From Pseudoflavonifractor sp. An184 (GTDB lineage: Bacteria > Bacillota > Clostridia > Oscillospirales > Oscillospiraceae): a stretch of DNA of 64,000 nt. Made by a program: the position numbers and the translations under genes. Location of the stretch: the NCBI RefSeq assembly GCF_002160305.1, contig NZ_NFKI01000004.1:62001-126000 (forward strand). The letters are read 5' to 3'. Position 1 is the first letter of the stretch. Each line of letters begins with the position of its first letter. Below, piece by piece: positions 1 to 64,000 of the stretch. The notes below the pieces were generated by a model. It saw only the letters and a list, made by a program, of their open reading frames with translations. It was not told the DNA's origin and ran no database searches.

Positions 1-17
1 AAGCGATGCTGTTTCAT
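1..17 (-). CDS. 5' end of a gene cut by the window edge
   Basis: On the minus strand a strong ribosome site (AGGAGGAGATCTTG) precedes an ATG at 17-15, followed by codons for Lys, Gln, His and Arg before the window ends. Nothing more can be said about the product. The AraC-like gene at 124-1005 lies upstream in the same direction, but a separate promoter seems to sit between them. Confidence 0.4.
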
Positions 18-67
18 CAAGATCTCCTCCTGTTGGAAAACAAACATATCTCTTTGCGTATTGAAGT

Positions 68-76
68 ATTATAGCA
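68..76 (-). promoter_or_regulatory. extended -10 promoter for the gene at the left edge
   Basis: The minus strand reads TGCTATAAT, a perfect -10 with the TG extension, about 50 bases before the start codon at 17. No good -35 is visible 17 bases upstream, which is usual for extended -10 promoters. Confidence 0.4.
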
Positions 77-123
77 GACACCCTGTGTAACTGCATTGCC
101 AAATCAGCCGAGTAACCGCCTAT

Positions 124-1005
124 TCAGACATTTTTTCGGTATTGGCCCGGAGGCACTCCATATTGTTGGCGGAAAGCGGCGGCAAATTGACTGACGCTGC
201 TGTAACCTACCGCTTTTGCCACTCCTTCCAGATTTAATCCGGACGTGTTCAGCAGTTCTGCCGCTCGTTCCATCCGCCTCTGCCGCAGCCAGGTATGAAC
301 AGGCAGGCCATACAGCCGGCGGAACGCCTCCTTAAACGTGGTGGCGGAGAGACAGGCTCGGCGACTCAGGGCTGGGATGGTGAGAGGCTCATCCAGATGC
401 GCTTCCATGTACCGACAGGTCTCCGCCAGAGACCGGGCTATATTCCGATTTGGCATCGAACCCGGGAGAGTATACGTCCCCTGTTCATCCTGGGTGGAGA
501 GCAGATAGAGCAGTTCCACCGACTTCCACACGCACCAGCGCGCCTGCTCGCTTTGGGGAAGACGGTCCAAGTTATCAAAAGCTGCCCGGCTCCAGTTGGT
601 GGGACCCTCCACGGCGCAGCCACCCCGACTGGCCATCCATCGCCGCACCTGCCCTGTGTCCAGGGTTAGGCCACCCAGCAGATTGCAGATAGTTTCCAGG
701 CTCTCTCGGGCACCCCGGGCATCTACCGCCACCAGGACGCCAGCCAGAGATGAGTCCACCCGGGCATTGGTCAGCCCAGAGAAGTCAGTGAGAATCAACA
801 CCTTCCTGGCGTCAGCGGTCAGGAAGGTTCCGTTCCGCCGGGTCAAGGTCACTGATCCCCCCAGGCAGAACAGGGCCTCAAAGTGCAAGGGAGCCAGTTG
901 GAGGGGTAATAGGTGTGGTCCCTTCTCCAGAGAGAACAGACAGGCTCGGGCGCCGGGCATCACCTGGGTCCAATCTCCACGGTCTGCCAGAAATTCCGCC
1001 AGCAA
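124..1005 (-). CDS. AraC-family transcriptional regulator
   Basis: A 293-residue protein with the usual AraC layout: an unconserved N-terminal sensing half and a C-terminal two-helix-turn-helix domain over about the last 105 residues. The second helix region reads VAKAVGYSSVSQFAAAFRQQ and is followed by GVPPGQYRK, the family's end signature. It is the last gene of a minus-strand run after the ZIP transporter and the small heavy-metal protein, 38 bases behind the latter, so it is probably co-transcribed. A role in metal or copper response is inferred from the neighbours only; the ligand cannot be read from the sequence. Confidence 0.85.
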   Translation of the reverse strand: MLAEFLADRGDWTQVMPGARACLFSLEKGPHLLPLQLAPLHFEALFCLGGSVTLTRRNGTFLTADARKVLILTDFSGLTNARVDSSLAGVLVAVDARGARESLETICNLLGGLTLDTGQVRRWMASRGGCAVEGPTNWSRAAFDNLDRLPQSEQARWCVWKSVELLYLLSTQDEQGTYTLPGSMPNRNIARSLAETCRYMEAHLDEPLTIPALSRRACLSATTFKEAFRRLYGLPVHTWLRQRRMERAAELLNTSGLNLEGVAKAVGYSSVSQFAAAFRQQYGVPPGQYRKNV

Positions 1006-1043
1006 TATTTTGCCCCCTTTCCATCTGTCTGCATCCCGGCTCT

Positions 1044-1292
1044 TTACCGGCTGAACAGCCCCTTCTTTTCCCAGGGCTCCTTCCGGATCTCCCCCACCTC
1101 ATAGCCGGTGGCGGAAATGGCAGCACGCAGGGCATCCTCGTCCAGGTCCGTCTCTGCAATCACCGTGGTCTCTTTTTTGCTCCGGGAGGAGGTGACCTTC
1201 TTCACTGGAAATGATTTCCGAACCGCATCGTTTACATGGCTTTCGCACATGCCGCACATCATGCCGTCTACTTGGGCCGTGTACTTCCACAT
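1044..1292 (-). CDS. heavy-metal-associated (HMA) domain protein
   Basis: An 82-residue one-domain protein with the ferredoxin-like HMA fold signature GMMCGMCESHV near residue 10; the CxxC pair would bind Cu(I) or another soft metal, as in CopZ-type chaperones. The start has an AGGAGG site just upstream. It lies between the ZIP transporter and the AraC regulator, and a palindromic operator is 29 bases upstream. The C-terminal tail after about residue 68 (basic, ending KKGLFSR) is longer than in minimal chaperones. The metal cannot be determined from the sequence. Confidence 0.8.
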   Translation of the reverse strand: MWKYTAQVDGMMCGMCESHVNDAVRKSFPVKKVTSSRSKKETTVIAETDLDEDALRAAISATGYEVGEIRKEPWEKKGLFSR

Positions 1293-1320
1293 CGTCTATT
1301 CCTCCTGTCTATTTAAAAAG

Positions 1321-1336
1321 GTTAGATCACGCTAAC
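1321..1336. promoter_or_regulatory. GTTAG-N6-CTAAC operator before the HMA gene
   Basis: The sequence GTTAGATCACGCTAAC is a perfect 5-base inverted repeat with a 6-base spacer. The same arms with the same spacer occur at 2221-2236 in front of the ZIP gene, and both copies continue with TATTA on one side. The arms resemble DtxR/IdeR-type metalloregulator sites (TTAGGTTAG half-sites), although the spacer is longer. Regulator identity is inference. Confidence 0.6.
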
Positions 1337-1374
1337 TATTAGGCATGAAAAAGTGGTCGTTTTGGATGTCTCGC

Positions 1375-2157
1375 TTAGCCCAGTGCCACGTCCAGCGCCA
1401 TCATCAGGGTGAAGCCCAGGGCGAAGGTCAGCGTTCCCACATTGGAGTGCTCCCCCTGGGACATCTCCGGGATCAGTTCCTCCACCACCACATAAAGCAT
1501 GGCGCCGGCGGCGAAACTCAGCAGATAGGGCAAGGCTGGAACCACCAGCCCGGCGGCCAGGATGGTCAGCCCGGCGCCCAGGGGTTCCACCGCACCGGAG
1601 AGCACACCCCCCGCAAAGGCCCGGACCTTGCCCACCCCCTCCGCCCGCAGAGGCATGGAGATGATGGCCCCCTCGGGGAAGTTCTGGATGGCGATGCCCA
1701 GGGACAGGACCAGCGCGGCTGTCATCGTGATCTGGCCTTCTCCCGCCAGGAAACCCGCGTAGACCACCCCCACCGCCATCCCCTCTGGGATGTTGTGGAG
1801 GGTGACGGCCAGCACCATCATGGTGGAGCGCTCCAGCCGGGTGCGGGGTCCCTCTGCCTGCTGGCTCCGCTGGTGGAGGTGGGGGATCAGGTGATCCAGA
1901 CCCAGCAGGAAGAGGATACCGGCCCAGAAGCCGATGACCGCTGGCAGAAAGGCCCAGACGCCCGCCCCAGCGGACTGCTCCATGGCGGGGATCAGCAGGC
2001 TCCAGATGGATGCAGCCACCATAACGCCGGAGGCAAAGCCGGTGAGCCCCCGCTGCACCCGGTCCCCCAGGCCCTTCTTCAGAAAAAAGACGCAGGCGGC
2101 GCCCAGGGAGGTGCCGAGAAGCGGGACGAGCAGCCCCCAAGCTACTGCCAGTTTCAT
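1375..2157 (-). CDS. ZIP-family metal transporter
   Basis: A 260-residue polytopic membrane protein with about eight hydrophobic segments. It carries both ZIP metal-site motifs, HNIPEG in the fourth segment and NFPEG in the fifth, and a histidine-containing loop (HLIPHLHQ) after the third. ZIP proteins move divalent metals (Zn, Mn, Fe) into the cytoplasm. It heads the operon with the HMA protein and AraC regulator. Its promoter has the -10 box inside a palindromic operator, which fits repression by a metal-bound DtxR/MntR-like protein. The substrate metal is not determined. Confidence 0.9.
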   Translation of the reverse strand: MKLAVAWGLLVPLLGTSLGAACVFFLKKGLGDRVQRGLTGFASGVMVAASIWSLLIPAMEQSAGAGVWAFLPAVIGFWAGILFLLGLDHLIPHLHQRSQQAEGPRTRLERSTMMVLAVTLHNIPEGMAVGVVYAGFLAGEGQITMTAALVLSLGIAIQNFPEGAIISMPLRAEGVGKVRAFAGGVLSGAVEPLGAGLTILAAGLVVPALPYLLSFAAGAMLYVVVEELIPEMSQGEHSNVGTLTFALGFTLMMALDVALG

Positions 2158-2220
2158 TCCAACTCCCTCCTGTTCTTTGTCTGCCGGGACAAGTTTTCTT
2201 TCTGCTAATTAAGAGTAATA

Positions 2221-2236
2221 GTTAGTATATGCTAAC
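2221..2236. promoter_or_regulatory. GTTAG-N6-CTAAC operator over the ZIP -10 box
   Basis: GTTAGTATATGCTAAC is the second copy of the palindrome at 1321-1336. It covers the -10 hexamer of the ZIP promoter, the position expected for a repressor site. Confidence 0.65.
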
Positions 2237-2252
2237 TTATATGTATTGTCAA
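2224..2252 (-). promoter_or_regulatory. sigma-A promoter of the ZIP operon
   Basis: On the minus strand TTGACA (2252-2247) is followed by a 17-base spacer and TATACT (2229-2224). Only the -10 deviates by one base from consensus. Transcription would start near 2215. Confidence 0.8.
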
Positions 2253-2385
2253 GGACCACACGAGTATTGAATCATCTTTTTCTATTCTGCCTTTATATTT
2301 TTACCACCATATAGGAGAATTTCATTCAGGGCACAAAGCCAATTTGCCCATTTACATTGTAGATTCCATCGTATTCGTATTCTTA

Positions 2386-2413
2386 TTGACAAAAAGAACT
2401 TTTGTTCTATACT
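2386..2413 (+). promoter_or_regulatory. promoter with LexA-like box at the start of the mobile element
   Basis: TTGACA (2386-2391), a 16-base spacer and TATACT (2408-2413). The spacer contains the palindrome AGAACTTTTGTTCT (2395-2408), whose core GAAC-N4-GTTC matches the central part of the Gram-positive LexA (DinR) box. A repressor there would block the polymerase directly. It drives the leader ORF and sigma-like gene of the mobile element. LexA control is inference. Confidence 0.65.
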
Positions 2414-2450
2414 GGACACAGGCGAAAGCCGAAACTCGCAGCTTTCCGGT

Positions 2451-2474
2451 GAGGTTCACACCCCTGTGAACCTC
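2451..2474 (+). other. hairpin in the mobile-element leader RNA
   Basis: A perfect 9-base stem (GAGGTTCAC / GTGAACCTC) with a 6-base loop about 35 bases into the transcript. There is no T-run after it, so it is more likely an mRNA structure than a terminator. The rest of 2253-2385 shows no gene; it is AT-rich and probably holds the left boundary of the element. Confidence 0.5.
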
Positions 2475-2529
2475 AGGCATTCATGGGCCTCGTAGGGCAC
2501 CAAAACCACCCTGAACGAAGGGAACATCC

Positions 2530-2640
2530 ATGAAGGTCTTCAGTATTTGGCGCTGTACCGGCAGCGCGGGTGTGCGCCTTTCCGTGGAGAGCGGAAAGGA
2601 CATGAATGGACGACTCTGTCGTTGTTCTCTACAATGGTGA
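2530..2640 (+). CDS. 36-residue leader ORF overlapping the sigma-like gene
   Basis: An ATG at 2530 follows a GAAGGG ribosome site at 7-base spacing and opens 36 codons ending TGA at 2638-2640. The product would start MKVFSIWRCTGSAG and has three cysteines. It runs through the stem that hides the ribosome site of the next gene and ends 35 bases inside that gene in another frame. This is the layout of a translational-coupling or stalling leader. No protein evidence; the call rests on the ribosome site and position. Confidence 0.45.
   Translation: MKVFSIWRCTGSAGVRLSVESGKDMNGRLCRCSLQW
2577..2599 (+). promoter_or_regulatory. stem-loop hiding the sigma-like gene's ribosome site
   Basis: CCTTTCCG (2577-2584) pairs perfectly with CGGAAAGG (2592-2599) across a 7-base loop. 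The right arm contains the Shine-Dalgarno sequence for the ATG at 2606. A second stem, GCGCTG / CAGCGC, lies at 2550-2567. A ribosome translating the leader ORF would open both stems. Confidence 0.55.
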
Positions 2641-2995
2641 GCCAGTATCGGTGCCAAAGGAGGTAGCGGAATTTCTGGAGCAGGAGCGGAAGCGGGAGCA
2701 GGCGCAGGACAAGCGGGACGAGAGGCATCTGAGTAGAAGTGAGTTTGAAACGGTGCTGTCCTGCCTTGGAAACACCGATCCTCCCGTGGAAGAAACTGCG
2801 ATCCAGGCCCTCCAGCTTGAAACTCTGCGAAAGGCTGTCCAAAAATTGGATGCCCAGGAGCAAAACCTGGTCGCCCTGCGCTATGGTCAGGAGCTGACCA
2901 TGGAGGAGATCGGGAGGCTCTGCGGCATCTCGAAAATGGCGGTATCAAAGCGGCTGAGAAGGCTCCACGAAAAGCTGAGGAGCTCTGTCACATGA
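2606..2995 (+). CDS. sigma-70 region 4-like DNA-binding regulator of the mobile element
   Basis: A 129-residue protein. The C-terminal part (about 75-125) is a sigma region 4-type helix-turn-helix: LVALRYGQELTMEEIGRLCG followed by ISKMAVSKRLRRLHEKL. The N-terminal half is acidic/basic and not recognisable as sigma region 2, so it may be an accessory regulator rather than a full sigma factor; similar proteins lead many clostridial mobile elements. The ATG at 2606 has an AAAGGA site five bases upstream, inside a stem. A terminator overlaps the stop codon, so this gene may be transcribed apart from the ATPase gene downstream. Confidence 0.75.
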   Translation: MDDSVVVLYNGEPVSVPKEVAEFLEQERKREQAQDKRDERHLSRSEFETVLSCLGNTDPPVEETAIQALQLETLRKAVQKLDAQEQNLVALRYGQELTMEEIGRLCGISKMAVSKRLRRLHEKLRSSVT

Positions 2996-3016
2996 CAGGG
3001 CTCCCCAGCTTTTTTC
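2973..3016 (+). terminator. intrinsic terminator overlapping the sigma-like gene's end
   Basis: An 18-base imperfect stem (arms 2973-2990 and 2993-3010) with a 2-base loop and six Ts. The left arm is coding and the stop codon is in the right arm. From here to 3223 no gene is convincing; a weak promoter-like TTTACA near 3103 could serve the ATPase gene. Confidence 0.85.
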
Positions 3017-3223
3017 TGTCTCTGGGCTTGCTATTCATAAGCTCCGCTCTCGTCCATACTGGATGGGAGCAAAATTTTTTCCAAAGATTTTCTATTTTCT
3101 GGTTTACAAACTGCTTCTGAGTGTCCTAATGGGTGAAGGACAAAGGTTCCGAATCGGAAAACCAGCTGATGGCCGCAGTTGGGATTGTCCTAAAACAAAC
3201 TCAGAAAAGAAAGAAGGGCGAAC

Positions 3224-4321
3224 ATGAATCCAACCCCGTTGACCTATCTGGACGGCGAAACTCTGATGAGCACCGTCCTGCCGCCCATCCGCTTTGTCGT
3301 AGACAAACTGCTCCCCCAGGGACTGCACATCCTGGCTGGAGCGCCGAAGGTAGGAAAATCCTGGCTGGCTCTGTGGCTCTGCCTGTGTGTTGCCAAAGGA
3401 GAGCCGGTCTGGAATTTCCCCACTCTCCGGGGCGGCGTCCTCTACCTCTGCCTGGAAGACAGCTATTCCCGCATCCAAAACCGCCTGCTGGACATCACAG
3501 ACAACGCCCCAGCAGACTTGTGCTTTGCCACCGTGTCTGAGAAACTGCACAGCGGGCTGGAGGAGCAGATCGAGGGATTTCTTGGCGCACACCCAGATAC
3601 TGCGCTGGTGGTCATTGACACTCTCCAGCGCATCCGGGCTGTGGGAAACGAGGCAAATCCCTACGCCAGCGACTACCGGGATCTGGGTGTACTGAAGGAA
3701 TTGGCAGACCGGAACCGCATCGCCATTCTGCTGATCCACCACCTGCGGAAACTAAACGATGAAGACCCCATGAACATGATCTCCGGTACCACCGGCATCA
3801 GCGGCGCCACGGACACCAACCTGGTACTGAAGAAAGGAAAAAGGAGCGGCAGCGCCGCCACTCTCTACTGCACCGGGCGGGACATCGAGTACCAGGAGTT
3901 GGCCCTGGAGTTCGACCAAGACGCCCATGTATGGAAGCTGGTGTCCAGCGGGGAATCCACAGAAGAACAGGACAAAATCCTGGCTTCTCTCTCTGCTTTC
4001 CTCGCGGAGCGCCGGGAATTTACCGGCACCGCCACGGAGCTGGCAGAGGCGCTGGAGCCCTATTGCAAAGAAAAAATGCGTCCCAATGTGCTGATGAAGC
4101 ACCTGCTCCGCCGCCAAGAGGAGCTGTCCCGCATGGGGATTGCTATCCAAAACAGGCGGACTCGTGACCGGCGGGAGCTGTTGTTGACACGCGCCTGTGA
4201 CGGCAATGACGGCAGTGACGGGAAAAACGATACGGAGCCGGTGCCGGATTTGTTGTCACAGCCGTCACAGCTGTCACCGAATCCAACAGACACTTCTGAC
4301 GAAGGGGGCGCGGACAAATGA
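3224..4321 (+). CDS. RepA-like AAA ATPase (AAA_25 type) of the mobile element
   Basis: A 365-residue protein with a RecA-fold ATPase domain over about residues 20-250: Walker A GAPKVGKSW at residues 39-47, a Walker B ending ALVVIDTLQ near 125-133 and the ILLIHHLRK strand of the plasmid RepA helicase family near 170. Such proteins act as hexameric replicative helicases or initiation ATPases of plasmids and mobilizable elements. The C-terminal 100 residues look like a winged-helix-type region plus a Ser/Asp-rich tail. Its stop overlaps the next start (ATGA), so it is coupled to the small gene at 4318. Confidence 0.8.
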   Translation: MNPTPLTYLDGETLMSTVLPPIRFVVDKLLPQGLHILAGAPKVGKSWLALWLCLCVAKGEPVWNFPTLRGGVLYLCLEDSYSRIQNRLLDITDNAPADLCFATVSEKLHSGLEEQIEGFLGAHPDTALVVIDTLQRIRAVGNEANPYASDYRDLGVLKELADRNRIAILLIHHLRKLNDEDPMNMISGTTGISGATDTNLVLKKGKRSGSAATLYCTGRDIEYQELALEFDQDAHVWKLVSSGESTEEQDKILASLSAFLAERREFTGTATELAEALEPYCKEKMRPNVLMKHLLRRQEELSRMGIAIQNRRTRDRRELLLTRACDGNDGSDGKNDTEPVPDLLSQPSQLSPNPTDTSDEGGADK

Positions 4322-4644
4322 ACCGATTGGAGAAAGATTTGAAATTGCTCTTGGATTCCTTGGCGGACCGCTGCATAGATGAGACCATGCGCTCCGTCAT
4401 GGAGGCAATGAAACAGTCCATGGATGACGAGGAAATTCCCCCAGCGGAGACAGTGAGATCCTTCATCCAACACCCGGGACAGCCCACGGAGCTGACGGCT
4501 TTCCAGCAGGCCCTTGCAATGGACAATCTGCTGGAGCAGGCGGAAGTAAATTTCCGTACGCTCTGCGATCTGCTCCGCTACCACTACTGGAAACAGGCCG
4601 GAGCGGTCAGCTCCGTGGAGGAGTTCATAGAGCTGTTCCGGTAA
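4318..4644 (+). CDS. hypothetical protein of the mobile element
   Basis: A 108-residue acidic, largely helical protein that I do not recognise. Its ATG overlaps the stop of the ATPase gene by four bases, a sign of coupled translation. It sits between the replication ATPase and the mobC/oriT region, so it probably belongs to replication or mobilization. No membrane segment, signal peptide or cysteine motif is visible. Confidence 0.65.
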   Translation: MNRLEKDLKLLLDSLADRCIDETMRSVMEAMKQSMDDEEIPPAETVRSFIQHPGQPTELTAFQQALAMDNLLEQAEVNFRTLCDLLRYHYWKQAGAVSSVEEFIELFR

Positions 4645-4776
4645 GACGCTGAGTGGGTGCCGATAACGGGGATTCCTCCCTTTCGGGAGGGCAAGCATCG
4701 CGTCCGGCTATACGCCGGCCACCGTTCCGGGGTGCTGCCCCGGACCACAGCCCCTGAAGGGGAGAAAGGAGCGTCA
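4645..4776 (+). other. candidate oriT: four-hairpin region before mobC
   Basis: Between the small ORF and mobC the DNA folds into four stem-loops: CCTCCC/GGGAGG (4675-4690), CCGGC/GCCGG (4704-4718), TCCGGGG/CCCCGGA (4726-4744) and CCCCT/AGGGG (4751-4762). The first is preceded by GATAACGGGGATT. Transfer origins of small mobilizable elements commonly lie beside mobC and the relaxase gene and consist of such repeats. The nick site is not proven. Confidence 0.5.
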
Positions 4777-5094
4777 ATGCAGAGAGAAAAGAAAACCGAG
4801 ATCATCACTCTGCGGGTAACACCGCAGACGAAAGACCGCATCCGGGCCAAGGCGCGGGAGCTGGGCCTGACGGTCACCGACTACCTGTGTCTCTGCGGGC
4901 TGGGCAAGAGGATCATCCGGGTGGAGGGCCTGGACAATGTGCTCTCTGAACTGAAAGCCCAGGGGCGGAATCTCAACCAGCTCACCACTCTGGCCAACAT
5001 GGGCAAGATCGCCGTGGTGTATGGGGATCGACTGGCGGAGGGCTACGGTCAGATCAACGAGCAGCTCCGCCAGCTGTTGCGGGAGGTGACCTGA
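4777..5094 (+). CDS. mobC: MobC-family mobilization protein
   Basis: The ATG at 4777 has the site GAAAGGAG upstream and gives 105 residues beginning MQREKKTEIITLRV. An earlier in-frame ATG at 4657 would read through the hairpins and is unlikely. The N-terminal ribbon-helix-helix (ITLRVTPQTKDRIRAKAREL) and the central GRNLNQLTTLANMG segment are typical of MobC (plasmid mobilization relaxosome) proteins, which open DNA at oriT for the relaxase. It ends one base before the relaxase start. Confidence 0.85.
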   Translation: MQREKKTEIITLRVTPQTKDRIRAKARELGLTVTDYLCLCGLGKRIIRVEGLDNVLSELKAQGRNLNQLTTLANMGKIAVVYGDRLAEGYGQINEQLRQLLREVT

Positions 5095-5095
5095 G

Positions 5096-6463
5096 ATGGC
5101 TACTTTTACCGTCGTCAAGAACCGGGGCGGAGGCCGGGGCGCGCTGGGCGGAGTGCTGCGATACACCCAGCAGGACGAAAAGACGCTGTGGAAAGGGCAA
5201 CGGTTAGCGACAGGCTGGAACTGCACCGCCCAGTCCGCTCTCTCCGAGATGCGGCTCACCAAGGATCGATTCCGAAAAACGGACGGGCGGCAGTGCTATC
5301 ACTTTGTCCAGTCCTTTGCGGAGATAGACGACCTGACACCCCAGGAGGCCCACGCCATTGCTCTGGAGCTGGCCCAGCGGGAGTTCCCTAACTTCGAGGT
5401 GCTGGTGGCCACTCATATCGACACCGACCATCTGCACAGCCACCTGATCGTCAACAGCGTCAGCTTCCAGGACGGCAGGAAACTCCATCAGAGCGCCGCC
5501 GACCTCCAGGCCCACCGGCTGGCCAGCGATGAGATCTGTGCCACCCACGGCCTGGAGATCCTACCGCCGCCTCAGAGACAGGTCAAGCAGAAACGCATGG
5601 GCAGCCGGGAATACCGCTCCGCCGCCAAGGGCGAGAGTTGGAAGTTCCGACTGATGGACACCATCGACCAGTGCATGAAGTACGCCGAAACCAAAGACAA
5701 ATTTATTTCTTTGATGGAGAGCGAGGGCTACCAAGTGCGCTGGACGGACAGCCGGAAGAACATCACCTACACCACACCGGAAGGAATGAAATGCCGGGAT
5801 GACCGGCTTCACGAAACGAAGTATACGAAGGAGGTCATGGAACGTGAATTCCGAATCCGGGCAGAAATTATCTCTGGAGGAGTTGAAACAGCGAAATCGG
5901 GCATCGGCCTTTTCCGTGCCAGCCGCGCCGCCGGACACTCCCACGAGGCAGGACAGGGAGAATCTGCTGGCGGTACTCACGGCCCTGTACCGGCTGGAGA
6001 GCACCAACAGCAGCCGGCTGGAGCACCTGGAGGCCAGCGTTGCGGCACAGGAGGCCCTGTTTCGGGCGTTGAGCCGGCAGGTGGGGCAGCTCCCCACACA
6101 GTCCCAGCTGGAGGCGCTGGCGCGGGATGTGGCCCAAATGAGGGCGGAGCTGAAACAGGCTGGGAAGAAGAAAGAGCTTTCTGTTTCTCCGCCCAGTTTG
6201 GAGACGGCACTGTCCGTCCTGATCTGGCTGGCCCTGATTTTGCTGGGCACGCTGGTGGGCATGGTGGTCTTGCGGACGATCTGGTCCGGCTTGGCCGCAC
6301 TCTGGAGCGCGATGCGGACGCTGATCCCGTAAGGGATGCCACCACCACACATCAGCACGGTGATAGAAAAGCCCTCCGCAGGGAGAGAGAGAAAAAGATC
6401 GCCCTTGGCCACAAGGAGGACGATCATGAGGAAGAACCAACTTGGCAGCAGACCATGAGCTGA
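5096..6463 (+). CDS. relaxase/mobilization nuclease (MobA/VirD2 family)
   Basis: A 455-residue relaxase that would nick one oriT strand and stay covalently bound to it. The metal-binding three-histidine signature HIDTDHLHSHLIVN is at residues 107-120, with FRKTDGRQCYHFVQSF upstream of it. The catalytic half ends near residue 255. The C-terminal 200 residues are Gly/Ala/Pro-rich where they overlap another gene (5844-6332) in a different frame. Beyond that overlap the tail turns charged (EREKKIALGHK), a style seen at the ends of clostridial relaxases. No coupling protein or T4SS gene is near, so transfer would need a helper. Confidence 0.85.
   Translation: MATFTVVKNRGGGRGALGGVLRYTQQDEKTLWKGQRLATGWNCTAQSALSEMRLTKDRFRKTDGRQCYHFVQSFAEIDDLTPQEAHAIALELAQREFPNFEVLVATHIDTDHLHSHLIVNSVSFQDGRKLHQSAADLQAHRLASDEICATHGLEILPPPQRQVKQKRMGSREYRSAAKGESWKFRLMDTIDQCMKYAETKDKFISLMESEGYQVRWTDSRKNITYTTPEGMKCRDDRLHETKYTKEVMEREFRIRAEIISGGVETAKSGIGLFRASRAAGHSHEAGQGESAGGTHGPVPAGEHQQQPAGAPGGQRCGTGGPVSGVEPAGGAAPHTVPAGGAGAGCGPNEGGAETGWEEERAFCFSAQFGDGTVRPDLAGPDFAGHAGGHGGLADDLVRLGRTLERDADADPVRDATTTHQHGDRKALRREREKKIALGHKEDDHEEEPTWQQTMS
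5844..6332 (+). CDS. coiled-coil membrane protein nested inside the relaxase gene
   Basis: In the +1 frame relative to the relaxase, a GTG at 5844 preceded by GAAGGAGG at 9-base spacing opens 162 codons ending TAA at 6330-6332. The product has a Lys/Glu-rich start, a long amphipathic helix (about 35-110, LEHLEASVAAQEALFRALSR) and a single membrane segment near the C-terminus (LIWLALILLGTLVGMVVL). Codons in this frame end mostly in G or C like the genome's other genes, whereas the relaxase frame across the same DNA does not. Function unknown. It may act in mobilization at the membrane. An in-frame ATG at 5799 exists but lacks a site. Confidence 0.7.
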   Translation: MNSESGQKLSLEELKQRNRASAFSVPAAPPDTPTRQDRENLLAVLTALYRLESTNSSRLEHLEASVAAQEALFRALSRQVGQLPTQSQLEALARDVAQMRAELKQAGKKKELSVSPPSLETALSVLIWLALILLGTLVGMVVLRTIWSGLAALWSAMRTLIP

Positions 6464-6499
6464 GGCCAACCGTTCCCTGATATGGGAAGAAAGGCGAAT

Positions 6500-6784
6500 A
6501 TGAAAAAAGATTACGAGGAGTATCGGGACACCGGCATTCTGGGCGGCTACCACCCGGAGATGGCCGTACTGCGGGAGCAGAGCGATGGGGAGGTCATGAC
6601 GATATTTCGTGACACAGAGTATCACCAGCAGGAGCAGAATATGGAGTGCCGGCGGGAGATGCTCATCCGTGGAAAGGTGTTTCATGTGACCTCTGTATTT
6701 CCCAACCAAGCCATAGCAACGCCCACGGACAAGATGCTCTCCCTCATCGACGCGGAGTTTTCCGAAAAGGGCCACAGCGCCTGA
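6500..6784 (+). CDS. small TnpW-like protein of the mobile element
   Basis: The second in-frame ATG (6500) has GAAAGGCG just upstream and gives 94 residues; the first ATG is at 6482. The C-terminal segment (GKVFHVTSVFPNQAIATPTD, then a helix ending LIDAEF) resembles the short transposon-encoded TnpW proteins that accompany large serine recombinases in clostridial elements. The role of that family is not established. It lies 84 bases before the recombinase gene. Confidence 0.6.
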   Translation: MKKDYEEYRDTGILGGYHPEMAVLREQSDGEVMTIFRDTEYHQQEQNMECRREMLIRGKVFHVTSVFPNQAIATPTDKMLSLIDAEFSEKGHSA

Positions 6785-6868
6785 CGTTTCAGTAGACTTG
6801 GGGGAGCCGGCGGGGTATACTGTTGCTGCCCCATACCGGCTTGCCCCAGGAAAAGGAGGTTACAAAAT

Positions 6869-8557
6869 ATGGCAAGCCAAAAATATAATATCCTCTATGG
6901 CCGGCTCAGTCAGGAGGACGAGCGGCAGGGGGAGTCCAACTCCATCCACAACCAAAAGCTGTTTCTGGAGAAGTACGCGGCAGACAATGGATTTGAGAAC
7001 ACCCTGTTCCTGTCTGACGACGGATACTCCGGGACCAACTTCGACCGGCCCGCGTGGAAGAAAATCGTGGAGATGATCGAGGACGGTGAGGTGGAGACCC
7101 TGATCGTCAAGGATCTCAGCCGGCTGGGACGGGAGTACCTGCAGGTGGGACAGCTGACGGAACTCTATTTTCCAGAGAAGGGCGTCCGGTTCATCGCAGT
7201 CAACGACGGAGTGGATTCCCTGGTGGAGAGCAGCAACGACTTCAACCCCATCCGCAACTGGGCCAACGAGCTCCACGCCAAGGACACCAGCAAAAAGGTG
7301 CGGGCCATCAAGCGGATGCAGGCGGAGCGCGGAGAGCGTTCTGGCTCCAAACCACCCTACGGATACAAAAAGAAGGATAAGGACACCAAGGAAATTGTGC
7401 CGGACGAGGTGACCGCCCCGGTGGTATGCCGGATGTTCGAGCTGTGCGCCGCTGGGAAGGGGCCCAACCAGATCGCCAGAATCCTGACCAGAGAGCAGAT
7501 CCTGAACCCGACCAACCAGTACTACCAAGAAACTGGGAAAAACTGCAACCACCTGGACACGACCCGTCCATATAGCTGGAGCGGCAAAACAGTAGCAAAT
7601 ATTCTGGAGAACATCGTCTACCTTGGCCACACGCTCTCCCTGCAGCGAACAACGCTCTCCTACAAGAACAAAAAGCAGATCCGCAGACCAGAGAGTGAGC
7701 AGATCCTGGTGAAGAATACCCACGCTCCGCTGATATCTCAAGAGCTGTGGGACATCGTGCGGGATGTACGGGCACATAAGCGCCGCCCGCCCAAGCACAT
7801 GGAGGAACCTAACTTGTTCTCCGGCCTGGTCTACTGCTCCGACTGCGGACAGTATCTAACGCTCTGCCGGACGGAGAAGATGCGGGAGGATCAGTACTAC
7901 TTCCGGTGTTCTACCTACGGCAAGAGAGGCAAGGATGCCTGCACGCCTCATCAGATCCGAGAGATGGATCTGAAGCAGATCGTGCTGGACGATCTGCGCA
8001 GAGTGACCCACTTCGCCCGGATGAAGGAGCGGCAGTTCGCCCAGTACATCAACCAGAAGAACACCTTGGAACTGCGGCGGGAGATCAACCGTGTGCAGAA
8101 GGAGGTGGACGCCATGCGCCGCAGGAACGGGGAACTGAGCACCCTGTTCAAGCGGCTCTACGAGGACAACGTGCTGGGGCGGGTGACCAACGAGCAGTTC
8201 CGGATGCTCTCCGCCGACTACAACGAGGAGCAGAAAGAACTGGAGTCGGCTATCCCCGCGAAGGAGGAGCAGTTAGAACGGCTGAAAGCCTCGGTCGCCC
8301 ATGTGGATGCCTTCATCGAGAAGGCCAAGCAGTACACTGCCATCGATGAACTGACGCCCCAGCTGCTGCGGCTGTTCATCCAGCGCATTGAGATCGGGGA
8401 GCGGTCGAAAAAGCACTCCCGCTCCGCTGGCCAGAGCGTTCGGATCGTGTACCGGGACATCGGCGCGCTGGACACGCCCATGCGGGAGGGCGACCACGCA
8501 CCGCGCATGACCAAAGAAATCACAGAGAAAGAAGCAATCATCCGATTGCTGGCATGA
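6869..8557 (+). CDS. large serine recombinase (TnpX-like)
   Basis: A 562-residue site-specific recombinase that would excise and integrate the element. The N-terminal resolvase domain (about 1-150) starts YNILYGRLSQED with the nucleophilic serine at residue 14 and has the LIVKDLSRLGR segment. A recombinase domain (about 165-270) with PPYGYKKK follows, then a zinc ribbon (CSDCGQ near 309 and a second cysteine pair downstream) and a long coiled coil (about 375-470). This order matches Tn4451 TnpX and related proteins, which use attachment sites with a 2-base core. The ATG at 6869 follows an AGGAGG site. It ends the element's gene set. Confidence 0.92.
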   Translation: MASQKYNILYGRLSQEDERQGESNSIHNQKLFLEKYAADNGFENTLFLSDDGYSGTNFDRPAWKKIVEMIEDGEVETLIVKDLSRLGREYLQVGQLTELYFPEKGVRFIAVNDGVDSLVESSNDFNPIRNWANELHAKDTSKKVRAIKRMQAERGERSGSKPPYGYKKKDKDTKEIVPDEVTAPVVCRMFELCAAGKGPNQIARILTREQILNPTNQYYQETGKNCNHLDTTRPYSWSGKTVANILENIVYLGHTLSLQRTTLSYKNKKQIRRPESEQILVKNTHAPLISQELWDIVRDVRAHKRRPPKHMEEPNLFSGLVYCSDCGQYLTLCRTEKMREDQYYFRCSTYGKRGKDACTPHQIREMDLKQIVLDDLRRVTHFARMKERQFAQYINQKNTLELRREINRVQKEVDAMRRRNGELSTLFKRLYEDNVLGRVTNEQFRMLSADYNEEQKELESAIPAKEEQLERLKASVAHVDAFIEKAKQYTAIDELTPQLLRLFIQRIEIGERSKKHSRSAGQSVRIVYRDIGALDTPMREGDHAPRMTKEITEKEAIIRLLA

Positions 8558-8560
8558 AAA

Positions 8561-8596
8561 CACAGAGGCGGACGGCTTCCGCCGTCCGCCTCTGTG
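8561..8596 (+). terminator. intrinsic hairpin after the serine recombinase
   Basis: A perfect 16-base stem (8561-8576 / 8581-8596) with a TTCC loop begins three bases after the recombinase stop. No T-run follows, so termination may be weak. Confidence 0.6.
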
Positions 8597-8611
8597 CCTG
8601 AAAATTCACCC

Positions 8612-8638
8612 GGTTCAGAAAATGTACCTATGGGAACC
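8612..8638. other. candidate right attachment site of the mobile element
   Basis: GGTTC (8612-8616) and GAACC (8634-8638) form an imperfect inverted repeat around a 17-base centre containing GTAC, a size and form like a serine-recombinase half-site pair. It is the first non-coding sequence after the recombinase. A loosely similar segment (CCCAT...TACATT) is at 2347-2358. The exact crossover bases cannot be fixed without an empty site. Confidence 0.3.
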
Positions 8639-8680
8639 ATCAGAAAGCAGTTGCCTTTTGTTTTTCTGTTGTGCGGGAAA

Positions 8681-8708
8681 AACAAGGGCGGCTGGTGCCG
8701 CCCTTGTT
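8681..8708 (-). terminator. intrinsic terminator of the sigma/anti-sigma operon
   Basis: A 12-base stem AACAAGGGCGGC / GCCGCCCTTGTT with a 4-base loop. On the minus strand it is followed by a run of Ts, directly after the stop of the gene at 8710. The adjacent 8644-8665 matches one arm of the tRNA-Gln terminator at 11836-11853. Confidence 0.8.
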
Positions 8709-8709
8709 C

Positions 8710-9786
8710 CTATGATTCCACCGGAACCAGCCCGTCCAGGGGGAAGGTCTGTCCAAAGATGGTAATAGAGGCAATTTCCGCCGGGGCAAAGACCCGCTCC
8801 GGGCGGTATCCCACTCGGGCAAACGGCGCATAGGTCCGCTCAAACATACCGTAGGAGACGGTCTCCGTCTCTCCCGCGGCCCTGCCGTACACCTGCTCCG
8901 CCATCCGAACCGTCTCGCCGGACTGGGTAGTGAGGACGGGCGATGCATCGTTGGAGGAAATCATGACCTCCCAGATGGAGTCGGAGAAGGGATCATCCCC
9001 GCTGGGGCGGATGCCGTAAAAGACCGCGATAGGGGAGAGATAGACAGAGTCCAGGAGGACCTCCTCTCCTTCCACCGTGAGGGGTTGGCCGACGGACTGA
9101 ACGAAGCCGGAGGCCTGTTCCGACAGGGTGATGGTCAAATCGGTTGTCCAGTGGCCGCCCACAAAATCAAAGGTCTCTTCCACGCCCTCCGAGTATTCGG
9201 TCAGGCGGTAGGGGTAAAATTTGGTCTCCAGACCCAGCAGACTGACGGGGTCCTCGAGACAGACTGCGGTGATCAGAAAGGATACCTTGCCGTCGGCAGA
9301 ATTGCCGTCGGGGAGGTAATCTAGGCTCCTGCCGCCTATGCGAGGGGGCCACGGGTTGTCGGTCTCCTCCCACCAGTACTTCAGGGAGTAGTTGTCCCCA
9401 TCCAGGACAACTCCCTCCGGGGCGGTCACGTCCACCAGGATGGCCGCGGAGTACAGGCCTGTGTACATCTGATTCACGTCAACGGTCCACCCGTTTTGGA
9501 AGGTGTGGGACAGTCCCACCGGCTCCCACTCCTGGGAAAAGAGGGCCTCATCCTCCTGCCGCACGCCGAAGTAATCCAATACCTGCCGGCCAAAGCCGGT
9601 CACCGCCGCAAAGGCGCAGGTGGTCAGCAGCAGGGCGGCGGCCGCCAGCACTGCAATAGTTTTTTTCATCAGCTTCATAGGCCGTCCCTTCCTTTCTTCC
9701 AAAAAGAGGCGCTCCAGCATGGCCTCCTCCTGAGACCGGGTGGGTTTGACCTGCTCAAATACCCGGTAAATGTCACGATCTCCCAC
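8710..9786 (-). CDS. membrane-anchored anti-sigma factor (DUF4179-like)
   Basis: A 358-residue protein starting at GTG 9786 with the site GGAGG upstream. It has a cytoplasmic N-terminus (about 1-38) with acidic helices, one membrane segment (IAVLAAAALLLTTCAFAAV) and a large extracellular region typical of DUF4179 proteins. It overlaps the end of the ECF sigma gene by 14 bases. Such pairs form a sigma and its membrane-bound inhibitor, and the outer domain would sense an envelope signal. The C-terminus FAPAEIASITIFGQTFPL is the same motif that survives in the wrecked paralogue at 10386-10985. The signal is unknown. Confidence 0.75.
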   Translation of the reverse strand: MGDRDIYRVFEQVKPTRSQEEAMLERLFLEERKGRPMKLMKKTIAVLAAAALLLTTCAFAAVTGFGRQVLDYFGVRQEDEALFSQEWEPVGLSHTFQNGWTVDVNQMYTGLYSAAILVDVTAPEGVVLDGDNYSLKYWWEETDNPWPPRIGGRSLDYLPDGNSADGKVSFLITAVCLEDPVSLLGLETKFYPYRLTEYSEGVEETFDFVGGHWTTDLTITLSEQASGFVQSVGQPLTVEGEEVLLDSVYLSPIAVFYGIRPSGDDPFSDSIWEVMISSNDASPVLTTQSGETVRMAEQVYGRAAGETETVSYGMFERTYAPFARVGYRPERVFAPAEIASITIFGQTFPLDGLVPVES

Positions 9787-10267
9787 TGTGTTCCGCCTCC
9801 CATCGTTCTTTCAGCTTCTTCCGGGCCTGGACCAGCCAGGTGCGGACGGTGGAGGGTTTTTTCCCCAAGATCTCCGCCGTCTCCTGGGCGGTATAGCCCT
9901 GGTAGTAGTGGAGATAGAGCACCAGCCGGTATTTCTCCGGCAGGGACAAAATCAGCTCCCACAGCGCCCCGTCCTCCGGCTGCTCCCAGGTCAGGGCGTT
10001 TAACGCGGATTCGTCCGCCCGGCGGGTGCGCCACCAGTGCTTGAGCTGATTTTTACACTCGTTCCGGGCGGCGGTGATGAGCCAGGCCCTCTCGTGGTCC
10101 GGACTCTGAAAGGGTTTGTCCCACTCCATCACCTTGCGAAAGACATTCTGGGATGCGTCCTCCGCGTCGGGCACGTTTTTTAACAGCACCAGACAGATCT
10201 GATAGACCATGGCCACGTGTCTCCGGTAGAGGCTGGCCACTTCCTCCCGGCTGCGCGCTGGGTCCAT
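9773..10267 (-). CDS. ECF-type RNA polymerase sigma factor
   Basis: The start chosen is ATG 10267 with GGGAGGCG upstream, giving 164 residues; the frame is open further upstream but only through the remains of another gene. Region 2 (SLYRRHVAMVYQICLVLLKN, DAEDASQNVF) and region 4 (YLHYYQGYTAQETAEILGKK, then a basic recognition helix) are both intact. It is translationally coupled to the anti-sigma gene. ECF factors usually drive their own operon; no matching promoter pair was identified in the 10268-10352 stretch. Confidence 0.9.
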   Translation of the reverse strand: MDPARSREEVASLYRRHVAMVYQICLVLLKNVPDAEDASQNVFRKVMEWDKPFQSPDHERAWLITAARNECKNQLKHWWRTRRADESALNALTWEQPEDGALWELILSLPEKYRLVLYLHYYQGYTAQETAEILGKKPSTVRTWLVQARKKLKERWEAEHSGRS

Positions 10268-10352
10268 CCTAAACGCCTCCCCTCTGCTCTCTCTATTTAT
10301 CATACAATTTTCCACACCGAAATGTTGTGCTATGAACATAATTTTTTTAAAA

Positions 10353-10380
10353 AACTGGGAGCACTTTGGCGCTCCCAGTT
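10353..10380 (-). terminator. bidirectional terminator between pseudogene and sigma operon
   Basis: A 10-base stem AACTGGGAGC / GCTCCCAGTT with an 8-base loop. T-rich runs follow on the minus strand. It ends the pseudogene transcript before the sigma gene. Confidence 0.75.
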
Positions 10381-10385
10381 TTTGC

Positions 10386-10985
10386 GATATGGCTAAAGGG
10401 CGAGGGGATGGTCGAGCTAAAGAAGGCGGCAGAGGCAATTTCAGCCGGGGCGATGATGCGATCCGGCAAGAAGCGGAAGCGTCCTTGCTCCGGCCCAACT
10501 CCAAACCGGTCTGTTCGTCTTCTCGAGTGCTGAACATTGGCCCGGTGTCTGTAATTTGGACGCTTCCGCCTTCCACTGTTGTCAGAGAGAGATTCCCCGC
10601 CCAGATGTCCACGACCTACTCGAAAATATCCGCCACCCGGTCCTGCACCTCCTGCATCTCCACTGTCAGTGAGAGCGGTGAGACGTAGATGGCCGAGAGC
10701 TGGATACGGCGGCCCTCCACGTCAAAGGGCTGCTGGAGCGGCAGGTATCTCCCCGGGGCCTCATCCGGAATGGCCAGAGAAAAGGACCAGTTCCCAGTGA
10801 ACAGAGGCGGAGCCAGGACCCCGCTCTCCGATTGGTAGAACCTGGTCAGGGTCAGGTCCACCGTGCACCCTAGAAGGCTGGGTTCCTCCCGCCATGGGTT
10901 GGATTTCATAGAGCGGGGTAACATGGTTAGGTCAGCTTCTCCAGGGCCTCGGGGTTCTCCCAGCGGGTGTTCCACCAAGGTCGGG
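10386..10985 (-). pseudogene. degraded anti-sigma (DUF4179-like) gene
   Basis: Minus-strand pieces of one gene lie in successive frames. They are PRPWWNTRWENPEALEKLT (about 10930-10985), then a frame with LLGCTVDLTLTRFYQSE and RIQLSAIYVSPLSLTVEM (10616-10900), then IWAGNLSLTTVEGG (10560-10605), and finally IIAPAEIAS in another frame near 10430. Order and content match the C-terminal half of the intact neighbour at 8710-9786. At least two frameshifts and the missing 5' part make it non-functional. Two possible ORFs here (to 10612 and 11083) are fragments of this wreck. Confidence 0.75.
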
Positions 10986-11149
10986 GAACCGATATGAACG
11001 ACAACGTAAGAGCTGGACAGGATAGAAGTCGCACAGAGAGGCAAGTAAGACTTAGAAGGGCGTGGAAACCTGTAAAGGGTCAACTAAAGGGGAAATCGCC
11101 TAATTCAGGGCAAGAAAAATCCCATGAACCGTTGAGGCTCTAAGGTTTC

Positions 11150-11280
11150 TTTTTGACAAGTCACTACAATCTAGATATTTAAAATTTTGAATCAGCTATC
11201 TTAAATCTTGTCCAACGGTCCTTCTGGGCCACGCCGCTTTTGCGGCGTTCGAGCGTTTTGCCGCAGGTAAAACCTCGGCG
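11150..11280 (+). repeat. 131-bp direct repeat, left copy
   Basis: The same 131 bases recur at 11613-11743 with about five mismatches. The left half is AT-rich (TTTTTGACAAGTCACTAC...); the right half is a run of short stems (CGCCGC/GCGGCG, GTTTTGCC/GGTAAAAC). The right half also resembles 44353-44430 after ftsY. Confidence 0.9.
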
Positions 11281-11331
11281 CAGAGCGAATTCATTTCGCC
11301 CGAGCATTTTAAAGAATCCCGGGTACCAAAA

Positions 11332-11362
11332 AAAGAAGCACCTGCTATGCAGGTGCTTCTTT
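11332..11362 (+). terminator. hairpin with T-runs, left of the family-1 repeat
   Basis: The stem AAAGAAGCACCTGC / GCAGGTGCTTCTTT has a 3-base loop and runs of A and T on either side, so it could terminate in both directions. An identical hairpin is at 11584-11614. Confidence 0.7.
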
Positions 11363-11583
11363 CAGGCTGTCGAAAAAGTCTAAGGACTTTTCCGACAGCC
11401 TGCAAAAATGCCGTTACTTTCCCGCCGCTGTGCGGCGGAAAAGTTCTCGCTGCGCTCGCTGAACGCCTTGCCATGCAAGGCATTCAGGGCATTCTATCCC
11501 ACTCGAGGCGGGCTGCCGCCCCCTCGAGCTCCCCCGCCAACACTCGGGCGGATTCGTCTGAACAGAGGTTTTTCGACAAGCTG
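11363..11583 (-). repeat. family-1 interspersed repeat, copy A (inverted)
   Basis: Read on the minus strand it gives CAGCTTGTCGAAAAACC, a CTCGAGG...CCTCGAG stem, a GCCTTGC...GCAAGGC stem, a CCGCCGC...GCGGCGG stem and GTAACGGCATTTTT. The same series occurs at 23060, 54530 and 58409. This copy has an extra hairpin (11363-11402) at its low-coordinate end and is flanked by two identical 31-base hairpins. Confidence 0.85.
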
Positions 11584-11614
11584 AAAGAAGCACCTGCTAT
11601 GCAGGTGCTTCTTT
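11584..11614 (+). terminator. hairpin with T-run, right of the family-1 repeat
   Basis: An exact duplicate of the 11332-11362 hairpin, here followed by TTTTTT. It abuts the CAGCTTGTCG end of repeat copy A. Confidence 0.7.
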
Positions 11615-11743
11615 TTTGACAAGTCACTACAATCTAGATATTTAAAATTTTGAATCAGCTGTCTTAAATCTTGTCCTACGGCCCTTCTGGGCCGCGCCGC
11701 TTTTGCGGCGTTCGAGCGTTTTGCCGCAGGCAAAACCTCGGCG
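11613..11743 (+). repeat. 131-bp direct repeat, right copy
   Basis: Matches 11150-11280. It continues into further stems (GGGCGGC/GCCGCCC at about 11755-11772 and GGCCGCC/GGCGGCC at about 11790-11807) and then the tRNA-Gln terminator hairpin. Confidence 0.9.
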
Positions 11744-11813
11744 GAAGGGCGGCTTCGCCGCCCTGAGCATTCTAATGCCGAAGGGTGTAGGCCGCCTCTG
11801 GCGGCCGGAACCC

Positions 11814-11853
11814 AAAACAAAAGGCAACTGCTTTCGCAGTTGCCTTTTGTTTT
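11814..11853 (-). terminator. intrinsic terminator of tRNA-Gln
   Basis: An 18-base perfect stem (11814-11831 / 11836-11853) with a 4-base loop whose outer part is A/T-rich. It begins where the tRNA's CCA ends on the minus strand. Confidence 0.8.
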
Positions 11854-11926
11854 GGCAGCGGGAGAAGGATTCGAACCCTCACAAACAGAGTCAGAGTCTG
11901 TCGTGCTACCCTTACACAATCCCGCT
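11853..11926 (-). tRNA. tRNA-Gln (anticodon CUG)
   Basis: The minus strand gives an acceptor AGCGGGA / TCCCGCT, a short D stem GTG/CAC with GGGTAG in the loop, an anticodon arm ACAGA-CTCTGAC-TCTGT with anticodon CTG, a T arm GAGGG-TTCGAAT-CCTTC, and an encoded GCCA 3' end. The GAC-TCTGAC-TC context is that of glutamine tRNAs. The 11927-12110 stretch behind it has no gene and holds a GC-rich palindrome near 12068-12095. Confidence 0.9.
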
Positions 11927-12110
11927 ATTTTTTGGTTTTTTGTTTCGCCCTCTCGCGAGGACAGGTGCTATTATACGCAAGGCCGGCGGAAATGTCAATA
12001 GTTTTTTCAAAATTTTTTGACAAAAATTTTCACGCCGCAAAAAGGCCGAAAAGATCCCCCTCAGAGTCGGGGCCGGCGGACGCTTCCGCCGGCCCCCATG
12101 TCTTGTTTCA

Positions 12111-15100
12111 TCACAGCTCCCACGGCTGTCCCGTGGCAAAAAACCATAGCACCCGCCTGAAAACCTTCCGCCCGGTAACCCGCTCCAGGGCCCGGCTGTA
12201 TGCCTCCAGCTGGGGGCGGTACTCCTCCGCCCGTGTCCCCTCGCCGCCGGGGCGGATGCGGTCGCTCTTGAAATCCAGGACGGTGAGCCCGTCCCCCTCG
12301 GCAAACCAGCAGTCGATGACCCCCTGGAGAAGCACCTCCTCCCCCTCCAGCCCGGGGCCGTAGTCCGAGGCCGGGGTCAGGATGGAGAACTTGAACTCCC
12401 GGTGGATCTCAGGAGAGGCCAGCAGCTGTTTCCCCAAGTCGGAGGCGAAGAAGGCTGCCGGCACCGCCGGGTCCACCGCCTCCCGCTGGAGGTGGGTGAG
12501 GAACCCCCCCGCCGCCAGGCGGTCCAGCTCCCGGCGGATCCCCTCCGGGCTGTGGTCCCCATTCAGGGGCAGATACTGCATGGCCAGGTGGAGGGCGGTC
12601 CCCCGCTCTGTGGGGGTGAGCCCCTTTTCCCGGGCAATGAAGTCCGGCCGCTGGATGGACTCCGGTCGGTGCTCCCGGGGCTTGGGGGTCTCCTCCGCCG
12701 CCTCCTGGTCCAGCACCCGTCCCTTCAGCTGGGTGGCGGTGAGCTTGGAGGGCATCTCGGACGCCGCCCCATAGGGGTAGCGCCAGGTGAGGGCCTCCAT
12801 CAGTTCCCCGGCCTCTCCATCCTGCTCCGCCGCAGGCAGGTCGGCAAAGCGGCCCTCGGGCTGAGAGGCCGCCCGGAGCCCCGCCCCCTCCACCCAGCGG
12901 ATGTCCCAGGCGGGCCCCAGCCCTTGGGCGCTCCGCTCCGGAGCGCCGCACATGGCCCGCAGCCCCTCCGCCTCCGGCCGGGTGAGGGCGTGGAGAAGAA
13001 TCCATGCCCCCACGCTCTGCTGCCGCTCCAGGGCCGCCGGGGCCACCGGGGCGTCCGCCTCCCCCGCCAGCCGCTCCAGGGCCTTGAGCCCCTCGGTGAG
13101 GGCGATGGACAAAATCAGCTTCTCCTGGGCCCGGGTCATGGCCACGTACAGCAGGCGCAGCTCCTCGGCCATCATCTCCCGCTCCAGCTGCCGGGCCACC
13201 GCCCGCCGGGCCAGAGTGGGGTACTCCACCATCCGCTCCCGGTCCAGGCCCTTGGGGCCCACCCCCAGCTGGGCGTGGAACAGCACCGGTCGCATGAGGT
13301 CGTCCCGGTTGAAGCGGCGGGACAGGCCGCACACCAGCACCACCGGGCACTCCAGCCCCTTGGAGCGGTGGATGGACAGGATGGACACCCCCTCCCCCTC
13401 CCGGGCGGAGGAGGCAGCGGAGAACTTCCCCCCCGCCGCGCGGATGCGCTCCAGGCGCAGGAGGAACTGGAACAGAGAGCGGCAGCCGCTGTCCTCCAGC
13501 TCCCCGGCCAGGGCATACAGGGAGAGCAGGTTGTCCTGCCGCTCCTGTCCCCCGGGCATGGCCCCGAACAGGCCCAGCAGGTTGGTCTTTTCATAGATGT
13601 GCCAGATGAGCTGGCGGCAGGTCATGTCCCCCGCCCCGAAGCGCAGCTCCTCCAGCTCCTCCAAAAAGTCCCGGCACTCCCCGTCCCCCTCCTGGGCGGC
13701 GCGGACCACAGCGGAGTAGAAGTCCCCGCTTTTGCTCCCCGCCCGGAGGAGGGCCAGCTTGTCCCCGTCAAAGCCGTACAGCGGGGAGCGCAGGGCGGCG
13801 ATGAGGGGCACGTCCTGGCGGGGGTTGTCCACGATCTGCAGCAGGGCCAGGGCCACATTCACCTCAGTGGTCTCAAAGAAGTCCCCGCCGCTGTCCGCCC
13901 TCCAGGGGACCCCCGCCTGGGACAGCTCCCGCAGGTAGTGGTGCATCACCACCCCGGGGCTGCGCAGGAGGATCATCACGTCGGAGGGGCGCAGGGGCCG
14001 CTCCCCGTCCCCCTCCTTCACCATCAGGGGCTGATCCAGCAGCGCCCGGATGCGCCGGGCGGCCCACCGGGCCTCCAGGCGGTTCTTGTCCTCCCGCTCC
14101 CCCTCCTCCTGGTCTCCCAGGAAGGACAGGTCCAGCAGGTCCAGCTCCAGCTCCTTGTGTTCACGCTCCGGGAACTTGCCCTCGGGGACCAGGGCCTGGT
14201 CGTCGGTGTAGTCCAGCTCGCCAAACTCAGTAGACATAATATTTCGGAACAGGTCGTTGCACCCCTCCAGCACCTGCCTCCGGGAGCGGAAATTCCGGGA
14301 GAGCACCCGCCGCCGGGGCTCCCCCTCCGCCGCCTCGTCCCCGTCCGGGAAGCTGCGGTACTTTCCCAAAAAAATGGTGGGGTCGGCCAGCCGGAAGCGG
14401 TAGATGGACTGCTTCACGTCCCCCACCTGAAAGAGTTTTCTTCCCCCGTCGGACACGGCGGAAAAAATGGCGTTCTGCACCTGGTTGGTATCCTGGTACT
14501 CGTCCACCATCACCTCGGCGTAGCGGGCGCTCCAGCTCCGGGCCAGCTGGGTGGGCTCTCCCGTCTCCGGGTCTGTGAGCAGGCGGACGGCGAAGTGCTC
14601 CAAATCGGAGAAGTCCAATAGGCCCCGCCGGGCCTTCTCCGCCTGATAGGCCCCCTGGAAGGTCCCCACCAGGTCCATGAGCCCCTGGACCGCCGGACGG
14701 CTCTCCGCAAGGGCGGCAAGCTGTTCCCCGCTGTCCCCGTCGAACCAGTCGGACAGCTTTCCGAACCGCTCCTTCACAGCGTCCCGCAGGTCCTTCACCC
14801 GCTGGGTGGCCGCCAGGGCCCGGGCCTCCTCCATGGGGCTGAGTTCCACGGTCCGCTTCCGCTTCCGGCCCACCGCCGGGAAGGGGATGGGCAGGCAGGC
14901 GAACGCCCGGTCCCAGCTGCCCCCCTCGGCGGCGGCGCAGAAGGCCTCCACCCCCTCCAGGGTGGCCTGGAGGGAGGGGGCGTAGTTCCCCTCCAGCAGC
15001 TCGTCGGCGGCCGTCAGGGCCAGGGCCTCCTCCAGCCGTTTGGCGCAGTCCCGCCCCTGCCGGGCGGCGTCGGTGAGGAGCAGCCGGCCCCAGGCGGTCT

Positions 15101-15725
15101 CCCCCGCGTCGGTCACCCCGGACAGCTCCCACACCTCCCGCTGCTCCCTCAGCCAGCGCTCCGGGTGGGGGTGGCTCTGGATGCGGCCGAACACGTCCAG
15201 CACGATCTGGGCCAGGCGGCTGTCGTCCCGCCCGGCGGACAGGGTGTCCACCAGGACGGCAAAGGGGCTGTCCGGCTTGATCCCCTCATACTGCGCCTCC
15301 AGCACGTCCTCCAGCACCTGGGCCATGAGCACCTGGGCCTCCCCCTCGTCGCACAGCCGGAAGTCCGGGTCCAGGTCCAGCCGGTGGCCCTCCTCCCGCA
15401 GGAGGGCGGAGCAGAAGGAGTGGATGGTGGAGATCTGGGCCCGGTACACCAGGGTGGACTGCCGCCGCAGGTGCCGGTCCCCGGGGTTCTCCGCCAGGCG
15501 GGAGGACAGCTCCTGGGCGATGCGGGTGCGCAGCTCGGCGGCGGCGGCCTTGGTGTAGGTGATGACCAGGAAGCGGTCCAGGTCCAGCCCCTCCCGGGTC
15601 ACCCGGTCCAGCAGCCGCTCCACCAGCACCCGGGTCTTGCCCGATCCGGCGGCGGCGGACACCAGCAGCTCCCCGCCCCGGTCGTCTACGATCTTCTTTT
15701 GTTCGTCGGTCAAGGGAAAGGCCAT
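12111..15725 (-). CDS. addA: AddA, helicase-nuclease subunit of AddAB
   Basis: A 1204-residue protein starting with an AGGAGG site. It has the UvrD/RecB helicase motifs: Walker A AAAGSGKTRVLVERL near residue 23, VDEYQDTNQVQN (motif II), QVGDVKQSIYRFR (motif III) and ILSIHRSKGLECPVV. The C-terminal RecB-type nuclease is intact: LQGVIDCWF, LTVLDFKSD and QLEAYSRAL. AddA unwinds and resects DNA breaks with AddB and pauses at Chi. It lies 100 bases behind comEC in one operon. The usual partner addB is not next to it, nor anywhere in the window. Confidence 0.95.
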   Translation of the reverse strand: MAFPLTDEQKKIVDDRGGELLVSAAAGSGKTRVLVERLLDRVTREGLDLDRFLVITYTKAAAAELRTRIAQELSSRLAENPGDRHLRRQSTLVYRAQISTIHSFCSALLREEGHRLDLDPDFRLCDEGEAQVLMAQVLEDVLEAQYEGIKPDSPFAVLVDTLSAGRDDSRLAQIVLDVFGRIQSHPHPERWLREQREVWELSGVTDAGETAWGRLLLTDAARQGRDCAKRLEEALALTAADELLEGNYAPSLQATLEGVEAFCAAAEGGSWDRAFACLPIPFPAVGRKRKRTVELSPMEEARALAATQRVKDLRDAVKERFGKLSDWFDGDSGEQLAALAESRPAVQGLMDLVGTFQGAYQAEKARRGLLDFSDLEHFAVRLLTDPETGEPTQLARSWSARYAEVMVDEYQDTNQVQNAIFSAVSDGGRKLFQVGDVKQSIYRFRLADPTIFLGKYRSFPDGDEAAEGEPRRRVLSRNFRSRRQVLEGCNDLFRNIMSTEFGELDYTDDQALVPEGKFPEREHKELELDLLDLSFLGDQEEGEREDKNRLEARWAARRIRALLDQPLMVKEGDGERPLRPSDVMILLRSPGVVMHHYLRELSQAGVPWRADSGGDFFETTEVNVALALLQIVDNPRQDVPLIAALRSPLYGFDGDKLALLRAGSKSGDFYSAVVRAAQEGDGECRDFLEELEELRFGAGDMTCRQLIWHIYEKTNLLGLFGAMPGGQERQDNLLSLYALAGELEDSGCRSLFQFLLRLERIRAAGGKFSAASSAREGEGVSILSIHRSKGLECPVVLVCGLSRRFNRDDLMRPVLFHAQLGVGPKGLDRERMVEYPTLARRAVARQLEREMMAEELRLLYVAMTRAQEKLILSIALTEGLKALERLAGEADAPVAPAALERQQSVGAWILLHALTRPEAEGLRAMCGAPERSAQGLGPAWDIRWVEGAGLRAASQPEGRFADLPAAEQDGEAGELMEALTWRYPYGAASEMPSKLTATQLKGRVLDQEAAEETPKPREHRPESIQRPDFIAREKGLTPTERGTALHLAMQYLPLNGDHSPEGIRRELDRLAAGGFLTHLQREAVDPAVPAAFFASDLGKQLLASPEIHREFKFSILTPASDYGPGLEGEEVLLQGVIDCWFAEGDGLTVLDFKSDRIRPGGEGTRAEEYRPQLEAYSRALERVTGRKVFRRVLWFFATGQPWEL

Positions 15726-15758
15726 AGAGGTTCCTCCTGTCGATTTATAGAGATGCAG

Positions 15759-15825
15759 GGGCGGCCTCCGGCCGCCCGCGTTCGTCTGAAATGGTGCACG
15801 ATCTACGGGCGGCCAAAGGCCGCCC
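15759..15825. repeat. REP-like inverted pair between comEC and addA
   Basis: Two GC palindromes GGGCGGCC-N3-GGCCGCCC at 15759-15777 and 15807-15825 face each other over 29 bases, the second followed by CCTACGG. This is the layout of paired REP elements. It fills the intergenic gap completely. Confidence 0.75.
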
Positions 15826-18138
15826 CTACGGCGTACCGGTCAGCGTATTTATCCGGACGGTCACCGTTCCCGCCACATCTGTGCGGTAGATCTCCGCCCC
15901 GGCGGCGGCGATGCGCTCCAACGTCTCCTGGGCCGGGTGGCCGTAGCGGTTGTCCGCCCCCACGGAGACGAGGGCGTACTCCGGCCGGGTCTGGTCCAGC
16001 AGGGCCTGGGAGGTGGAATATTGGGACCCGTGGTGGCCCGCGGCCAGCACCTTCAGGTCGGGCAGCTGGGTGTGGCGGAGCAGCAGCCCCTCCACGTCGG
16101 AGCCCATGTCGCCGGTGACCAGCACGTCAAACTCCCCCTGGGAGGCCAGGACGGTGAGACCCTCCTCGTTGGTCTCCCCGCTGCCCAGCGGAGCGATGAG
16201 GCGGATGGTCCGCCCCTCCCCCAGGTCCAGGGTGGTATCGGTCTGCACATACAGCACCTGAGTGCCCCGCTCCTCCGCGAAAGAGACGATCTCCTGCCGG
16301 AGGGCGCTGTCCGGCTCCACGTCGGGGATGGCCAGAGTGTCCACGTCCACCCGCCGCAGGAGCTGGGTCACCCCGTTGGCGTGGTCGCCGTGGAAGTGGG
16401 TGAGCACCAGCAGGTCCAGCCGCCCCACGCCCCGGTCGGTCAGGTAGTCGGCGGCCGTGTCCCCGGCACTGTCATAGCCGTCCCCGCCGCAGTCCACCAG
16501 GGTCAGGAAGCGGCCGGAGCGCACCAGAATGCTCTGCCCCTGGCCCACGTCCAGGGCGGTGACCGCCCCGGCCCCCTGCCAGAAGCTCAGATTGCTCAGC
16601 ACCATGGACAGGCACAGGGCGGACGCCCCGGCGCAGATTGGGGTGACCCACCGCCGCCTCCCCCGATGGAGGAGGACGAACAGGATCAGCAGATAGACAA
16701 AAACCAGCCACATCCGGTAGTAGGGCGTGTCCAGGGTGACGGCGGAGAAGGGGGCCCGGGATAAGCCCTCGATGCTCCAGGCCAGGTACCGCCCCAGCAG
16801 AGAGACCGGCCGGGCCAGCAGGGCGGCCGCCTGGGGCAGGAGAACTCCCGCTCCGCCCAGGATCAGCCCCGCCCCGAACAGTCCGCCCACCGCCCACAGG
16901 GTGAGCAGGTTGGACAGCAGGGAGATGAGGGGCACCGAGTTGAAGTACAGGGCGGTGAGGGGCGTGGTGAGCACGCTGGCCCCCACGGTGGCGGCCATGG
17001 TGGAGACCAGGAAGCGCAGGACGCTCCGGGCGCACCAGCCGGGACTCCCACGCTTGGAACCCTGAAAGGGGACGCGGGCCATCAGGGCCTCCTGGATGCG
17101 TCCGGCGCACAGAAGGATGCCCGCCACCGCCGCGAAGGACAACTGGAGCCCCACATGGGTGATGGAGAAGGGGTTTGCCAGCAGAATGAGCAGCAGGGCC
17201 GTCCCCAGGGCGGTGGCGCTGTCCCGCTCCCGGCGGAGCAGCGGGGCAATCTGGAGCAGGATAATCATAATGGCCGCCCGGACGATGGACGGGGTGCACC
17301 CGGTCATCATGGTGAACAGGATGGACACGGGGATGAGCACCAGGGCGGTCCCCCTCCGGCTGCCGCCCAGCAGGAGGGACAGCAGCCCCGCCAGAAGCAC
17401 CAGATGGGAGCCGGACACCGCCACCGTGTGGGTGAGGCCGGTGCGCTGGAGGTCGGTGTTGAAGGAGTCGGACAGGTCCGTCCGGTTTCCCGTGACCAGG
17501 GCCTTGGCCAGGGGCGCCACACCCTGGGGAAAGATGCGCTCCACGCTCTCCTCCAGGACCCGGGTCCAGCAGGCCGGCCAGTCCCGGATGGGCGGGGATT
17601 CCGGCCGCTCCACATCCAGGCGGCCGTAGGCCCGGGCGGTGAGAAAGACGCCCTGGGCGGTGTAGTAGGTGATCTCCTCCCCGGAGGAGGAGCGGTCCGC
17701 CCGGGAACAGTGGGCCACCGTCTCGATTTTGTCCCCGGGGCGCAGGTCCGCTCCCTGGTCGTCCAGATACAGCAGGGTCCGGATGTCCGGGCCGGACTCG
17801 GGCTCCAGGCGAACCTGGACGGAGAAACCGTAGCCGGTCTCCTGGGGCCACTGGGCCACGGTGCCCTGGAGGCGGATGGTGGTGTCGTCCAGGGCCAAGG
17901 CGGGCCGCCAGAACAGGGCGGAATACCCGGCGGTCCAGAGGAACCCCAGGGCCAGTCCCGCCGCCGCCCAGCGCACCGCCTTCCGTGCCCGCCTCTGCCC
18001 CTCCAAGGGAATCCAGGTGAGGGCGGACAGCACGGCCAAGGCGATCCCCAGAGGGATCAGCGCCTCATCCAGGGGCAGGTATCCGGCGCACAGAGCCGCC
18101 AGGGCAAAGGCAAAGGAGAAGATGGCCAGCCGACGCAT
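15826..18138 (-). CDS. comEC: ComEC/Rec2 DNA-uptake channel protein
   Basis: A 770-residue membrane protein with the three expected parts: an N-terminal DUF4131-type region with two to three membrane segments, a central ComEC channel domain (about 190-480, starting AKALVTGNRTDLS) with about eight segments, and a C-terminal metallo-beta-lactamase-like domain (THFHGDHANG, AAGHHGSQYS). It would pass single-stranded DNA through the membrane during transformation. The start has GAGGAGGAG upstream. It is the first gene of the comEC-addA operon. No comEA lies nearby. Confidence 0.93.
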   Translation of the reverse strand: MRRLAIFSFAFALAALCAGYLPLDEALIPLGIALAVLSALTWIPLEGQRRARKAVRWAAAGLALGFLWTAGYSALFWRPALALDDTTIRLQGTVAQWPQETGYGFSVQVRLEPESGPDIRTLLYLDDQGADLRPGDKIETVAHCSRADRSSSGEEITYYTAQGVFLTARAYGRLDVERPESPPIRDWPACWTRVLEESVERIFPQGVAPLAKALVTGNRTDLSDSFNTDLQRTGLTHTVAVSGSHLVLLAGLLSLLLGGSRRGTALVLIPVSILFTMMTGCTPSIVRAAIMIILLQIAPLLRRERDSATALGTALLLILLANPFSITHVGLQLSFAAVAGILLCAGRIQEALMARVPFQGSKRGSPGWCARSVLRFLVSTMAATVGASVLTTPLTALYFNSVPLISLLSNLLTLWAVGGLFGAGLILGGAGVLLPQAAALLARPVSLLGRYLAWSIEGLSRAPFSAVTLDTPYYRMWLVFVYLLILFVLLHRGRRRWVTPICAGASALCLSMVLSNLSFWQGAGAVTALDVGQGQSILVRSGRFLTLVDCGGDGYDSAGDTAADYLTDRGVGRLDLLVLTHFHGDHANGVTQLLRRVDVDTLAIPDVEPDSALRQEIVSFAEERGTQVLYVQTDTTLDLGEGRTIRLIAPLGSGETNEEGLTVLASQGEFDVLVTGDMGSDVEGLLLRHTQLPDLKVLAAGHHGSQYSTSQALLDQTRPEYALVSVGADNRYGHPAQETLERIAAAGAEIYRTDVAGTVTVRINTLTGTP

Positions 18139-18174
18139 GGGATCTCCTCCTCTCTATCAATATAAGACTGTTTT

Positions 18175-18203
18175 ATTATAGCGGATTTTCTGGAAAAGGA
18201 CAA
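18175..18203 (-). promoter_or_regulatory. promoter of comEC-addA
   Basis: On the minus strand TTGTCC, 17-base spacer, perfect TATAAT, about 37 bases before the comEC start. Confidence 0.65.
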
Positions 18204-18257
18204 GTGGGCCCCGCCTCCCCGGCGTTTCTGCGCGCCCGGCGCGGGAAGATTTTCCCC

Positions 18258-18285
18258 TTGACATTTTCCCGCCGCGCTCTATAAT
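18258..18285 (+). promoter_or_regulatory. promoter of the radical-SAM repair gene
   Basis: Consensus TTGACA (18258-18263), a 16-base spacer and consensus TATAAT (18280-18285). Confidence 0.85.
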
Positions 18286-18329
18286 AATAGTACATTTGTT
18301 CTATTTTTATTCAGAGGGGAGGAACCGGC

Positions 18330-19601
18330 GTGGAGCTTATGGACAAGCTGGAGATTCTGGCCGACGCGGCCAAGTACGACGCGGCGTGCACCTCCAGCGG
18401 CCTGGACCGGGTCGGGCGGCCGGGAACCATCGGGAGCACCACCCTGGCCGGGTGCTGCCACTCCTTCTCCGCGGACGGGCGGTGTATCTCCCTTTTAAAG
18501 GTGCTTATGACCAACGTGTGCGCCTACGACTGCCAATACTGCGTCAACCGCCGGTCCAACGATCTGCCCCGGGCCGCCTTCACCCCCAGGGAGCTGTGCG
18601 AGCTCACCATGGGCTTCTACCGGCGCAACTACATCGAGGGGCTGTTTCTCTCCTCCGCCGTGCTGGTGAACCCCGACTACACCACCGAGCGAATGATCGA
18701 GGCCCTGCGCCTCCTCCGGGAGGAGTACCGCTTCGGCGGCTACATCCACGCCAAGGCCATCCCCGGGGCGGACCCCCGGCTCACCTACCGCTTAGGGCTG
18801 CTGGCCGACCGGATGAGCGTGAACATTGAGCTGCCCAGCGCGGGCAGTCTGGCCCTGCTGGCCCCGGACAAGAAGAAGGAGAACATCCTCGCCCCCATGG
18901 GGCAGATCCGGGACGGCATCTCCCTGGCCAGCCGGGAGCGGAAGCTGTGCCGCCACGCCCCCCGGTTTGCCCCGGCGGGCCAGTCCACCCAGATGATCGT
19001 GGGGGCCACCCCGGAGAACGACCGGCAGATCTTGACCCTCACCCAGGGGCTCTATGACAGGTACCACTTAAAGCGGGTGTTCTACTCCGCCTACATGCCC
19101 GTATCCAACAGTCCCCTCCTCCCGGCCCCCCAGAATTTCCAGCCGCCCCTCCTCCGGGAGCACCGGCTGTACCAGGCGGACTGGCTGCTGCGGTTCTACC
19201 ACTTCCGGGCGGAGGAGCTTCTGGACGAGGAGGCCCCCAACCTGGACCCCCGCCTGGACCCTAAGTGCACCTGGGCCCTGCGCCACCTGGAGTTCTTCCC
19301 GGTAGAGGTCAACCGGGCGGACTATGAGGCCCTCCTCCGGGTGCCGGGGGTGGGGGTGCGGTCGGCCCGGCGCATTCTGTCCGCCCGGCGGGTGGGCCCC
19401 CTCACCTTCGAGGGGCTCAAGCGGCTGGGGGTGGTGCTCAAGCGGGCCCAGTATTTCCTCACCTGCTCCGGGAGGTCCCTGACGGGGCTGCGGGTGCGGG
19501 AGGACGGCCTGCTGCGGCACCTGGCGGCCCTGGACGCCCCCAGGGAGCCGGTGATGGAACAGCTCTCCCTGTTTGACGGGCCGGGAGACGGCGTTCCGTA
19601 A
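18330..19601 (+). CDS. radical-SAM DNA modification/repair protein (TIGR03916-like)
   Basis: A 423-residue protein from GTG 18330 with AGGGGAGGAA upstream. The radical-SAM cluster motif CAYDCQYC (CxxxCxxC) is near residue 68, followed by the TIM-barrel core. A helix-hairpin-helix DNA-binding motif LLRVPGVGVRSARRIL lies near 340. This combination defines the putative DNA-repair family linked to uracil-DNA glycosylase-like proteins; its reaction is not established. The partner protein is the DUF4130 gene at 20934, the fourth gene of the same run. Confidence 0.88.
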   Translation: MELMDKLEILADAAKYDAACTSSGLDRVGRPGTIGSTTLAGCCHSFSADGRCISLLKVLMTNVCAYDCQYCVNRRSNDLPRAAFTPRELCELTMGFYRRNYIEGLFLSSAVLVNPDYTTERMIEALRLLREEYRFGGYIHAKAIPGADPRLTYRLGLLADRMSVNIELPSAGSLALLAPDKKKENILAPMGQIRDGISLASRERKLCRHAPRFAPAGQSTQMIVGATPENDRQILTLTQGLYDRYHLKRVFYSAYMPVSNSPLLPAPQNFQPPLLREHRLYQADWLLRFYHFRAEELLDEEAPNLDPRLDPKCTWALRHLEFFPVEVNRADYEALLRVPGVGVRSARRILSARRVGPLTFEGLKRLGVVLKRAQYFLTCSGRSLTGLRVREDGLLRHLAALDAPREPVMEQLSLFDGPGDGVP

Positions 19602-19683
19602 CCCCCCGCTTTTCACGGCCGTCCGCCTGTGGTATACTGCAAGCAAAGCAAAACGCCGTCTGCGAGACAGAGGAGAGGAACAC

Positions 19684-20352
19684 ATGGAACTTTTGGAGGC
19701 AATGGAACGGCGCCACTCGGTGCGCAGCTATGAGGACCGGCCCCTGGAGCCGGAGGTCCGGGCGGAGCTGACCGGCTTTCTCGCCCAGTGCAGCCGGGAG
19801 AGCGGCCTGCACATGCAGCTGGTCCTGGACGAGCCGGAGGCGTTCGGGGGGCTCATGGCCCACTACGGAAAATTTTCCGGGGTGAAGAACTACATCGCCC
19901 TGGTGGGCAAAAAGTCGGCCCAGCTGGATGAGCTCTGCGGCTACTACGGGGAAAAGGTGGTCTTGAAGGCCCAGCAGATGGGGCTGAACACCTGCTGGGT
20001 GGCCCTTACCTATAAAAAGGTGAAGTCCGCCTTCCAGGTGGGCCCCGGGGAGAAGCTGGGGCTGGTCATCGCCGTCGGCTATGGGAAGAACCAGGGGGTT
20101 CCCCACACCTCCAAGGCTCCGGAGGCAGTCATGGAGACGGAGGGCCCGGCCCCCGACTGGTTCCGGAGAGGGGTGGAGGCCGCCCTGCTGGCCCCCACCG
20201 CCATGAACCAGCAGAAATTCAAATTCACCCTCCGGGGGGATACCGTGGCCGCCAAAGCCGGAATGGGCTTTTACACCAAGGTGGACCTGGGCATCGTCAA
20301 GTACCACTTTGAGCTGGGGGCGGGTACGGACCGCTTCCGCTGGGCAGAATAA
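19684..20352 (+). CDS. nitroreductase-family FMN oxidoreductase
   Basis: The ATG at 19684 with GAGGAGAGGA upstream gives 222 residues; an ORF beginning at 19573 is too long. MERRHSVRSYEDRPLEPE at the N-terminus is the nitroreductase FMN-phosphate motif (RRSxRxY). GLNTCWVALTYKK and LVIAVGYGKN are the other conserved strands, and a second half (LLAPTAMNQQKF) repeats the APTAxNxQ motif. It would use FMN and NAD(P)H; the substrate is unknown. It sits inside the repair-gene run, 82 bases after the first gene. Confidence 0.85.
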   Translation: MELLEAMERRHSVRSYEDRPLEPEVRAELTGFLAQCSRESGLHMQLVLDEPEAFGGLMAHYGKFSGVKNYIALVGKKSAQLDELCGYYGEKVVLKAQQMGLNTCWVALTYKKVKSAFQVGPGEKLGLVIAVGYGKNQGVPHTSKAPEAVMETEGPAPDWFRRGVEAALLAPTAMNQQKFKFTLRGDTVAAKAGMGFYTKVDLGIVKYHFELGAGTDRFRWAE

Positions 20353-20386
20353 GACCGAAACACTTCAGAACAGCGCGGAGGTTGAC

Positions 20387-20917
20387 ATGAGAGAGATCGT
20401 CTTATACATTGCCATGAGTCTGGACGGGTATATCGCCGATGCACAGGGCGGCGTAGACTGGCTGGACGGCCACGGGGAGCCGGAGGAGGGGATGGAGTCC
20501 TACTCCCGTCTGCTCCAGCGGATCGACACGGTGGTCATGGGCTGGAACACCTACCACCAGGTGACCACCCAGCTCTCCCCGGACCGGTGGGTCTATGAGG
20601 GGCTGCACACCTATGTGATCACCCACCGTCCCCTCCCCGCCGCGCCGGGCATCACCTTCACGGCGGAGGCCCCCTGCGCCCTCGTCCGGCGGCTGCGCCG
20701 GGAGGAGGGGAAGGCGGTGTGGATCTGCGGCGGCGGGAGCGTCGTCCAGCCCCTGGTCCGGGAGGATCTGATCGATGAGTACCACCTCTCCCTCATCCCC
20801 ACCATCCTGGGATCCGGCATCCGGCTGTTTGGGGAGCTGGCGGACCAGCGGAAGCTGCGGCTGGTGCATACCCAGTCCACCGGCGGCATCGCCGAGCTGA
20901 TCTACCGCCGGCGGTAG
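20387..20917 (+). CDS. dihydrofolate reductase-like (RibD C-terminal) protein
   Basis: The start at ATG 20387 has GCGGAGG upstream and gives 176 residues. LYIAMSLDGYIADAQGGVDW at the N-terminus, VVMGWNTYHQV and ICGGGSVVQPL are the standard motifs of the YwjB/RibD_C NADPH reductase fold. The substrate is unknown; relatives reduce pteridines or pyrimidines. It lies 34 bases behind the nitroreductase and 16 bases before the DUF4130 gene. Confidence 0.85.
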   Translation: MREIVLYIAMSLDGYIADAQGGVDWLDGHGEPEEGMESYSRLLQRIDTVVMGWNTYHQVTTQLSPDRWVYEGLHTYVITHRPLPAAPGITFTAEAPCALVRRLRREEGKAVWICGGGSVVQPLVREDLIDEYHLSLIPTILGSGIRLFGELADQRKLRLVHTQSTGGIAELIYRRR

Positions 20918-20933
20918 GAGAGGAGGCGGTCTC

Positions 20934-21716
20934 ATGCCCTGGACCCAGGTCTCTTACCTCTACGACGGCACCTACGCCGGGTTTCTCACCTGCGTCTTTG
21001 ACAGCTTCCGGCACCGGGAGGAGCCGGCGGACTTCACCCCATTTTCTGAGGCGGCCGCCTCCTTCTACCCCCAGCGGGCGGTGGAGACCCACCGGGAGAA
21101 GGCCCGGCGGGTGTACCGCTCCCTGGACCAGTTCGGCCGTGAGGGAAAGCGGTGGGCGGTGCGGGGCTTTCTCACCTGCCTGGAGGAGCGGGAGCTGTGG
21201 CTGTGGCGGTTCTACCAGCTTGGATTTCAGGAAAAGAGCGCGGTGAGCCGGGATCTCACCCACCCGGTGGTGGACACGGTGCGGAAGGCGGTGCGCCGCC
21301 TGGAGGAGGAGGCCCACCTGCTCACCGGCTTTGTCCGCTTCTCGGAGCTGGATGGGGTGCTGGCGGGGGAGATCTCCCCCAAAAACCGGGTGCTCCCCCT
21401 CCTGCGCCCCCACTTCTGCGGGCGCTACCCCCAGGAGCAGTTTCTGCTCTACGACAAGACCCACCGGGAGGCCCTCATTCACGTGCCGGGCCGGTGGTCC
21501 ATCCTCCCCATGGAGGAGTTCCAGATGGGCCGGGCCGGGACAGAGGAGCTCCAGTACCGGCGCATGTGGCGAAAATTCTACGACGCCATCGCCATCCAGG
21601 GGCGGGAGAACCCCCGGTGCCGCATGACCCACATGCCCAAGCGGTACTGGGACAACATGACGGAGTTTCAGCGGGAGGAGCCGGAGACGGACTCCAGAGA
21701 GATTTCCCTCCCCTGA
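20934..21716 (+). CDS. DUF4130 / TIGR03915 DNA-metabolism protein
   Basis: A 260-residue protein starting YLYDGTYAGFLTCVFDSF a few residues in, the family's opening motif. The C-terminal half has the uracil-DNA-glycosylase-like features GRYPQEQFLLYDKTHREAL and MTHMPKRYW. The family is the regular partner of the radical-SAM protein encoded at 18330, and together they are predicted to act on damaged or modified bases. The GTG/ATG choice is ATG 20934 with GGAGGCGG upstream. Confidence 0.85.
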   Translation: MPWTQVSYLYDGTYAGFLTCVFDSFRHREEPADFTPFSEAAASFYPQRAVETHREKARRVYRSLDQFGREGKRWAVRGFLTCLEERELWLWRFYQLGFQEKSAVSRDLTHPVVDTVRKAVRRLEEEAHLLTGFVRFSELDGVLAGEISPKNRVLPLLRPHFCGRYPQEQFLLYDKTHREALIHVPGRWSILPMEEFQMGRAGTEELQYRRMWRKFYDAIAIQGRENPRCRMTHMPKRYWDNMTEFQREEPETDSREISLP

Positions 21717-21756
21717 ATACGCCCCAAGCCCGTCCGTCCGTATCCAAAATATGAAA

Positions 21757-21992
21757 ATTTTACCTTCGCTGTCACACCGGCGGGAGGAAAAATCAGTCTG
21801 TCAAAAACTTGTTGGTCAAAGGATTCGGAGGGAAAGATACTGTGAAAGAAAACCGTCAGGGTTGTCTTTCACGTTCAATTAGACCACTTTTCAGAACGTT
21901 TTAACGTTCTGAAAAGTGCTGTCAGCTTGTCGAAAAGATTTTTTCGACAAGCTGAATTTTACCCCCGTTGTCACAACAGCGGGGGTAAAATT
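21757..21992 (+). repeat. array of four hairpins plus one decayed copy
   Basis: Four stems lie head to tail: GTGAAAGA/TCTTTCAC (21842-21872), a perfect 16-base stem with a 2-base loop (21885-21918), a perfect 14-base stem CAGCTTGTCGAAAA/TTTTCGACAAGCTG (21923-21954) and a 13-base stem AATTTTACCCCCG/CGGGGGTAAAATT (21955-21992). The segment 21757-21802 reads like a mutated copy of the last stem. The third stem carries the terminal sequence of the family-1 repeats. No gene lies between 21717 and 22030. Any stem could terminate the DUF4130 operon. Confidence 0.8.
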
Positions 21993-22030
21993 GTGTCATA
22001 GACAGAAGGACAAGAGAGGAGGCGAACGCC

Positions 22031-22120
22031 GTGGACCCCATCCGCACCCGGGAGGAGCTGGAGGCGCTGTACGACCATCACGTGAACATGCTGTGGTTGA
22101 TGTTCAAAGGAACGAGGAGA
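22031..22120 (+). pseudogene. 5' stub of an ECF sigma factor gene
   Basis: After an AGAGGAGGCG site, GTG 22031 opens a reading frame MDPIRTREELEALYDHHVNM that matches the start of the ECF factor at 10267 in style. After about 28 codons the similarity stops and the rest (to 22361) has no sigma features. The remaining 240 bases hold nothing I can recognise. It looks like a truncated gene left by a deletion. Confidence 0.6.
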
Positions 22121-22361
22121 GCGGTAAAGTGTCCGCGCCGGCGTCCCTATTGCCATCGGGGAACGTTTCATTCACAGAAAGCAATTGAGTATATAAAGGA
22201 AAAGCGGAGGCTTCGGCAACGAGCCCTCACAAGAGCCAAGACATGCGGCAGACCCCTGAAATTCGTGACGGAATTCCAGGGGCCTGTGTGTGTTTTGAGC
22301 AGGGGTGAATGCGGAGCGGTTCGTCAGGCGGCTGGAGGGAGAGATTCCGGACAGCTGTCTG

Positions 22362-23009
22362 TCAGCGGTCCGGCTTATCCTCTTCCTCCTCCGACCCAAG
22401 CTGGGCGCGGATGTAGGGGGCGAAGATGCGCTCCAGGAAAAAGGACTGGAGCAGGGCGGTGACGCCGGAAAAGGACACCAGGGCAATGAAGGGGATGCGC
22501 AGGAGCAGTTCCAGGGCCAGGTAGAGCTCCAGGGCCATGGCCAGGGTGGAGGGCAGGTGGACGATGGCCAGCCGGGCGCAGTTGGACAGAAGTCCCGCCA
22601 CGCCGAAGGTGAACCGGGAGAGCACCGGAAAGAGGTAGCAGGCCACCCCCAGGGGGAGCAGGAGGAGGAAGGTGTAGCACAGGTAAAAGACATACTCGGC
22701 TTGTCCGGCGGAGGCCATCTGATAGGCCAGGCCGTGGAGAAAGAGCAGGGCCGCCCCCACCGCCAGCACCACCAGCGTGGCCAAAACCCCCACCTTCAGG
22801 TTGTCCCGGAAGGTGCGGAAAAACAGAGTCCAGCTGTCCCGGCGGTTTCCCCGAATGCACTGCACCACCGTATGGTAGAGGGCGGCGCTGGCCGGCCCCA
22901 GGGTGACCACAGGCAGGGAGCAGGCCAGCCAGAACACGCTGAGAAGCACCAGGTCCACCAGCTTTCCGGTGACGCGCCAGATGCTGTTTTCCGGGTTGAA
23001 GATGGCCAT
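22362..23009 (-). CDS. YesL-family (DUF624) membrane protein
   Basis: A 215-residue protein with about five membrane segments, starting MAIFNPENSIWRVTGKLVDL, the DUF624 signature region, with AAAGGAGG upstream. YesL proteins are found with sugar ABC importers of the MalFG type and are thought to assist them; no biochemical role is settled. It lies downstream of the kinase gene at 23283 on the same strand but is separated from it by a repeat and a hairpin. A part in the sialic-acid locus is likely by position. Confidence 0.82.
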   Translation of the reverse strand: MAIFNPENSIWRVTGKLVDLVLLSVFWLACSLPVVTLGPASAALYHTVVQCIRGNRRDSWTLFFRTFRDNLKVGVLATLVVLAVGAALLFLHGLAYQMASAGQAEYVFYLCYTFLLLLPLGVACYLFPVLSRFTFGVAGLLSNCARLAIVHLPSTLAMALELYLALELLLRIPFIALVSFSGVTALLQSFFLERIFAPYIRAQLGSEEEEDKPDR

Positions 23010-23029
23010 GGCGGGGCCTCCTTTCGGCG

Positions 23030-23059
23030 GCGGGCCCGGCGATTCCTCGCCGGGCCCGC
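23030..23059. other. hairpin between family-1 repeat copy B and yesL
   Basis: A perfect 13-base GC stem GCGGGCCCGGCGA / TCGCCGGGCCCGC with a 4-base loop abuts the CAGCTTGTC end of the repeat. It lies directly upstream of the yesL ribosome site on the minus strand. Confidence 0.7.
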
Positions 23060-23237
23060 GCAGCTTGTCAAAAAAGCTCTGTTAGGACGAATCCGCCCGA
23101 GTTATGGCGGGGGAGCTCGAGGGGGCGGCGGCCCGCCTCGAGTGGGATCGAATGCCCCGAATGCCTTGCACGGCAAGGCGTTCGGTGAGCGCAGCGAGGA
23201 CTTTTCCGCCGCTGCGCGGCGGAAAAGTAACGGCATT
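23060..23237 (+). repeat. family-1 interspersed repeat, copy B
   Basis: Runs from CAGCTTGTCAAAAAAGC to GTAACGGCATT with the same internal stems as copies A, C and D. It separates the kinase gene (23283) from yesL. No coding potential of its own is credible. Confidence 0.88.
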
Positions 23238-23282
23238 GGGTCTTACCTGCTTAAAATTGGGATGCGATGTGGGGCGGAACGA

Positions 23283-24662
23283 TCAGTTCAGCTCGGGCAG
23301 AGAGGCGGCGGCCACGCTCTGGCCCACCCGGCGGGCCTTCTCGTCGGGCAGGGTGGGGTGGATCTTGCCTGCCACCTCGGGGTACTCGTCGGCCAGGACC
23401 TGCTTGCACACGTCCAGGATGATGTCGCCGCCCCGACCGGACATGACCCGGCCCAGGAGCAGCACGTGCTTGAAGCCGTAGAAGTGGTGGTACAGGGCCA
23501 GGGAGTGGCCCAGATACACGCCGATGGAGCGGTAAATGGCCTCGGCGGGGGAGCCGGGGACCTCCATGAGCTTCTGGACCTCCTTGAGCTTCTCGGCGGG
23601 GGAGAGGTCCGCGGACAGGTTGATGCCGGCGGCGGGGGCCAGCTTGATGACGGAGTCCTGGGAGAAGTACTTCACGCCGCAGCCGATGTCCCCGGACCAC
23701 TCGTCCTCCATGGCGCTGGGAGACACGTCCACCGGGGCGAAGGCCAGCTCGTTGAGCCAGCCGGTGATGTTGCCGTTCTGGTCCACATAGCCCACCGCCT
23801 CGCTGGTGCCCATGGCGATGCCCAGGATGTTGTTCTCCTCCAGGCTCATGGCGCCGGCCAGGGCGGACACGTCCCCGTCGTTGGCCACCACATAGGGCAC
23901 GTCCCCGAAGGTGTCCTTGATGGCCCGGATGTAGATGTCCTTCACCTTGGCGTCAAACAGGTCCTTGGGGACCTTCAGGAACAGGGAGGCCACCATGGTG
24001 CGGTTCTCAATGTAGATGCCGGCGGAGGACACGCCCACCGCATCCACCCGGGGCATGTGGGCCGCGGCGGACTTCAGGGCCGAGACGATCCCCTCATAGT
24101 GGTAGTCCGGGTCGGCGGTGGTCTTGGGGAACCACACCACCTCCTCGGAGAAGACGGGCTCTCCGTCGATGACGGCGGACACCTTCCGGTCGGAGCCGCC
24201 CGCGTCAAAGCCGATGCGGCAGCCGCCCAGGTGGCGGCCCACCGCCTGGGGATTGCTCTTCTCGGCGGGCACGGCGTCGCAGTACACCACCTCGAAGGGT
24301 TTTTCATACACGTTGGACATGAAATCAGCGTCAAAGGCCCGCTTGCCGCCCACGCAGTAGGTGGCCTTCATGGCCTCATAGACGGCCTTGCTGCCGCTGA
24401 GGTAGACCTTGAAGCCGCCCTTCATCCACAGGAGCATTTTGATGAGCCGGTCCACATAGTAGACGTCCGCCTCAGCCATCTCCGGGGTGCCGTGGATAAA
24501 GGTCTTATAGACGGCCACCTCGCCGCCGGCCCGCTCCACCGCCACGTCCAGGGGCTGCCTGGCGTCCTTCAGAAAGGCCGCGTTGAACTTGCCCAGGGGA
24601 AGAAAGCCGGGGTCCAGCTCCGGCACATGTTTCACCGAGACTTCAATTCCAAGGTGCTTCAT
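23283..24662 (-). CDS. ROK-like sugar kinase with N-terminal extension (probable GlcNAc/ManNAc kinase)
   Basis: A 459-residue protein. The actin-fold ATPase starts only near residue 168 (CRIGFDAGGSDRKVSAV, phosphate 1 motif). VVANDGDVSALAG is the phosphate 2/catalytic region and IAMGTSEAVGYVD follows. ROK proteins are normally about 300 residues, and the usual zinc motif CxCGxxGC is absent, so this is a divergent type; the N-terminal 165 residues are unrecognised. Divergent from the epimerase gene in a sialic-acid locus, it most plausibly phosphorylates the amino sugar that NagA then uses. The kinase role is inferred from context. Confidence 0.7.
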   Translation of the reverse strand: MKHLGIEVSVKHVPELDPGFLPLGKFNAAFLKDARQPLDVAVERAGGEVAVYKTFIHGTPEMAEADVYYVDRLIKMLLWMKGGFKVYLSGSKAVYEAMKATYCVGGKRAFDADFMSNVYEKPFEVVYCDAVPAEKSNPQAVGRHLGGCRIGFDAGGSDRKVSAVIDGEPVFSEEVVWFPKTTADPDYHYEGIVSALKSAAAHMPRVDAVGVSSAGIYIENRTMVASLFLKVPKDLFDAKVKDIYIRAIKDTFGDVPYVVANDGDVSALAGAMSLEENNILGIAMGTSEAVGYVDQNGNITGWLNELAFAPVDVSPSAMEDEWSGDIGCGVKYFSQDSVIKLAPAAGINLSADLSPAEKLKEVQKLMEVPGSPAEAIYRSIGVYLGHSLALYHHFYGFKHVLLLGRVMSGRGGDIILDVCKQVLADEYPEVAGKIHPTLPDEKARRVGQSVAAASLPELN

Positions 24663-24711
24663 TGTATGAACCCTCCCGTTTTTGTAGGAAATACACAGGG
24701 TATCTTCCTAT

Positions 24712-24741
24712 ATAGACTATCAGCTTTTTTTGATCTGTCAA
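24712..24741 (-). promoter_or_regulatory. probable promoter of the kinase gene
   Basis: On the minus strand TTGACA is perfect (24741-24736). The -10 is less clear: TAGTCT at 16 bases or TCTATA at 19 bases. It diverges from the epimerase promoter around a shared palindrome. Confidence 0.5.
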
Positions 24742-24745
24742 GCAT

Positions 24746-24765
24746 ATTTTCATAAAATTGAAAAT
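24746..24765. promoter_or_regulatory. palindrome between the divergent sialic-acid promoters
   Basis: ATTTTCA-TAAAAT-TGAAAAT is a perfect 7-base inverted repeat with a 6-base spacer, just upstream of both -35 boxes. RpiR-family regulators bind such A/T-rich TGAAA palindromes, and an RpiR gene is the second gene of the plus-strand operon. Binding is inference. Confidence 0.6.
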
Positions 24766-24782
24766 TATTTTCTGTCTATCTA

Positions 24783-24811
24783 TTGACGGGGGGAAACCGG
24801 ACGGGTATGAT
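24783..24811 (+). promoter_or_regulatory. promoter of the sialic-acid operon
   Basis: TTGACG, 17-base spacer, TATGAT; 44 bases before the epimerase start. Confidence 0.75.
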
Positions 24812-24855
24812 GGAGGCAGCAGGGGGAACATTTCCCCCAGATTTGGAAAGGTGGA

Positions 24856-26076
24856 ATGAATATGGATCTGTCTGTCCGGCTGCAGAGCCATCAGAAGTGG
24901 ATCAAGGAGGAACTGGAGCGGAGCATCCGCTTCTGGCTGAAGAATGGAATGGACCCGGTGCACGGCGGCGTATACACCTGCCTGGACCGGGAGGGAAAGG
25001 TGTTCTCCACCGATAAGAGCGTGTGGATGCAGGGCCGGTGCGCCTGGACCTTCGCCTACCTGTGCCATGTGTACGGGGTGAAGGAGGAGTGGCTGGAGGC
25101 CAGCAAGAGCTGCCTGGACTTCATGGAGAAGTACTGCATCAACCGCCAGGCGGGCGGCCGCATGTACTTCACCGTCACCGGCGACGGCAAGCCCCTGCGC
25201 CAGCGCCGCTACTGCTTCTCCGAGGGTTTTTATGCCATCGCCAATGCGGAGTACTACGGCGTGACCGGGGAGAAGGAGTGCCTGGAGCGGGCCCGCCGGG
25301 CCTATGACCTGATCTGGAACCTGAACCAGGGCCTGATCGACGACCCCACCGGCATGGGTCCCAAGACCATTCCGGAGACCCGGTCCGGCCGGGCTCTGGC
25401 CAACCCCATGATCTACCTGAACATCACCTCCGTGCTGCGCCGGGTGGACCCGGAGCAGGAGGCCCTCTACAATGAGCGGGCCCAGAAGTGCGTGGATGAG
25501 ATCTTCCAGTACCACTACAAGCCCGAGCTGGGCTGCACCCTGGAGAGCGTGGACCTGGACGGCGCCCCCCGCCTGGACGTGACCGAGGGCCGGGTGGTCA
25601 ACCCGGGCCACGACATCGAGTGCTCCTGGTTCCTCATGGAGGACGCCAACCGGAAGGGGGACAAGAAGCAGCACGAGATCGCCATGAAGATCTTTGACCA
25701 GGCCATCAACGCCGGCTGGGACTATGAGTACGGCGGCCTGCTCTACTTTATCGACTGCCTGGGCCGTCCCCCCGAGGCCTACGAGCACGACATGAAGCTG
25801 TGGTGGCCCCACGACGAGACCATGATCGCCAGCCTGATGATCTTCCGGGACACCGGGGATGAGAAGTACCTCACCTGGTTTGAGCGGACCATGGACTACT
25901 GCAAGGAGCACTTCTCCGACCCCGAGTTCGGCGACTGGTACGGCTATCTCCGCCGGGACGGCAAGCCCACCATGCCCGCCTGCAAGGGCAGCACCTTCAA
26001 GGGGCCCTTCCACCTGCCCCGCATGCTCATCATGTGCGACCAGATGCTGGACCAGATCCTGGCCAAGCAGTCCTGA
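24856..26076 (+). CDS. N-acylglucosamine 2-epimerase (AGE family)
   Basis: A 406-residue (alpha/alpha)6-barrel protein. It has the family's catalytic elements: RCAWTFAYL near 57, YCFSEGFYAIANAEYY, NPGHDIECSWFLMEDA with the key histidine, and LKLWWPHDET near the C-terminus. AGE enzymes interconvert ManNAc and GlcNAc without phosphate. Two ATGs (24856 and 24862) fit the AGGTGG site, the second with better spacing. It is the first gene of the plus-strand operon and supplies the step between NanA and the kinase. Confidence 0.88.
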   Translation: MNMDLSVRLQSHQKWIKEELERSIRFWLKNGMDPVHGGVYTCLDREGKVFSTDKSVWMQGRCAWTFAYLCHVYGVKEEWLEASKSCLDFMEKYCINRQAGGRMYFTVTGDGKPLRQRRYCFSEGFYAIANAEYYGVTGEKECLERARRAYDLIWNLNQGLIDDPTGMGPKTIPETRSGRALANPMIYLNITSVLRRVDPEQEALYNERAQKCVDEIFQYHYKPELGCTLESVDLDGAPRLDVTEGRVVNPGHDIECSWFLMEDANRKGDKKQHEIAMKIFDQAINAGWDYEYGGLLYFIDCLGRPPEAYEHDMKLWWPHDETMIASLMIFRDTGDEKYLTWFERTMDYCKEHFSDPEFGDWYGYLRRDGKPTMPACKGSTFKGPFHLPRMLIMCDQMLDQILAKQS

Positions 26077-26116
26077 GCCCCGTTCCGCAGTGCGACCCGT
26101 GTAAAAGGAGACCGGC

Positions 26117-26971
26117 ATGCCCTTTGGAAATGTCTTTGAAAAGATCAACAGCGAATACTATCAGCTCACCGGCGCGGAGAAGCGGGTGGCCGACTATGTG
26201 GTGGCCCACCAGCAGAAGACCCAGTTTATGTCCATCTCCGAGCTGTCGGAGGAGTGCGGCGTGGCGGAGGCCACCATCTCCCGGTTCTGCCGCCGGCTGG
26301 ACTACAAGGGCTACAACGCCTTCAAGCTGGCCATCGCCAACTCCACCGCCGGACGGGTGGACGCCCCCCCGCCGGAGAGCGAGATCACGCCGGAGGACAC
26401 CATTGAGGAGCTGAGCCAGAAGCTCTACGTCATCGACCGGGACGCCATGGCCCAGACCCTGGAGCTGATCCGGCCCGACGACATCCGCCGGGCGGCGGAT
26501 ATCCTCTCCTCGGCGGATAAGGTGCTGTGCATGGGACAGGGGGGCTCCATGCTCCTGGCCCAGGAGTGCGCCCACCTGTTCAGCACCAGCCTGCCCAACT
26601 ACCATGCGGTGATGGACTCCCACCTGCAGGCCATCGCCTGCTCCCATCTGACGGACAAGGACGCGGTGCTCTACTACTCCTACTCCGGCTCCACCGAGGA
26701 GCTGCTGAAAAACCTGAAGATCGTCTGGGAGCGGAAGGCCAAGGTCATCCTCATCACCCGTTTCCCCAAATCCCCCGGGGCCTCCTATGCCCACGTGGTG
26801 CTCCAGTGCGGCTCCAAGGAGGGGCCGCTCCAGGTGGGGTCGGTGGCCGCCCGGGTGGCCCAGCTCTACCTCACCGACGTGCTCTTCCACGAGGTGTGCC
26901 GCCGGCACCCGGACCAGTGCGCCGCCACCCGGCAGGTGGTGGCCGAGGCCCTCTCCGACAAGCACATCTGA
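26117..26971 (+). CDS. RpiR/MurR-family transcriptional regulator
   Basis: A 284-residue regulator with the N-terminal RpiR helix-turn-helix (about 10-80, ISELSEECGVAEATISRFCR) and a C-terminal SIS sugar-phosphate-binding domain (about 110-260, GQGGSMLLAQE and YYSYSGSTEELL). RpiR proteins respond to phosphosugars; in NanR/MurR-type regulators of sialic-acid operons the ligand is often ManNAc-6-P or GlcNAc-6-P. It follows the epimerase by 40 bases and probably controls both divergent promoters. Confidence 0.9.
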   Translation: MPFGNVFEKINSEYYQLTGAEKRVADYVVAHQQKTQFMSISELSEECGVAEATISRFCRRLDYKGYNAFKLAIANSTAGRVDAPPPESEITPEDTIEELSQKLYVIDRDAMAQTLELIRPDDIRRAADILSSADKVLCMGQGGSMLLAQECAHLFSTSLPNYHAVMDSHLQAIACSHLTDKDAVLYYSYSGSTEELLKNLKIVWERKAKVILITRFPKSPGASYAHVVLQCGSKEGPLQVGSVAARVAQLYLTDVLFHEVCRRHPDQCAATRQVVAEALSDKHI

Positions 26972-27067
26972 GGGGGCTGGATTTTGACGGGAATCCGCCA
27001 GAAATTGGAGAATTTGAAGAAAAGTTTCTGAATGTAAGTTGTGCGTAAAATTTTTTTAAAAATCATA

Positions 27068-27096
27068 TTGACAAACCTCGATTAAAATTATACAAT
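27068..27096 (+). promoter_or_regulatory. promoter of the importer genes
   Basis: TTGACA, 17-base spacer, TACAAT; 61 bases before the binding-protein start. It gives the importer its own strong transcript besides read-through from the epimerase promoter. Confidence 0.8.
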
Positions 27097-27156
27097 CCAT
27101 ACAACGGTGATGGAGTCACAAACATCGATTTTATGAAAAATGAAGGAGGAACCAAT

Positions 27157-28500
27157 ATGAACATGAAAAGACCTCTTGCATTCCTGCTGGCCGCGGGCAT
27201 GACCCTCGGTCTGGCCGCCTGCGGCGGCAACGGCGGCACGAGCGGCTCCGGCTCGTCCGGCTCTTCCGGCTCCGCCGGCGGCAGCGCTGTCACCCTGGAC
27301 CTGTGGGCCTTCAACATCGGCGGCTTCACCGAGGCCTCCAACTGGGACACCATCCTCGCAGCGTTTAATGAGCAGCACCCCGACATCACCGTGAACGTGA
27401 CTCCCATCAACTATCAGGACGGCGACCAGAAGCTGACCTCCGCCATCACCTCCAACAGCGGTCCCGACATCATCTTCGAGGGCCCCGAGCGCATCGTGGG
27501 CAACTACGCCCGTGAGGGTCTGATGGTGGACCTGTCCGACCTGTGGACCGAGAGCGGCTCCGACATCGCCGAGGGCATCTCCAGCGTCTCTCAGCTGGAC
27601 GGCACCTACTATATGTATCCCCTGAGCGTGGCCGCCCACTGCATGGCCATCAACTATGAGGTCTTCGAGGCCGCCGGCGCCCTCCAGTACATCGACGAGG
27701 AGACCCGCACCTGGTCCACCGACGACTTCGTGGCCGCCATGGAGGCCATCAAGACCGCCATCGACAACGGCACCGTCTCTCTGGCCACCCCCGGCATCGT
27801 CTACTGCGGCGCCCAGGGCGGCGACCAGGGCACCCGCGCTCTGGTGAACAACCTGTACTCCGACTACTACGTGAATGACGACGGCACCTCCTACAACGCC
27901 AACAGCGCCAACAACGTGAAGGCTCTGACCCTGCTGCAGGAGATGGTGAACGAGGGCTCCCTGTCCGCCAACGCCAGCTACGCTGCCGCTGACGAGCTGC
28001 AGGCCTTCGCCAACCAGACCTGCGCCGTCACCTTCTGCTGGAACTACTCCAACTACACCCAGTACGCCGAGCAGACCCAGTTCACCCCCTTCGCCATGGC
28101 CTTCCCCTCTGACGACAGCCAGCCCGAGCTGGAGATGGCCGGCCCCTACGGCTTCGGCGTGTTCGACAAGGGCGACGAGGCCAAGATCGAGGCCGCCAAG
28201 ACCTTCATTAACTTCGTGTGCAACGACCAGACCGTGGGCACCGAGGCCGTCAAGACCACCGGCTTCTTCCCCGTCCACGCCGACTGGGGCGATGTGTACG
28301 CCGGTGACGCCGACGCCGACCTGCGCGCTCCCTTCGCTCTGATGAGCGACTACCTGGGCCGCTACTACAACCTGACCGGCGGCTGGACCGAGCAGCGCGC
28401 CCTGTGGTGGCCCATGCTGGCTGAGATCCTGACCACCGGCGCCGATCCGCAGACCGCGGCCGACAGCTTTGTGGAGCAGGCCAACGCCAACATCGCGTAA
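27157..28500 (+). CDS. ABC importer solute-binding lipoprotein (family 1)
   Basis: The start at ATG 27157 follows AAGGAGG; an ATG at 27133 is upstream of that site. The 447-residue product has a lipoprotein signal ending LGLAAC (lipid on the cysteine near residue 20), a Gly/Ser linker and a type 1 (MalE-like) binding fold. Codon choice is strongly biased to C-ending codons, more than in flanking genes, which fits high expression. The locus points to sialic acid or a sialyl-oligosaccharide as ligand; this is inferred. Confidence 0.88.
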   Translation: MNMKRPLAFLLAAGMTLGLAACGGNGGTSGSGSSGSSGSAGGSAVTLDLWAFNIGGFTEASNWDTILAAFNEQHPDITVNVTPINYQDGDQKLTSAITSNSGPDIIFEGPERIVGNYAREGLMVDLSDLWTESGSDIAEGISSVSQLDGTYYMYPLSVAAHCMAINYEVFEAAGALQYIDEETRTWSTDDFVAAMEAIKTAIDNGTVSLATPGIVYCGAQGGDQGTRALVNNLYSDYYVNDDGTSYNANSANNVKALTLLQEMVNEGSLSANASYAAADELQAFANQTCAVTFCWNYSNYTQYAEQTQFTPFAMAFPSDDSQPELEMAGPYGFGVFDKGDEAKIEAAKTFINFVCNDQTVGTEAVKTTGFFPVHADWGDVYAGDADADLRAPFALMSDYLGRYYNLTGGWTEQRALWWPMLAEILTTGADPQTAADSFVEQANANIA

Positions 28501-28532
28501 CCATCCGGTTCAACCGAAAATATCATGCACTC

Positions 28533-28576
28533 ATGTGCCCGCTCCCTTCGTGAGAGGGGGCGGGCGCATCCTTTTT
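28533..28576 (+). terminator. partial terminator after the binding-protein gene
   Basis: A GC-rich stem with arms 28533-28545 and about 28557-28569, followed by CTTTTT. It lies between the binding-protein and permease genes and would give more binding protein than permease from one transcript. Confidence 0.7.
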
Positions 28577-28633
28577 CTCCCCTGTCTGACGTGTGTGAGG
28601 AAGAAAATACCCTAAAAAAGGGAGGAGACATCT

Positions 28634-29572
28634 ATGGCGCAAACCAGCGCGGCGGCCCCCGCTCAGGGGAAGCCGAAAAAGCAAAAGCAGTCCCCCTATT
28701 CCGGCATGAGCAAGGCGCTGATCCGGCGTGAGACCATCTCCGCCTACTTCTTTCTGCTCCCCAGCCTCATCTTCTTTGTGACCTTCGTGGTCGTCCCCAT
28801 GTTCATCTGCGTGTTTTACAGCTTCACGGAGTATGGCCTGGGCGGCGTGAAGGGCTTTGCCGGTTTGGAAAACTACGTCAAGCTGTTCCAGGACCCCATC
28901 TTCCACAAGGGCTTTATGAACACGGTGCTCATCGTGGTGGTGGCGGTGCCCACCGTCACCGCCTTCTCCCTGTGGGTGAGCTCCGCCATCTACAAGATGC
29001 ACGCCATCCCCCGGTCCTTCTTCCGGTGCGTGTTCTACCTGCCGGTGGTCACCGGCTCGGTGGCCATCACCGTGGTGTGGAAGTGGATTCTGGACCCCTA
29101 CAACGGCATCCTCAACCAGGTGGCCGGAACCTCCGGCTTTGACTGGCTGGGCAACCAGAAAACCGCCATCTGGTTTATCATCCTGATCCTGTTCACCACC
29201 TCCATCGGCCAGCCCATCGTGCTGTATGTGGCGGCCCTGGGCAACGTGGACCAGTCCCTCATCGAGGCGGCCCAGGTGGACGGCGCCACCAAGCTCCAGG
29301 TGTTCTGGAAGATCAAGTGGCCCCAGATCATGCCCACCACTCTGTATGTGCTGGTCATCACCACCATCAACTCCTTCCAGTGCTTCGCTCTGATCCAGCT
29401 GCTGACCAAGGGCGGACCGCTGAACTCCACCATGACCATCATGTACCAGGTGTACGACACCGCCTACCGGCTCAACGATCTGGGCTATGCCTGCGCCATC
29501 GGCGTGGTGCTGGCCATCATTATCGCGATTTTCTCCGCCATCCAGTTCAAAGTGGCGAAGACCGACAATTAA
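28634..29572 (+). CDS. ABC importer permease (MalF/UgpA type)
   Basis: A 312-residue permease with six membrane segments. The EAA loop contacting the ATPase reads LIEAAQVDGATKLQVFWKIK near residue 210. The start ATG 28634 has GGGAGGAG upstream. It forms the membrane channel with the next gene product. Confidence 0.92.
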   Translation: MAQTSAAAPAQGKPKKQKQSPYSGMSKALIRRETISAYFFLLPSLIFFVTFVVVPMFICVFYSFTEYGLGGVKGFAGLENYVKLFQDPIFHKGFMNTVLIVVVAVPTVTAFSLWVSSAIYKMHAIPRSFFRCVFYLPVVTGSVAITVVWKWILDPYNGILNQVAGTSGFDWLGNQKTAIWFIILILFTTSIGQPIVLYVAALGNVDQSLIEAAQVDGATKLQVFWKIKWPQIMPTTLYVLVITTINSFQCFALIQLLTKGGPLNSTMTIMYQVYDTAYRLNDLGYACAIGVVLAIIIAIFSAIQFKVAKTDN

Positions 29573-29587
29573 GGAGGGGGCGAGCAA

Positions 29588-30430
29588 ATGAATAAGAAAA
29601 CCGATCTGACCGGCACCTCCAAGGGCTATAAGATTTTCTCCGTGATCATTCTGGTGGCCATGGTGCTGTTCTTCCTGTTCCCCCTGTACTGGATTGTCAC
29701 CGGCTCCTTTAAGGACCGGATTGAGATTACCGCCCGGGAGCCCATCTGGTTCCCCATGGACCCCACGGTGGAGAACTACGCGAAGCTGTTTGACAACCCC
29801 GCCTTCCTGTGGCTGTTCAACATCATCTTCATCTCGGCGGCGGCCATGGTGCTCACCTGCATCACCGCCTCTCTGGCGGGCTACGCCCTGGGCAAGAAGC
29901 GGTTCATCGGCCGGGGCGTCCTGTTCACCATCATCATCTGCGCCATGGCCCTGCCCAAGCAGGTCATCGTCATCCCCCTGGCCCAGCTGATGACGTTCCT
30001 CCACCTGAAAGACACCCTGTGGGCGGTGATCCTGCCCACGGTGGGCTGGCCCTTCGGCGTATTCCTGATGAAGCAGTTCTCCGAGAGCATTCCCACCGAG
30101 ATCCTGGAGGCCGCCCGGGTGGACGGCGCCGGGGAGCTACGCACCTTCGCCAGCGTGGTCTTCCCCATGATCAAGCCCGGCATCGGAGCCCTGGCCATCT
30201 TCACCTTCGTGAACACCTGGAACGACTACTTCCTCCAGCTGGTCATGCTCATCACGGAGGAGAAGTGGACCCTGCCCCTGGCCATCGCCAACATGCAGGG
30301 CGAAATGTCCACCGACTACGGCCTGATCATGGCGGGCGCGGCTCTGGCCTCCGTCCCCATCATCATCGTGTTTATCGCCTTCCAGAAGTACTTCACCCAG
30401 GGCATCGCCATGGGCGCGGTGAAGGGGTGA
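29588..30430 (+). CDS. ABC importer permease (MalG/UgpE type)
   Basis: A 280-residue permease with six membrane segments; the EAA loop reads ILEAARVDGAGELRTFASVV near residue 175. It follows the first permease by 15 bases with GGAGGGGG as ribosome site. No ATPase is adjacent; the MsmK/UgpC-type ATPase at 33957 probably energises it. Confidence 0.92.
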   Translation: MNKKTDLTGTSKGYKIFSVIILVAMVLFFLFPLYWIVTGSFKDRIEITAREPIWFPMDPTVENYAKLFDNPAFLWLFNIIFISAAAMVLTCITASLAGYALGKKRFIGRGVLFTIIICAMALPKQVIVIPLAQLMTFLHLKDTLWAVILPTVGWPFGVFLMKQFSESIPTEILEAARVDGAGELRTFASVVFPMIKPGIGALAIFTFVNTWNDYFLQLVMLITEEKWTLPLAIANMQGEMSTDYGLIMAGAALASVPIIIVFIAFQKYFTQGIAMGAVKG

Positions 30431-30434
30431 GCCC

Positions 30435-30893
30435 ATGATCTACGCCAAGAACGCGGACGCCCTGGCTTACCGGGGCATTCACCCCAACCTGGACCTGGCC
30501 CTGGAGCACATCACCCCCGAATTCCTGGCCGCCCTCCGGGACAACCAGCGGGTGGAGCTCAAGGGGGATCTGGTGTACTGCACCCGGTTTACTTATGAGA
30601 CCATCCCCCAGGAGGAGAGCTTCTTCGAGGCCCACCGCCGCTATCTGGACATCCACATCATGGTGGAGGGGGAGGAGCGGGTGGACGTGAACCGCCCGGA
30701 GGACCTGAAGCTCACCGACGCCCAGGAGGGGAACGACTTCTACGCCTATCAGGGGGAGAGCTGGCACTCCACCGTGCTCAAGCCCGGGGAGTTCCTGGTG
30801 GTGTTTCCCGGGGACGCCCACCGCATCAAGGTGCAGGTGGACGGGCCCAAAACTGTCAGCAAAGCGGTGTTCAAGGTGTGCATTGACGCCTGA
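30435..30893 (+). CDS. YhcH/NanQ-type sialic-acid anomerase
   Basis: A 152-residue cupin of the YhcH/YjgK/YiaL (DUF386) family, with FEAHRRYLDIHIMVEGEER, YAYQGESWHSTVL and FLVVFPGDAHRIKV carrying the metal-binding histidines. E. coli YhcH speeds the interconversion of sialic-acid anomers so that the lyase gets the open or alpha form. It starts four bases after the permease stop, in a sialic-acid operon, which supports that role. Confidence 0.88.
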   Translation: MIYAKNADALAYRGIHPNLDLALEHITPEFLAALRDNQRVELKGDLVYCTRFTYETIPQEESFFEAHRRYLDIHIMVEGEERVDVNRPEDLKLTDAQEGNDFYAYQGESWHSTVLKPGEFLVVFPGDAHRIKVQVDGPKTVSKAVFKVCIDA

Positions 30894-30959
30894 ACCGCGC
30901 CCTCCCGGCGGGGCTGATCGTATCCGCCGGGGAATCTTGAAACTTGGAGAGACCGAATT

Positions 30960-31868
30960 ATGAAGGATTTCAGCAAATATCAGGGGATCATCCCCGCTTT
31001 CTACGCCTGCTATGACGAGAAGGGCGACATCAGCCCCGCCGCCGTCCGGGCCCTGACCGAGCACTTCATCCAGAAGGGGGTCAAGGGCGTCTATGTGGGC
31101 GGCTCCTCCGGCGAGTGCATCTACCAGAGCGTGGCCGAGCGCAAGCTGGTGCTGGAGAATGTGATGGCCGTGGCCAAGGGCAAGCTCACCGTCATCGCCC
31201 ACGTGGCCTGCAACAACACCGCCGACAGCCGGGAGCTGGCCGCCCACGCGGAGGCCCAGGGTGTGGACGCCATCGCCGCTATCCCCCCCATCTACTTCCA
31301 TCTGCCGGAGCACGCCATCGCGAAGTATTGGAACGACATCTCCGACGCCGCCCCCAACACCGACTTCATCATCTACAACATCCCCCAGCTGGCCGGCGTG
31401 GCCCTCACCATGTCCCTGCTGAAGGAGATGCTGAAGAATCCCCGTGTCGTCGGCGTGAAGAACTCCTCCATGCCCGTTCAGGACATCCAGATGTTCCACG
31501 ACGAGGGGGCCATCGTGTTCAACGGGCCCGACGAGCAGCTGCTCTCCGGCCTGGCGGCCGGGGCCATCGGCGGCATCGGCGGCACCTATGGGGCCATGCC
31601 TGAGCTGTACCTGAAGATCCGGGAGCTGTTCCTGGAGGGCAAGATGGAGCAGGCCAGAGAGATCCAGAACGAGTGCTGCCGCATCATCTATAAGATGTGC
31701 TCCGCCAAGGGCAACATGTACGCCGTCATCAAGGCCATCCTGCGCAAGCAGGGCGGGCCCGACTGCGGCGGGGTGCGCCTGCCCCTGGCCGCTCTGACCG
31801 AGGCCGACCAGGCCGTGGTGGACGAGAGCGCCGCCATGATCCAGGCCGCCGTTGCCAAATACTGCTGA
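30960..31868 (+). CDS. nanA: N-acetylneuraminate lyase
   Basis: A 302-residue TIM-barrel aldolase of the DapA/NanA family. GGSSGECIYQSV is the NanA form of the substrate loop (DapA has GTTGE). The catalytic tyrosine is in FIIYNIPQLAGV and the Schiff-base lysine in VVGVKNSSM. It splits N-acetylneuraminate into ManNAc and pyruvate. Epimerase, anomerase, nagA and nagB around it confirm the assignment over dihydrodipicolinate synthase. Confidence 0.92.
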   Translation: MKDFSKYQGIIPAFYACYDEKGDISPAAVRALTEHFIQKGVKGVYVGGSSGECIYQSVAERKLVLENVMAVAKGKLTVIAHVACNNTADSRELAAHAEAQGVDAIAAIPPIYFHLPEHAIAKYWNDISDAAPNTDFIIYNIPQLAGVALTMSLLKEMLKNPRVVGVKNSSMPVQDIQMFHDEGAIVFNGPDEQLLSGLAAGAIGGIGGTYGAMPELYLKIRELFLEGKMEQAREIQNECCRIIYKMCSAKGNMYAVIKAILRKQGGPDCGGVRLPLAALTEADQAVVDESAAMIQAAVAKYC

Positions 31869-31884
31869 GAGGAGTTCCCCTTCC

Positions 31885-32637
31885 ATGCGAATTTATGAAT
31901 GTGCGGACTACCGCGCCATGAGCCGCCGGGCGGCCAGCCTGATCGCCGCCCAGGTCGTTTTGAATCCCGAGGGAGTTCTGGGCCTGGCCACCGGCTCCAC
32001 CCCCATCGGACTGTACAGCCAGCTGGTGGAGTGGTACAAGCAGGGCGACCTGAGCTTCGCCGGCATCCGCTCCGTCAACCTGGACGAGTACCTGGGCCTG
32101 GCCCCCACCCACGAGCAGAGCTACCGCTATTTCATGCAGCAGAACCTGTTCGACCATATCGACATCAAGCCTGAGAACACCCACGTGCTCAACGGCCTGG
32201 CCGCGGACCCCGACGCCGAGTGCGCCGCCTATGACCAGCTCATCCGGGAGCTGGGGGGCGTGGACTTGCAGCTGCTGGGCATGGGCCACAACGGCCACAT
32301 CGCCTTCAACGAGCCGGGGGACAACTTCGGCCTGGGCACCCACGTGGTCAGCCTGTCCGAGCGCACCATCGACGCCAACCAGCGGTTCTTTGAGAGCCGG
32401 GACCAGGTGCCCCGCCAGGCTCTGAGCATGGGCATCAAGAGCATCATGGGCGCCCGGCGCATCCTGGTGGTGGTCAGCGGCGAGGACAAGGCCGACGCGG
32501 TGTGCAGGGCCGTCACCGGACCGGTCACCGACCAGGTGCCCGCCTCCGTCCTCCAGCTCCACCCCGACGTGACCCTGGTGGGCGACACGGCCGCCCTGTC
32601 CAAGCTGAAAGAGGCAGGTGTACCCGTATGCGGATAA
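31885..32637 (+). CDS. nagB: glucosamine-6-phosphate deaminase
   Basis: ATG 31885 after AGAGGAG gives 250 residues. The N-terminus GLATGSTPIGLYSQL is the phosphate loop; SVNLDEYLGL and LGMGHNGHIAFNEPG are the NagB active-site motifs (Asp, His). It converts GlcN-6-P to fructose-6-P and ammonia. It overlaps nagA by 10 bases. Confidence 0.95.
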   Translation: MRIYECADYRAMSRRAASLIAAQVVLNPEGVLGLATGSTPIGLYSQLVEWYKQGDLSFAGIRSVNLDEYLGLAPTHEQSYRYFMQQNLFDHIDIKPENTHVLNGLAADPDAECAAYDQLIRELGGVDLQLLGMGHNGHIAFNEPGDNFGLGTHVVSLSERTIDANQRFFESRDQVPRQALSMGIKSIMGARRILVVVSGEDKADAVCRAVTGPVTDQVPASVLQLHPDVTLVGDTAALSKLKEAGVPVCG

Positions 32638-33764
32638 CCGGCGGACAGGTCTTTGACCTGGAACAGGGTTTCGTATCCCGGGACGTGTGCTTTGACGGAG
32701 AGAAGCTGGAGCAGAGCAGCGCCGGCGGAAAGACCTATGACGCGTCCGGCTGCTATGTGATCCCCGGTCTCACCGACCTGCATTTCCACGGCTGCGTGGG
32801 GGAGGACTTCTCCGACGCCACCCCGGACGGTCTCCAGAAGATGGCCGACTATGAGCTCAGCCGGGGCGTCACCCAGATCTGCCCGGCGGGCATGACCCTG
32901 GGGGAGGACCAGCTCACCCGCATCTGCCAGAACGCCGCCGCCCACCGGGCCAAGAACCCCGGGGGCGCGGAGCTGGTGGGCCTCCACCTGGAGGGACCCT
33001 TCCTGTGCAAGGCCAAGAAGGGGGCCCAGAACGAAGCCTTCCTCCACGACCCGGACCCGGCCATGCTCCACCGCCTGCAGCAGGCGGCCCAGGGCATGGT
33101 GAAGCTGGTCACCCTGGCGGCCGAGCAGCCCGGCGCCCTGGAGTTTATCCGGAGCGCCCGGGAGGACGGAATCACCGTCAGCCTGGGCCACACCACGGCG
33201 GACTACGACACCGCCTGCGCCGCCTATGAGGCGGGGGCCCGTCAGGCCACCCACCTGTTCAACGCCATGCCCCCCTTCACCCACCGGGCTCCCGGCGTGG
33301 TGGGGGCGGCCTTCGACCACCCCCAGGTGAAGGTGGAGCTCATCTCCGACGGGGTGCACATCCACCCGTCGGTGGTCCGGGCGGTGTTCCAGCTGTTTGG
33401 AGCCCACCGGGTCATCCTCATCTCCGACTCCCTGCGGGCCACGGGCATGCCCGACGGCCGCTACCCCTTCGGGGGCCAGGAGATCGAGGTCCACGGCAAC
33501 CGGGCCACCATGGCGGACGACCCCAACACCCTGGCCGGCTCTGTGTCCGACCTGATGGCCTGCATGAGGAGCGCGGTGTCCTTCGGCATCCCCCTCCACG
33601 ACGCGGTGCGGGCCGCGGCGGTGAACCCTGCCCAGGTGCTGGGCATCTTTGACCGGCTGGGCAGCCTGGATGTGGGAAAGACGGCCAATCTGGCCATCCT
33701 GGACCAGGATCTGAACCTGAAAGACGTATTTTTCCGCGGCCAGCTGGTGGACCGCGGCGCATAA
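32628..33764 (+). CDS. nagA: N-acetylglucosamine-6-phosphate deacetylase
   Basis: The start is ATG 32628, inside the end of nagB (AGGCAGGTGT upstream); an earlier in-frame start at 32502 would lie within nagB. The 378-residue amidohydrolase has LHFHGCVGEDF, GLHLEGPFL with the metal-binding Glu, LGHTTADY, ATHLFNAMPP and LISDSLRATG with the catalytic Asp. It removes acetate from GlcNAc-6-P. Normal family length. Confidence 0.95.
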   Translation: MRITGGQVFDLEQGFVSRDVCFDGEKLEQSSAGGKTYDASGCYVIPGLTDLHFHGCVGEDFSDATPDGLQKMADYELSRGVTQICPAGMTLGEDQLTRICQNAAAHRAKNPGGAELVGLHLEGPFLCKAKKGAQNEAFLHDPDPAMLHRLQQAAQGMVKLVTLAAEQPGALEFIRSAREDGITVSLGHTTADYDTACAAYEAGARQATHLFNAMPPFTHRAPGVVGAAFDHPQVKVELISDGVHIHPSVVRAVFQLFGAHRVILISDSLRATGMPDGRYPFGGQEIEVHGNRATMADDPNTLAGSVSDLMACMRSAVSFGIPLHDAVRAAAVNPAQVLGIFDRLGSLDVGKTANLAILDQDLNLKDVFFRGQLVDRGA

Positions 33765-33779
33765 ACCGGCATACCCCCA

Positions 33780-33956
33780 ATCTCATGCCCTCCGCCTCTA
33801 CTCCATTTTCATAGGGCGGGGGAGCGGTCAAAAAGGAGGAAAAAGCCGCCGGGCCGGCGGTGCGGCAGTGTGGAGACCTGCCGTAAAGCCCGGGGAGTTT
33901 CGCTCTCCCCGGACGAGAGGGTACTTGCGGAGGCATTGCCCTTACGGCCCACGCAT
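33780..33956 (+). other. long structured leader of the ATPase gene
   Basis: A 177-base stretch between nagA and the ATPase start. It contains a strong AAAAGGAGG (33834-33842) with no start codon at a useful distance, a stem CCGGGGAG/CTCCCCGG (about 33889-33912) and other GC stems. No known riboswitch could be matched. GTG 33870 opens the frame in phase with the ATPase. Confidence 0.4.
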
Positions 33957-35078
<1,122 letters not shown>

Positions 35079-35116
35079 AGGGGGCCGCTGGGCCGGCTTC
35101 TGCACCGTATAAAAAG

Positions 35117-35151
35117 GACCGCCGTGGTTTACGACTACGGCGGTCTTTTTT
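35117..35151 (+). terminator. bidirectional terminator between the ATPase gene and pcrA
   Basis: The stem GACCGCCGT / ACGGCGGTC with an 11-base loop, T6 after it and A5 before it, lies between two convergent genes. Confidence 0.9.
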
Positions 35152-35157
35152 GCGATC

Positions 35158-37320
35158 TTATTCTGGGGGCAGGCGGTCCAGACGGGCCCGGAAGGAGATC
35201 TTCCGGGGGGTCTCCATGGCGTCGAACTGGACGGAGTAGGCCCTCCGGTCCAGATCCACCTCCAGAACGGTGCCCGGGCCGAACATGGCGTGCTCCACCC
35301 GCTGCCCCGGGGAGAAGCGGCCGGTCTGGTCCGTCTCGGGCAGATGCCGCAGGCTGTGGTCGATGTAGCTCCGGGCATCCCGGATGAGCCCCTCCTGGGG
35401 CTCCTGGGGGAAGGCGAGCAGGCCGGGGTCGATGTCCAGCAGGAACCGGGAGGGGTAGCGGGGGGAGCCGTCAAAGTTCCGTCCGTCCGCCTCGGACAGG
35501 TAGAGGCCCCTCTCCGCCCGGGTGAAGGCCACAAAGGCCAGCCGCCGCTCCTCCTCCATCCCCGGGAGGGTGCGCACCTTCCGGGAGGGGAAGATCCCCT
35601 CGTTCATCCCGCACAGGAACACGTAGGGGAACTCCAGCCCCTTGGCGGCGTGGACGGTCATCAGCTTCACCTTGTCCCCCGGCTCCCCGGCGTCGGCGTT
35701 GGTGAACAGGGCCACGTGGGAGAGATAGTGCTCCAGGGTGCTCTCCTCGCCGCAGGTGGTCTCATACTCATAGATGGACTGTTTCAGCTCCGCCAGGTTG
35801 TCCAGCCGCTCCTGGCTGCCCTCGGTGCGGAGCATGGCCTCATAGCCGCTCTCGTTGAGCAGGGCGGAGAGCACCTCGGAGATGGGCCGGTTTTCGTACC
35901 CGGCGGAGAAGAGCTCCACCAGGGAGGTGAAGGCGGCGGCTTTGGTGCCCTTGAAGACGGGGTCCTCCAGGCTGTCGGTGAGGGCCTGGTACAGGGTGCA
36001 CCCGTGTTTTTGGGCGTACTCCTCCAGGAAGGCCATCCGCCGCTTGCCCAGGTTCCGCTTGGGCACGTTGGCCACCCGCCGGAAGGAGAGGTCGTCCCGG
36101 TAGACGATCATCCGCAGGTAGGACAGGGCGTCCTTGATCTCGGCGCGCTGGAAGAACTGCACCCCGCTGTAAATGGTGTAGGGCAGCTTCTCCTCCAGCA
36201 GCACCTGCTCCACCGTCCGGGTCACATAGTGGGCCCGGTAGAGGACGGTCATGTCCCGGTAGGGCACCCCCTGGCCGTGGAGGGCCTTCATCTCTGAGAC
36301 CATCCACCGGGCCTCCTGCTCCTGGCTCTCCGCGAACTGGCACAGCACCGGGGGGCCGGAGGGGCGGGTGGGCCGCAGCTCCTTGGGGATGCGGTTCTGA
36401 TTTTTGGAGATGAGGGAGTTGGCCGCCGCCAAAATCTCCGGGGTGGAGCGGTAGTTGTCCAGCAGGAAGATGGTGCGGGCGTCTGGGAACTTCTGGTCAA
36501 ACTCCAGCAGGTACTTCACGTTGGCCCCACGCCAGGTGTAAATGGTCTGGTCCGGGTCGCCCACGATGAACAGATTTTTGTGGTAGCCGCACAGCACCTC
36601 CATGAGCTCATACTGGAGCTGGTCGATGTCCTGAAACTCGTCGATCATGATGTACTCCAGCCGCTGCTGCCACTTGAGCTTGATGTCCGGGTGCGTCTGA
36701 AAGATGTACAGGGAGAATTTGATCAGGTCGTTGTAGTCCAGGCCGAAGCACTTCTTCTCCTGGTACAGATAGCCGTAAAAGATGATGTCCGCGGGGGAGA
36801 CGGCCCGGTCGTACTTCTCCTTCAGCGCGTCCAGGGACAGGGCGGTCAGGTCCCGGTAGTAGTCGGGCCGCTGGAACAGCTTCTGAATCTCGATCATGTC
36901 CCGGGCGGCGGAGAAGGTCATGTCCCGGAGGGTGAGCCCCCGCTCCTCATAGATGATCTGGAGCATGGCGTCAATGTCCGAGTTGTCCAGCACCAGGAAA
37001 CTCCTGGGGTACTGGACCGCATGGCTGTCCTCCTGGAGGACGGAGACGCAGAAGCCGTGGAAGGTGTTGATATAGCCGGTGTCGTTGTCCCCGGTGAGGG
37101 CGTGGATGCGCTGGCGCATCTCACCCGCCGACTTATTGGTGAAGGTGACGCACAGAATATTCCCCGGCAGGATGCCCAGCTCGTTCACCAGGTAGGCGAA
37201 GCGGTGGGTGAGGGCCCGGGTCTTGCCGGAGCCCGCCCCGGCCACCACCCGGACAAACCCCTCGGTGGCGGTGACGGCCTCCCGCTGGGCCGGGTTGAGG
37301 CCCTGGAGCAGATCGGTCAT
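35158..37320 (-). CDS. pcrA: PcrA/UvrD-type DNA helicase
   Basis: A 720-residue SF1A helicase: Walker A VVAGAGSGKTRALTHR near residue 25, IDEFQDIDQLQYE (motif II), VGDPDQTIYTWRGA (motif III), MTVHAAKGLEFPYVFLCGMN (motif V region) and AFTRAERGLYLS (motif VI). The C-terminal GQRVEHAMFGPGTVLEV is the Tudor-like RNA-polymerase-binding end of PcrA. It unwinds 3'-5' in repair and replication restart. Start ATG 37320 with GAAAGGAG. Confidence 0.88.
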   Translation of the reverse strand: MTDLLQGLNPAQREAVTATEGFVRVVAGAGSGKTRALTHRFAYLVNELGILPGNILCVTFTNKSAGEMRQRIHALTGDNDTGYINTFHGFCVSVLQEDSHAVQYPRSFLVLDNSDIDAMLQIIYEERGLTLRDMTFSAARDMIEIQKLFQRPDYYRDLTALSLDALKEKYDRAVSPADIIFYGYLYQEKKCFGLDYNDLIKFSLYIFQTHPDIKLKWQQRLEYIMIDEFQDIDQLQYELMEVLCGYHKNLFIVGDPDQTIYTWRGANVKYLLEFDQKFPDARTIFLLDNYRSTPEILAAANSLISKNQNRIPKELRPTRPSGPPVLCQFAESQEQEARWMVSEMKALHGQGVPYRDMTVLYRAHYVTRTVEQVLLEEKLPYTIYSGVQFFQRAEIKDALSYLRMIVYRDDLSFRRVANVPKRNLGKRRMAFLEEYAQKHGCTLYQALTDSLEDPVFKGTKAAAFTSLVELFSAGYENRPISEVLSALLNESGYEAMLRTEGSQERLDNLAELKQSIYEYETTCGEESTLEHYLSHVALFTNADAGEPGDKVKLMTVHAAKGLEFPYVFLCGMNEGIFPSRKVRTLPGMEEERRLAFVAFTRAERGLYLSEADGRNFDGSPRYPSRFLLDIDPGLLAFPQEPQEGLIRDARSYIDHSLRHLPETDQTGRFSPGQRVEHAMFGPGTVLEVDLDRRAYSVQFDAMETPRKISFRARLDRLPPE

Positions 37321-37358
37321 GGCGGTGCCAGCTCCTTTCTCGAACGGTTGTTTGCTTT

Positions 37359-37387
37359 ATTATACCAGACGCCGGGCCGGGGCTCAA
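37359..37387 (-). promoter_or_regulatory. promoter of pcrA
   Basis: On the minus strand TTGAGC, 17-base spacer, TATAAT with the TGG extension. Confidence 0.7.
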
Positions 37388-37491
37388 GAGGGGGCCAAAA
37401 AATCCAGATGGCCGCAGTTCCGGATTTTCGTTGCGGGCCGGAGAAAAATGTGCTATTCTGTAACCTGCAACATCTTCTGGAGGTCGGTTCC

Positions 37492-38175
37492 ATGAAACTT
37501 TTTCAACCCTCGGAGTCCCTGACGGTGGGGTTTCTGCTGGCCCTCACCGGCGGACTGCTGGATGCGTACAGCTACTTGAACCGGGGCGAGGTGTTCGCCA
37601 CGGCGGAGACGGGCAACATCGTCCTGATGGGGATCAATCTGGCCCAGCAGAACTGGAGCGGCGCGCTGCACTATCTGCTGCCCGTGCTGGCCTTCACCGC
37701 CGGTATCCTGGCCGCCGAGTGGGTCCGCCGCCGCTGTGACCCCGGGGAGGGGCGTCCGCAGCGGCTCCACTGGCGGCTGCCCCTGCTGCTGGCCGAGTGC
37801 GTGGCCATTCTGGTGGTCTCGGCGCTCCCCGTGGGACCGCTGGACCCGCTGGCCAACATTATCATCTCCTTCGCCAGCGCCCTCCAGGTGGAGTCCTTCC
37901 GCAACATCCAGGGGTACGGCTGCGTCACCACCATGTGTACCGGAAATCTGCGCAGCGGGACGGAAAACCTGTTCCACTGGCTGTCCCGCCGGGAGCCCAA
38001 GGCGCCCCCCAAGATCAGGGTCTACTACGGCCTGATTACCTGCTTTATCCTGGGGGCGGTGGTCAGCGGCCTGGCGAGCCCGCTTCTGGCCCAGCGGACG
38101 GCGCTGCTGGCCTGTGTGCCGCTGCTGGCGGTGTTTTTCCTGCTGCTGCGGGGGGAGAGGGGAGACGGGGCATAA
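37492..38175 (+). CDS. YoaK-family (DUF1275) membrane protein
   Basis: ATG 37492 with TGGAGG upstream gives 227 residues; an ORF beginning at 36580 is antisense to pcrA upstream of this point. About six membrane segments, with the family motifs FLLALTGGLLDAYSYL at the N-terminus and ETGNIVLMG, then QNWSGALHYLLPV. The function of DUF1275 proteins is not known. The gene stands alone between pcrA and smc. Confidence 0.85.
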   Translation: MKLFQPSESLTVGFLLALTGGLLDAYSYLNRGEVFATAETGNIVLMGINLAQQNWSGALHYLLPVLAFTAGILAAEWVRRRCDPGEGRPQRLHWRLPLLLAECVAILVVSALPVGPLDPLANIIISFASALQVESFRNIQGYGCVTTMCTGNLRSGTENLFHWLSRREPKAPPKIRVYYGLITCFILGAVVSGLASPLLAQRTALLACVPLLAVFFLLLRGERGDGA

Positions 38176-38224
38176 ATCCCGCTTCCGCCGTCATTAGAAG
38201 AGCATCCCAATCAGAGATTCCCGA

Positions 38225-38255
38225 AGCCCGGAGAGACAGCTGTGTCCTCCGGGCT
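38225..38255 (+). terminator. possible terminator after the YoaK-family gene
   Basis: The stem AGCCCGGAG / CTCCGGGCT with an internal loop; no T-run follows. Confidence 0.4.
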
Positions 38256-38310
38256 CTCTGCTGGGAAAGACGGCCGGACCCGCATCTGCGGCCGGAGGGC
38301 ATCTGCCGCC

Positions 38311-38339
38311 TTGAAAAGGGAGGGGCGGTGTGGTACAAT
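38311..38339 (+). promoter_or_regulatory. promoter of the smc operon
   Basis: TTGAAA, 17-base spacer, TACAAT, about 105 bases before the smc start. Confidence 0.75.
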
Positions 38340-38443
38340 AAAATGCTTCATACTTTCTGAAATACCGGGGCGGGCGGAGGGGAGAGACCGCCGCGCCCCG
38401 GGGGAGAGAAATTGCAAGGACAGGAAAAGGGAGAGGTGTGCTT

Positions 38444-41400
38444 ATGTACCTTAAAGCGCTGGAGATCCAGGGGTTTAAATCCTTCCCGGACAAGACGGTG
38501 CTCACCTTCGGCGAGGACATCACCGCCATCGTGGGCCCCAACGGCTCGGGCAAGTCCAACATCTCCGACGCCATCCGCTGGGTGATGGGGGAACAGTCCA
38601 CCCGCACCCTCCGGGGGGGCAAGATGGAGGACGTGATCTTCGGCGGTACGGCTCAGCGCAAGCAGACCGGCTATGCGGAGGTCTCCCTGGTGCTGGACAA
38701 CACCACCCACCTCTTTGACCTGGAGGAGAGCGAGGTCATGGTGACCCGCCGGTACTACCGCTCCGGGGAGAGCGAGTACTACATCAACCGCCGTTCCGTC
38801 CGCCTCAAGGACATCAACGAGCTGTTCATGGACACGGGCCTGGGCCGGGAGGGCTACTCCATCATCGGCCAGGGCAAGATCGACGAGATCTTGTCGGTGA
38901 AATCCTCCGACCGCCGGGAGGTCTTTGAGGAGGCCGCCGGTATCTCCCGCTACCGCCACCGGAAGGAGGAGGCCGAGCGGAAGCTGGAGCGCACCGACGA
39001 GAACCTGGTGCGCATCAACGACAAGATTGCCGAGCTGGAGCTCCAGGTGGAGCCCCTCCGGGAGCAGAGCGAGAAGGCCAAGAAGTACCTGGTGCTCCGG
39101 GACGAGCTGCGGGGGCTGGAAATCTCCGTGTGGCTGGACACCCTGGAGCGCATCCGGGTGAACAACATCAAGCTGGAGACCGATTATAAAGAGGCTGTCC
39201 GCCAGAAGGAGGAGGCCGAGCGTGCCGTGGAGGAGCGCTTCGCCCAGGCGGAAAAACTCTCCGAGCAGATGCGGGACAAGGAGGTTCAGGCCGACCAGCT
39301 GCGCTTCGCCATCCAGAGCCGGGAGGCCACCATCCGGGAGCTGGAGTCGTCGGTGGCCGTGCTCAAGAGCAGCATCCAGCACAACCTGGAGAACACCGCC
39401 CGCATCCGGGAGGAACTGGAGCAGCGGGAGGGCCGCCAGGACAGTTTATCCGGGCAGATCGCCGAGCGCGCCGCCCGGCTGAGCGAGATCGAGAAGCAGC
39501 TGACCGACACCCGCCGCCGGGCGGAGGAGCAGAACCAGAAGGCCCAGGAGGCTTTACGCACGGCCGGCACCCTGGCCCAGGAGCTGGAGGCGCTGCGGGG
39601 GCAGGAGGCCACCAAGACCGCCGACGCCCACCAGGCCAAGGCTCTCCTCTCCGCCCTGGCCGCCGCCGCCCAGGAGGTGCTGGACCGGGACGAGGCGGTG
39701 CGCCAGGAGCTGCGCGGTCTGGAGGAGCGGCTGGACTTTGCCCGCACCGACCTGGGGAAGGCGGACAAGAAGCTGAAGCAGGCCCGGGAGGAGCGGGACA
39801 GCGTCCAGAACGTGATCTCCGGCTACTCCCTGCGGCTGGAGAGCCGGAAAAAGAAGGCCGCCCAGGCCCAGGAGCGCCACACCCGCCTGCGGATGGATGA
39901 GAACGCCCTGGCCTCCCGCATTAAAATGCTCACCGAGATGGAGAAGGACCGGGAGGGCTACTCCAAGGCGGTGAAGCTGGTGATGGGGGAGGCCGACCGG
40001 GGCAGCCTCCGGAACATCCACGGGCCGGTGGCCGGGCTCATCCACGTGCCCGACCTGTACACCGTGGCCATCGAGACCGCCCTGGGGGGCGCCATGCAGA
40101 ACATCGTGGTGGACCGGGAGGAGGACGGCAAGGCCGTCATCCAGTATTTAAAGCGCCGGGACGGCGGCCGGGCCACCATCCTGCCCCTGAGCTCCATCCG
40201 GCCCTACGACCTGCGGGAGGCGGGCAGCCTCCAGCGGGAGCCCGGCTTTGTGGGGGTGGCCGACCAGCTGGTGAAGTTCGACCCCAGGTACCGGAATGTG
40301 TTCTCCAACCTGCTGGGCCGGGTGGTGGTGATGGAGGACCTGGACGCGGCCATCGCCGCCGCCCGGAAGTACGGCTATAAGTTCCGCATCGTCACGCTGG
40401 ACGGACAGGTGCTCAACCCCGGGGGCTCCATGACCGGCGGCTCCGCCAGCCGCTCGGCGGGTATCCTGAGCCGGGCCAACGAGTTGGAGCGGCTGAATAC
40501 CCAGGCCCAGGGGCTGAAGGAGCAGCTTGCCCAGGCCGCCCGGGACCTGGAGAGCGCCAGCCGGGAGGCGGAGGCCGCCTCCTATGAGATGGAGACCGCC
40601 CAGGGCCAGCTGCGAGAGTGGGAGGACGCCATTCTGAAGGCCCAGGGAGAACAGAACCTGTGCAAGAGCGTCCTCTCCGACCTGGAGCGCCAACAGGAGG
40701 GCCAGCGGGCCGAACTGGAGCAGCTGAAACAGCGCTCCCAGGAGATTGAGAAGGACACCCAGGCCGCCCGGGGACGCATCCAGGAGCTGGAGGGGGAAGC
40801 CGCCGCCCTGAAGAGCGAGGCGGAGGGCAAGGCCAGGGGCCAGAGCGACCTGCAGGAGCGGTCCTTGAAGCTGACCCAGGAGCTCTCCGAGCTGAACGCC
40901 GCCCTGGCCGCCCTGGAGGCGGAGCGGGAGGCCACCAGCAAAGGGCTGGAGGAGCTGGAGAGCTTACGCAGCGACATCGCCGGGGATCAGGAGCAGAGCC
41001 GGGCCCTCATCGGCGACTATGAGGAGAAAAACGAGGCCTTCACCCGGGAGATCGGGGAGAAGGAGGCCCGCCTGGCCCAGCTGCGCCGGGAGAACGAGGA
41101 ACAAAACCAGACCATCGCCCGGCTGAACCAGGAGAAGCTGAGCTTGGAGGGAGAACGGGTGAAGGCCACCCGGGAGGGCCAGGAGAAGAACAAGGAGCTG
41201 CTGGCCATCAGCGGCGAGGCCTCCCGCCTGGAGCAGAAAAAGGTGGCCGCCTCCCTGGAGGAGAAGCAGCTGCTGGACAAGCTGTGGGAGACCTACGAGC
41301 TCTCCCACGAGGCGGCCAAGCTCCAGCGGGTGGAGATCGAGTCGGCGCCCAAGGCCAGCCGCCGCATCGCCGAGCTGAAAAAGCACATCTCCGCCCTGGG

Positions 41401-42016
41401 CAATGTGAACGTGGGGGCCATCGAGGAGTTCCAGCGGATCAACGAGCGGTACACCTACCTCACCGACCAGCGGGACGACGTGGAGACCGCCAAGAAGGAG
41501 CTGGAGGACGTGATCGCCCAGATCACCGGGGAGATGAAGACCATCTTCGCCCGGGAGTTTGAGAACATCAACCAGGCGTTCCAGCAGACCTTCCAGGAGC
41601 TCTTCGGCGGCGGCCGGGCCGCCCTGGAGCTGGAGGACCCGGATGACATCCTCAACTGCGGCATCGAGATCAAGGTGCAGCCCCCCGGGAAGGCGCTGAA
41701 GGTGCTCTCCCTCCTGTCCGGCGGGGAGAAGGCCTTCGTGGCCATTGCCCTGTATTTCGCCATTCTGAAGGTGCGCCCCACCCCCTTCGTGGTCATGGAC
41801 GAGATCGAGGCCGCCCTGGACGACAACAACGTGGTCCGCTTCGCCCGGTATATGCGCTCCATGTCCGATAAGACCCAGTTCATCGTCATCACCCACCGCC
41901 GCGGCACCATGGAGGAGGCCGACGTTTTGTATGGCGTGACCATGCAGGAGCAGGGCGTGTCCCGCATGCTCACCATTAACCTCAATGATGTGGAAAAAGA
42001 GCTGAATATTCGATAA
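38444..42016 (+). CDS. smc: chromosome segregation protein SMC
   Basis: ATG 38444 gives 1190 residues with the standard start MYLKALEIQGFKSFPDKT; GTG 38438 is in frame but closer to the ribosome site. Walker A GPNGSGKSNISDAIRW, a hinge near 515-630 (GLIHVPDLYTVAIETALGG), two long coiled coils, signature LLSGGEKAFVAIAL and Walker B FVVMDEIEAALDD. SMC dimers with ScpAB organise the chromosome. The last 24 codons are duplicated 140 bases downstream with only synonymous changes (see 42157-42227). rnc, a common upstream neighbour, is absent. Confidence 0.97.
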   Translation: MYLKALEIQGFKSFPDKTVLTFGEDITAIVGPNGSGKSNISDAIRWVMGEQSTRTLRGGKMEDVIFGGTAQRKQTGYAEVSLVLDNTTHLFDLEESEVMVTRRYYRSGESEYYINRRSVRLKDINELFMDTGLGREGYSIIGQGKIDEILSVKSSDRREVFEEAAGISRYRHRKEEAERKLERTDENLVRINDKIAELELQVEPLREQSEKAKKYLVLRDELRGLEISVWLDTLERIRVNNIKLETDYKEAVRQKEEAERAVEERFAQAEKLSEQMRDKEVQADQLRFAIQSREATIRELESSVAVLKSSIQHNLENTARIREELEQREGRQDSLSGQIAERAARLSEIEKQLTDTRRRAEEQNQKAQEALRTAGTLAQELEALRGQEATKTADAHQAKALLSALAAAAQEVLDRDEAVRQELRGLEERLDFARTDLGKADKKLKQAREERDSVQNVISGYSLRLESRKKKAAQAQERHTRLRMDENALASRIKMLTEMEKDREGYSKAVKLVMGEADRGSLRNIHGPVAGLIHVPDLYTVAIETALGGAMQNIVVDREEDGKAVIQYLKRRDGGRATILPLSSIRPYDLREAGSLQREPGFVGVADQLVKFDPRYRNVFSNLLGRVVVMEDLDAAIAAARKYGYKFRIVTLDGQVLNPGGSMTGGSASRSAGILSRANELERLNTQAQGLKEQLAQAARDLESASREAEAASYEMETAQGQLREWEDAILKAQGEQNLCKSVLSDLERQQEGQRAELEQLKQRSQEIEKDTQAARGRIQELEGEAAALKSEAEGKARGQSDLQERSLKLTQELSELNAALAALEAEREATSKGLEELESLRSDIAGDQEQSRALIGDYEEKNEAFTREIGEKEARLAQLRRENEEQNQTIARLNQEKLSLEGERVKATREGQEKNKELLAISGEASRLEQKKVAASLEEKQLLDKLWETYELSHEAAKLQRVEIESAPKASRRIAELKKHISALGNVNVGAIEEFQRINERYTYLTDQRDDVETAKKELEDVIAQITGEMKTIFAREFENINQAFQQTFQELFGGGRAALELEDPDDILNCGIEIKVQPPGKALKVLSLLSGGEKAFVAIALYFAILKVRPTPFVVMDEIEAALDDNNVVRFARYMRSMSDKTQFIVITHRRGTMEEADVLYGVTMQEQGVSRMLTINLNDVEKELNIR

Positions 42017-42026
42017 AGAAGACGAT

Positions 42027-42041
42027 CCCTGCTCCTGCATG
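42027..42041 (-). repeat. 15-base inverted copy of the smc 3' region
   Basis: The reverse complement of CCCTGCTCCTGCATG equals smc bases 41941-41955 exactly. It starts 11 bases after the smc stop codon. A matching inverted copy exists behind ftsY at 44339-44352. Confidence 0.9.
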
Positions 42042-42156
42042 CGGGGCCCCCGCCCGAGCCCAGCGCAGCGGGTCGGGTGGGGAGAGGAGACGCAAGGAAA
42101 TGGAGCGACCAATGCCCGCCAGGGCGTTGGGAGCGGAGTGAACTTTGCGTCGACGA
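42042..42156 (+). other. structured segment between the two smc tails
   Basis: 115 GC-rich bases able to fold into nested stems: GACGCAA/TTGCGTC as an outer pair (about 42089-42151), CCAATGCCC/GGGCGTTGG inside it (about 42109-42130), and a CCCGA...TCGGG stem near 42052-42078. A short frame here (from 42039) is open but is not protein-like until it enters the second smc tail. It could be a structured RNA or the remains of a mobile element. Confidence 0.6.
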
Positions 42157-42227
42157 AGGAGCAGGGCGTGTCCCGCATGTTGACCATCAACCTGAACGAT
42201 GTGGAAAAAGAACTGAATATCAGGTGA
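42157..42227 (+). repeat. second, recoded copy of the smc 3' end
   Basis: The first 23 bases (42157-42179) equal smc 41946-41968. The following 16 codons encode the same residues (ending EKELNIR) but seven sense codons differ synonymously (for example CTC/TTG, ATT/ATC, CGA/AGG) and the stop is TGA instead of TAA. There is no start codon or ribosome site of its own. Confidence 0.95.
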
Positions 42228-42234
42228 GGCGGGG

Positions 42235-42789
42235 ATGAATGTGGATTATCCCAAGCGAAAGCACGTGCGGCTGAAAAATTATGATTACAGCCGGAATGGC
42301 ATATATTTTGTGACCATCTGCACTCAAAATCGCAGGTGTATCTTGTCGCAAATTGTGCTGCCGCGTGTCGTAGGGGCGGAAATGGTAGGGCGGGGGCTTG
42401 CCCCCGCCGCCCCCCGGCTCACCGCATGCGGCAGGCTGGTGGAAGAAGAATTGACGGCCCTTATGGTACGATATCCGTCTGTTTGGATAGAAAAATATGT
42501 GATCATGCCCAATCATATTCATGCATTGATCTGCCTGCAAGAAGATACGGCGGGGGCAAGCCCCCGCCCTACGTTGATGCAGGTCCTGGGGACGTTGAAA
42601 TCATTGACAACGCGGCGGTGGAATGGGATGATTGGACAACCTGGGGCAAAGCTTTGGCAATCCGGCTACCACGACCACATCATCCGGGACGACAACGATT
42701 TTTTGACCCACTGGACCTACATCGACCAAAACCCCGCCCGATGGACACAGGACGAGTATTACCAGGAAGAACGGGAGAGACAGCCATGA
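42235..42789 (+). CDS. RAYT / REP-associated Y1 transposase (IS200-like)
   Basis: A 184-residue protein with the TnpA_REP pattern: KRKHVRLKNYDYSRNGIYFV at the N-terminus, VTICTQNR, and VIMPNHIHALI carrying the HxH (histidine-hydrophobic-histidine) pair. The catalytic tyrosine region WQSGYHDHIIRDDND is near 140. RAYTs cut single-stranded REP hairpins. Two REP-like palindromes lie inside the gene itself, read in frame as GRGLAPAAP and AGASPRPT. It starts eight bases after the second smc tail, inside the smc-ftsY operon. Confidence 0.9.
   Translation: MNVDYPKRKHVRLKNYDYSRNGIYFVTICTQNRRCILSQIVLPRVVGAEMVGRGLAPAAPRLTACGRLVEEELTALMVRYPSVWIEKYVIMPNHIHALICLQEDTAGASPRPTLMQVLGTLKSLTTRRWNGMIGQPGAKLWQSGYHDHIIRDDNDFLTHWTYIDQNPARWTQDEYYQEERERQP
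42389..42408. repeat. REP-like palindrome inside the RAYT gene (first)
   Basis: GGCGGGGGC-TT-GCCCCCGCC, preceded by GGTAG. Its length keeps the transposase frame open. Confidence 0.85.
42549..42568. repeat. REP-like palindrome inside the RAYT gene (second)
   Basis: GGCGGGGGC-AA-GCCCCCGCC followed by CTACG, the inverse of the first copy. Confidence 0.85.
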
Positions 42790-43109
42790 ATGACAAGAGA
42801 AAGCGCGCAATTTTATCCGTTGTGGGGATGGTTGCCCTGCTGATCGTCTGTGTAATCGGGGTGCAGGCGGTATTTGCCGGGCTGGGGATGGTAAGCGCCC
42901 GGCATGGCGGCGTCTCCTCCAGCCAGAGCGCCCAGGCGGACGGAGACGGAAGCCAGCCGGTTCAGGAGCCGGGGGCTTCTTCCATGCCGGAGGATGCCGG
43001 CTCCTCCCAGCCCGCCCCCAGCTTCTGCCCCTTCTGCGGCGAGGGCCTGCCCTCCTCCTTCCAGTGGGGCCAGTTCTGTCCCTACTGCGGGGAGCAGGTT
43101 GAGGCGTAG
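42786..43109 (+). CDS. membrane-anchored zinc-ribbon protein
   Basis: A 107-residue protein whose ATG overlaps the transposase stop (ATGA). It has one N-terminal membrane segment (ILSVVGMVALLIVCVIGVQAV), a Ser/Gln/Pro-rich linker and a C-terminal pair CPFCGE...CPYCGE typical of a zinc ribbon. I do not recognise a specific family. It is co-translated with the RAYT gene and lies in the smc-ftsY gap. Confidence 0.7.
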   Translation: MNDKRKRAILSVVGMVALLIVCVIGVQAVFAGLGMVSARHGGVSSSQSAQADGDGSQPVQEPGASSMPEDAGSSQPAPSFCPFCGEGLPSSFQWGQFCPYCGEQVEA

Positions 43110-43120
43110 GAGGAAAATTT

Positions 43121-43432
43121 ATGGAAAAGACGATGAAATGCCTGCGCTGCGGGCAGACGCTGAAATTTCTGAGGAGGGAAAATCTACAACTGGGAAAGAC
43201 CGGATGGATTACCGGGGACTGGGGCAATCTGCTGGCCGGAGCCCTGGATGTGGCCATCCTCCAGTGCTCCGGCTGCGGGAAGCTGGAGTTTTTCAAGGGG
43301 GACGCCTTTGAGGAGCAGGACGAGGGTCCGGCGGGTGACCTGGCCCAGGTGACCTGTCCGAACTGCGGCGTGCGCTATGACTGCGACTATCCCAAGTGCC
43401 CGGTGTGCGGCACAGAGAACACCATTTTTTGA
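43121..43432 (+). CDS. small zinc-ribbon protein
   Basis: A 103-residue protein with four cysteine pairs: CLRCGQ at the N-terminus, CSGCGK, CPNCG and CPVCG. This suggests two zinc ribbons. No membrane segment. It is 11 bases after the previous gene and 15 before ftsY, in one operon. Function unknown. Confidence 0.75.
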   Translation: MEKTMKCLRCGQTLKFLRRENLQLGKTGWITGDWGNLLAGALDVAILQCSGCGKLEFFKGDAFEEQDEGPAGDLAQVTCPNCGVRYDCDYPKCPVCGTENTIF

Positions 43433-43447
43433 GGAAGGAACGAGACC

Positions 43448-44317
43448 ATGGGCTTTTTTGACAAACTGAAAAAGATCAACATTTTTTCCAGCTTCGGCTC
43501 GGAGCTCACCGACGACTTCTACGACGAACTGGAGGAGTCCCTGATCCTGGCGGACACGGGGATGGACACCGCCCTGGAGCTGGTGGAGGAGCTGCGCCGC
43601 CGGGTGAAGGACGAGCGCATCAAGACGATAGAGGAGGCCCGCGCCTGCATGTGCCGGTGTGTGGCTGACGCCCTGAACGCGGGGGACCCGGCGCTGGACC
43701 TGTCCACCCGGCCCTCGGTGGTGCTGTTCATCGGGGTGAACGGGGTGGGCAAGACCACCACCATCGGCAAGATCGGCTATCAGCTGCGCCGGGAGCGGAA
43801 AAAAGTCCTCTTCTGCGCCGCCGACACCTTCCGGGCCGCCGCCGCCGACCAGCTCACCATCTGGGCGGAGCGGGCCGGGGTGGAGATCGTCAAGCAGCAC
43901 GAGGGGGCCGACCCCGCCGCCGTGGTCTTTGACGCGGCCACCGCCGCCAAGGCCCGGAACACCGACGTGATGCTGGTGGACACCGCCGGCCGCCTCCACA
44001 ACAAGCAGAACCTGATGAACGAGCTGAATAAGATTTCCCGGGTCATCGACCGGGAGCTGCCCGGCTGCGCCCGGGAGACCCTGCTGGTGCTGGACGCCAC
44101 CACGGGGCAGAACGGCCTCATCCAGGCCAAGCAGTTCAAAGAGGCCGCCGGCATCACCGGCATCGTCCTCACCAAGCTGGACGGCACCGCCAAGGGGGGC
44201 ATTGCCATCGCCATCGCCAGGGAACTGGGCGTGCCCGTCAAGTACGCCGGCGTGGGCGAGGGCGTGGACGATTTAAAGCCCTTCGATGCCATGGAGTTCG
44301 CGGAGGCCCTGATTTAA
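43448..44317 (+). CDS. ftsY: signal recognition particle receptor FtsY
   Basis: A 289-residue NG-domain protein without the acidic A domain, as usual in Firmicutes. G1 GVNGVGKTTTIGKI near residue 97, DTFRAAAADQL, G3 DTAGR, G4 TKLDGTAKGG and the end GVGEGVDDLKPFDAMEFAEA are intact. It docks SRP-ribosome complexes at the membrane. Its last codons are repeated 165 bases downstream with only synonymous changes (44482-44539). Confidence 0.96.
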   Translation: MGFFDKLKKINIFSSFGSELTDDFYDELEESLILADTGMDTALELVEELRRRVKDERIKTIEEARACMCRCVADALNAGDPALDLSTRPSVVLFIGVNGVGKTTTIGKIGYQLRRERKKVLFCAADTFRAAAADQLTIWAERAGVEIVKQHEGADPAAVVFDAATAAKARNTDVMLVDTAGRLHNKQNLMNELNKISRVIDRELPGCARETLLVLDATTGQNGLIQAKQFKEAAGITGIVLTKLDGTAKGGIAIAIARELGVPVKYAGVGEGVDDLKPFDAMEFAEALI

Positions 44318-44338
44318 CAGAATATGTTGAAAAGCAAG

Positions 44339-44352
44339 TCGTCCACGCCCTC
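44339..44352 (-). repeat. 14-base inverted copy of the ftsY 3' region
   Basis: The reverse complement of TCGTCCACGCCCTC equals ftsY bases 44258-44271 exactly. It begins 22 bases after the ftsY stop codon, the same relative place as the inverted copy behind smc. Confidence 0.88.
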
Positions 44353-44481
44353 AGCCGCCGCAGGCGGCCCGGCGCTTGCGCCGTCCAAGCGTTTTGCCGA
44401 AGGCAAAACCTTGCCGCAGGGCGGATTCATTCCGCCCGAGGATTTGAATAAAATGGGCCCCCAAACAAACAAAGTTTGTTT
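44353..44481 (+). other. five-hairpin segment between the two ftsY tails
   Basis: Stems in order: GCCGCC/GGCGGC, CGGCGC/GCGCCG, GTTTTGCC/GGCAAAAC, GGGCGG/CCGCCC and CCAAACAAAC/GTTTGTTTGG. The last abuts the second ftsY tail. The middle part resembles the right half of the 131-bp repeats at 11150 and 11613. Confidence 0.75.
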
Positions 44482-44539
44482 GGGCGTGGACGATTTAAAG
44501 CCCTTTGATGCCATGGAGTTTGCGGAAGCGCTTATTTGA
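44482..44539 (+). repeat. second, recoded copy of the ftsY 3' end
   Basis: The first 24 bases equal 44260-44283. The remaining codons encode the same residues to the end (FDAMEFAEALI) but five sense codons differ synonymously (TTC/TTT twice, GAG/GAA, GCC/GCG, CTG/CTT) and TAA is replaced by TGA. No start site of its own. Confidence 0.95.
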
Positions 44540-44540
44540 A

Positions 44541-44563
44541 TTGACAATGGACAATTGACAATT
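44541..44563 (+). repeat. short TTGACAAT repeat
   Basis: TTGACAATGGACAATTGACA and the next bases contain three near-copies of (T/G)GACAAT. It directly follows the second ftsY tail. Confidence 0.7.
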
Positions 44564-44605
44564 TGCCGGGGACGGGAGCGGATGCTTCTGTTGGGAGGAA
44601 GCGGA

Positions 44606-44806
44606 ATGGATTGGTACGATGTTGTTGTATTGCTCTTGATCATTCAAGTAGTTCGATTTCGCGCCCAGGGAGGGAAAATCCGCCTCCAGGACTTTAAGCT
44701 GTGGGGAAAGGATGTGACCCCGGAGCAGCGCCGGAACAACCTGATGGGGTTTGCCGTCATACTTGCTCTGATAGGGCTCGGCCTGCTGTTCTGGCTGGTG
44801 GATTGA
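44606..44806 (+). CDS. small membrane protein, first of a tandem pair
   Basis: ATG 44606 with GGGAGGAAG upstream gives 66 residues. One membrane segment at each end flanks a basic centre, LQDFKLWGKDVTPEQRRNN. The product at 44921 shares the FKxWG...V/PE-QRR/K-NL-GF pattern, so the two arose by duplication. Function unknown; they lie between ftsY and rph. Confidence 0.65.
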   Translation: MDWYDVVVLLLIIQVVRFRAQGGKIRLQDFKLWGKDVTPEQRRNNLMGFAVILALIGLGLLFWLVD

Positions 44807-44920
44807 GGGGCGTTCAGACAAACGTCGCTGTATGGTCCCGATGGGAATTTGTGAGGAGGCCGCACGCCGCCTCCTGGCCGCCTGGAAGATCAATCAATGG
44901 AAAATGAGAGGAGACACAAC

Positions 44921-45124
44921 GTGACGCAGGAAAATCTTTGGTTCGGGCTGTTGGTGGCCTGGGTAGTCATTTGGCTGTGGACCCGGTTTCAGTCCGGGAC
45001 CATGAAACTCAAGTATTTCAAGTTTTGGGGCGATGTGCCGGAGGCACAGCGGAAAGACAATCTCAGAGGATTTGGCATGACCGCGGCATTGCTGGTCATC
45101 AACGTGCTGCTGAATATCTTCTGA
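44921..45124 (+). CDS. small membrane protein, second of a tandem pair
   Basis: GTG 44921 with AGAGGAG upstream gives 67 residues. Two membrane segments flank LKYFKFWGDVPEAQRKDNL, homologous to the preceding gene. An in-frame ATG at 44897 has no site. Function unknown. Confidence 0.65.
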   Translation: MTQENLWFGLLVAWVVIWLWTRFQSGTMKLKYFKFWGDVPEAQRKDNLRGFGMTAALLVINVLLNIF

Positions 45125-45243
45125 TGGCGGCCTTTGACTAAGTTAAGAAAAATTTAAAGGGTCAATTCACATACTATCCAAACATTTCCGGTGGAACCTG
45201 TGGTACAATAAGAAAAATCAATTCGAGAGAGGAAGTTTTTGCC

Positions 45244-45957
45244 ATGCCACGTATGGACGGAAGAGCCAACGACCAGCTTCGGCCGGTGGAGATCATTCCC
45301 AATGTAAACAAGTTTGCGGAGGGCTCCTGCCTGATCCGCTGCGGCAATACTCATGTGCTGTGCACCGCCAGCGTGGAGGACCGGCCGCCCCGCCACGTCC
45401 CCGAGGGGGAGGGCTGGGTCACCGCCGAGTACTCCATGCTCCCCCGGGCCAACCGGGAGCGGTCCCGCCGGGACATCTCCAAGCTGAAGCTCAGCGGCCG
45501 CTCCGCCGAGATCCAGCGGCTCATCGGCCGGGCCCTGCGCTCGGTGGTGGACCGGAAGAAGCTGGGCCCCTGGAACGTGACCATCGACTGCGACGTGCTC
45601 CAGGGGGACGGGGGCACCCGCACCGCCTCCATCACCGGGGGCTATGTGGCCATGATCCTGGCCTTTCAGAAGATGCAGAAGGCCGGGCAGCTGAACGCCT
45701 GGCCGGTGAGCGGGATGGTGGCCGCCGTCTCCGCCGGCGTGGTGGACGACGTGCCCATGCTGGACCTGTGCTATGAGGAGGACTCCTCCGCCATGGTGGA
45801 TCTGAACTGCGTCATGGACGACCAGGGCCGCCTCATCGAGATCCAGGGCACCGGCGAGGGCCGCCCCTTCACCCTGGCCGAGCAGCAGAAGCTGGTGGAG
45901 CTGTGTGCCAAAGGTATTCAGGAGCTCCAGGCCATCCAGAAGAGCGTATTGGAGTAA
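45244..45957 (+). CDS. rph: ribonuclease PH
   Basis: A 237-residue phosphorolytic exonuclease starting MPRMDGRANDQLRPV. It has NRERSRRDISKLKLSGRSAE, LIGRALRSVVD, DCDVLQGDGGTRTASITGG and GTGEGRPFTL, all standard RNase PH motifs. It trims tRNA 3' ends with phosphate. It starts a run with rdgB and nadD, a common order. A TACAAT -10 lies near 45204 without a clear -35. Confidence 0.96.
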   Translation: MPRMDGRANDQLRPVEIIPNVNKFAEGSCLIRCGNTHVLCTASVEDRPPRHVPEGEGWVTAEYSMLPRANRERSRRDISKLKLSGRSAEIQRLIGRALRSVVDRKKLGPWNVTIDCDVLQGDGGTRTASITGGYVAMILAFQKMQKAGQLNAWPVSGMVAAVSAGVVDDVPMLDLCYEEDSSAMVDLNCVMDDQGRLIEIQGTGEGRPFTLAEQQKLVELCAKGIQELQAIQKSVLE

Positions 45958-45978
45958 GAAGAAGGGGGAGAGGGAGTC

Positions 45979-46275
45979 GTGGCTCAGGCATTTGAAGCGA
46001 TCATGCTGATTTGTTTTGGGATTTCCTGGCCCTTCAACATCGCCAAATCCCTGAAATCCCGGACCGCCAAGGGAAAGAGCCTCCAGTTTGAAATCTGCGT
46101 GGTGGTGGGCTATCTCTTCGGCATCGCGGGGAAATTTATTGGCGGAAACGTCACCTATGTGCTGGCGGTCTACATCCTGGATGTGCTGATGGTGAGCACC
46201 GACATCGTTTTAACCTGCCGCAACCGCCGGCTGGACCGTCTGGCGGAGGCAAAAGAAGGGAGCGCTGCGGAATGA
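45979..46275 (+). CDS. small membrane protein with PQ-loop-like motif
   Basis: A 98-residue protein from GTG 45979 with GGGGGAGAGGG upstream. Three hydrophobic segments; ISWPFNIAKSLKSRTAKGKS after the first resembles a PQ-loop/SemiSWEET half-repeat. Its stop overlaps the rdgB start. A transport role is possible but not shown. Confidence 0.65.
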   Translation: MAQAFEAIMLICFGISWPFNIAKSLKSRTAKGKSLQFEICVVVGYLFGIAGKFIGGNVTYVLAVYILDVLMVSTDIVLTCRNRRLDRLAEAKEGSAAE

Positions 46276-46871
46276 AACTGGTACTGGCCAGCAAAAATCA
46301 GAAAAAACTCGTGGAGATGAATGAGATCCTGTCCCACCTGGGGATTCAGGTCTGCTCCGAGGCGGAGGCCGGGGTGGACGTGGAGGTGGAGGAGACCGGC
46401 GCCACCTTCGAGGAGAACTCCCTGCTGAAGGCCAGGGCCGTCATGGAGGCCAGCGGCATGCCCGCCATCGCCGACGACTCCGGGCTGTGCGTGGATGCCC
46501 TCAACGGAGCGCCCGGGGTGTACTCCGCCCGCTACGGCGGGGAGGGGCTGGACGACGCCGGCCGCTACCGCCTGCTGCTGGAGAACATGCGGGGGCAGAC
46601 CCCGCGGACGGCCAAGTTCGTGTCCGTCATCACCTGCTGCTTCCCCAACGGGGACGTGCTCTCCGCCCGGGGGGAGTGCCCCGGCACCATCGCCTTCGCC
46701 CCCATGGGGGAGGGCGGCTTCGGGTACGACCCGGTGTTCTTCATCCCCAGCCTGAAAAAGACCTTCGCCCAGCTCTCTCCCGAGGAGAAGAACGCCATCT
46801 CCCACCGGGGCAAGGCTCTGGAGGCTTTCCAGGTCAAGCTGGAGGAGTACCTCGGGGAAGATAGGAGTTAA
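46272..46871 (+). CDS. rdgB: XTP/dITP diphosphatase
   Basis: A 199-residue Ham1/RdgB protein: LASKNQKKLVEMNEIL at the N-terminus, IADDSGLCVDALNGAPGVYS, GEGGFGYDPVFF and the end SHRGKALEAF. It hydrolyses deaminated purine nucleotides to keep them out of DNA. The ATG overlaps the previous stop. Confidence 0.95.
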   Translation: MKLVLASKNQKKLVEMNEILSHLGIQVCSEAEAGVDVEVEETGATFEENSLLKARAVMEASGMPAIADDSGLCVDALNGAPGVYSARYGGEGLDDAGRYRLLLENMRGQTPRTAKFVSVITCCFPNGDVLSARGECPGTIAFAPMGEGGFGYDPVFFIPSLKKTFAQLSPEEKNAISHRGKALEAFQVKLEEYLGEDRS

Positions 46872-46895
46872 GAATTAAGAATTAAGAATTAAGAA
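46868..46895 (+). repeat. four tandem TTAAGAA units
   Basis: TTAAGAA is repeated four times without a break; the first unit holds the rdgB stop codon. Confidence 0.95.
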
Positions 46896-46940
46896 TGGGG
46901 CGGCGCCCGACACACTAAATTACAGGAGTTAGAAATTATT

Positions 46941-47267
46941 ATGGAAGAACTGACAAGCAAACAGCGCGCCCAGCTGCGGGGCCTGGCCAACAGCATCGAC
47001 ACCATTCTGATCGTGGGCAAGGACGGCATCGGGGACAACCTGGTGAAGCAGGCCGACGACGCTTTGGAGGCCCGGGAGCTCATCAAGGGCAAGGTGCTGG
47101 AGAATTCCCTCATGTCCGCCCGGGAGGCGGCGGAGGCCCTGGCCCCCCTCACCCGCAGCGAGGTGGTGCAGGTCATCGGAACAAAATTTGTATTATATCG
47201 TCCAAGCCACAAGAAGGATAAAAAGGACAAGATCGTTCTGGTGGAGGGCAAGAAAAAGCGGCCCTGA
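46941..47267 (+). CDS. yhbY: YhbY-type CRM-domain ribosome assembly protein
   Basis: A 108-residue CRM RNA-binding protein: LTSKQRAQLRGLANSID, the GKDGIGDN loop, LIKGKVLENS and GTKFVLYRPS. It binds pre-50S ribosomal particles. It precedes nadD, the usual order in Firmicutes. Confidence 0.92.
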   Translation: MEELTSKQRAQLRGLANSIDTILIVGKDGIGDNLVKQADDALEARELIKGKVLENSLMSAREAAEALAPLTRSEVVQVIGTKFVLYRPSHKKDKKDKIVLVEGKKKRP

Positions 47268-47306
47268 CGGCTGAAACAAAATTTGAAGCAAAGGTGGGAA
47301 CGCGCA

Positions 47307-48515
47307 GTGAAAATCGGCATTTACGGGGGAACCTACAACCCGCCCCATCTGGGGCACCTGGCGGCGGCCCGGACGGCCATTGACGCGCTGAAGCTGGATA
47401 AGCTGCTGCTCATGCCGGCGGCGGTGCCCCCCCACAAGGCGCTGCCGGAGAACACCCCCTCCCAGGAACACCGGCTGGCCATGGTGGAAAAGCTGGCCGA
47501 CGCCATGGACCTGCCCGGCGTGGTGGAGGTGTCCACCCTGGAGCTGGAGCGGGAGGGAAAGAGCTACACCTCCGAGACGCTGGAGGAGCTGCGCCGCCGC
47601 TACCCCAAGGCGGAGCTGTGGCTGCTCATGGGGACGGACATGTTTCTGACCCTCCACCTGTGGCACGACGCCAAGACCATCCTGCGGCTGGCCAAGATCT
47701 GCGCCTTCGGCCGGACCGAGCAGGACGGGGAGGCGGTCTTTGCCCCCCAGCGGGAGTTTTTGACCCGGGAGTACCACGCCGACGTGGTGACCATTACCCT
47801 GCCCGGCCTGATCGATGTGTCCTCCACCCAGCTGCGGGAGCTGCTGGTCCGGGGGAAGGGGCGGGAGTACCTGCTCCCCTCTGTGTACGGCTATATTCTG
47901 ATGAATCACTTGTACGGCACCCAGGTGCATTTAAAGTGCCTGGACCTGCCCGAGCTGCGGGCCTGCTCCTACTCCATGATCCGCCACAAGCGGGTGGCCC
48001 ACGTGATGGGGGTGGAGGAGGAGGCGGTCAAGCTGGCCAAATTCTGGGGCGCCGACCCGGAGCTGGCCCGCCACGCCGCTATTTTGCACGATTGCACCAA
48101 ATACCTGGGCCTGGAGGACCAGTTGCATTTGTGTGAGAAATATGGTATTGAATTAGACAGCTTGGAGCGCCAGGCGGTAAAACTGCTTCACTCCAAGACA
48201 GGGGCATGTATTGCCAAGTATGTTTTTGGGGAACCTGATGAGGTATACGAGGCCATTTTCTGGCACACCACCGGCAAGGCGGATATGACCCTGCTGGACA
48301 AGGTCCTGTATATGGCGGACTACATAGAGCCGAACCGGGATTTTGACGGGGTGGAGGAGCTGCGGAAGCTGGCCTACACCGACCTGGACCAGGCTATGCT
48401 CCTGGGGGTGGACTCCACCATCCGGGAGATGGAGGAGCGGGGCTATCTCATCCATACCAATACGCGGGAGGCCAGACAGTGGCTGCTGGATCAGGGCGTG
48501 AAGCTGAAGGAGTAA
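47307..48515 (+). CDS. nadD: NadD-YqeK fusion: NaMN adenylyltransferase + HD phosphohydrolase
   Basis: GTG 47307 with AAGGTGGG upstream gives 402 residues. Residues 1-200 are NadD: KIGIYGGTYNPPHLGHL with the HxGH-type motif, MGTDMF, and DVSSTQLRELL (ISSTxxR). Residues 210-402 are YqeK, an HD-domain Ap4A hydrolase: HKRVAHVMGVEEEAVKLA and AAILHDCTKYL carry the metal ligands, then ADYIEPNRDFDG. The two are separate adjacent genes in most Firmicutes; here one frame continues without a stop. The cell gains NaAD synthesis and dinucleotide-polyphosphate removal on one chain. Confidence 0.92.
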   Translation: MKIGIYGGTYNPPHLGHLAAARTAIDALKLDKLLLMPAAVPPHKALPENTPSQEHRLAMVEKLADAMDLPGVVEVSTLELEREGKSYTSETLEELRRRYPKAELWLLMGTDMFLTLHLWHDAKTILRLAKICAFGRTEQDGEAVFAPQREFLTREYHADVVTITLPGLIDVSSTQLRELLVRGKGREYLLPSVYGYILMNHLYGTQVHLKCLDLPELRACSYSMIRHKRVAHVMGVEEEAVKLAKFWGADPELARHAAILHDCTKYLGLEDQLHLCEKYGIELDSLERQAVKLLHSKTGACIAKYVFGEPDEVYEAIFWHTTGKADMTLLDKVLYMADYIEPNRDFDGVEELRKLAYTDLDQAMLLGVDSTIREMEERGYLIHTNTREARQWLLDQGVKLKE

Positions 48516-48524
48516 ACAGACCTT

Positions 48525-50246
48525 ATGAGCGGAAAAAGAGAGAGTAAGACAAACAGAACCCGCCGGAAGCCCTCGGGAGGGCTGGCCGGCTGGTGGAGAC
48601 AGCACCGGGCCTGGGTGTCCGGCCTGGACCGGGGACAGAAGATCCGGTACCGCCTGTTTCAGTTTTTGGTGGTGGTGGCCGTCCTGGCCATTGCCGTCTG
48701 CCTGGCGGCCCGGGCCTGGATCACCCTGCCCACCGTTCCCAATCTCCCCTCCGGGACGGTGACGACGGAGGAGGGGGACATGACCTTCGACGGGGCCGAG
48801 CTGCCCAATGTGGCCAAGAGCGGTCGGAAGGACGGGGTGTACACCTTCCTCCTGGTGGGCCAGGACACGGGCGGCGGCGGCAATACCGACACCATGCTCC
48901 TTGTGACCTTCGACAGTGTGAACAAGGAGGTCCACGGCATGAGCCTGCCCCGGGACACCATGATCAACAGCAGCCACTCCGGCGCGGGACACCGGCTCAA
49001 CGCGGTGTACAACTATAACAAGGGCAGCGACCCCGACACCCAGATGGAGAAGGGGATCACCGCCCTGAAGCGGGAGGTGGGCAAGCTCACCGGCATCATT
49101 CCCGATTTCTATGTGGTGGTCCAGTGGGAGGCCGTGGGCGAGCTGGTGGACGCCATCGGCGGCGTGGACTTCGACGTGCCCTTTGACATGGACTACGACG
49201 ACCCGGCCCAGGACCTGCACATCCGCCTGAAGGCCGGCCAGCAGACCCTCAGCGGCGAGGACGCCATGGGGCTGATCCGCTGGCGGCACAACAACGACTA
49301 CTCGGTGCAGTACCCCAACGGGGACCTGGGGCGGGTGCAGACCCAGCAGGCATTTCTGAAGGCGGTGGCGGCCGAGTGCCTGAAGCCGGAGATCCTGCTG
49401 AAGGCCCCCAGCCTGGCGCAGATCTTCCTGGAGCGGGTGAGCACGGATCTGTCCATCGGCAATCTGCTGGCCTTTGCCCAGCTGGCAGTGGGGATGGACG
49501 CGGAGAACGATGTGACCTTTGTCACCATGCCCTGGACCAACGCGAATTATCCCGGCGTGTCCATGATCCTGCCGGATGTGGACGAGCTGCTGGAGATCCT
49601 CAACGACGGCTTCAATCCCTACCAGGACGAAATCCAGGCCAGCGACCTGTCGGTGCTCTACCGCAGCAGCGACGGCAGCTATGGGGTGACCAGCGGCACC
49701 CTGCTGGACTCCTCCCTGTCCCGGCCCAGAAGCAGCGGTTCGTCCAGCTCCTCCGGCGGGAGCAGCGGAAGCTCCAGCAGTCAGACGCCGGATGTGCCGG
49801 CCACCGAGGAGCCGGTGGAGAACCCCGACGGCTCCCAGACCACCGATCCCAGCGGCTCCGGCGAGGTCACCGATCCCGGCGGAACCGGTGAAAATCCCGA
49901 CGGCTCCCAGACCGGCGACTCCAGCGGCGGGACCGGAGAAAATCCGGACGGCTCTCAGCCCGCCGATCCCTCCGGTTCCGGCGGGACCACCGCCCCCGGC
50001 GAAAGCCAGGGCGGAGGGCAGACGGACCCCGGCGGCAGCTCGGGCGGCTCCCAGGATACCGCCGACCCCTCCGGCTCTCAGAGCGGCGGCGGGAGCAGCT
50101 CCAGCACAGGGGGCGGGGAGGCTGTTCCCCCCTCCCAGGACATTCAGGGCGGCGCAGCCGCCCAGGCGCCGGAGTCTGAAAGCGGCCTGACAGTGGCCGA
50201 CCTGCCCAGCTGGCTCAACCCCACCGGGGCGGAGCCGGCGGCATAA
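48525..50246 (+). CDS. LytR-CpsA-Psr family cell-wall polymer ligase
   Basis: A 573-residue protein with a basic cytoplasmic start, one membrane segment near 45-65 and an extracellular LCP domain (about 110-360): FLLVGQDTGGGGNTDTMLL, MSLPRDTMINSS and GLIRWRHNNDYS hold the catalytic Asp/Arg residues. LCP enzymes attach teichoic acid or capsule polymers to peptidoglycan. The last 180 residues are low-complexity Ser/Gly/Asp/Pro with repeated units NPDGSQ...DPSGSG. It starts nine bases after nadD-yqeK. Confidence 0.9.
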   Translation: MSGKRESKTNRTRRKPSGGLAGWWRQHRAWVSGLDRGQKIRYRLFQFLVVVAVLAIAVCLAARAWITLPTVPNLPSGTVTTEEGDMTFDGAELPNVAKSGRKDGVYTFLLVGQDTGGGGNTDTMLLVTFDSVNKEVHGMSLPRDTMINSSHSGAGHRLNAVYNYNKGSDPDTQMEKGITALKREVGKLTGIIPDFYVVVQWEAVGELVDAIGGVDFDVPFDMDYDDPAQDLHIRLKAGQQTLSGEDAMGLIRWRHNNDYSVQYPNGDLGRVQTQQAFLKAVAAECLKPEILLKAPSLAQIFLERVSTDLSIGNLLAFAQLAVGMDAENDVTFVTMPWTNANYPGVSMILPDVDELLEILNDGFNPYQDEIQASDLSVLYRSSDGSYGVTSGTLLDSSLSRPRSSGSSSSSGGSSGSSSSQTPDVPATEEPVENPDGSQTTDPSGSGEVTDPGGTGENPDGSQTGDSSGGTGENPDGSQPADPSGSGGTTAPGESQGGGQTDPGGSSGGSQDTADPSGSQSGGGSSSSTGGGEAVPPSQDIQGGAAAQAPESESGLTVADLPSWLNPTGAEPAA

Positions 50247-50294
50247 AAATACGCAATACCAGGCTGGAACACAAAAGAGAAAGGAGAACTGCCT

Positions 50295-50654
50295 GTGACA
50301 TCATATGAAAGCGCCATGCTGTTGGCCAACACCTTGGACGGCAAAAAGGGGGAGGAGATCAAGGTCCTGAAGACCGAGGGCCTCACCACCCTGGCCGACT
50401 ACTTTGTCATCTGTACCGCCACCTCCACCACCCAGATCAAGGCCATGTCCGACGCCTGTGAGGAGGCCATGGAGAAGAACGGGGAGCGGGTCCACCACAT
50501 CGAGGGCCACCGGGGCGGCACCTGGCTGCTGATGGACTTCTCCGCGGTGGTGGTCCACATCTTCATGGACGAGGCCCGGAAGTTCTATGATCTGGAGCGC
50601 CTGTGGGGCGACGCGGAGGAGATTCCTCTGGAGAAACCTCAGGCGGCCCAGTAA
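50295..50654 (+). CDS. rsfS: ribosomal silencing factor RsfS
   Basis: GTG 50295 with AAGGAG at 8 bases gives 119 residues. LKTEGLTTLADYFVICTATS, HHIEGHRGGTWLLMDFSAVV and VVHIFMDEARKFYDLERLW are the Iojap/RsfS motifs. It binds ribosomal protein uL14 and blocks subunit joining under starvation. Confidence 0.94.
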   Translation: MTSYESAMLLANTLDGKKGEEIKVLKTEGLTTLADYFVICTATSTTQIKAMSDACEEAMEKNGERVHHIEGHRGGTWLLMDFSAVVVHIFMDEARKFYDLERLWGDAEEIPLEKPQAAQ

Positions 50655-50683
50655 GTAGAGTGCTTGGAGAGGAAAAAGCTGAA

Positions 50684-50875
50684 ATGGACAAGGACCGGTT
50701 TCAGAAGGTTTACAGCCAGGGCCTGGTCAATGTGGCCGAGATCCTGGTGGACACCCAGACGGGGGTCAATTACCTGTATTATTGGAGTGGAAACGGAGGG
50801 GGGCTGACGCCCCTGCTGGACCGGGAGGGAAAGCCGGTCATCACGGCGGTGGGCGGCGGCCCGGAGCGTTCCTGA
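50684..50875 (+). CDS. DUF6440-like small protein
   Basis: ATG 50684 after AGAGGAAAA gives 63 residues: RFQKVYSQGLVNVAEILVD, then TGVNYLYYWSGNGGGLTPL and a GKPVI end. This pattern matches the DUF6440 family of small proteins; function unknown. It closes the rsfS operon. Confidence 0.75.
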   Translation: MDKDRFQKVYSQGLVNVAEILVDTQTGVNYLYYWSGNGGGLTPLLDREGKPVITAVGGGPERS

Positions 50876-50910
50876 GCGCCCGGTCCCAGACGGAGGAGAG
50901 CGAAAACTCC

Positions 50911-50939
50911 TTGACAACCGCCGGGAAATCCCATATAAT
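50911..50939 (+). promoter_or_regulatory. promoter of the T-box/valS operon
   Basis: Consensus TTGACA, 17-base spacer, consensus TATAAT. Confidence 0.92.
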
Positions 50940-50947
50940 TCATATCT

Positions 50948-51196
50948 GAAATACCAGAAAAGCGTTGCCGAGGAGGAGTATCCGGCCGCGGGCGGTGAAG
51001 AGAGGAGACGGGTGGTGCAAGTCTCCCCGCCGGGCGGGAGAAGGTGGCCTCGAAGCTCCGCCCCTGAACTTGACGCAGTAGGGGGCGGCGGCCCCCGCCG
51101 TTACCGGGCTTGAGCGTTCCCCCACAGGGGAAAATTCAGGTGGTACCACGGACATGCTTACGTTCGCCCTGAGCCAAAGCGGCTCAGGGCATTTTT
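50948..51196 (+). promoter_or_regulatory. T-box riboswitch (valine) ahead of valS
   Basis: The T-box core AGGTGGTACCACGG is at 51138-51151 and would pair with the free NCCA end of uncharged tRNA. Stem I spans about 50968-51060, with AGAGGAG and GGTGGTGCAAG as its internal landmarks. The specifier loop near GAGAAGGTGG (51038-51047) contains GTG (Val) at 51044-51046, overlapping GGT (Gly) by one base. The terminator at 51166-51196 ends the leader. Uncharged tRNA-Val would favour antitermination and raise valS expression. Confidence 0.9.
51166..51196 (+). terminator. T-box-controlled terminator
   Basis: The stem GCCCTGAGCC / GGCTCAGGGC with a 5-base loop, followed by ATTTTTATT. Confidence 0.92.
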
Positions 51197-51217
51197 ATTG
51201 CAGGGGGAGGAATCTGT

Positions 51218-51808
51218 GTGGCGCAGAAGCCAAAACTGAGGACCCATACCCAGATGGATATTTCGCTGGTGGAGGAGATGCAGCATGTGGTGGACCGGGT
51301 CCTGGTGCCCAACTGCATCCGCAAGACCCAGGCGTTCTATCTGGGCATAGGGGTGCTGTGCCTGGGCATCGGGGCCGGCAGCGTGCTGGCAAGCGGGCAG
51401 CTGGCGGTGGGAGCGATCTTCGGCCTGCTGGGCCTGGCAATGCTGGGCTGGGGGGCCATGGCCTACCACATCGCGGCCCGCAAGACCTACCGGCAGATGG
51501 AGAAGGCGGTGCGGTTCACCGACTATGTGCTGGAGAAGGAGAGCCTGTGGGCCTCCAACGGAAGGGGCGACTTCCACTACCCCTACTCCAGCTGCGTCCG
51601 GCTGGTGGAGACTGAGAAGAACGTCTACTGCGTCACGCGGCAGGGGGACACCCTGGTGCTGAGCAAGGAAAATCTGAAGGGGGGAACCATGGAGGAACTG
51701 CGCCTGTGGCTGACGGAGCACTGCCGGCTGCCCATCGTGGTCCTCGACTCCCATTGGAAGGTTATCGAGCGCGTTGAATCAAATCAGAAGAAGGAGAATC
51801 CGCAATGA
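51218..51808 (+). CDS. two-segment membrane protein (YcxB-like)
   Basis: GTG 51218 with GGGGGAGGAA upstream gives 196 residues. Two adjacent membrane segments (about 42-85) are followed by a beta-rich cytoplasmic domain, [20 protein letters not shown], resembling the YcxB C-terminal domain. Function unknown. It lies between the T-box and valS and its stop overlaps the valS start, so valine starvation should induce it too. Confidence 0.7.
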
Positions 51809-54447
51809 GAAAAGAACTGCCAAAGGTCTATGAGCCCCAGGAGGTGGAGTCCCGCATCTATGAGACCTGGGAGAAGAACGGCTGCTTCAAAGGCCATCGG
51901 GACCGGTCGAGAAAGCCCTTCACCATCGTCATGCCGCCCCCCAACGTGACCGGGCAGCTGCACATGGGCCACGCCATGGACTCCACCCTCCAGGACATCC
52001 TCATCCGCTTCAAGCGGATGCAGGGCTACGCCGCGCTGTGGGTGCCCGGCACCGACCACGCGGGCATCGCCACCCAGATCAAGGTGGAGGAGGAGCTGCG
52101 CACCAAGGAGGGGCTGACCCGCTACGACCTGGGCCGGGAGAAGTTCCTGGAGCGGGTGTGGGACTGGAAGCGCCAGTACGGCGGCCGCATCGTCCAGCAG
52201 CAGAAGAAGCTGGGCGCCTCCTGCGACTGGGACCGGGCCCGGTTCACCATGGACGAGGGCTGCTCCAAGGCGGTGCGGGAGACCTTCTGCGAGCTGTATG
52301 AGAAGGGCCTCATCTACAAGGGCAGCCGCATCATCAACTGGTGTCCCCACTGCGTCACCGCCCTGTCAGACGCCGAGGTGGAGTACCAGGACAAACCCGG
52401 CAGCTTCTGGCACATCCGCTACCCCATCGCGGGGGAGGAGGGCCGCTATGTGATCGTGGCCACCACCCGGCCGGAGACCATGCTGGGCGACACCGGCGTG
52501 GCCGTCCACCCCGACGACGAGCGGTACAAGGACATCGTGGGCAAGAAGTGCATCCTGCCCCTGGTGGGCCGGGAGATGCCCATTGTGGCCGACGACTATG
52601 TGGACATGGAGTTCGGCACCGGCTGCGTGAAGATGACCCCCGCCCACGATCCCAACGACTTTGAGGTGGGCCTGCGCCACAACCTGGAGACCATCCGCGT
52701 CCTGGACGACAACGGCAAGGTGGTGGAGGGCTACGGCAAGTACTCCGGCATGGACCGGTACGAGGCCCGTAAGGCCATCGTGGCCGATCTGGAGGAGCAG
52801 GGCTATCTGGTGAAGGTGGAGCCCCACCAGCACAACGTGGGCACCTGCTACCGCTGCCACAACGACGTGGAGCCCATCATCTCCGCCCAGTGGTTCGTGA
52901 AGATGAAGCCCCTGGCCGAGGCCGCTATCAAGGTGGTGGAGGACGGGGAGGTCAAATTCGTCCCCGACCGCTTCGCCAAGACCTATCTCAACTGGATGGA
53001 GAACGTCCACGACTGGTGCATCTCCCGCCAGCTGTGGTGGGGCCACCAGATCCCCGTGTGGTACTGCGCCGACTGCGGCCACATGACCGTCAGCCGCACC
53101 GACCCCACCGAGTGCGAGGCCTGCCACTCCAAGAACATCGAGCGGGACCCCGACGTGCTGGACACCTGGTTCTCCTCCGCCCTGTGGCCCTTCTCCACCC
53201 TGGGCTGGCCGGAGAAGACCGAGGACCTGGACTACTTCTATCCCACCGACGTGCTGGTCACCGGCTATGACATCATCTTCTTCTGGGTGGCCCGGATGAT
53301 CTTCTCCGCCTGCGAGCAGACCAAGAAGCCCCCCTTCCACACCGTGTTCATCCACGGCCTGGTCCGGGACGACAAGGGCCGGAAGATGTCCAAGAGCCTG
53401 GGCAACGGCATCGACCCCCTGGAGATCGCCGAGAAGTACGGCGCCGACGCCCTGCGCTTCAACCTGATCACCGGCAACAGCCCCGGCAACGACATGCGCT
53501 TCTACACCGAGCGGTGCGAGGCCATGCGGAACTTTGCCAACAAGATCTGGAACGCCAGCCGCTTCCTGATGATGAACCTGACCATCGACAAGTGCGAGCT
53601 GCCGGAGAAGCTGGAGCTGGAGGACAAGTGGATTCTCTCCAAGCTGAACCGGGCCATCCGGGAGATCACCGAGAACATGGACCGGTATGAGCTGGGCGTG
53701 GCCGCACAGAAGATCTACGACTTCATCTGGGACGACTACTGCGACTGGTATATCGAGCTGACCAAGACGAGGCTCCAGGGGGAGGACGAGGACAGCAAGG
53801 TCCGGGCCCAGCAGGTGCTGTGCCATGTGCTTACCCAGATGCTCAAGCTGCTCCACCCCTTCATGCCCTTCATCACCGAGGAGATCTGGCAGGCCCTGCC
53901 CCACGAGGACGGGGTGGCGGAGGGCGGCTTCCTGATGCTCCAGAGCTGGCCCGTGGCCCGGGAGGCGCTGGACTTCCCGGAGGAGGAGAAGGCCATGGAG
54001 CTCATCATGGACCTGATCCGGGCCGTGCGCACCCGCCGCTCCGAGATGAACGTGCCCCCCAGCAAGAAGGCCCGTCTCACCGTGGCCACCGCCGAGGAGG
54101 ACACCTTCCGCCTGGGCGAGGCCTTCCTGAAGAAGCTGGCCTACGCCAGCGAGGTGGACTTCGTCCCCGTGGGCACCGCCCCCGAGGCGGGCTCCGTCAC
54201 CGTGGTCACCCACGCCGCCCAGGCCTCTATGCCCATGGCGGAGCTGGTGGACCTGGAGAAGGAGAAGGCCCGCATGGAGAAGGAGCTGAAGAAGAACTCC
54301 GCCGAGCTCCAGAAGCTGGAGACCAAGCTCCAGAACCCGGGCTTTGTGAACAAGGCCCCCGAGCACGTGGTCAAGGCCGAGCAGGAGCGTGCCGTCCAGC
54401 TGCGGGCCCTGGTGGCCAAGCTGGAGGAGCAGCTCCAGGGGATGTAA
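51805..54447 (+). CDS. valS: valyl-tRNA synthetase
   Basis: An 880-residue class I synthetase: [14 protein letters not shown] (HIGH motif) near residue 48, the editing domain with [28 protein letters not shown] (KMSKS) near 530, an anticodon-binding domain and the C-terminal coiled coil (about 810-880). It charges tRNA-Val and edits threonine errors. The ATG overlaps the previous stop. Confidence 0.97.
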
Positions 54448-54501
54448 CAGAACGGGGGATTCCAGCGGACGCTCTGGTGTCCTCTCGGAATTTGAGATCA
54501 A

Positions 54502-54535
54502 GAAGCGGTGGGGCGCGCCCCACCGCTTCAGTTTT
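54502..54535 (+). terminator. terminator of the valS operon
   Basis: A 28-base perfect palindrome beginning GAAGCGGTGGGG and ending CCCCACCGCTTC, followed by AGTTTTT. The T-run belongs to the start of repeat copy C. Confidence 0.85.
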
Positions 54536-54709
54536 TCGAAAAACCTGTGCAGAATCAAATCCGCCTGAGACGGGGCGGGGGAGCTCGAGGGGGCAGCGGC
54601 CCGCCTCGAATGGGATCAAATGCCCCGGAAGGCTTGCTGTGCAAGGATTCCGGCAAGCGAAGCGCAGACTTTTACGCCGCTGCGGGGCACAAAAGTAACG
54701 GCATTTTTA
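54530..54709 (+). repeat. family-1 interspersed repeat, copy C
   Basis: Same order of elements as copies A, B and D, but the most diverged copy (for example GACGGGGCGGGGGAGCTC and a changed GCTTGC stem). It runs from the valS terminator to GTAACGGCATTTTT. The 54710-54856 stretch after it has no recognisable feature. Confidence 0.85.
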
Positions 54710-54856
54710 TAGACGACTCATCCGACGGAGCTGTGGCCGCGGAGGGACAGGGGCGTGATTCTGCGGATTTCTCGCTTAAAATATAGAAAATATGGGGAAA
54801 AAGCAGGTTTTACCGGATGAAAATTCGGAGGCCCTTCCAAAGTTATCCAAGGCCCC

Positions 54857-54885
54857 TTGACAACGGGGGCCGGTGGGGATAAACT
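54857..54885 (+). promoter_or_regulatory. promoter of the amt-PII gene
   Basis: Consensus TTGACA, 17-base spacer, TAAACT. Confidence 0.65.
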
Positions 54886-54896
54886 GCAAGACAAGC

Positions 54897-55020
54897 AAAG
54901 GCGCTGCGGTCAGCAATGACCGCGGCGCTTTTCCGCTTTTACCGCGCGGTACCGGTACTGAGAGCCTCAACACGCAAAGGCGCGTGTCCCGTTTTTGGAC
55001 GGGATGCGCGCCTTCTACTT
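54897..55020 (+). promoter_or_regulatory. tandem-hairpin leader of the amt-PII gene
   Basis: Two strong stems, each beginning CAAAGGCGC. The first (54897-54932) pairs AAAGGCGC and GCGGTCA with their complements around GCAA and is followed by T-rich sequence. The second (54977-55014) pairs AAGGCGCG/CGCGCCTT and TCCCGT/ACGGGA around a 6-base loop. The arrangement suggests attenuation. I could not match it to a known riboswitch or ANTAR target. Confidence 0.55.
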
Positions 55021-55042
55021 TTGTAGGGAGGGTGCATGAGCA

Positions 55043-56713
55043 ATGGATATGTCAGTGTGGTTCCTGGTGGGTGCAATTTTGGTGTTCTTCATGCAGTGCG
55101 GCTTTGCAATGGTGGAAACTGGCTTCACCCGGGCAAAAAACGCGGGAAACATCATTATGAAGAACCTGATGGACTTTTGCATCGGCACGGTGGTGTTTGT
55201 CCTGCTGGGCTACGGCATTATGAACAGTGAAAACTATTTCTTCGGGCTGATCGGCATGCCGGAATACCAGATGTTTACAAGCTTCTATGACTTTGACTGG
55301 TCCAATTTCTTTTTCCAGCTGGTGTTCTGCGCCACGGCGGCGACCATCGTCTCCGGCGCAATGGCGGAGCGCACCAAATTTCTGGCATACTGTGTCTATT
55401 CCGGCTTTATCAGCGCCATCGTCTACCCCATTGAAGCCGGCTGGGTGTGGAACAGCCAGGGCTGGCTGGTCCAACTGGGATATGTGGACTTTGCCGGATC
55501 TTCGGTCATTCATATGGTGGGCGGCCTGTCCGCTCTGCTGGGCGCCTGGATGCTGGGGCCCCGGCTGGGCAAGTACAGCAAGGAGAAGAACGGGAAGATC
55601 CAGGTCAACGCCATTCCGGGCCACTCGCTGACCTTGGGCGCTCTGGGCTGCTTTATCCTCTGGTTCTGCTGGTACGGCTTCAACGGTGCGGCGGCGTCCG
55701 ATGTGACGCAGATGGCCCAGATTCTGGGCACCACGACCATCGCGCCCGCGGTGGCCACCGTGTCCTGCATGGTATTTACCTGGATTCGGAGCGGAAAGCC
55801 GGACGTGTCCATGTGCCTGAACGCCTCTCTGGCCGGGCTGGTGGGGATTACCGCCCCCTGTGCCTCGGTGGACGTGGTGGGGGCCGCCGCCATCGGCGCG
55901 GTGTCCGGCGTCCTTGTGGTCGCCGCGGTGGAATTCATTGATCAGAAGCTCCATGTGGACGATCCGGTGGGCGCCGTGGCGGTCCACTGTGCCAACGGGA
56001 TCTGGGGCACCATCGCCGAGGGGCTGTTCAGCACCAGCGAGGGCCTGTTTTACGGCGGCGGCGTGACCCATCTGGCCGTCCAGTGTCTGGGGGTGGTCTC
56101 CATTGGAGGCTACACTCTGGCGGTGATGTTCCTGGTATATAAGTTCATCGACGCGACCGTGGGCCTGCGGGTTACGGCGGAGGAGGAGATCATGGGCCTC
56201 GACGTCACAGAGCATGGCCTGACCTCGGCCTATGCCGACTTCCTGCCGGTCGCGCCGGGCTACGGCAGCGGAAATGAGCACAGCGGCCCTGTGGACGTGA
56301 CGGGACTCAAGCCGGTTCCTCTGGCGGCGGCCGCGGCGGCTCCGGCCTCCGGCGCCCACAAGCTGACCCGGGTGTCCATCATCTGTAAGGAGGAGCGCTT
56401 TGCCATGCTGCGGGACACGATGGCGGCCATCGGGGTCACCGGTATGACCGTGTCCAGCGTGATGGGCTGCGGCACGCAGCTGGGCAAGGTGGGCCAGTAC
56501 CGCGGCGTCAAGATGAGCATGAACCTGCTGCCCTATGTACAGGTGGATATTGTGGTCTCCAAAGTGAATCCGGCTCTGGTGGTGGCGGCCGCCCAGAAGT
56601 GCCTGCGCACCGGCAACTCGGGGGATGGGAAGATCTTCCTGACCAATGTGGACCATGTCATCAAGGTGCGCACCGGCGAGCAGGACTATGATGCGCTCCA
56701 GGACGACAACTGA
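55043..56713 (+). CDS. ammonium transporter fused to a PII signal domain
   Basis: A 556-residue protein. Residues 1-400 are an Amt transporter with about eleven membrane segments: MVETGFTRAKNAGNIIMKNL, FCATAATIVSGAMAERTKF, IHMVGGLSALLGAWMLGPR and the twin histidine regions. After a Pro/Ala linker, residues 439-556 form a complete PII fold: LTRVSIICKEERF, the B-loop TGNSGDGKIF and the end VIKVRTGE. The T-loop Tyr that is uridylylated in GlnB/GlnK (Tyr51) is Met here (YRGVKM). PII normally plugs Amt pores as a separate trimer. Confidence 0.92.
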   Translation: MDMSVWFLVGAILVFFMQCGFAMVETGFTRAKNAGNIIMKNLMDFCIGTVVFVLLGYGIMNSENYFFGLIGMPEYQMFTSFYDFDWSNFFFQLVFCATAATIVSGAMAERTKFLAYCVYSGFISAIVYPIEAGWVWNSQGWLVQLGYVDFAGSSVIHMVGGLSALLGAWMLGPRLGKYSKEKNGKIQVNAIPGHSLTLGALGCFILWFCWYGFNGAAASDVTQMAQILGTTTIAPAVATVSCMVFTWIRSGKPDVSMCLNASLAGLVGITAPCASVDVVGAAAIGAVSGVLVVAAVEFIDQKLHVDDPVGAVAVHCANGIWGTIAEGLFSTSEGLFYGGGVTHLAVQCLGVVSIGGYTLAVMFLVYKFIDATVGLRVTAEEEIMGLDVTEHGLTSAYADFLPVAPGYGSGNEHSGPVDVTGLKPVPLAAAAAAPASGAHKLTRVSIICKEERFAMLRDTMAAIGVTGMTVSSVMGCGTQLGKVGQYRGVKMSMNLLPYVQVDIVVSKVNPALVVAAAQKCLRTGNSGDGKIFLTNVDHVIKVRTGEQDYDALQDDN

Positions 56714-56801
56714 ACCGGCTTGACCGGTTTCCGGCGGCCTCCGGCCCGTGGGCGGAGCCGGTGGTGTCCGCAATCTGACGCCGGCGGGCCAAAGAATATG
56801 A

Positions 56802-56846
56802 AAAGGCTATGTGGGAGCGGGGAGGACACGCTCCCACATAGCCTTT
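56802..56846 (+). terminator. terminator after the amt-PII gene
   Basis: An 18-base perfect stem (56802-56819 / 56829-56846) with a 9-base loop. No other feature lies between 56714 and 56963. Confidence 0.85.
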
Positions 56847-56963
56847 CCTGTTTTCAGCGGGAGGGACGGACCGTTTGCCGGCCATAGGATTCTGCCCCCA
56901 AACCGGATGGCAGGGGCGGAGCCCGGGGCCCTGTTGAAAGAGGCGGGAAGGTCCCTTTTGGGC

Positions 56964-56992
56964 TTGTGAAACCGGCCAAAATGCGGTATGAT
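56964..56992 (+). promoter_or_regulatory. promoter of the GH13 gene
   Basis: TTGTGA, 17-base spacer, TATGAT; 50 bases before the start codon. Confidence 0.65.
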
Positions 56993-57042
56993 AAAAGGGA
57001 CTTCCCCGGAGAGACCGGCGGAGCGAAAGGAGTTTTCTTCCC

Positions 57043-58356
57043 ATGTGGTTTGACGAAGCGGTCCTGTACCAAATTTATCCCCTGGGCCTGTGCGGCGCGC
57101 CCGAGTACAACGACGGAGTCACCGTGCCCCGCATCCGCCGCCTGCTGCCCTGGGCGGAGCATATCCGGAAGCTGGGGGCGGACACCGTCCTCTTGAATCC
57201 GGTCTTTGACAGCGACAAGCACGGCTATGACACCCGGGACTACAACCGGCTGGACCCCCGGCTGGGCGCCAACGAGGACCTGGCCCAGGTGTGCCGGGCT
57301 TTCCACGACGCGGGGCTGCGGGTCATGCTGGACGGGGTGTTCAACCACGTGGGCCGGGGTTTCTGGGCCTTCCGGGACGTGCAGGAGAAGAAGTGGGACA
57401 GCCCCTACAAGGACTGGTTCCACATCGACTTTAACGGCAACACCGACCGGAACGACGGCTTCTGGTACGAGTGCTGGGAGGGGCACAGCGAGCTGGTGAA
57501 GCTGAACCTCCACAACCCGGCGGTGGTGGAGCACCAGTTCCAGGCCATCCGCGGCTGGGTGGAGCAGTTCGGCATCGACGGCCTGCGCCTGGACGTGGCC
57601 TACTGCCTGCCCATCGGCTATCTCAGGCAGCTGCGGGCCTTCACCGACGCCCTGAAGCCCGATTTTGTGCTCCTGGGCGAGGCCCTGGGGGGCGACTACA
57701 ACCAGTGGATGGGGCCGGACAAGTGCCACTCGGTCACCAACTACGACTGCTTCAAGGGCCTGTGGTCCAGCTTCAACGACCGGAATCTGTTTGAGATCGG
57801 CCACAGCCTGGCCCGGCAGTACGGGCCGGAGCCCTGGACCCTCTATAAGGGGGCTCACCTGCTGTCCTTCGCGGACAACCACGACGTAACGAGACTGGCC
57901 TCCAAGCTCACCGAGCCCAGGCATATCCCCTTGGCCTACGCCATTTTGATGGGGATGCCGGGCACCCCCGCCCTGTACTACGGCAGTGAGTGGGGGATCA
58001 AAGGGGAGAAGGGGGCGTGCAGCGACGACGAGCTGCGCCCCGCCCTGGAGCAGCCGGAGTGGAACGACTTGACCGGCTGGATCGCCAAGCTGGCCGCCGC
58101 CCGGCGGAACAGCCCGGCCCTGTGCAATGGCAGCTACCGCAACGTGCTCCTCACCAACCGGCAGATCATCTTCGAGCGAAAGACAGAGGGGGAGCGGGTG
58201 CTGGTGGCGGTGAACGCCGACGGGGAGCCCTATACGGCCCACTTCGACGCGGGCTGCGGCCTGGCCTGGGACCTGATCACCGGAGAACAGCACGACTTCG
58301 GCGGCGGCAGCGAGCTGCCCCCATACAGCGCCTATTACTGGAAGATGGAGCGCTGA
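57043..58356 (+). CDS. GH13 alpha-amylase-family glycosidase, cytoplasmic
   Basis: A 437-residue protein without signal peptide. The four GH13 regions are present: DGVFNHVG (I), GLRLDVAYC with the nucleophile Asp (II), LGEALGG with the acid Glu (III) and FADNHD (IV). The barrel starts VLYQIYPLGLCG. It probably hydrolyses maltodextrins or cyclomaltodextrins inside the cell; the exact substrate is not clear. It is shorter than neopullulanases because the N-terminal domain is missing. Confidence 0.88.
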   Translation: MWFDEAVLYQIYPLGLCGAPEYNDGVTVPRIRRLLPWAEHIRKLGADTVLLNPVFDSDKHGYDTRDYNRLDPRLGANEDLAQVCRAFHDAGLRVMLDGVFNHVGRGFWAFRDVQEKKWDSPYKDWFHIDFNGNTDRNDGFWYECWEGHSELVKLNLHNPAVVEHQFQAIRGWVEQFGIDGLRLDVAYCLPIGYLRQLRAFTDALKPDFVLLGEALGGDYNQWMGPDKCHSVTNYDCFKGLWSSFNDRNLFEIGHSLARQYGPEPWTLYKGAHLLSFADNHDVTRLASKLTEPRHIPLAYAILMGMPGTPALYYGSEWGIKGEKGACSDDELRPALEQPEWNDLTGWIAKLAAARRNSPALCNGSYRNVLLTNRQIIFERKTEGERVLVAVNADGEPYTAHFDAGCGLAWDLITGEQHDFGGGSELPPYSAYYWKMER

Positions 58357-58378
58357 TCCCGCCGCGCCGGAAATAGAA

Positions 58379-58408
58379 GAAATGCGCCGCCCGGAGGCGG
58401 CGCATTTC
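58379..58408. terminator. hairpin between the convergent GH13 and MATE genes
   Basis: A 13-base perfect stem GAAATGCGCCGCC / GGCGGCGCATTTC with a CGGA loop. It abuts repeat copy D. Confidence 0.8.
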
Positions 58409-58588
58409 AGTTTGTCGAAAAACCTCTGTTTAGACGAATCCGCCCGAGTATTGGCGGGGGAGCTCGAGGGGGCGGCAGCCCGCCTCGAGTGGGATCAAAT
58501 GCCCTGAATGCCTTGCTTGGCAAGGCGTTCAGCGAGCGCAGCGAGGACTTTTCCACCGCGCAGCGGGGGGGAAGTAACGGCATTTTTA
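58409..58588 (+). repeat. family-1 interspersed repeat, copy D
   Basis: The clearest copy: AGTTTGTCGAAAAACC, a CTCGAGG...CCTCGAG stem, a GCCTTGC/GCAAGGC stem and GTAACGGCATTTTTA. Its last three bases are the stop codon of the MATE gene. Confidence 0.9.
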
Positions 58589-59935
58589 TGCTTGAAACCG
58601 GTTTTCCGCCTTCCACTGGCGCTCCTTCCAGACCGCCCGCACCACGTACAGCAGGAGGAGGAGCACCCAGGAGAGAGCCTCCGCCCAGGCGATCACCATA
58701 TTGGCGAAGAAGACCACAAGGGTATAGGAAAGAATGATCCGGCAGACCAGGGAGGCCATCCCCGCCAGACTGGAGTAGACCACGTCCCCCATCCCCTCCA
58801 GATAGCTGCGCACCGCGTTGGCCAGTCCATAGACCACATAGAAACAGGCGATCCGGCGGAAAAAGGCGTCCCCGATGGAGACGGCCTCCGGGCCGGCCCC
58901 AAACAGGGCGATCAGCTCCCCACCGGTGGGGATCACCAGCACAGTAAGCAGCAGGGAGACCGCCGCCATCACCGCCGTGCCCACCCGGAAGATGCTCCGG
59001 GCCCGCAGATTCTGTCCGGCCCCGCAGTTCTGGGCCACCAGGGTGGAGATGCCGGAGCCCAGGTTGAGAATGGGCACCATGACGATGGAATCCACCCGGT
59101 AGGCGGTGGTCACCGCCGCCACCGTCTGGGTGCCGAAGCCGTTCATAAAGTTCTGCAAAATCAGGCTGCCCACCGAGCTGACGCTGGACTGGAGCATGGG
59201 CGGAATGCCAAAGCGGCATCCCCACGCCAGCATGGTCCGGTCAAAGGACTGACGGCCGGGCCGGAAGCGGAGAATGGGATACTTTATGATGCCGTACCCG
59301 GTCAGAAACACCGTCATGGCCGCCTGAGCGATCACAGTGGCAATGGCCGCTCCGGCCACGCCCCAGCCCCAGACGGCCACAAACAGCACGTCCAGGGCCA
59401 CATTCACCCCCGAGGAGAGGAGGACGGCATAAAAGGGAGCCCGGCTGTTTCCGATTCCCCGGAGGGCGGCTGAGTACACGTTGTAGACCGCCAGAAAGGG
59501 AACGCCGGCCAGGACAATGCCAAGGTAGTCCGCGGCCAGGGGGAGCGCCTCCCGGGTGGTGTGGAGCAGACGCAGAAGTTCCTCTGCAAAGCAGACGCCC
59601 AGGACGGACAGGATCAGAAAGATCCCGCCCAGCACCCAGAGAAAGGTGGAGAGAATCCGGCGGATGTCCTCCAGCTCCCTGGCGCCGAATTTCTGGGCGA
59701 ACAGAATGGACAGTCCCAGAGTAAAGCCGGTGATGGCCAGCACATAGAAGTTGACCATGGAGGTGGTGGACCCCACCGCCGCCAGGGCCAGCTCCCCCAC
59801 CACATTGCCCACGATAAAGGCGTCCGCCCAGTTGTAGAGCTGCTGGAGAATTCCGCTGAGCATCAGGGGCAGACTGAACTTTACCAGAATATACGCCAGA
59901 CGCCCGAAGCTGTCCCGGTTTTCCGCCGCTGCCAT
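58586..59935 (-). CDS. MATE-family efflux pump
   Basis: The start is ATG 59935 with GGAAGGAGGAG upstream; an earlier in-frame ATG (60010) belongs to a leader segment. 449 residues, twelve membrane segments, opening FSLPLMLSGILQQLYNWADA, a typical MATE start, and the DinF/VmrA-like pattern in the second half. It exports cationic drugs or metabolites with Na+ or H+. Its 5' leader holds a terminator, which suggests inducible expression. Confidence 0.92.
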   Translation of the reverse strand: MAAAENRDSFGRLAYILVKFSLPLMLSGILQQLYNWADAFIVGNVVGELALAAVGSTTSMVNFYVLAITGFTLGLSILFAQKFGARELEDIRRILSTFLWVLGGIFLILSVLGVCFAEELLRLLHTTREALPLAADYLGIVLAGVPFLAVYNVYSAALRGIGNSRAPFYAVLLSSGVNVALDVLFVAVWGWGVAGAAIATVIAQAAMTVFLTGYGIIKYPILRFRPGRQSFDRTMLAWGCRFGIPPMLQSSVSSVGSLILQNFMNGFGTQTVAAVTTAYRVDSIVMVPILNLGSGISTLVAQNCGAGQNLRARSIFRVGTAVMAAVSLLLTVLVIPTGGELIALFGAGPEAVSIGDAFFRRIACFYVVYGLANAVRSYLEGMGDVVYSSLAGMASLVCRIILSYTLVVFFANMVIAWAEALSWVLLLLLYVVRAVWKERQWKAENRFQA

Positions 59936-60010
59936 GCCGCTCCTCCTTCCAGAAAAAAACCGCATGCAATAGCCTTGCATACGGTAGGTGCTCACCCGCT
60001 GATTTTCCAT
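59936..60010 (-). other. possible leader ORF in frame with the MATE gene
   Basis: ATG 60010 opens 25 codons (MENQRVSTYRMQGYCMRFFS...) that run in frame into the MATE start with no stop. The expected transcript start is only about three bases before this ATG, so translation would be almost leaderless. The codons pass through the attenuator hairpin. Confidence 0.45.
59952..59984 (-). terminator. attenuator in the MATE leader
   Basis: On the minus strand CCGTATGCAA-GGCTA-TTGCATGCGG followed by seven Ts. It lies between promoter and start codon. A competing small stem GGTG-AG-CACC is just upstream. Confidence 0.7.
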
Positions 60011-60019
60011 GTAAGGGAC

Positions 60020-60048
60020 AGTATACCAGGAAATGCCCCAAAGCGCAA
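60020..60048 (-). promoter_or_regulatory. promoter of the MATE gene
   Basis: On the minus strand TTGCGC, 17-base spacer, TATACT. Confidence 0.7.
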
Positions 60049-60066
60049 GGAAAAGTCGGATAAACG

Positions 60067-60094
60067 CCCCCGGCGGACCACTGTCCGCCGGGGG
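60067..60094 (-). terminator. terminator after queA
   Basis: An 11-base stem CCCCCGGCGGA / TCCGCCGGGGG with a 6-base loop; the T-run is poor (GCGTTTAT). Confidence 0.65.
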
Positions 60095-60101
60095 AGCCGG
60101 G

Positions 60102-61130
60102 TCACAGAATGATCATGGCGTCTCCAAAGCTGAAGAACCGGTACCGCTCCCGCACCGCCTCCTCATAGGCGGCCAGCACATGCTCCCGCCCCGCCAGTGC
60201 GGACACCAGCATGATGAGGGTGGACTCGGGCAGATGGAAGTTGGTGATGAGGCCGTCCAGCACCTTGAACCGGTAGCCGGGGTAGATGAAGATGTTGGTC
60301 CACCCCGCCGACTCCTTCAGCGTCCCGTCCTCCGCGGCGAAGCTCTCGATGGTGCGGCAGGAGGTGGTACCCACGCAGATGACCCGGCCGCCGTTTTTCC
60401 GGGTCTCATTGATGGTCCGGGCCACGTCGGCGGAGATCATGCAGTACTCCGAGTGCATCTCGTGCTCCGAGATATCCTCCGCCTTCACCGGCCGGAAGGT
60501 GCCCAGTCCCACGTGGAGGGTGACATAGCACAGCTTCACTCCCATGTCCTCCACCTGCTTTAAAAGCTCCGGGGTGAAGTGGAGGCCGGCGGTGGGGGCG
60601 GCGGCGGAGCCGTTGATCTTGGAGTAGACCGTCTGATACCGCTCGCTGTCCTGGAGCTCCTCCTTAATGTAAGGGGGCAGGGGCATCTTGCCCAGCTCCT
60701 CCAGCACCTCCAAAAAAATGCCCTCATAGTGGAAGCGAACCAGCCGGTTGCCCCCGGACACCTCCGCCTCCACTGTGGCGGTGAGACGGCTCCCGTCCCC
60801 AAAGACCACCTGGGCCCCGGGCTTCAGCTTTCGCCCCGGGCGCACCAGGCACTCCCACAGGCCATCCCCCTTGTCGGTGAGGAGGAGGACCTCACAGGCC
60901 CCGCCCCCAGGCAGCCGGTGGCCGATGAGCCGGGCGGGGAGCACCCGGGAGTTGTTCAGCACCAGGCAGTCTCCCGGACGGAGGAACTGGGGCAGGTCGT
61001 AAAAGTGGTGGTGGGAGACGGCCCCGGTCTCCTTGTCCAGGGCCAGCAGCCGGGAGGCGTCCCGCCGCTCCAGGGGGTGCTGGGCGATGAGTTCCTCCGG
61101 GAGGTAAAAATCAAAATCGGATGTTTTCAA
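60102..61130 (-). CDS. queA: S-adenosylmethionine:tRNA ribosyltransferase-isomerase
   Basis: A TTG start at 61130 with GCGAAGGA upstream gives 342 residues, the family length; an ORF beginning at 61262 is longer at the N-terminus without similarity. [19 protein letters not shown] at the start, [24 protein letters not shown] and [14 protein letters not shown]-like segments are standard QueA features. It makes epoxyqueuosine in tRNA. tgt and queG are not in the window. A rare TTG start may lower expression. Confidence 0.94.
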
Positions 61131-61200
61131 GTGTCCTTCGCCTTTCTGTTCCAAAATTTGCACCGCGCCGCTCCGGGAAGGCCGGCTCGGAATGGGAGAA

Positions 61201-61252
61201 TGCCGAAAAGGCTTTCGGCAAGCTGTGTTCCCGCCCCCAGGGGAGCGGGAAC
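61201..61252 (-). terminator. two hairpins after the SpoIID gene
   Basis: TGCCGAAA/TTTCGGCA (61201-61220) and GTTCCCGC/GCGGGAAC (61227-61252), both perfect, without clear T-runs. Confidence 0.5.
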
Positions 61253-61271
61253 AGGAAATCAAGGATAAGAT

Positions 61272-63014
61272 TTACCGGACGTATGTACCGGGGTAGTAAA
61301 ATTCGATGATCTCCTCATAGGTGAAGCCACGCTCCGCCATGGCGCGGGCCCCGTACTGGCTCAGGCCAAGCTGGTGGCCGTTGCCGGAGCCCTGGAAGAT
61401 ATAGGAGCTGCCGCTCACCGTTACCTGGGTGCCGGTGGGGGTGTCCGTGCCGGAGCCGCCGGAGGAGACGGTATCCTCCGCCGGGTTGATGCTGCCCGAG
61501 CCGGAGATGGCGTACAGTCCGTCCAGGCCCGCCTGGCTCAGGGAACCGGAGCCGCTGATCACCGTGTAGGTGCCCTGGGAATCCAGGGATGCGGAGCCGT
61601 TGGCCGTGAGTCCACCGCCGGAACTGGACGTCCCGGCCCCCGAGGAGACCGACTGCCCGTTGACCGTGAATCGGATGGAACTGACCCCAAATACGCTGCG
61701 GATTGATGTGGGTTTTAAGTCGTTGCTCTCTCCATTGCCATAGGTCACCCGGACTTGAATCACGTTCCCCAAATCGGAATACGTAAGGGTCAGAGACGCG
61801 ATGCCGCTGGAGGCGTTGTAGCCCCGGGCCTGGAGCCGCTGGGCCAGCTCCGAGCTGGTGTAGGATACCGTCCAGGAGGAGTAGCTGTTTTGGCTGGCCA
61901 TATCCGCCTCGTAGGGGTCCTCCACGCCGCACAGGTAGGGGTACTGCTCCAAAGAGGAACCCCACACGTTGTACACGCTCTCGCTGGCTCCCCCGTGGCT
62001 GGAGGAGTAGAAGGCCTCGATGACCTGCCCGTCGTACCAGGCGTATTCCCCGGCCGTCTCGTCCACCGCCTGGTCGGTGCGCTCGTTGGCCTGGTAGGAG
62101 GAGCTGTTTGTCCCCGCGCCGTAGTAGGCTTGGCAGTCGGTGGTGTTGCACACGTCAAAGTGGTAGGAGGTGTGCTTGCCGCTGTGGATGTTGATGTAGG
62201 CGTAGCTGCGGGCGCACACCGCCTGAACCTTCAGGGCCTCCAGAGGCCAGCTGTTGCTCATCTCATAGGGGACAACCCCTTTGATGTAGGTCTCCAGGTC
62301 CACGATGTTCACCACCGTCAGGTCGCCCCCGCCGATGCGCTCATAGCGGAAGCCGCCGCAGTACCGGTACCCCTTGAACCAGGTGCGCACGGCGTCTGCC
62401 CCGGTGACGTCGGGCATCACCCCCAGGGCCAGCGCGTCCCCTCCGTCAAACTGGAACAGGATCTCCGCGGTTCCGGTGCGGGTGACGTTGACGGCGTAGG
62501 AGCTGGTGCCTGCCACCGTGCCGCCCAGGCTCTGGGCGGCGTCCTCCGCCTCCTGCCGGCTGGTATAGGAGCCGGCGCGCACCTGGTAGTCCCCGTCGAT
62601 CCAGGCCACAAAACCGTCCCGGTACTCCTGGGCGTCGGCGGCGGCCTGCTCATAGGAGCGGTAGCCGCTCTCCACCAGCACATGGTAGCAGCCGATGGCC
62701 TCCCCGCCGTTGTCGGAGGTGGAGTAGGAGGTGCCGTTCACCCAGGTGTTCTGGGTCTTGACCATGGTGATCTGGGTCTCGTCCTCGTCCGTCCGGGCCA
62801 GCTCCACAAAATCCAGGCCGTCGTCAAAGTAGCCCATGCGGTAGCCCGAGCCGTAGCCGGTGTTGTTCTCCAGGTTGGCGTTCACCAGGGCGCCGCTGCC
62901 ATAGGCCAGGCCCACCCGGACCATCTCGCCGCCGCTCCCCGCCGCCAGGACAGTGGGAAGGGCCAGGACCACCGCCAGCAGAACGGCGGCAAACTGCATA
63001 AAGAATCGTCTCAT
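61272..63014 (-). CDS. secreted SpoIID/LytB-domain protein
   Basis: ATG 63014 gives 580 residues with a signal peptide (MRRFFMQFAAVLLAVVLALP...). The SpoIID domain (about 240-430) has VNIVDLETYIKGVVPYEMSN, LEALKVQAVCARSYA and FYSSSHGGASESV. A SPOR-like region (YQVRAGSYTSRQEAEDAAQS) precedes it. A Ser/Gly-rich insert lies near 490-545, and the C-terminal HQLGLSQYGARAMAERG closes the domain. SpoIID enzymes cut stem-peptide-free glycan. Whether it is sporulation-specific cannot be told. Confidence 0.88.
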   Translation of the reverse strand: MRRFFMQFAAVLLAVVLALPTVLAAGSGGEMVRVGLAYGSGALVNANLENNTGYGSGYRMGYFDDGLDFVELARTDEDETQITMVKTQNTWVNGTSYSTSDNGGEAIGCYHVLVESGYRSYEQAAADAQEYRDGFVAWIDGDYQVRAGSYTSRQEAEDAAQSLGGTVAGTSSYAVNVTRTGTAEILFQFDGGDALALGVMPDVTGADAVRTWFKGYRYCGGFRYERIGGGDLTVVNIVDLETYIKGVVPYEMSNSWPLEALKVQAVCARSYAYINIHSGKHTSYHFDVCNTTDCQAYYGAGTNSSSYQANERTDQAVDETAGEYAWYDGQVIEAFYSSSHGGASESVYNVWGSSLEQYPYLCGVEDPYEADMASQNSYSSWTVSYTSSELAQRLQARGYNASSGIASLTLTYSDLGNVIQVRVTYGNGESNDLKPTSIRSVFGVSSIRFTVNGQSVSSGAGTSSSGGGLTANGSASLDSQGTYTVISGSGSLSQAGLDGLYAISGSGSINPAEDTVSSGGSGTDTPTGTQVTVSGSSYIFQGSGNGHQLGLSQYGARAMAERGFTYEEIIEFYYPGTYVR

Positions 63015-63052
63015 AGCTCTCTTGATTTCTCCGTTTCTGATGATTCGCTCTC

Positions 63053-63081
63053 TTGACACCCACCGGCAAACATGATAGGAT
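63053..63081 (+). promoter_or_regulatory. promoter of the lysine riboswitch/asd transcript
   Basis: Consensus TTGACA, 17-base spacer, TAGGAT. Confidence 0.7.
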
Positions 63082-63098
63082 AATTTCAAGTTTGCATG

Positions 63099-63272
63099 AT
63101 AGAGGTCGCGGCCGACATGAGTACGCGTGGCCAGGGAGCCGGTTCCCGTCCACCCACGCCCAAAGGGAAGGCCGCCGAAGGGTTTTCCTCTCGCACCGGA
63201 ACGGAGGGCCCTGGTCGCCGGGTCAACAGCTCTGCGACTGTCATCAGGGCGGTTCCCTGATGGAGCGCTGTC
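63099..63272 (+). promoter_or_regulatory. lysine riboswitch (L box)
   Basis: The L-box landmarks occur in order: AGAGGTCGCG at the 5' end, ATGAGTA, AAGGGAAGGCCGCCGAAGGG, CTGTCATCAGGG and TGATGGAGCGCT at the 3' end. These form the five-stem lysine-binding core. It lies between the promoter and asd and should stop transcription when lysine is plentiful. Confidence 0.9.
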
Positions 63273-63332
63273 TGCTTTTGTGAATATTTTGCCGGCTGTG
63301 GGCGGTTTCGGCCACAGCTGACATTATAGTAC

Positions 63333-63370
63333 AAAATCAGCCGCTTGAAAAGCCGCTGATTTCTTTTTTT
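63333..63370 (+). terminator. riboswitch-controlled terminator
   Basis: The stem AAATCAGC / GCTGATTT extended inward, followed by TCTTTTTTT. A second stem GCTGTGG/CCACAGC lies just before it (about 63294-63318) and may be the alternative pairing partner region. Confidence 0.8.
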
Positions 63371-63452
63371 CGCTTGGTTTTGTCTGGAACCCCGGACACC
63401 GAACATTCAATGGGGCCATAGAATGGCCTGAACCACTTGGGAGGTATTTCTT

Positions 63453-64000
63453 ATGAAACAGTACAAAGTCGGAATCATCGGCGGCACCGGCATGGTGGGC
63501 CAGCGCTTCGTCACTCTGATGGAGAAGCACCCCTGGTTCCAGCTCACCGTCATCGCCGCCAGCCCCCGCTCCGCGGGCAAGACCTATGAGGAGGCGGTGA
63601 AGGACCGCTGGGCCATGACCACTCCTATCCCTGAGGAGGCCAAGAACCTGGTGGTGCTGGACGCCCAGGCGGACATTGAGAAGATCGCCGGCCTGGTGGA
63701 CTTTGTGTTCTGTGCCGTGGATATGAAGAAGGACGAGATCCGCGCCCTGGAGGAGGCCTACGCCAAGGCCGAGTGCCCGGTGGTGTCCAACAACTCCGCC
63801 CACCGCTGGACCGAGGACGTGCCCATGGTGGTGCCCGAGATGAACCCGGAGCACCTGGAGGTCATCGCCGCCCAGAAAAAGCGCCTGGGCACCCAGCGGG
63901 GCTTCATCGCGGTGAAGTCCAACTGCTCCATCCAGTCCTACGCCCCCGCCTTCCATCCCCTGATGAAGTACGGCATTGAGAAGGCACTGGTGTGCACCTA
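63453..64000 (+). CDS. asd: aspartate-semialdehyde dehydrogenase (3' end outside the window)
   Basis: ATG 63453 with GGGAGG upstream; 182 codons are visible. KVGIIGGTGMVGQRFVTLM is the NADP-binding loop, and VKSNCSIQSYAP holds the catalytic cysteine (NCS form). The sequence resembles the archaeal/fungal-type Asd found in many Clostridia. It reduces aspartyl phosphate for lysine, threonine and methionine synthesis, consistent with the lysine riboswitch. Confidence 0.93.
   Translation, partial: MKQYKVGIIGGTGMVGQRFVTLMEKHPWFQLTVIAASPRSAGKTYEEAVKDRWAMTTPIPEEAKNLVVLDAQADIEKIAGLVDFVFCAVDMKKDEIRALEEAYAKAECPVVSNNSAHRWTEDVPMVVPEMNPEHLEVIAAQKKRLGTQRGFIAVKSNCSIQSYAPAFHPLMKYGIEKALVCT

Follow-up and report, generated by a model that had tools for sequence, protein, structure and literature searches.

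Within the window analysed here, a stretch of 64,000 nucleotides from the genome of Pseudoflavonifractor sp. An184, the genes smc and ftsY each end twice: the gene core runs into a recoded tail with its own stop codon, and a second version of the same tail lies downstream, behind a hairpin-rich segment. This raises the question of whether the arrangement is particular to these two genes or belongs to a family of elements, and of the process by which it could have arisen. A first-pass annotation had read it as an RNA- or hairpin-guided element that inserts near gene ends and repairs the reading frame, with an adjacent Y1 transposase gene as a possible enzyme. Our analysis upholds one part of this interpretation, namely a frame-restoring family in which a site-specific antisense segment is followed by a structured scaffold, and departs from it on the membership of the Y1/RAYT gene.

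Hereafter, X denotes the retained gene core, D' the replacement gene end and D the displaced original end. At the X|D junction the unit is laid out in the order D', spacer, guide-like segment and hairpin scaffold, after which D follows (Table 1). D' is a functional copy of the gene end, often recoded, which either ends with a stop codon or carries a start codon and ribosome-binding site, and the guide-like segment is complementary to X|D, over 14-15 nt at smc and ftsY. D' and D differ by nine synonymous and no nonsynonymous changes over 66 nt in smc, and by five and none over 54 nt in ftsY. The inverted copy matches 15 nt at the upstream copy versus 10 nt at the second tail in smc, and 14 nt versus 12 nt in ftsY. 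In the predicted folds of the smc and ftsY segments, the inverted copy pairs with the upstream junction; z-scores were -5.58 and -6.07 as RNA and -4.09 and -6.64 as DNA, and in each case none of 200 shuffles was as stable. Both inserts in the window consist of scaffold only and contain no ORF.

Table 1. Features of the smc and ftsY elements (positions within the window)
Feature	Positions	Strand	Remarks
smc D', recoded tail and stop TAA	41946..42016	+	now the translated C-terminus; sequence reading
smc spacer after stop	42017..42026	+	sequence reading
smc guide-like segment	42027..42041	+	exact reverse complement of 41941-41955, junction-spanning; repeat search
smc type A scaffold	42042..42156	+	GGGGCCCC..CGAGCCCAGCGCAGCGGG hairpin, further hairpins, GACGA end
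smc D, orphan tail and stop TGA	42157..42227	+	3' flank homologous to flank of G010 smc tail
ftsY D', recoded tail and stop TAA	44260..44317	+	sequence reading
ftsY spacer after stop	44318..44338	+	sequence reading
ftsY guide-like segment	44339..44352	+	exact reverse complement of 44258-44271, junction-spanning; repeat search
ftsY type B scaffold, multi-hairpin array	44353..44481	+	among 11 sequences behind model R1; covariation
ftsY D, orphan native tail and stop TGA	44482..44539	+	3' flank homologous to G010

Across the An184 genome, the type A scaffold gave 12 matches and the type B scaffold 30, the smc and ftsY copies counted. A scaffold model (R1) was built from 11 elements of this genome, that of ftsY among them, and further loci were gathered through scaffold similarity, the resulting locus counts not being frequencies. 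A scaffold pattern scan of GTDB returned at least 116 stretches, and R1 matches were present in 24 of 60 genomes, the match counts per genome, for which up to 54 candidates were scored, being lower bounds that include free-standing scaffold copies. The repeat occurs in Oscillospiraceae and their kin. The full plan was called by script in 107 of 176 testable scaffold sites, at least five of the 107 being in fact gene heads on the opposite strand and some others tandem or spurious; start-to-start spacing was 176-269 nt in 101 of them. Type A sites found in the retrieved loci by a narrow pattern numbered 10, seven of them with the plan, and five of nine testable sites in loci from other genera had it. 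The loci formed 58 sequence clusters (a single gene may occupy two), and 31 target genes, mostly housekeeping, were named from the representatives of 30 clusters together with smc and ftsY. Exact matches to the scaffold pattern in viral contigs numbered zero, and Rfam held no family for the scaffolds, in scans of the whole window at the gathering threshold and of 14 loci with E values of 1 or lower. In G042, a genome of a different family, at least 54 R1 matches were counted, and the ten loci inspected by eye showed no gene-end plan.

These data confirm that the gene-end-restoring plan is real and extends beyond two loci. The first-pass annotation would have given up its proposal had the middle segments lacked covariation or homologues and had no more loci with an antisense match turned up. 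Both refuting expectations failed: about 100 further loci were found near gene ends with a restored reading frame and an antisense match, and the scaffold covaries, with compensatory changes in 12 of its 24 predicted pairs.

The guide-like segment was then compared over 98 non-redundant loci. An inverted match score of at least 10 was reached in 78 of them versus 76 of 1942 shuffled target/guide pairings, and a score of at least 9 in 82 versus 10 of 98 in a same-orientation control. The inverted copy of the junction is not chance. The guide was missing or weak (score below 7) in 10 loci; at exoIII, a type A element of the An184 genome, it matched just 5 nt. The better match to the upstream copy, noticed earlier at smc and ftsY, proved general, the guide fitting the gene-attached end better than the orphan end in 83 loci, equally in 12 and worse in three. 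Within gene clusters, 44 locus-pair positions showed compensated changes of guide and target, while 10 had changed in the target only, 32 in the guide only and four otherwise, with 551 unchanged (locus pairs are the unit counted, and loci with a helix score of at least 8 were used). Guide/target mismatches comprised 21 G.U, 12 A.C and 41 others. Substitutions in D that keep G.U pairing stood at 22:11 inside the guide span versus 98:110 outside it (p 0.04), a bias that is a weak hint at a role at the RNA level.

Comparison with a close relative, G010, in which sites without the element exist, bears on which of the two ends is the newcomer. Among eight genes compared between An184 and G010, the flank after D was homologous in seven (scores 37-115; argG 10), whereas the flank after D' was homologous in none (scores 7-10). 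The G010 tail resembled D more than D' in exoIII, ftsY, fhs and aspS, and it is in these four that a foreign inserted end and a displaced native end are clear; in the distal half of the ftsY end, D is identical to G010 at 27 of 28 positions and D' at 23 of 28. In smc the two were equally near, and in efp they scored 37 and 36. D' was the nearer one in lepA and argG, where D' rather than D looks native. Elements recur in different species, and infB and uvrB carry them at different sites within one gene, each site with a separate guide. We infer mobility, that is insertion or excision, from such comparison between genomes and not from events within one strain.

Of 456 differences between D and D', 300 were at the third position of a codon, and in 12 of 88 loci the two were identical along the entire end compared. 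The latter led us to reject recoding as immunity against a nuclease, since these loci lack it. Junction codon phase was uneven (54, 21 and 13 of 88), although loci of the same gene are not independent. Between species, codons of D' differed synonymously in 413 cases and nonsynonymously in 211, and those of D in 418 and 243, with stops within D in four pairs. D is thus almost as constrained as D', unlike old dead ends, which requires the assumption that arrival was recent or that D has been converted by D'; the conservation of D is overstated, because the tail caller retains conserved tails only. Where D' and D are identical, identity may stop at the stop codon or 1-2 bases from it (L013, L234, L238, L241 and L249), extend beyond it (for example L140, L258 and L339) or continue across spacer and guide in the manner of a tandem array (L268, L273 and L318). 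Simple target-site duplication as the whole story was rejected, as identity breaks off at the stop codon in several loci whose D' equals D.

Such patterns could also be produced with no dedicated enzyme at all, if template switching at replication made direct repeats around a strongly hairpinned insert, the guide arising as the nascent strand folded back and was copied, and transformation and homologous recombination alone then spread and homogenised the product. The 12 loci without recoding agree with this explanation, as do the five in which identity ends near the stop, readable as gene conversion confined to the homologous stretch, the three tandem-array-like loci and the co-converted look of D in ftsY. 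However, one covarying scaffold at more than 30 genes, and separate guides at different sites of infB and uvrB, need a recurrent process and not accidents, and we regard an origin by template switching as unlikely.

Head-restoring copies, which had no place in the plan of the first-pass annotation, were also observed. Twelve such copies are in antisense orientation to lepA, typA-like and truB genes; they were picked by eye among the 75 antisense ORFs listed, mostly shadow frames, and five were checked with NCBIfam. The guide score was 11 or higher in ten of the 12, 10 in L067, off the junction, and 6 in L304. Among the carriers, Flavonifractor plautii ATCC 29863 has a head element at lepA (L285) and Pseudoflavonifractor phocaeensis An507 a tail element at the same gene (L297). 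Elements occur in both orientations relative to transcription.

This orientation matters for splicing, which was once our leading idea. On an intron-like reading, splicing would remove the unit from the mRNA, with the guide serving as an internal guide sequence, paired first to the upstream junction and afterwards to D. In group I introns, P1/P10 pairing needs a guide complementary to the joined exons; complementarity to joined X-D, the largely intact D and the slight G.U bias all fit. Because the head copies are antisense to their genes, the mRNA there holds the complement of the scaffold. Simple mRNA splicing does not account for these copies, which speaks against removal from the host transcript, and it was dropped as the leading idea once they were found. 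Moreover, the scaffold is about 130 nt only, and no intron family was among the Rfam results for the whole window (gathering threshold) or for the 14 loci (E of 1 or lower). An intron-like element is very improbable.

No enzyme for the elements was found; reverse transcriptase, TnpB and IS110 proteins do not track them. RVT_1 was not found in the plan-bearing genomes G010 (98% complete), G008, G019 and G026 (80-88% complete), nor the IS110 DEDD transposase in carriers G010, G008, G012 and G026. The RRXRR (IscB) profile had no match in the An184 genome, where its control likewise matched nowhere. Full-length TnpB-type zinc ribbons were present in G010 and G017 and also in G003, G007, G014 and G022, which have no R1 matches; G000, G011, G012, G015 and G026 had weak partial matches only, and carriers G008 and G019 none. 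A weak TnpB-like zinc ribbon common to several carriers was set aside as an AccD-like protein beside acetyl-CoA carboxylase genes (seven loci retrieved, identity read by eye in two genomes).

These distributions bear on RNA-guided nuclease homing, in which guide and scaffold RNA would send a nuclease in trans to empty sites and the recoded end would serve as a rescue copy. The guide does lie immediately 5' of a structured scaffold and spans the insertion point, and element-free sites exist. On the other hand, the guide best fits the carrier's own X|D' and D' equals D in the 12 loci mentioned above, so that a guided nuclease would cut its own carrier, and TnpB-type zinc ribbons fail to track the elements. 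We consider nuclease homing improbable.

Another candidate process is single-strand transposition, in which the hairpins would be acted on in trans by an enzyme of the Y1/HUH type, possibly a RAYT, and the guide would be exceptionally long. Recognition of hairpins and the use of short guide sequences are features of HUH Y1 enzymes. Sub-cut-off matches to the RAYT model were found in 16 of 18 genomes overall (three in G010, two in G019), among them every carrier tested (9/9: G000, G008, G010, G011, G012, G015, G017, G019 and G026), but also six of seven genomes without R1 matches, and the co-occurrence suggested in the first-pass annotation is uninformative. Pfam Y1_Tnp had no match in carriers G010 and G019. 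A RAYT-like gene adjoins smc in both G010 and G020 although the smc tail there has no scaffold, which speaks against this gene as part of the element, and its REP-like repeats are, by eye, unlike the elements. Y1/HUH transposition appears improbable as well.

Taken together, we favour, at a probability of about 0.5, the reading that these are ORF-less, gene-specific homing elements inserted at the DNA level by a hairpin/guide-directed process with a putative enzyme. The guide-like segment would act in cis, either within a single DNA strand or within the RNA transcribed from it, pairing with the cut site and keeping X beside D, and a trans-acting enzyme may then excise or insert the unit. In remaking its own target the unit would allow tandem copies, and spread between species would proceed by homologous recombination that co-converts part of D. 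The replacement end would render insertion into essential genes nearly harmless. Somewhat more tentatively, the elements may represent a class of mobile element that is new, has no ORF and is directed by its guide: a structured nucleic acid with a site-specific guide and a replacement gene end would enter 5' or 3' ends of essential genes in either orientation and regenerate both gene and target, presumably with an enzyme or nucleic-acid catalyst in Oscillospiraceae, and would in effect be a natural home-and-rescue element.

Should the guide direct insertion, the elements would amount to a programmable system of a kind distinct from CRISPR transposons, bridge RNAs and introns, and to a natural counterpart of synthetic home-and-rescue drives. 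Even with spread by recombination only, they show that a family of hairpins can establish itself in dozens of conserved genes by rebuilding the ends it occupies. The orphan ends are also an annotation hazard, as they resemble extra small genes.

We found no account of such elements in the literature covered, with preprints and most subscription papers outside that coverage, and several known systems resemble them in part. Prophages and integrative elements at gene 3' ends regenerate the gene end; the present elements differ in being about 200 bp long, with no integrase inside, a per-site antisense segment and many targets per genome. IscB/IsrB (OMEGA) guide RNAs have a 5' guide followed by a structured scaffold, whereas here the guide fits its own carrier allele, no nuclease gene was seen and the scaffold has no Rfam match. 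IS200/IS605 and REP/RAYT elements carry hairpins near their ends, pair short segments with the cleavage site on one strand and form small non-autonomous copies. At the sequence level, a hairpin with an adjacent guide segment that would pair to the junction on one strand is common to both; however, junction pairing covers about 12-16 nt here versus about 4 nt there, and our elements carry a gene-end copy and are not clearly linked to a Y1 gene. In group I introns and IStrons, the guide is complementary to the sequence on either side of the insertion point. The elements differ from this class (PMC4227781, PMC3984707) in having no group I Rfam match, a gene end with stop inside the unit and antisense insertions.

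Of the known systems, the mORF insertions of fungal mitochondria come closest. According to the available part of the source (PMC3630166), mobile ORFs with C-terminal duplication occur in Allomyces atp6 and in Glomus atp6, atp9, cox2 and nad3; a foreign, recoded, in-frame C-terminus is brought in and the native one is pushed downstream, where the displaced end retains its protein sequence, and relatives without the insert exist. In both systems, a foreign end is inserted and the native end displaced, as is clear for the bacterial elements in four of the eight genes compared. In contrast, the fungal insertions encode a LAGLIDADG or GIY-YIG endonuclease ORF, and neither guide nor hairpin scaffold is described for them in that part of the source (PMC3630166), whereas the bacterial elements are ORF-less, have both guide and scaffold, share their scaffold among dozens of genes and restore gene heads as well.

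Two short insertions in the tails of smc and ftsY follow one common plan, as the first-pass annotation had proposed: a gene core (X), a recoded gene-attached end with its stop codon (D'), a spacer, an inverted copy, an array of hairpins and a second, orphan tail (D). The inverted copy matches the X|D' junction as a perfect reverse complement over 15 nt in smc and 14 nt in ftsY, and the differences between the two tails (nine in smc and five in ftsY) are synonymous without exception. Whether folded as RNA or as DNA, both segments are predicted to pair the inverted copy with the upstream junction while the array forms hairpins, and the predicted folds fall below 200 of 200 shuffles.

In the 3.59-Mb genome of An184, BLAST gave 30 matches to the ftsY middle segment (type B scaffold) and 12 to that of smc (type A), the queries included, and a detector of C-terminal duplications revealed further genes with the plan. 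Covariation in the middle segments, which the first-pass annotation had asked for, was observed: 11 type B scaffolds of this genome were aligned, and compensatory changes were present in 12 of the 24 predicted pairs. The covariance model built from them (R1) matched 24 of 60 genomes, 23 of these being An184 itself or congeners. In a set of 295 genomes from the order, it matched 27 (E up to 1e-6). Among the matches listed for the scaffold core pattern in GTDB contigs, record titles named Flavonifractor, Pseudoflavonifractor, Intestinimonas, Oscillibacter, Dysosmobacter, Oscillospiraceae, Clostridiales and a few others.

The fetched loci contained 189 core sites, of which 176 were testable after 13 at edges were left out. 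Further loci with the plan were found. A direct repeat flanks 141 of the 176 sites, with an ORF stop in 130 of the 141; 107 pass as duplicated tails, a number that includes at least five gene heads miscalled from the opposite strand (L067, L087, L245, L291 and L347) and some tandem or spurious calls. The plan was present at seven of ten type A sites, two of the seven being composite. Other genera of the order supplied eleven loci; nine had a testable site and five of these the plan, all five within the same family. A genome from another family of the order, G042, has a related hairpin scaffold with at least 54 R1 matches; no gene-end plan was seen by eye in ten of its loci (L122-L131).

The targets fall into 58 sequence clusters, with some genes split over two. 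An NCBIfam scan of representatives of 30 clusters, together with smc and ftsY, gave 31 different genes: infB, lepA, efp, tuf, asnS, aspS, glyS, tsaD, mnmG, uvrA, uvrB, secA, nrdD, glmS, eno, gpmI, argG, argH, fhs, nadE, upp, ackA, serC, lysA, rnhA, eutL, smc, ftsY, an AraC-like and an OmpR/PhoB-like regulator and a HIT protein. Some of these matches scored under the curated cut-off, including several to partial ORFs (secA, lysA, the two regulators and HIT). Two more targets, exoIII and pgk, were named by eye only.

The best ungapped match between the guide-like segment (the inverted copy) and the junction was scored in 98 non-redundant loci with a copy spacing of 150-300 nt. The score was at least 10 in 78 loci, versus 76 of 1942 shuffled pairings, and below 7 in 10; among the other 88, 57 have a match beginning 1-6 nt inside X, and in 60 the match stops 5-11 nt into D. 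The better inverted match to the upstream than to the orphan copy, first noticed in smc and ftsY, holds in most of these 98 loci (83 better, 12 equal and 3 worse). D' and D differ at 59 positions within the span of the segment, which agrees with D' at 52 of them, a count biased by choosing the helix on the D' side. At homologous sites between species, the segment changes with the target at 44 locus-pair positions and fails to at 10, and at 32 it changed with the target unchanged. Distinct insertion sites in infB and in uvrB each have their own matching guide-like segment.

Elements with such a guide and scaffold were also identified at the 5' ends of genes, on the antisense strand, in 12 loci: lepA (L233, L262, L280, L285 and L347), truB (L234, L245, L269, L291 and L304) and typA-like (L067 and L087) heads, of which five were scanned with NCBIfam, the typA one being partial and below cut-off. 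Here D' carries a start codon preceded by a purine-rich stretch that resembles a ribosome-binding site (by eye; in L233 if the start is TTG), and an orphan head lies beyond the scaffold. In six diverged heads (L234, L245, L262, L269, L280 and L285), 37 of 55 differences fall on third codon positions of the gene. The presence of antisense heads as well as sense tails implies that the elements are oriented outward from the gene body and not by transcription. Removal from mRNA would not serve both, which speaks against it as a common mechanism and favours a DNA-level process or one using RNA transcribed from the element strand.

Regarding a candidate moving enzyme, reverse transcriptase is absent from the plan-bearing genomes G008, G010, G019 and G026 and IS110 from G008, G010, G012 and G026 (some of these genomes are incomplete); Y1_Tnp is absent from the carriers G010 and G019, and the presence of TnpB does not track the elements across the genomes examined. 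RAYT matches, all sub-cut-off, occur in each of the nine tested carriers and in six of seven genomes that have no R1 match, a distribution that speaks neither for nor against RAYT; where smc is empty, the RAYT gene adjoining it is still present. This RAYT-like gene, with its internal REP-like repeats, lies next to smc in G010, G011 and G020 as well. We prefer the account, at a probability of about one half, that some factor inserts and excises the elements at the DNA level with the assistance of the guide.

The main rival to this account is that the elements spread by recombination alone. In the close relative G010, eight of these target genes have a stop that is not followed by a scaffold. 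The G010 flank is matched by the flank of D in seven of them (argG is the exception) and by what follows D' in none. D is closer than D' to G010 in exoIII, ftsY, fhs and aspS; the two are equal in smc and nearly so in efp, and D' is closer in lepA and argG. The first 24 nt of ftsY D equal D' and not G010, as co-conversion would leave. The same genes are occupied in other species, such as aspS and lepA in G011 and smc in G015. Third codon positions hold 300 of 456 D'/D differences. Between species D is almost as constrained as D', which implies that D was recently native, is refreshed by conversion or is still used. In six loci (L037, L043, L118, L268, L273 and L318), the two copies remain identical across spacer and guide as well, as a unit repeated in tandem would show, and several draft contigs terminate at or near these elements.

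Free-standing type B scaffolds were observed in the window and in L033, L034, L047, L049 and L050. Several face tRNA gene 3' ends and end in an intrinsic-terminator-like hairpin, and some keep a short helix beside the scaffold (GTCTTGTCCG / CGGACAAGAC in L283, L287 and L308), a further copy of one strand lying downstream in L287. These copies may be ncRNA or an ancestral form.

Free-standing scaffolds, RAYT-like gene and Rfam matches in the window
Feature	Window position	Remark
Free-standing type B scaffold	11200-11360	G000:C97:73240-73312
Free-standing type B scaffold	11660-11860	G000:C97:73690-73771
malK-I RNA motif	33783-33962	Rfam
RAYT-like gene	42235-42789	
REP-like inverted repeats in this gene	42385-42409 / 42548-42572	25 nt, 100% complementary
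T-box leader	50956-51174	Rfam
Lysine riboswitch	63092-63278	Rfam

A literature search found no description of such elements, and none of the known families compared with them was matched clearly in every defining feature. Fungal mitochondrial mORF hybrids bring a foreign gene end and displace the native one, the same gene-end replacement logic as here; however, they carry endonuclease genes, and no guide or scaffold is described in the excerpts of that source (PMC3630166). The likeness of our elements to single-strand transposons and to the group I guide lies in pairing.
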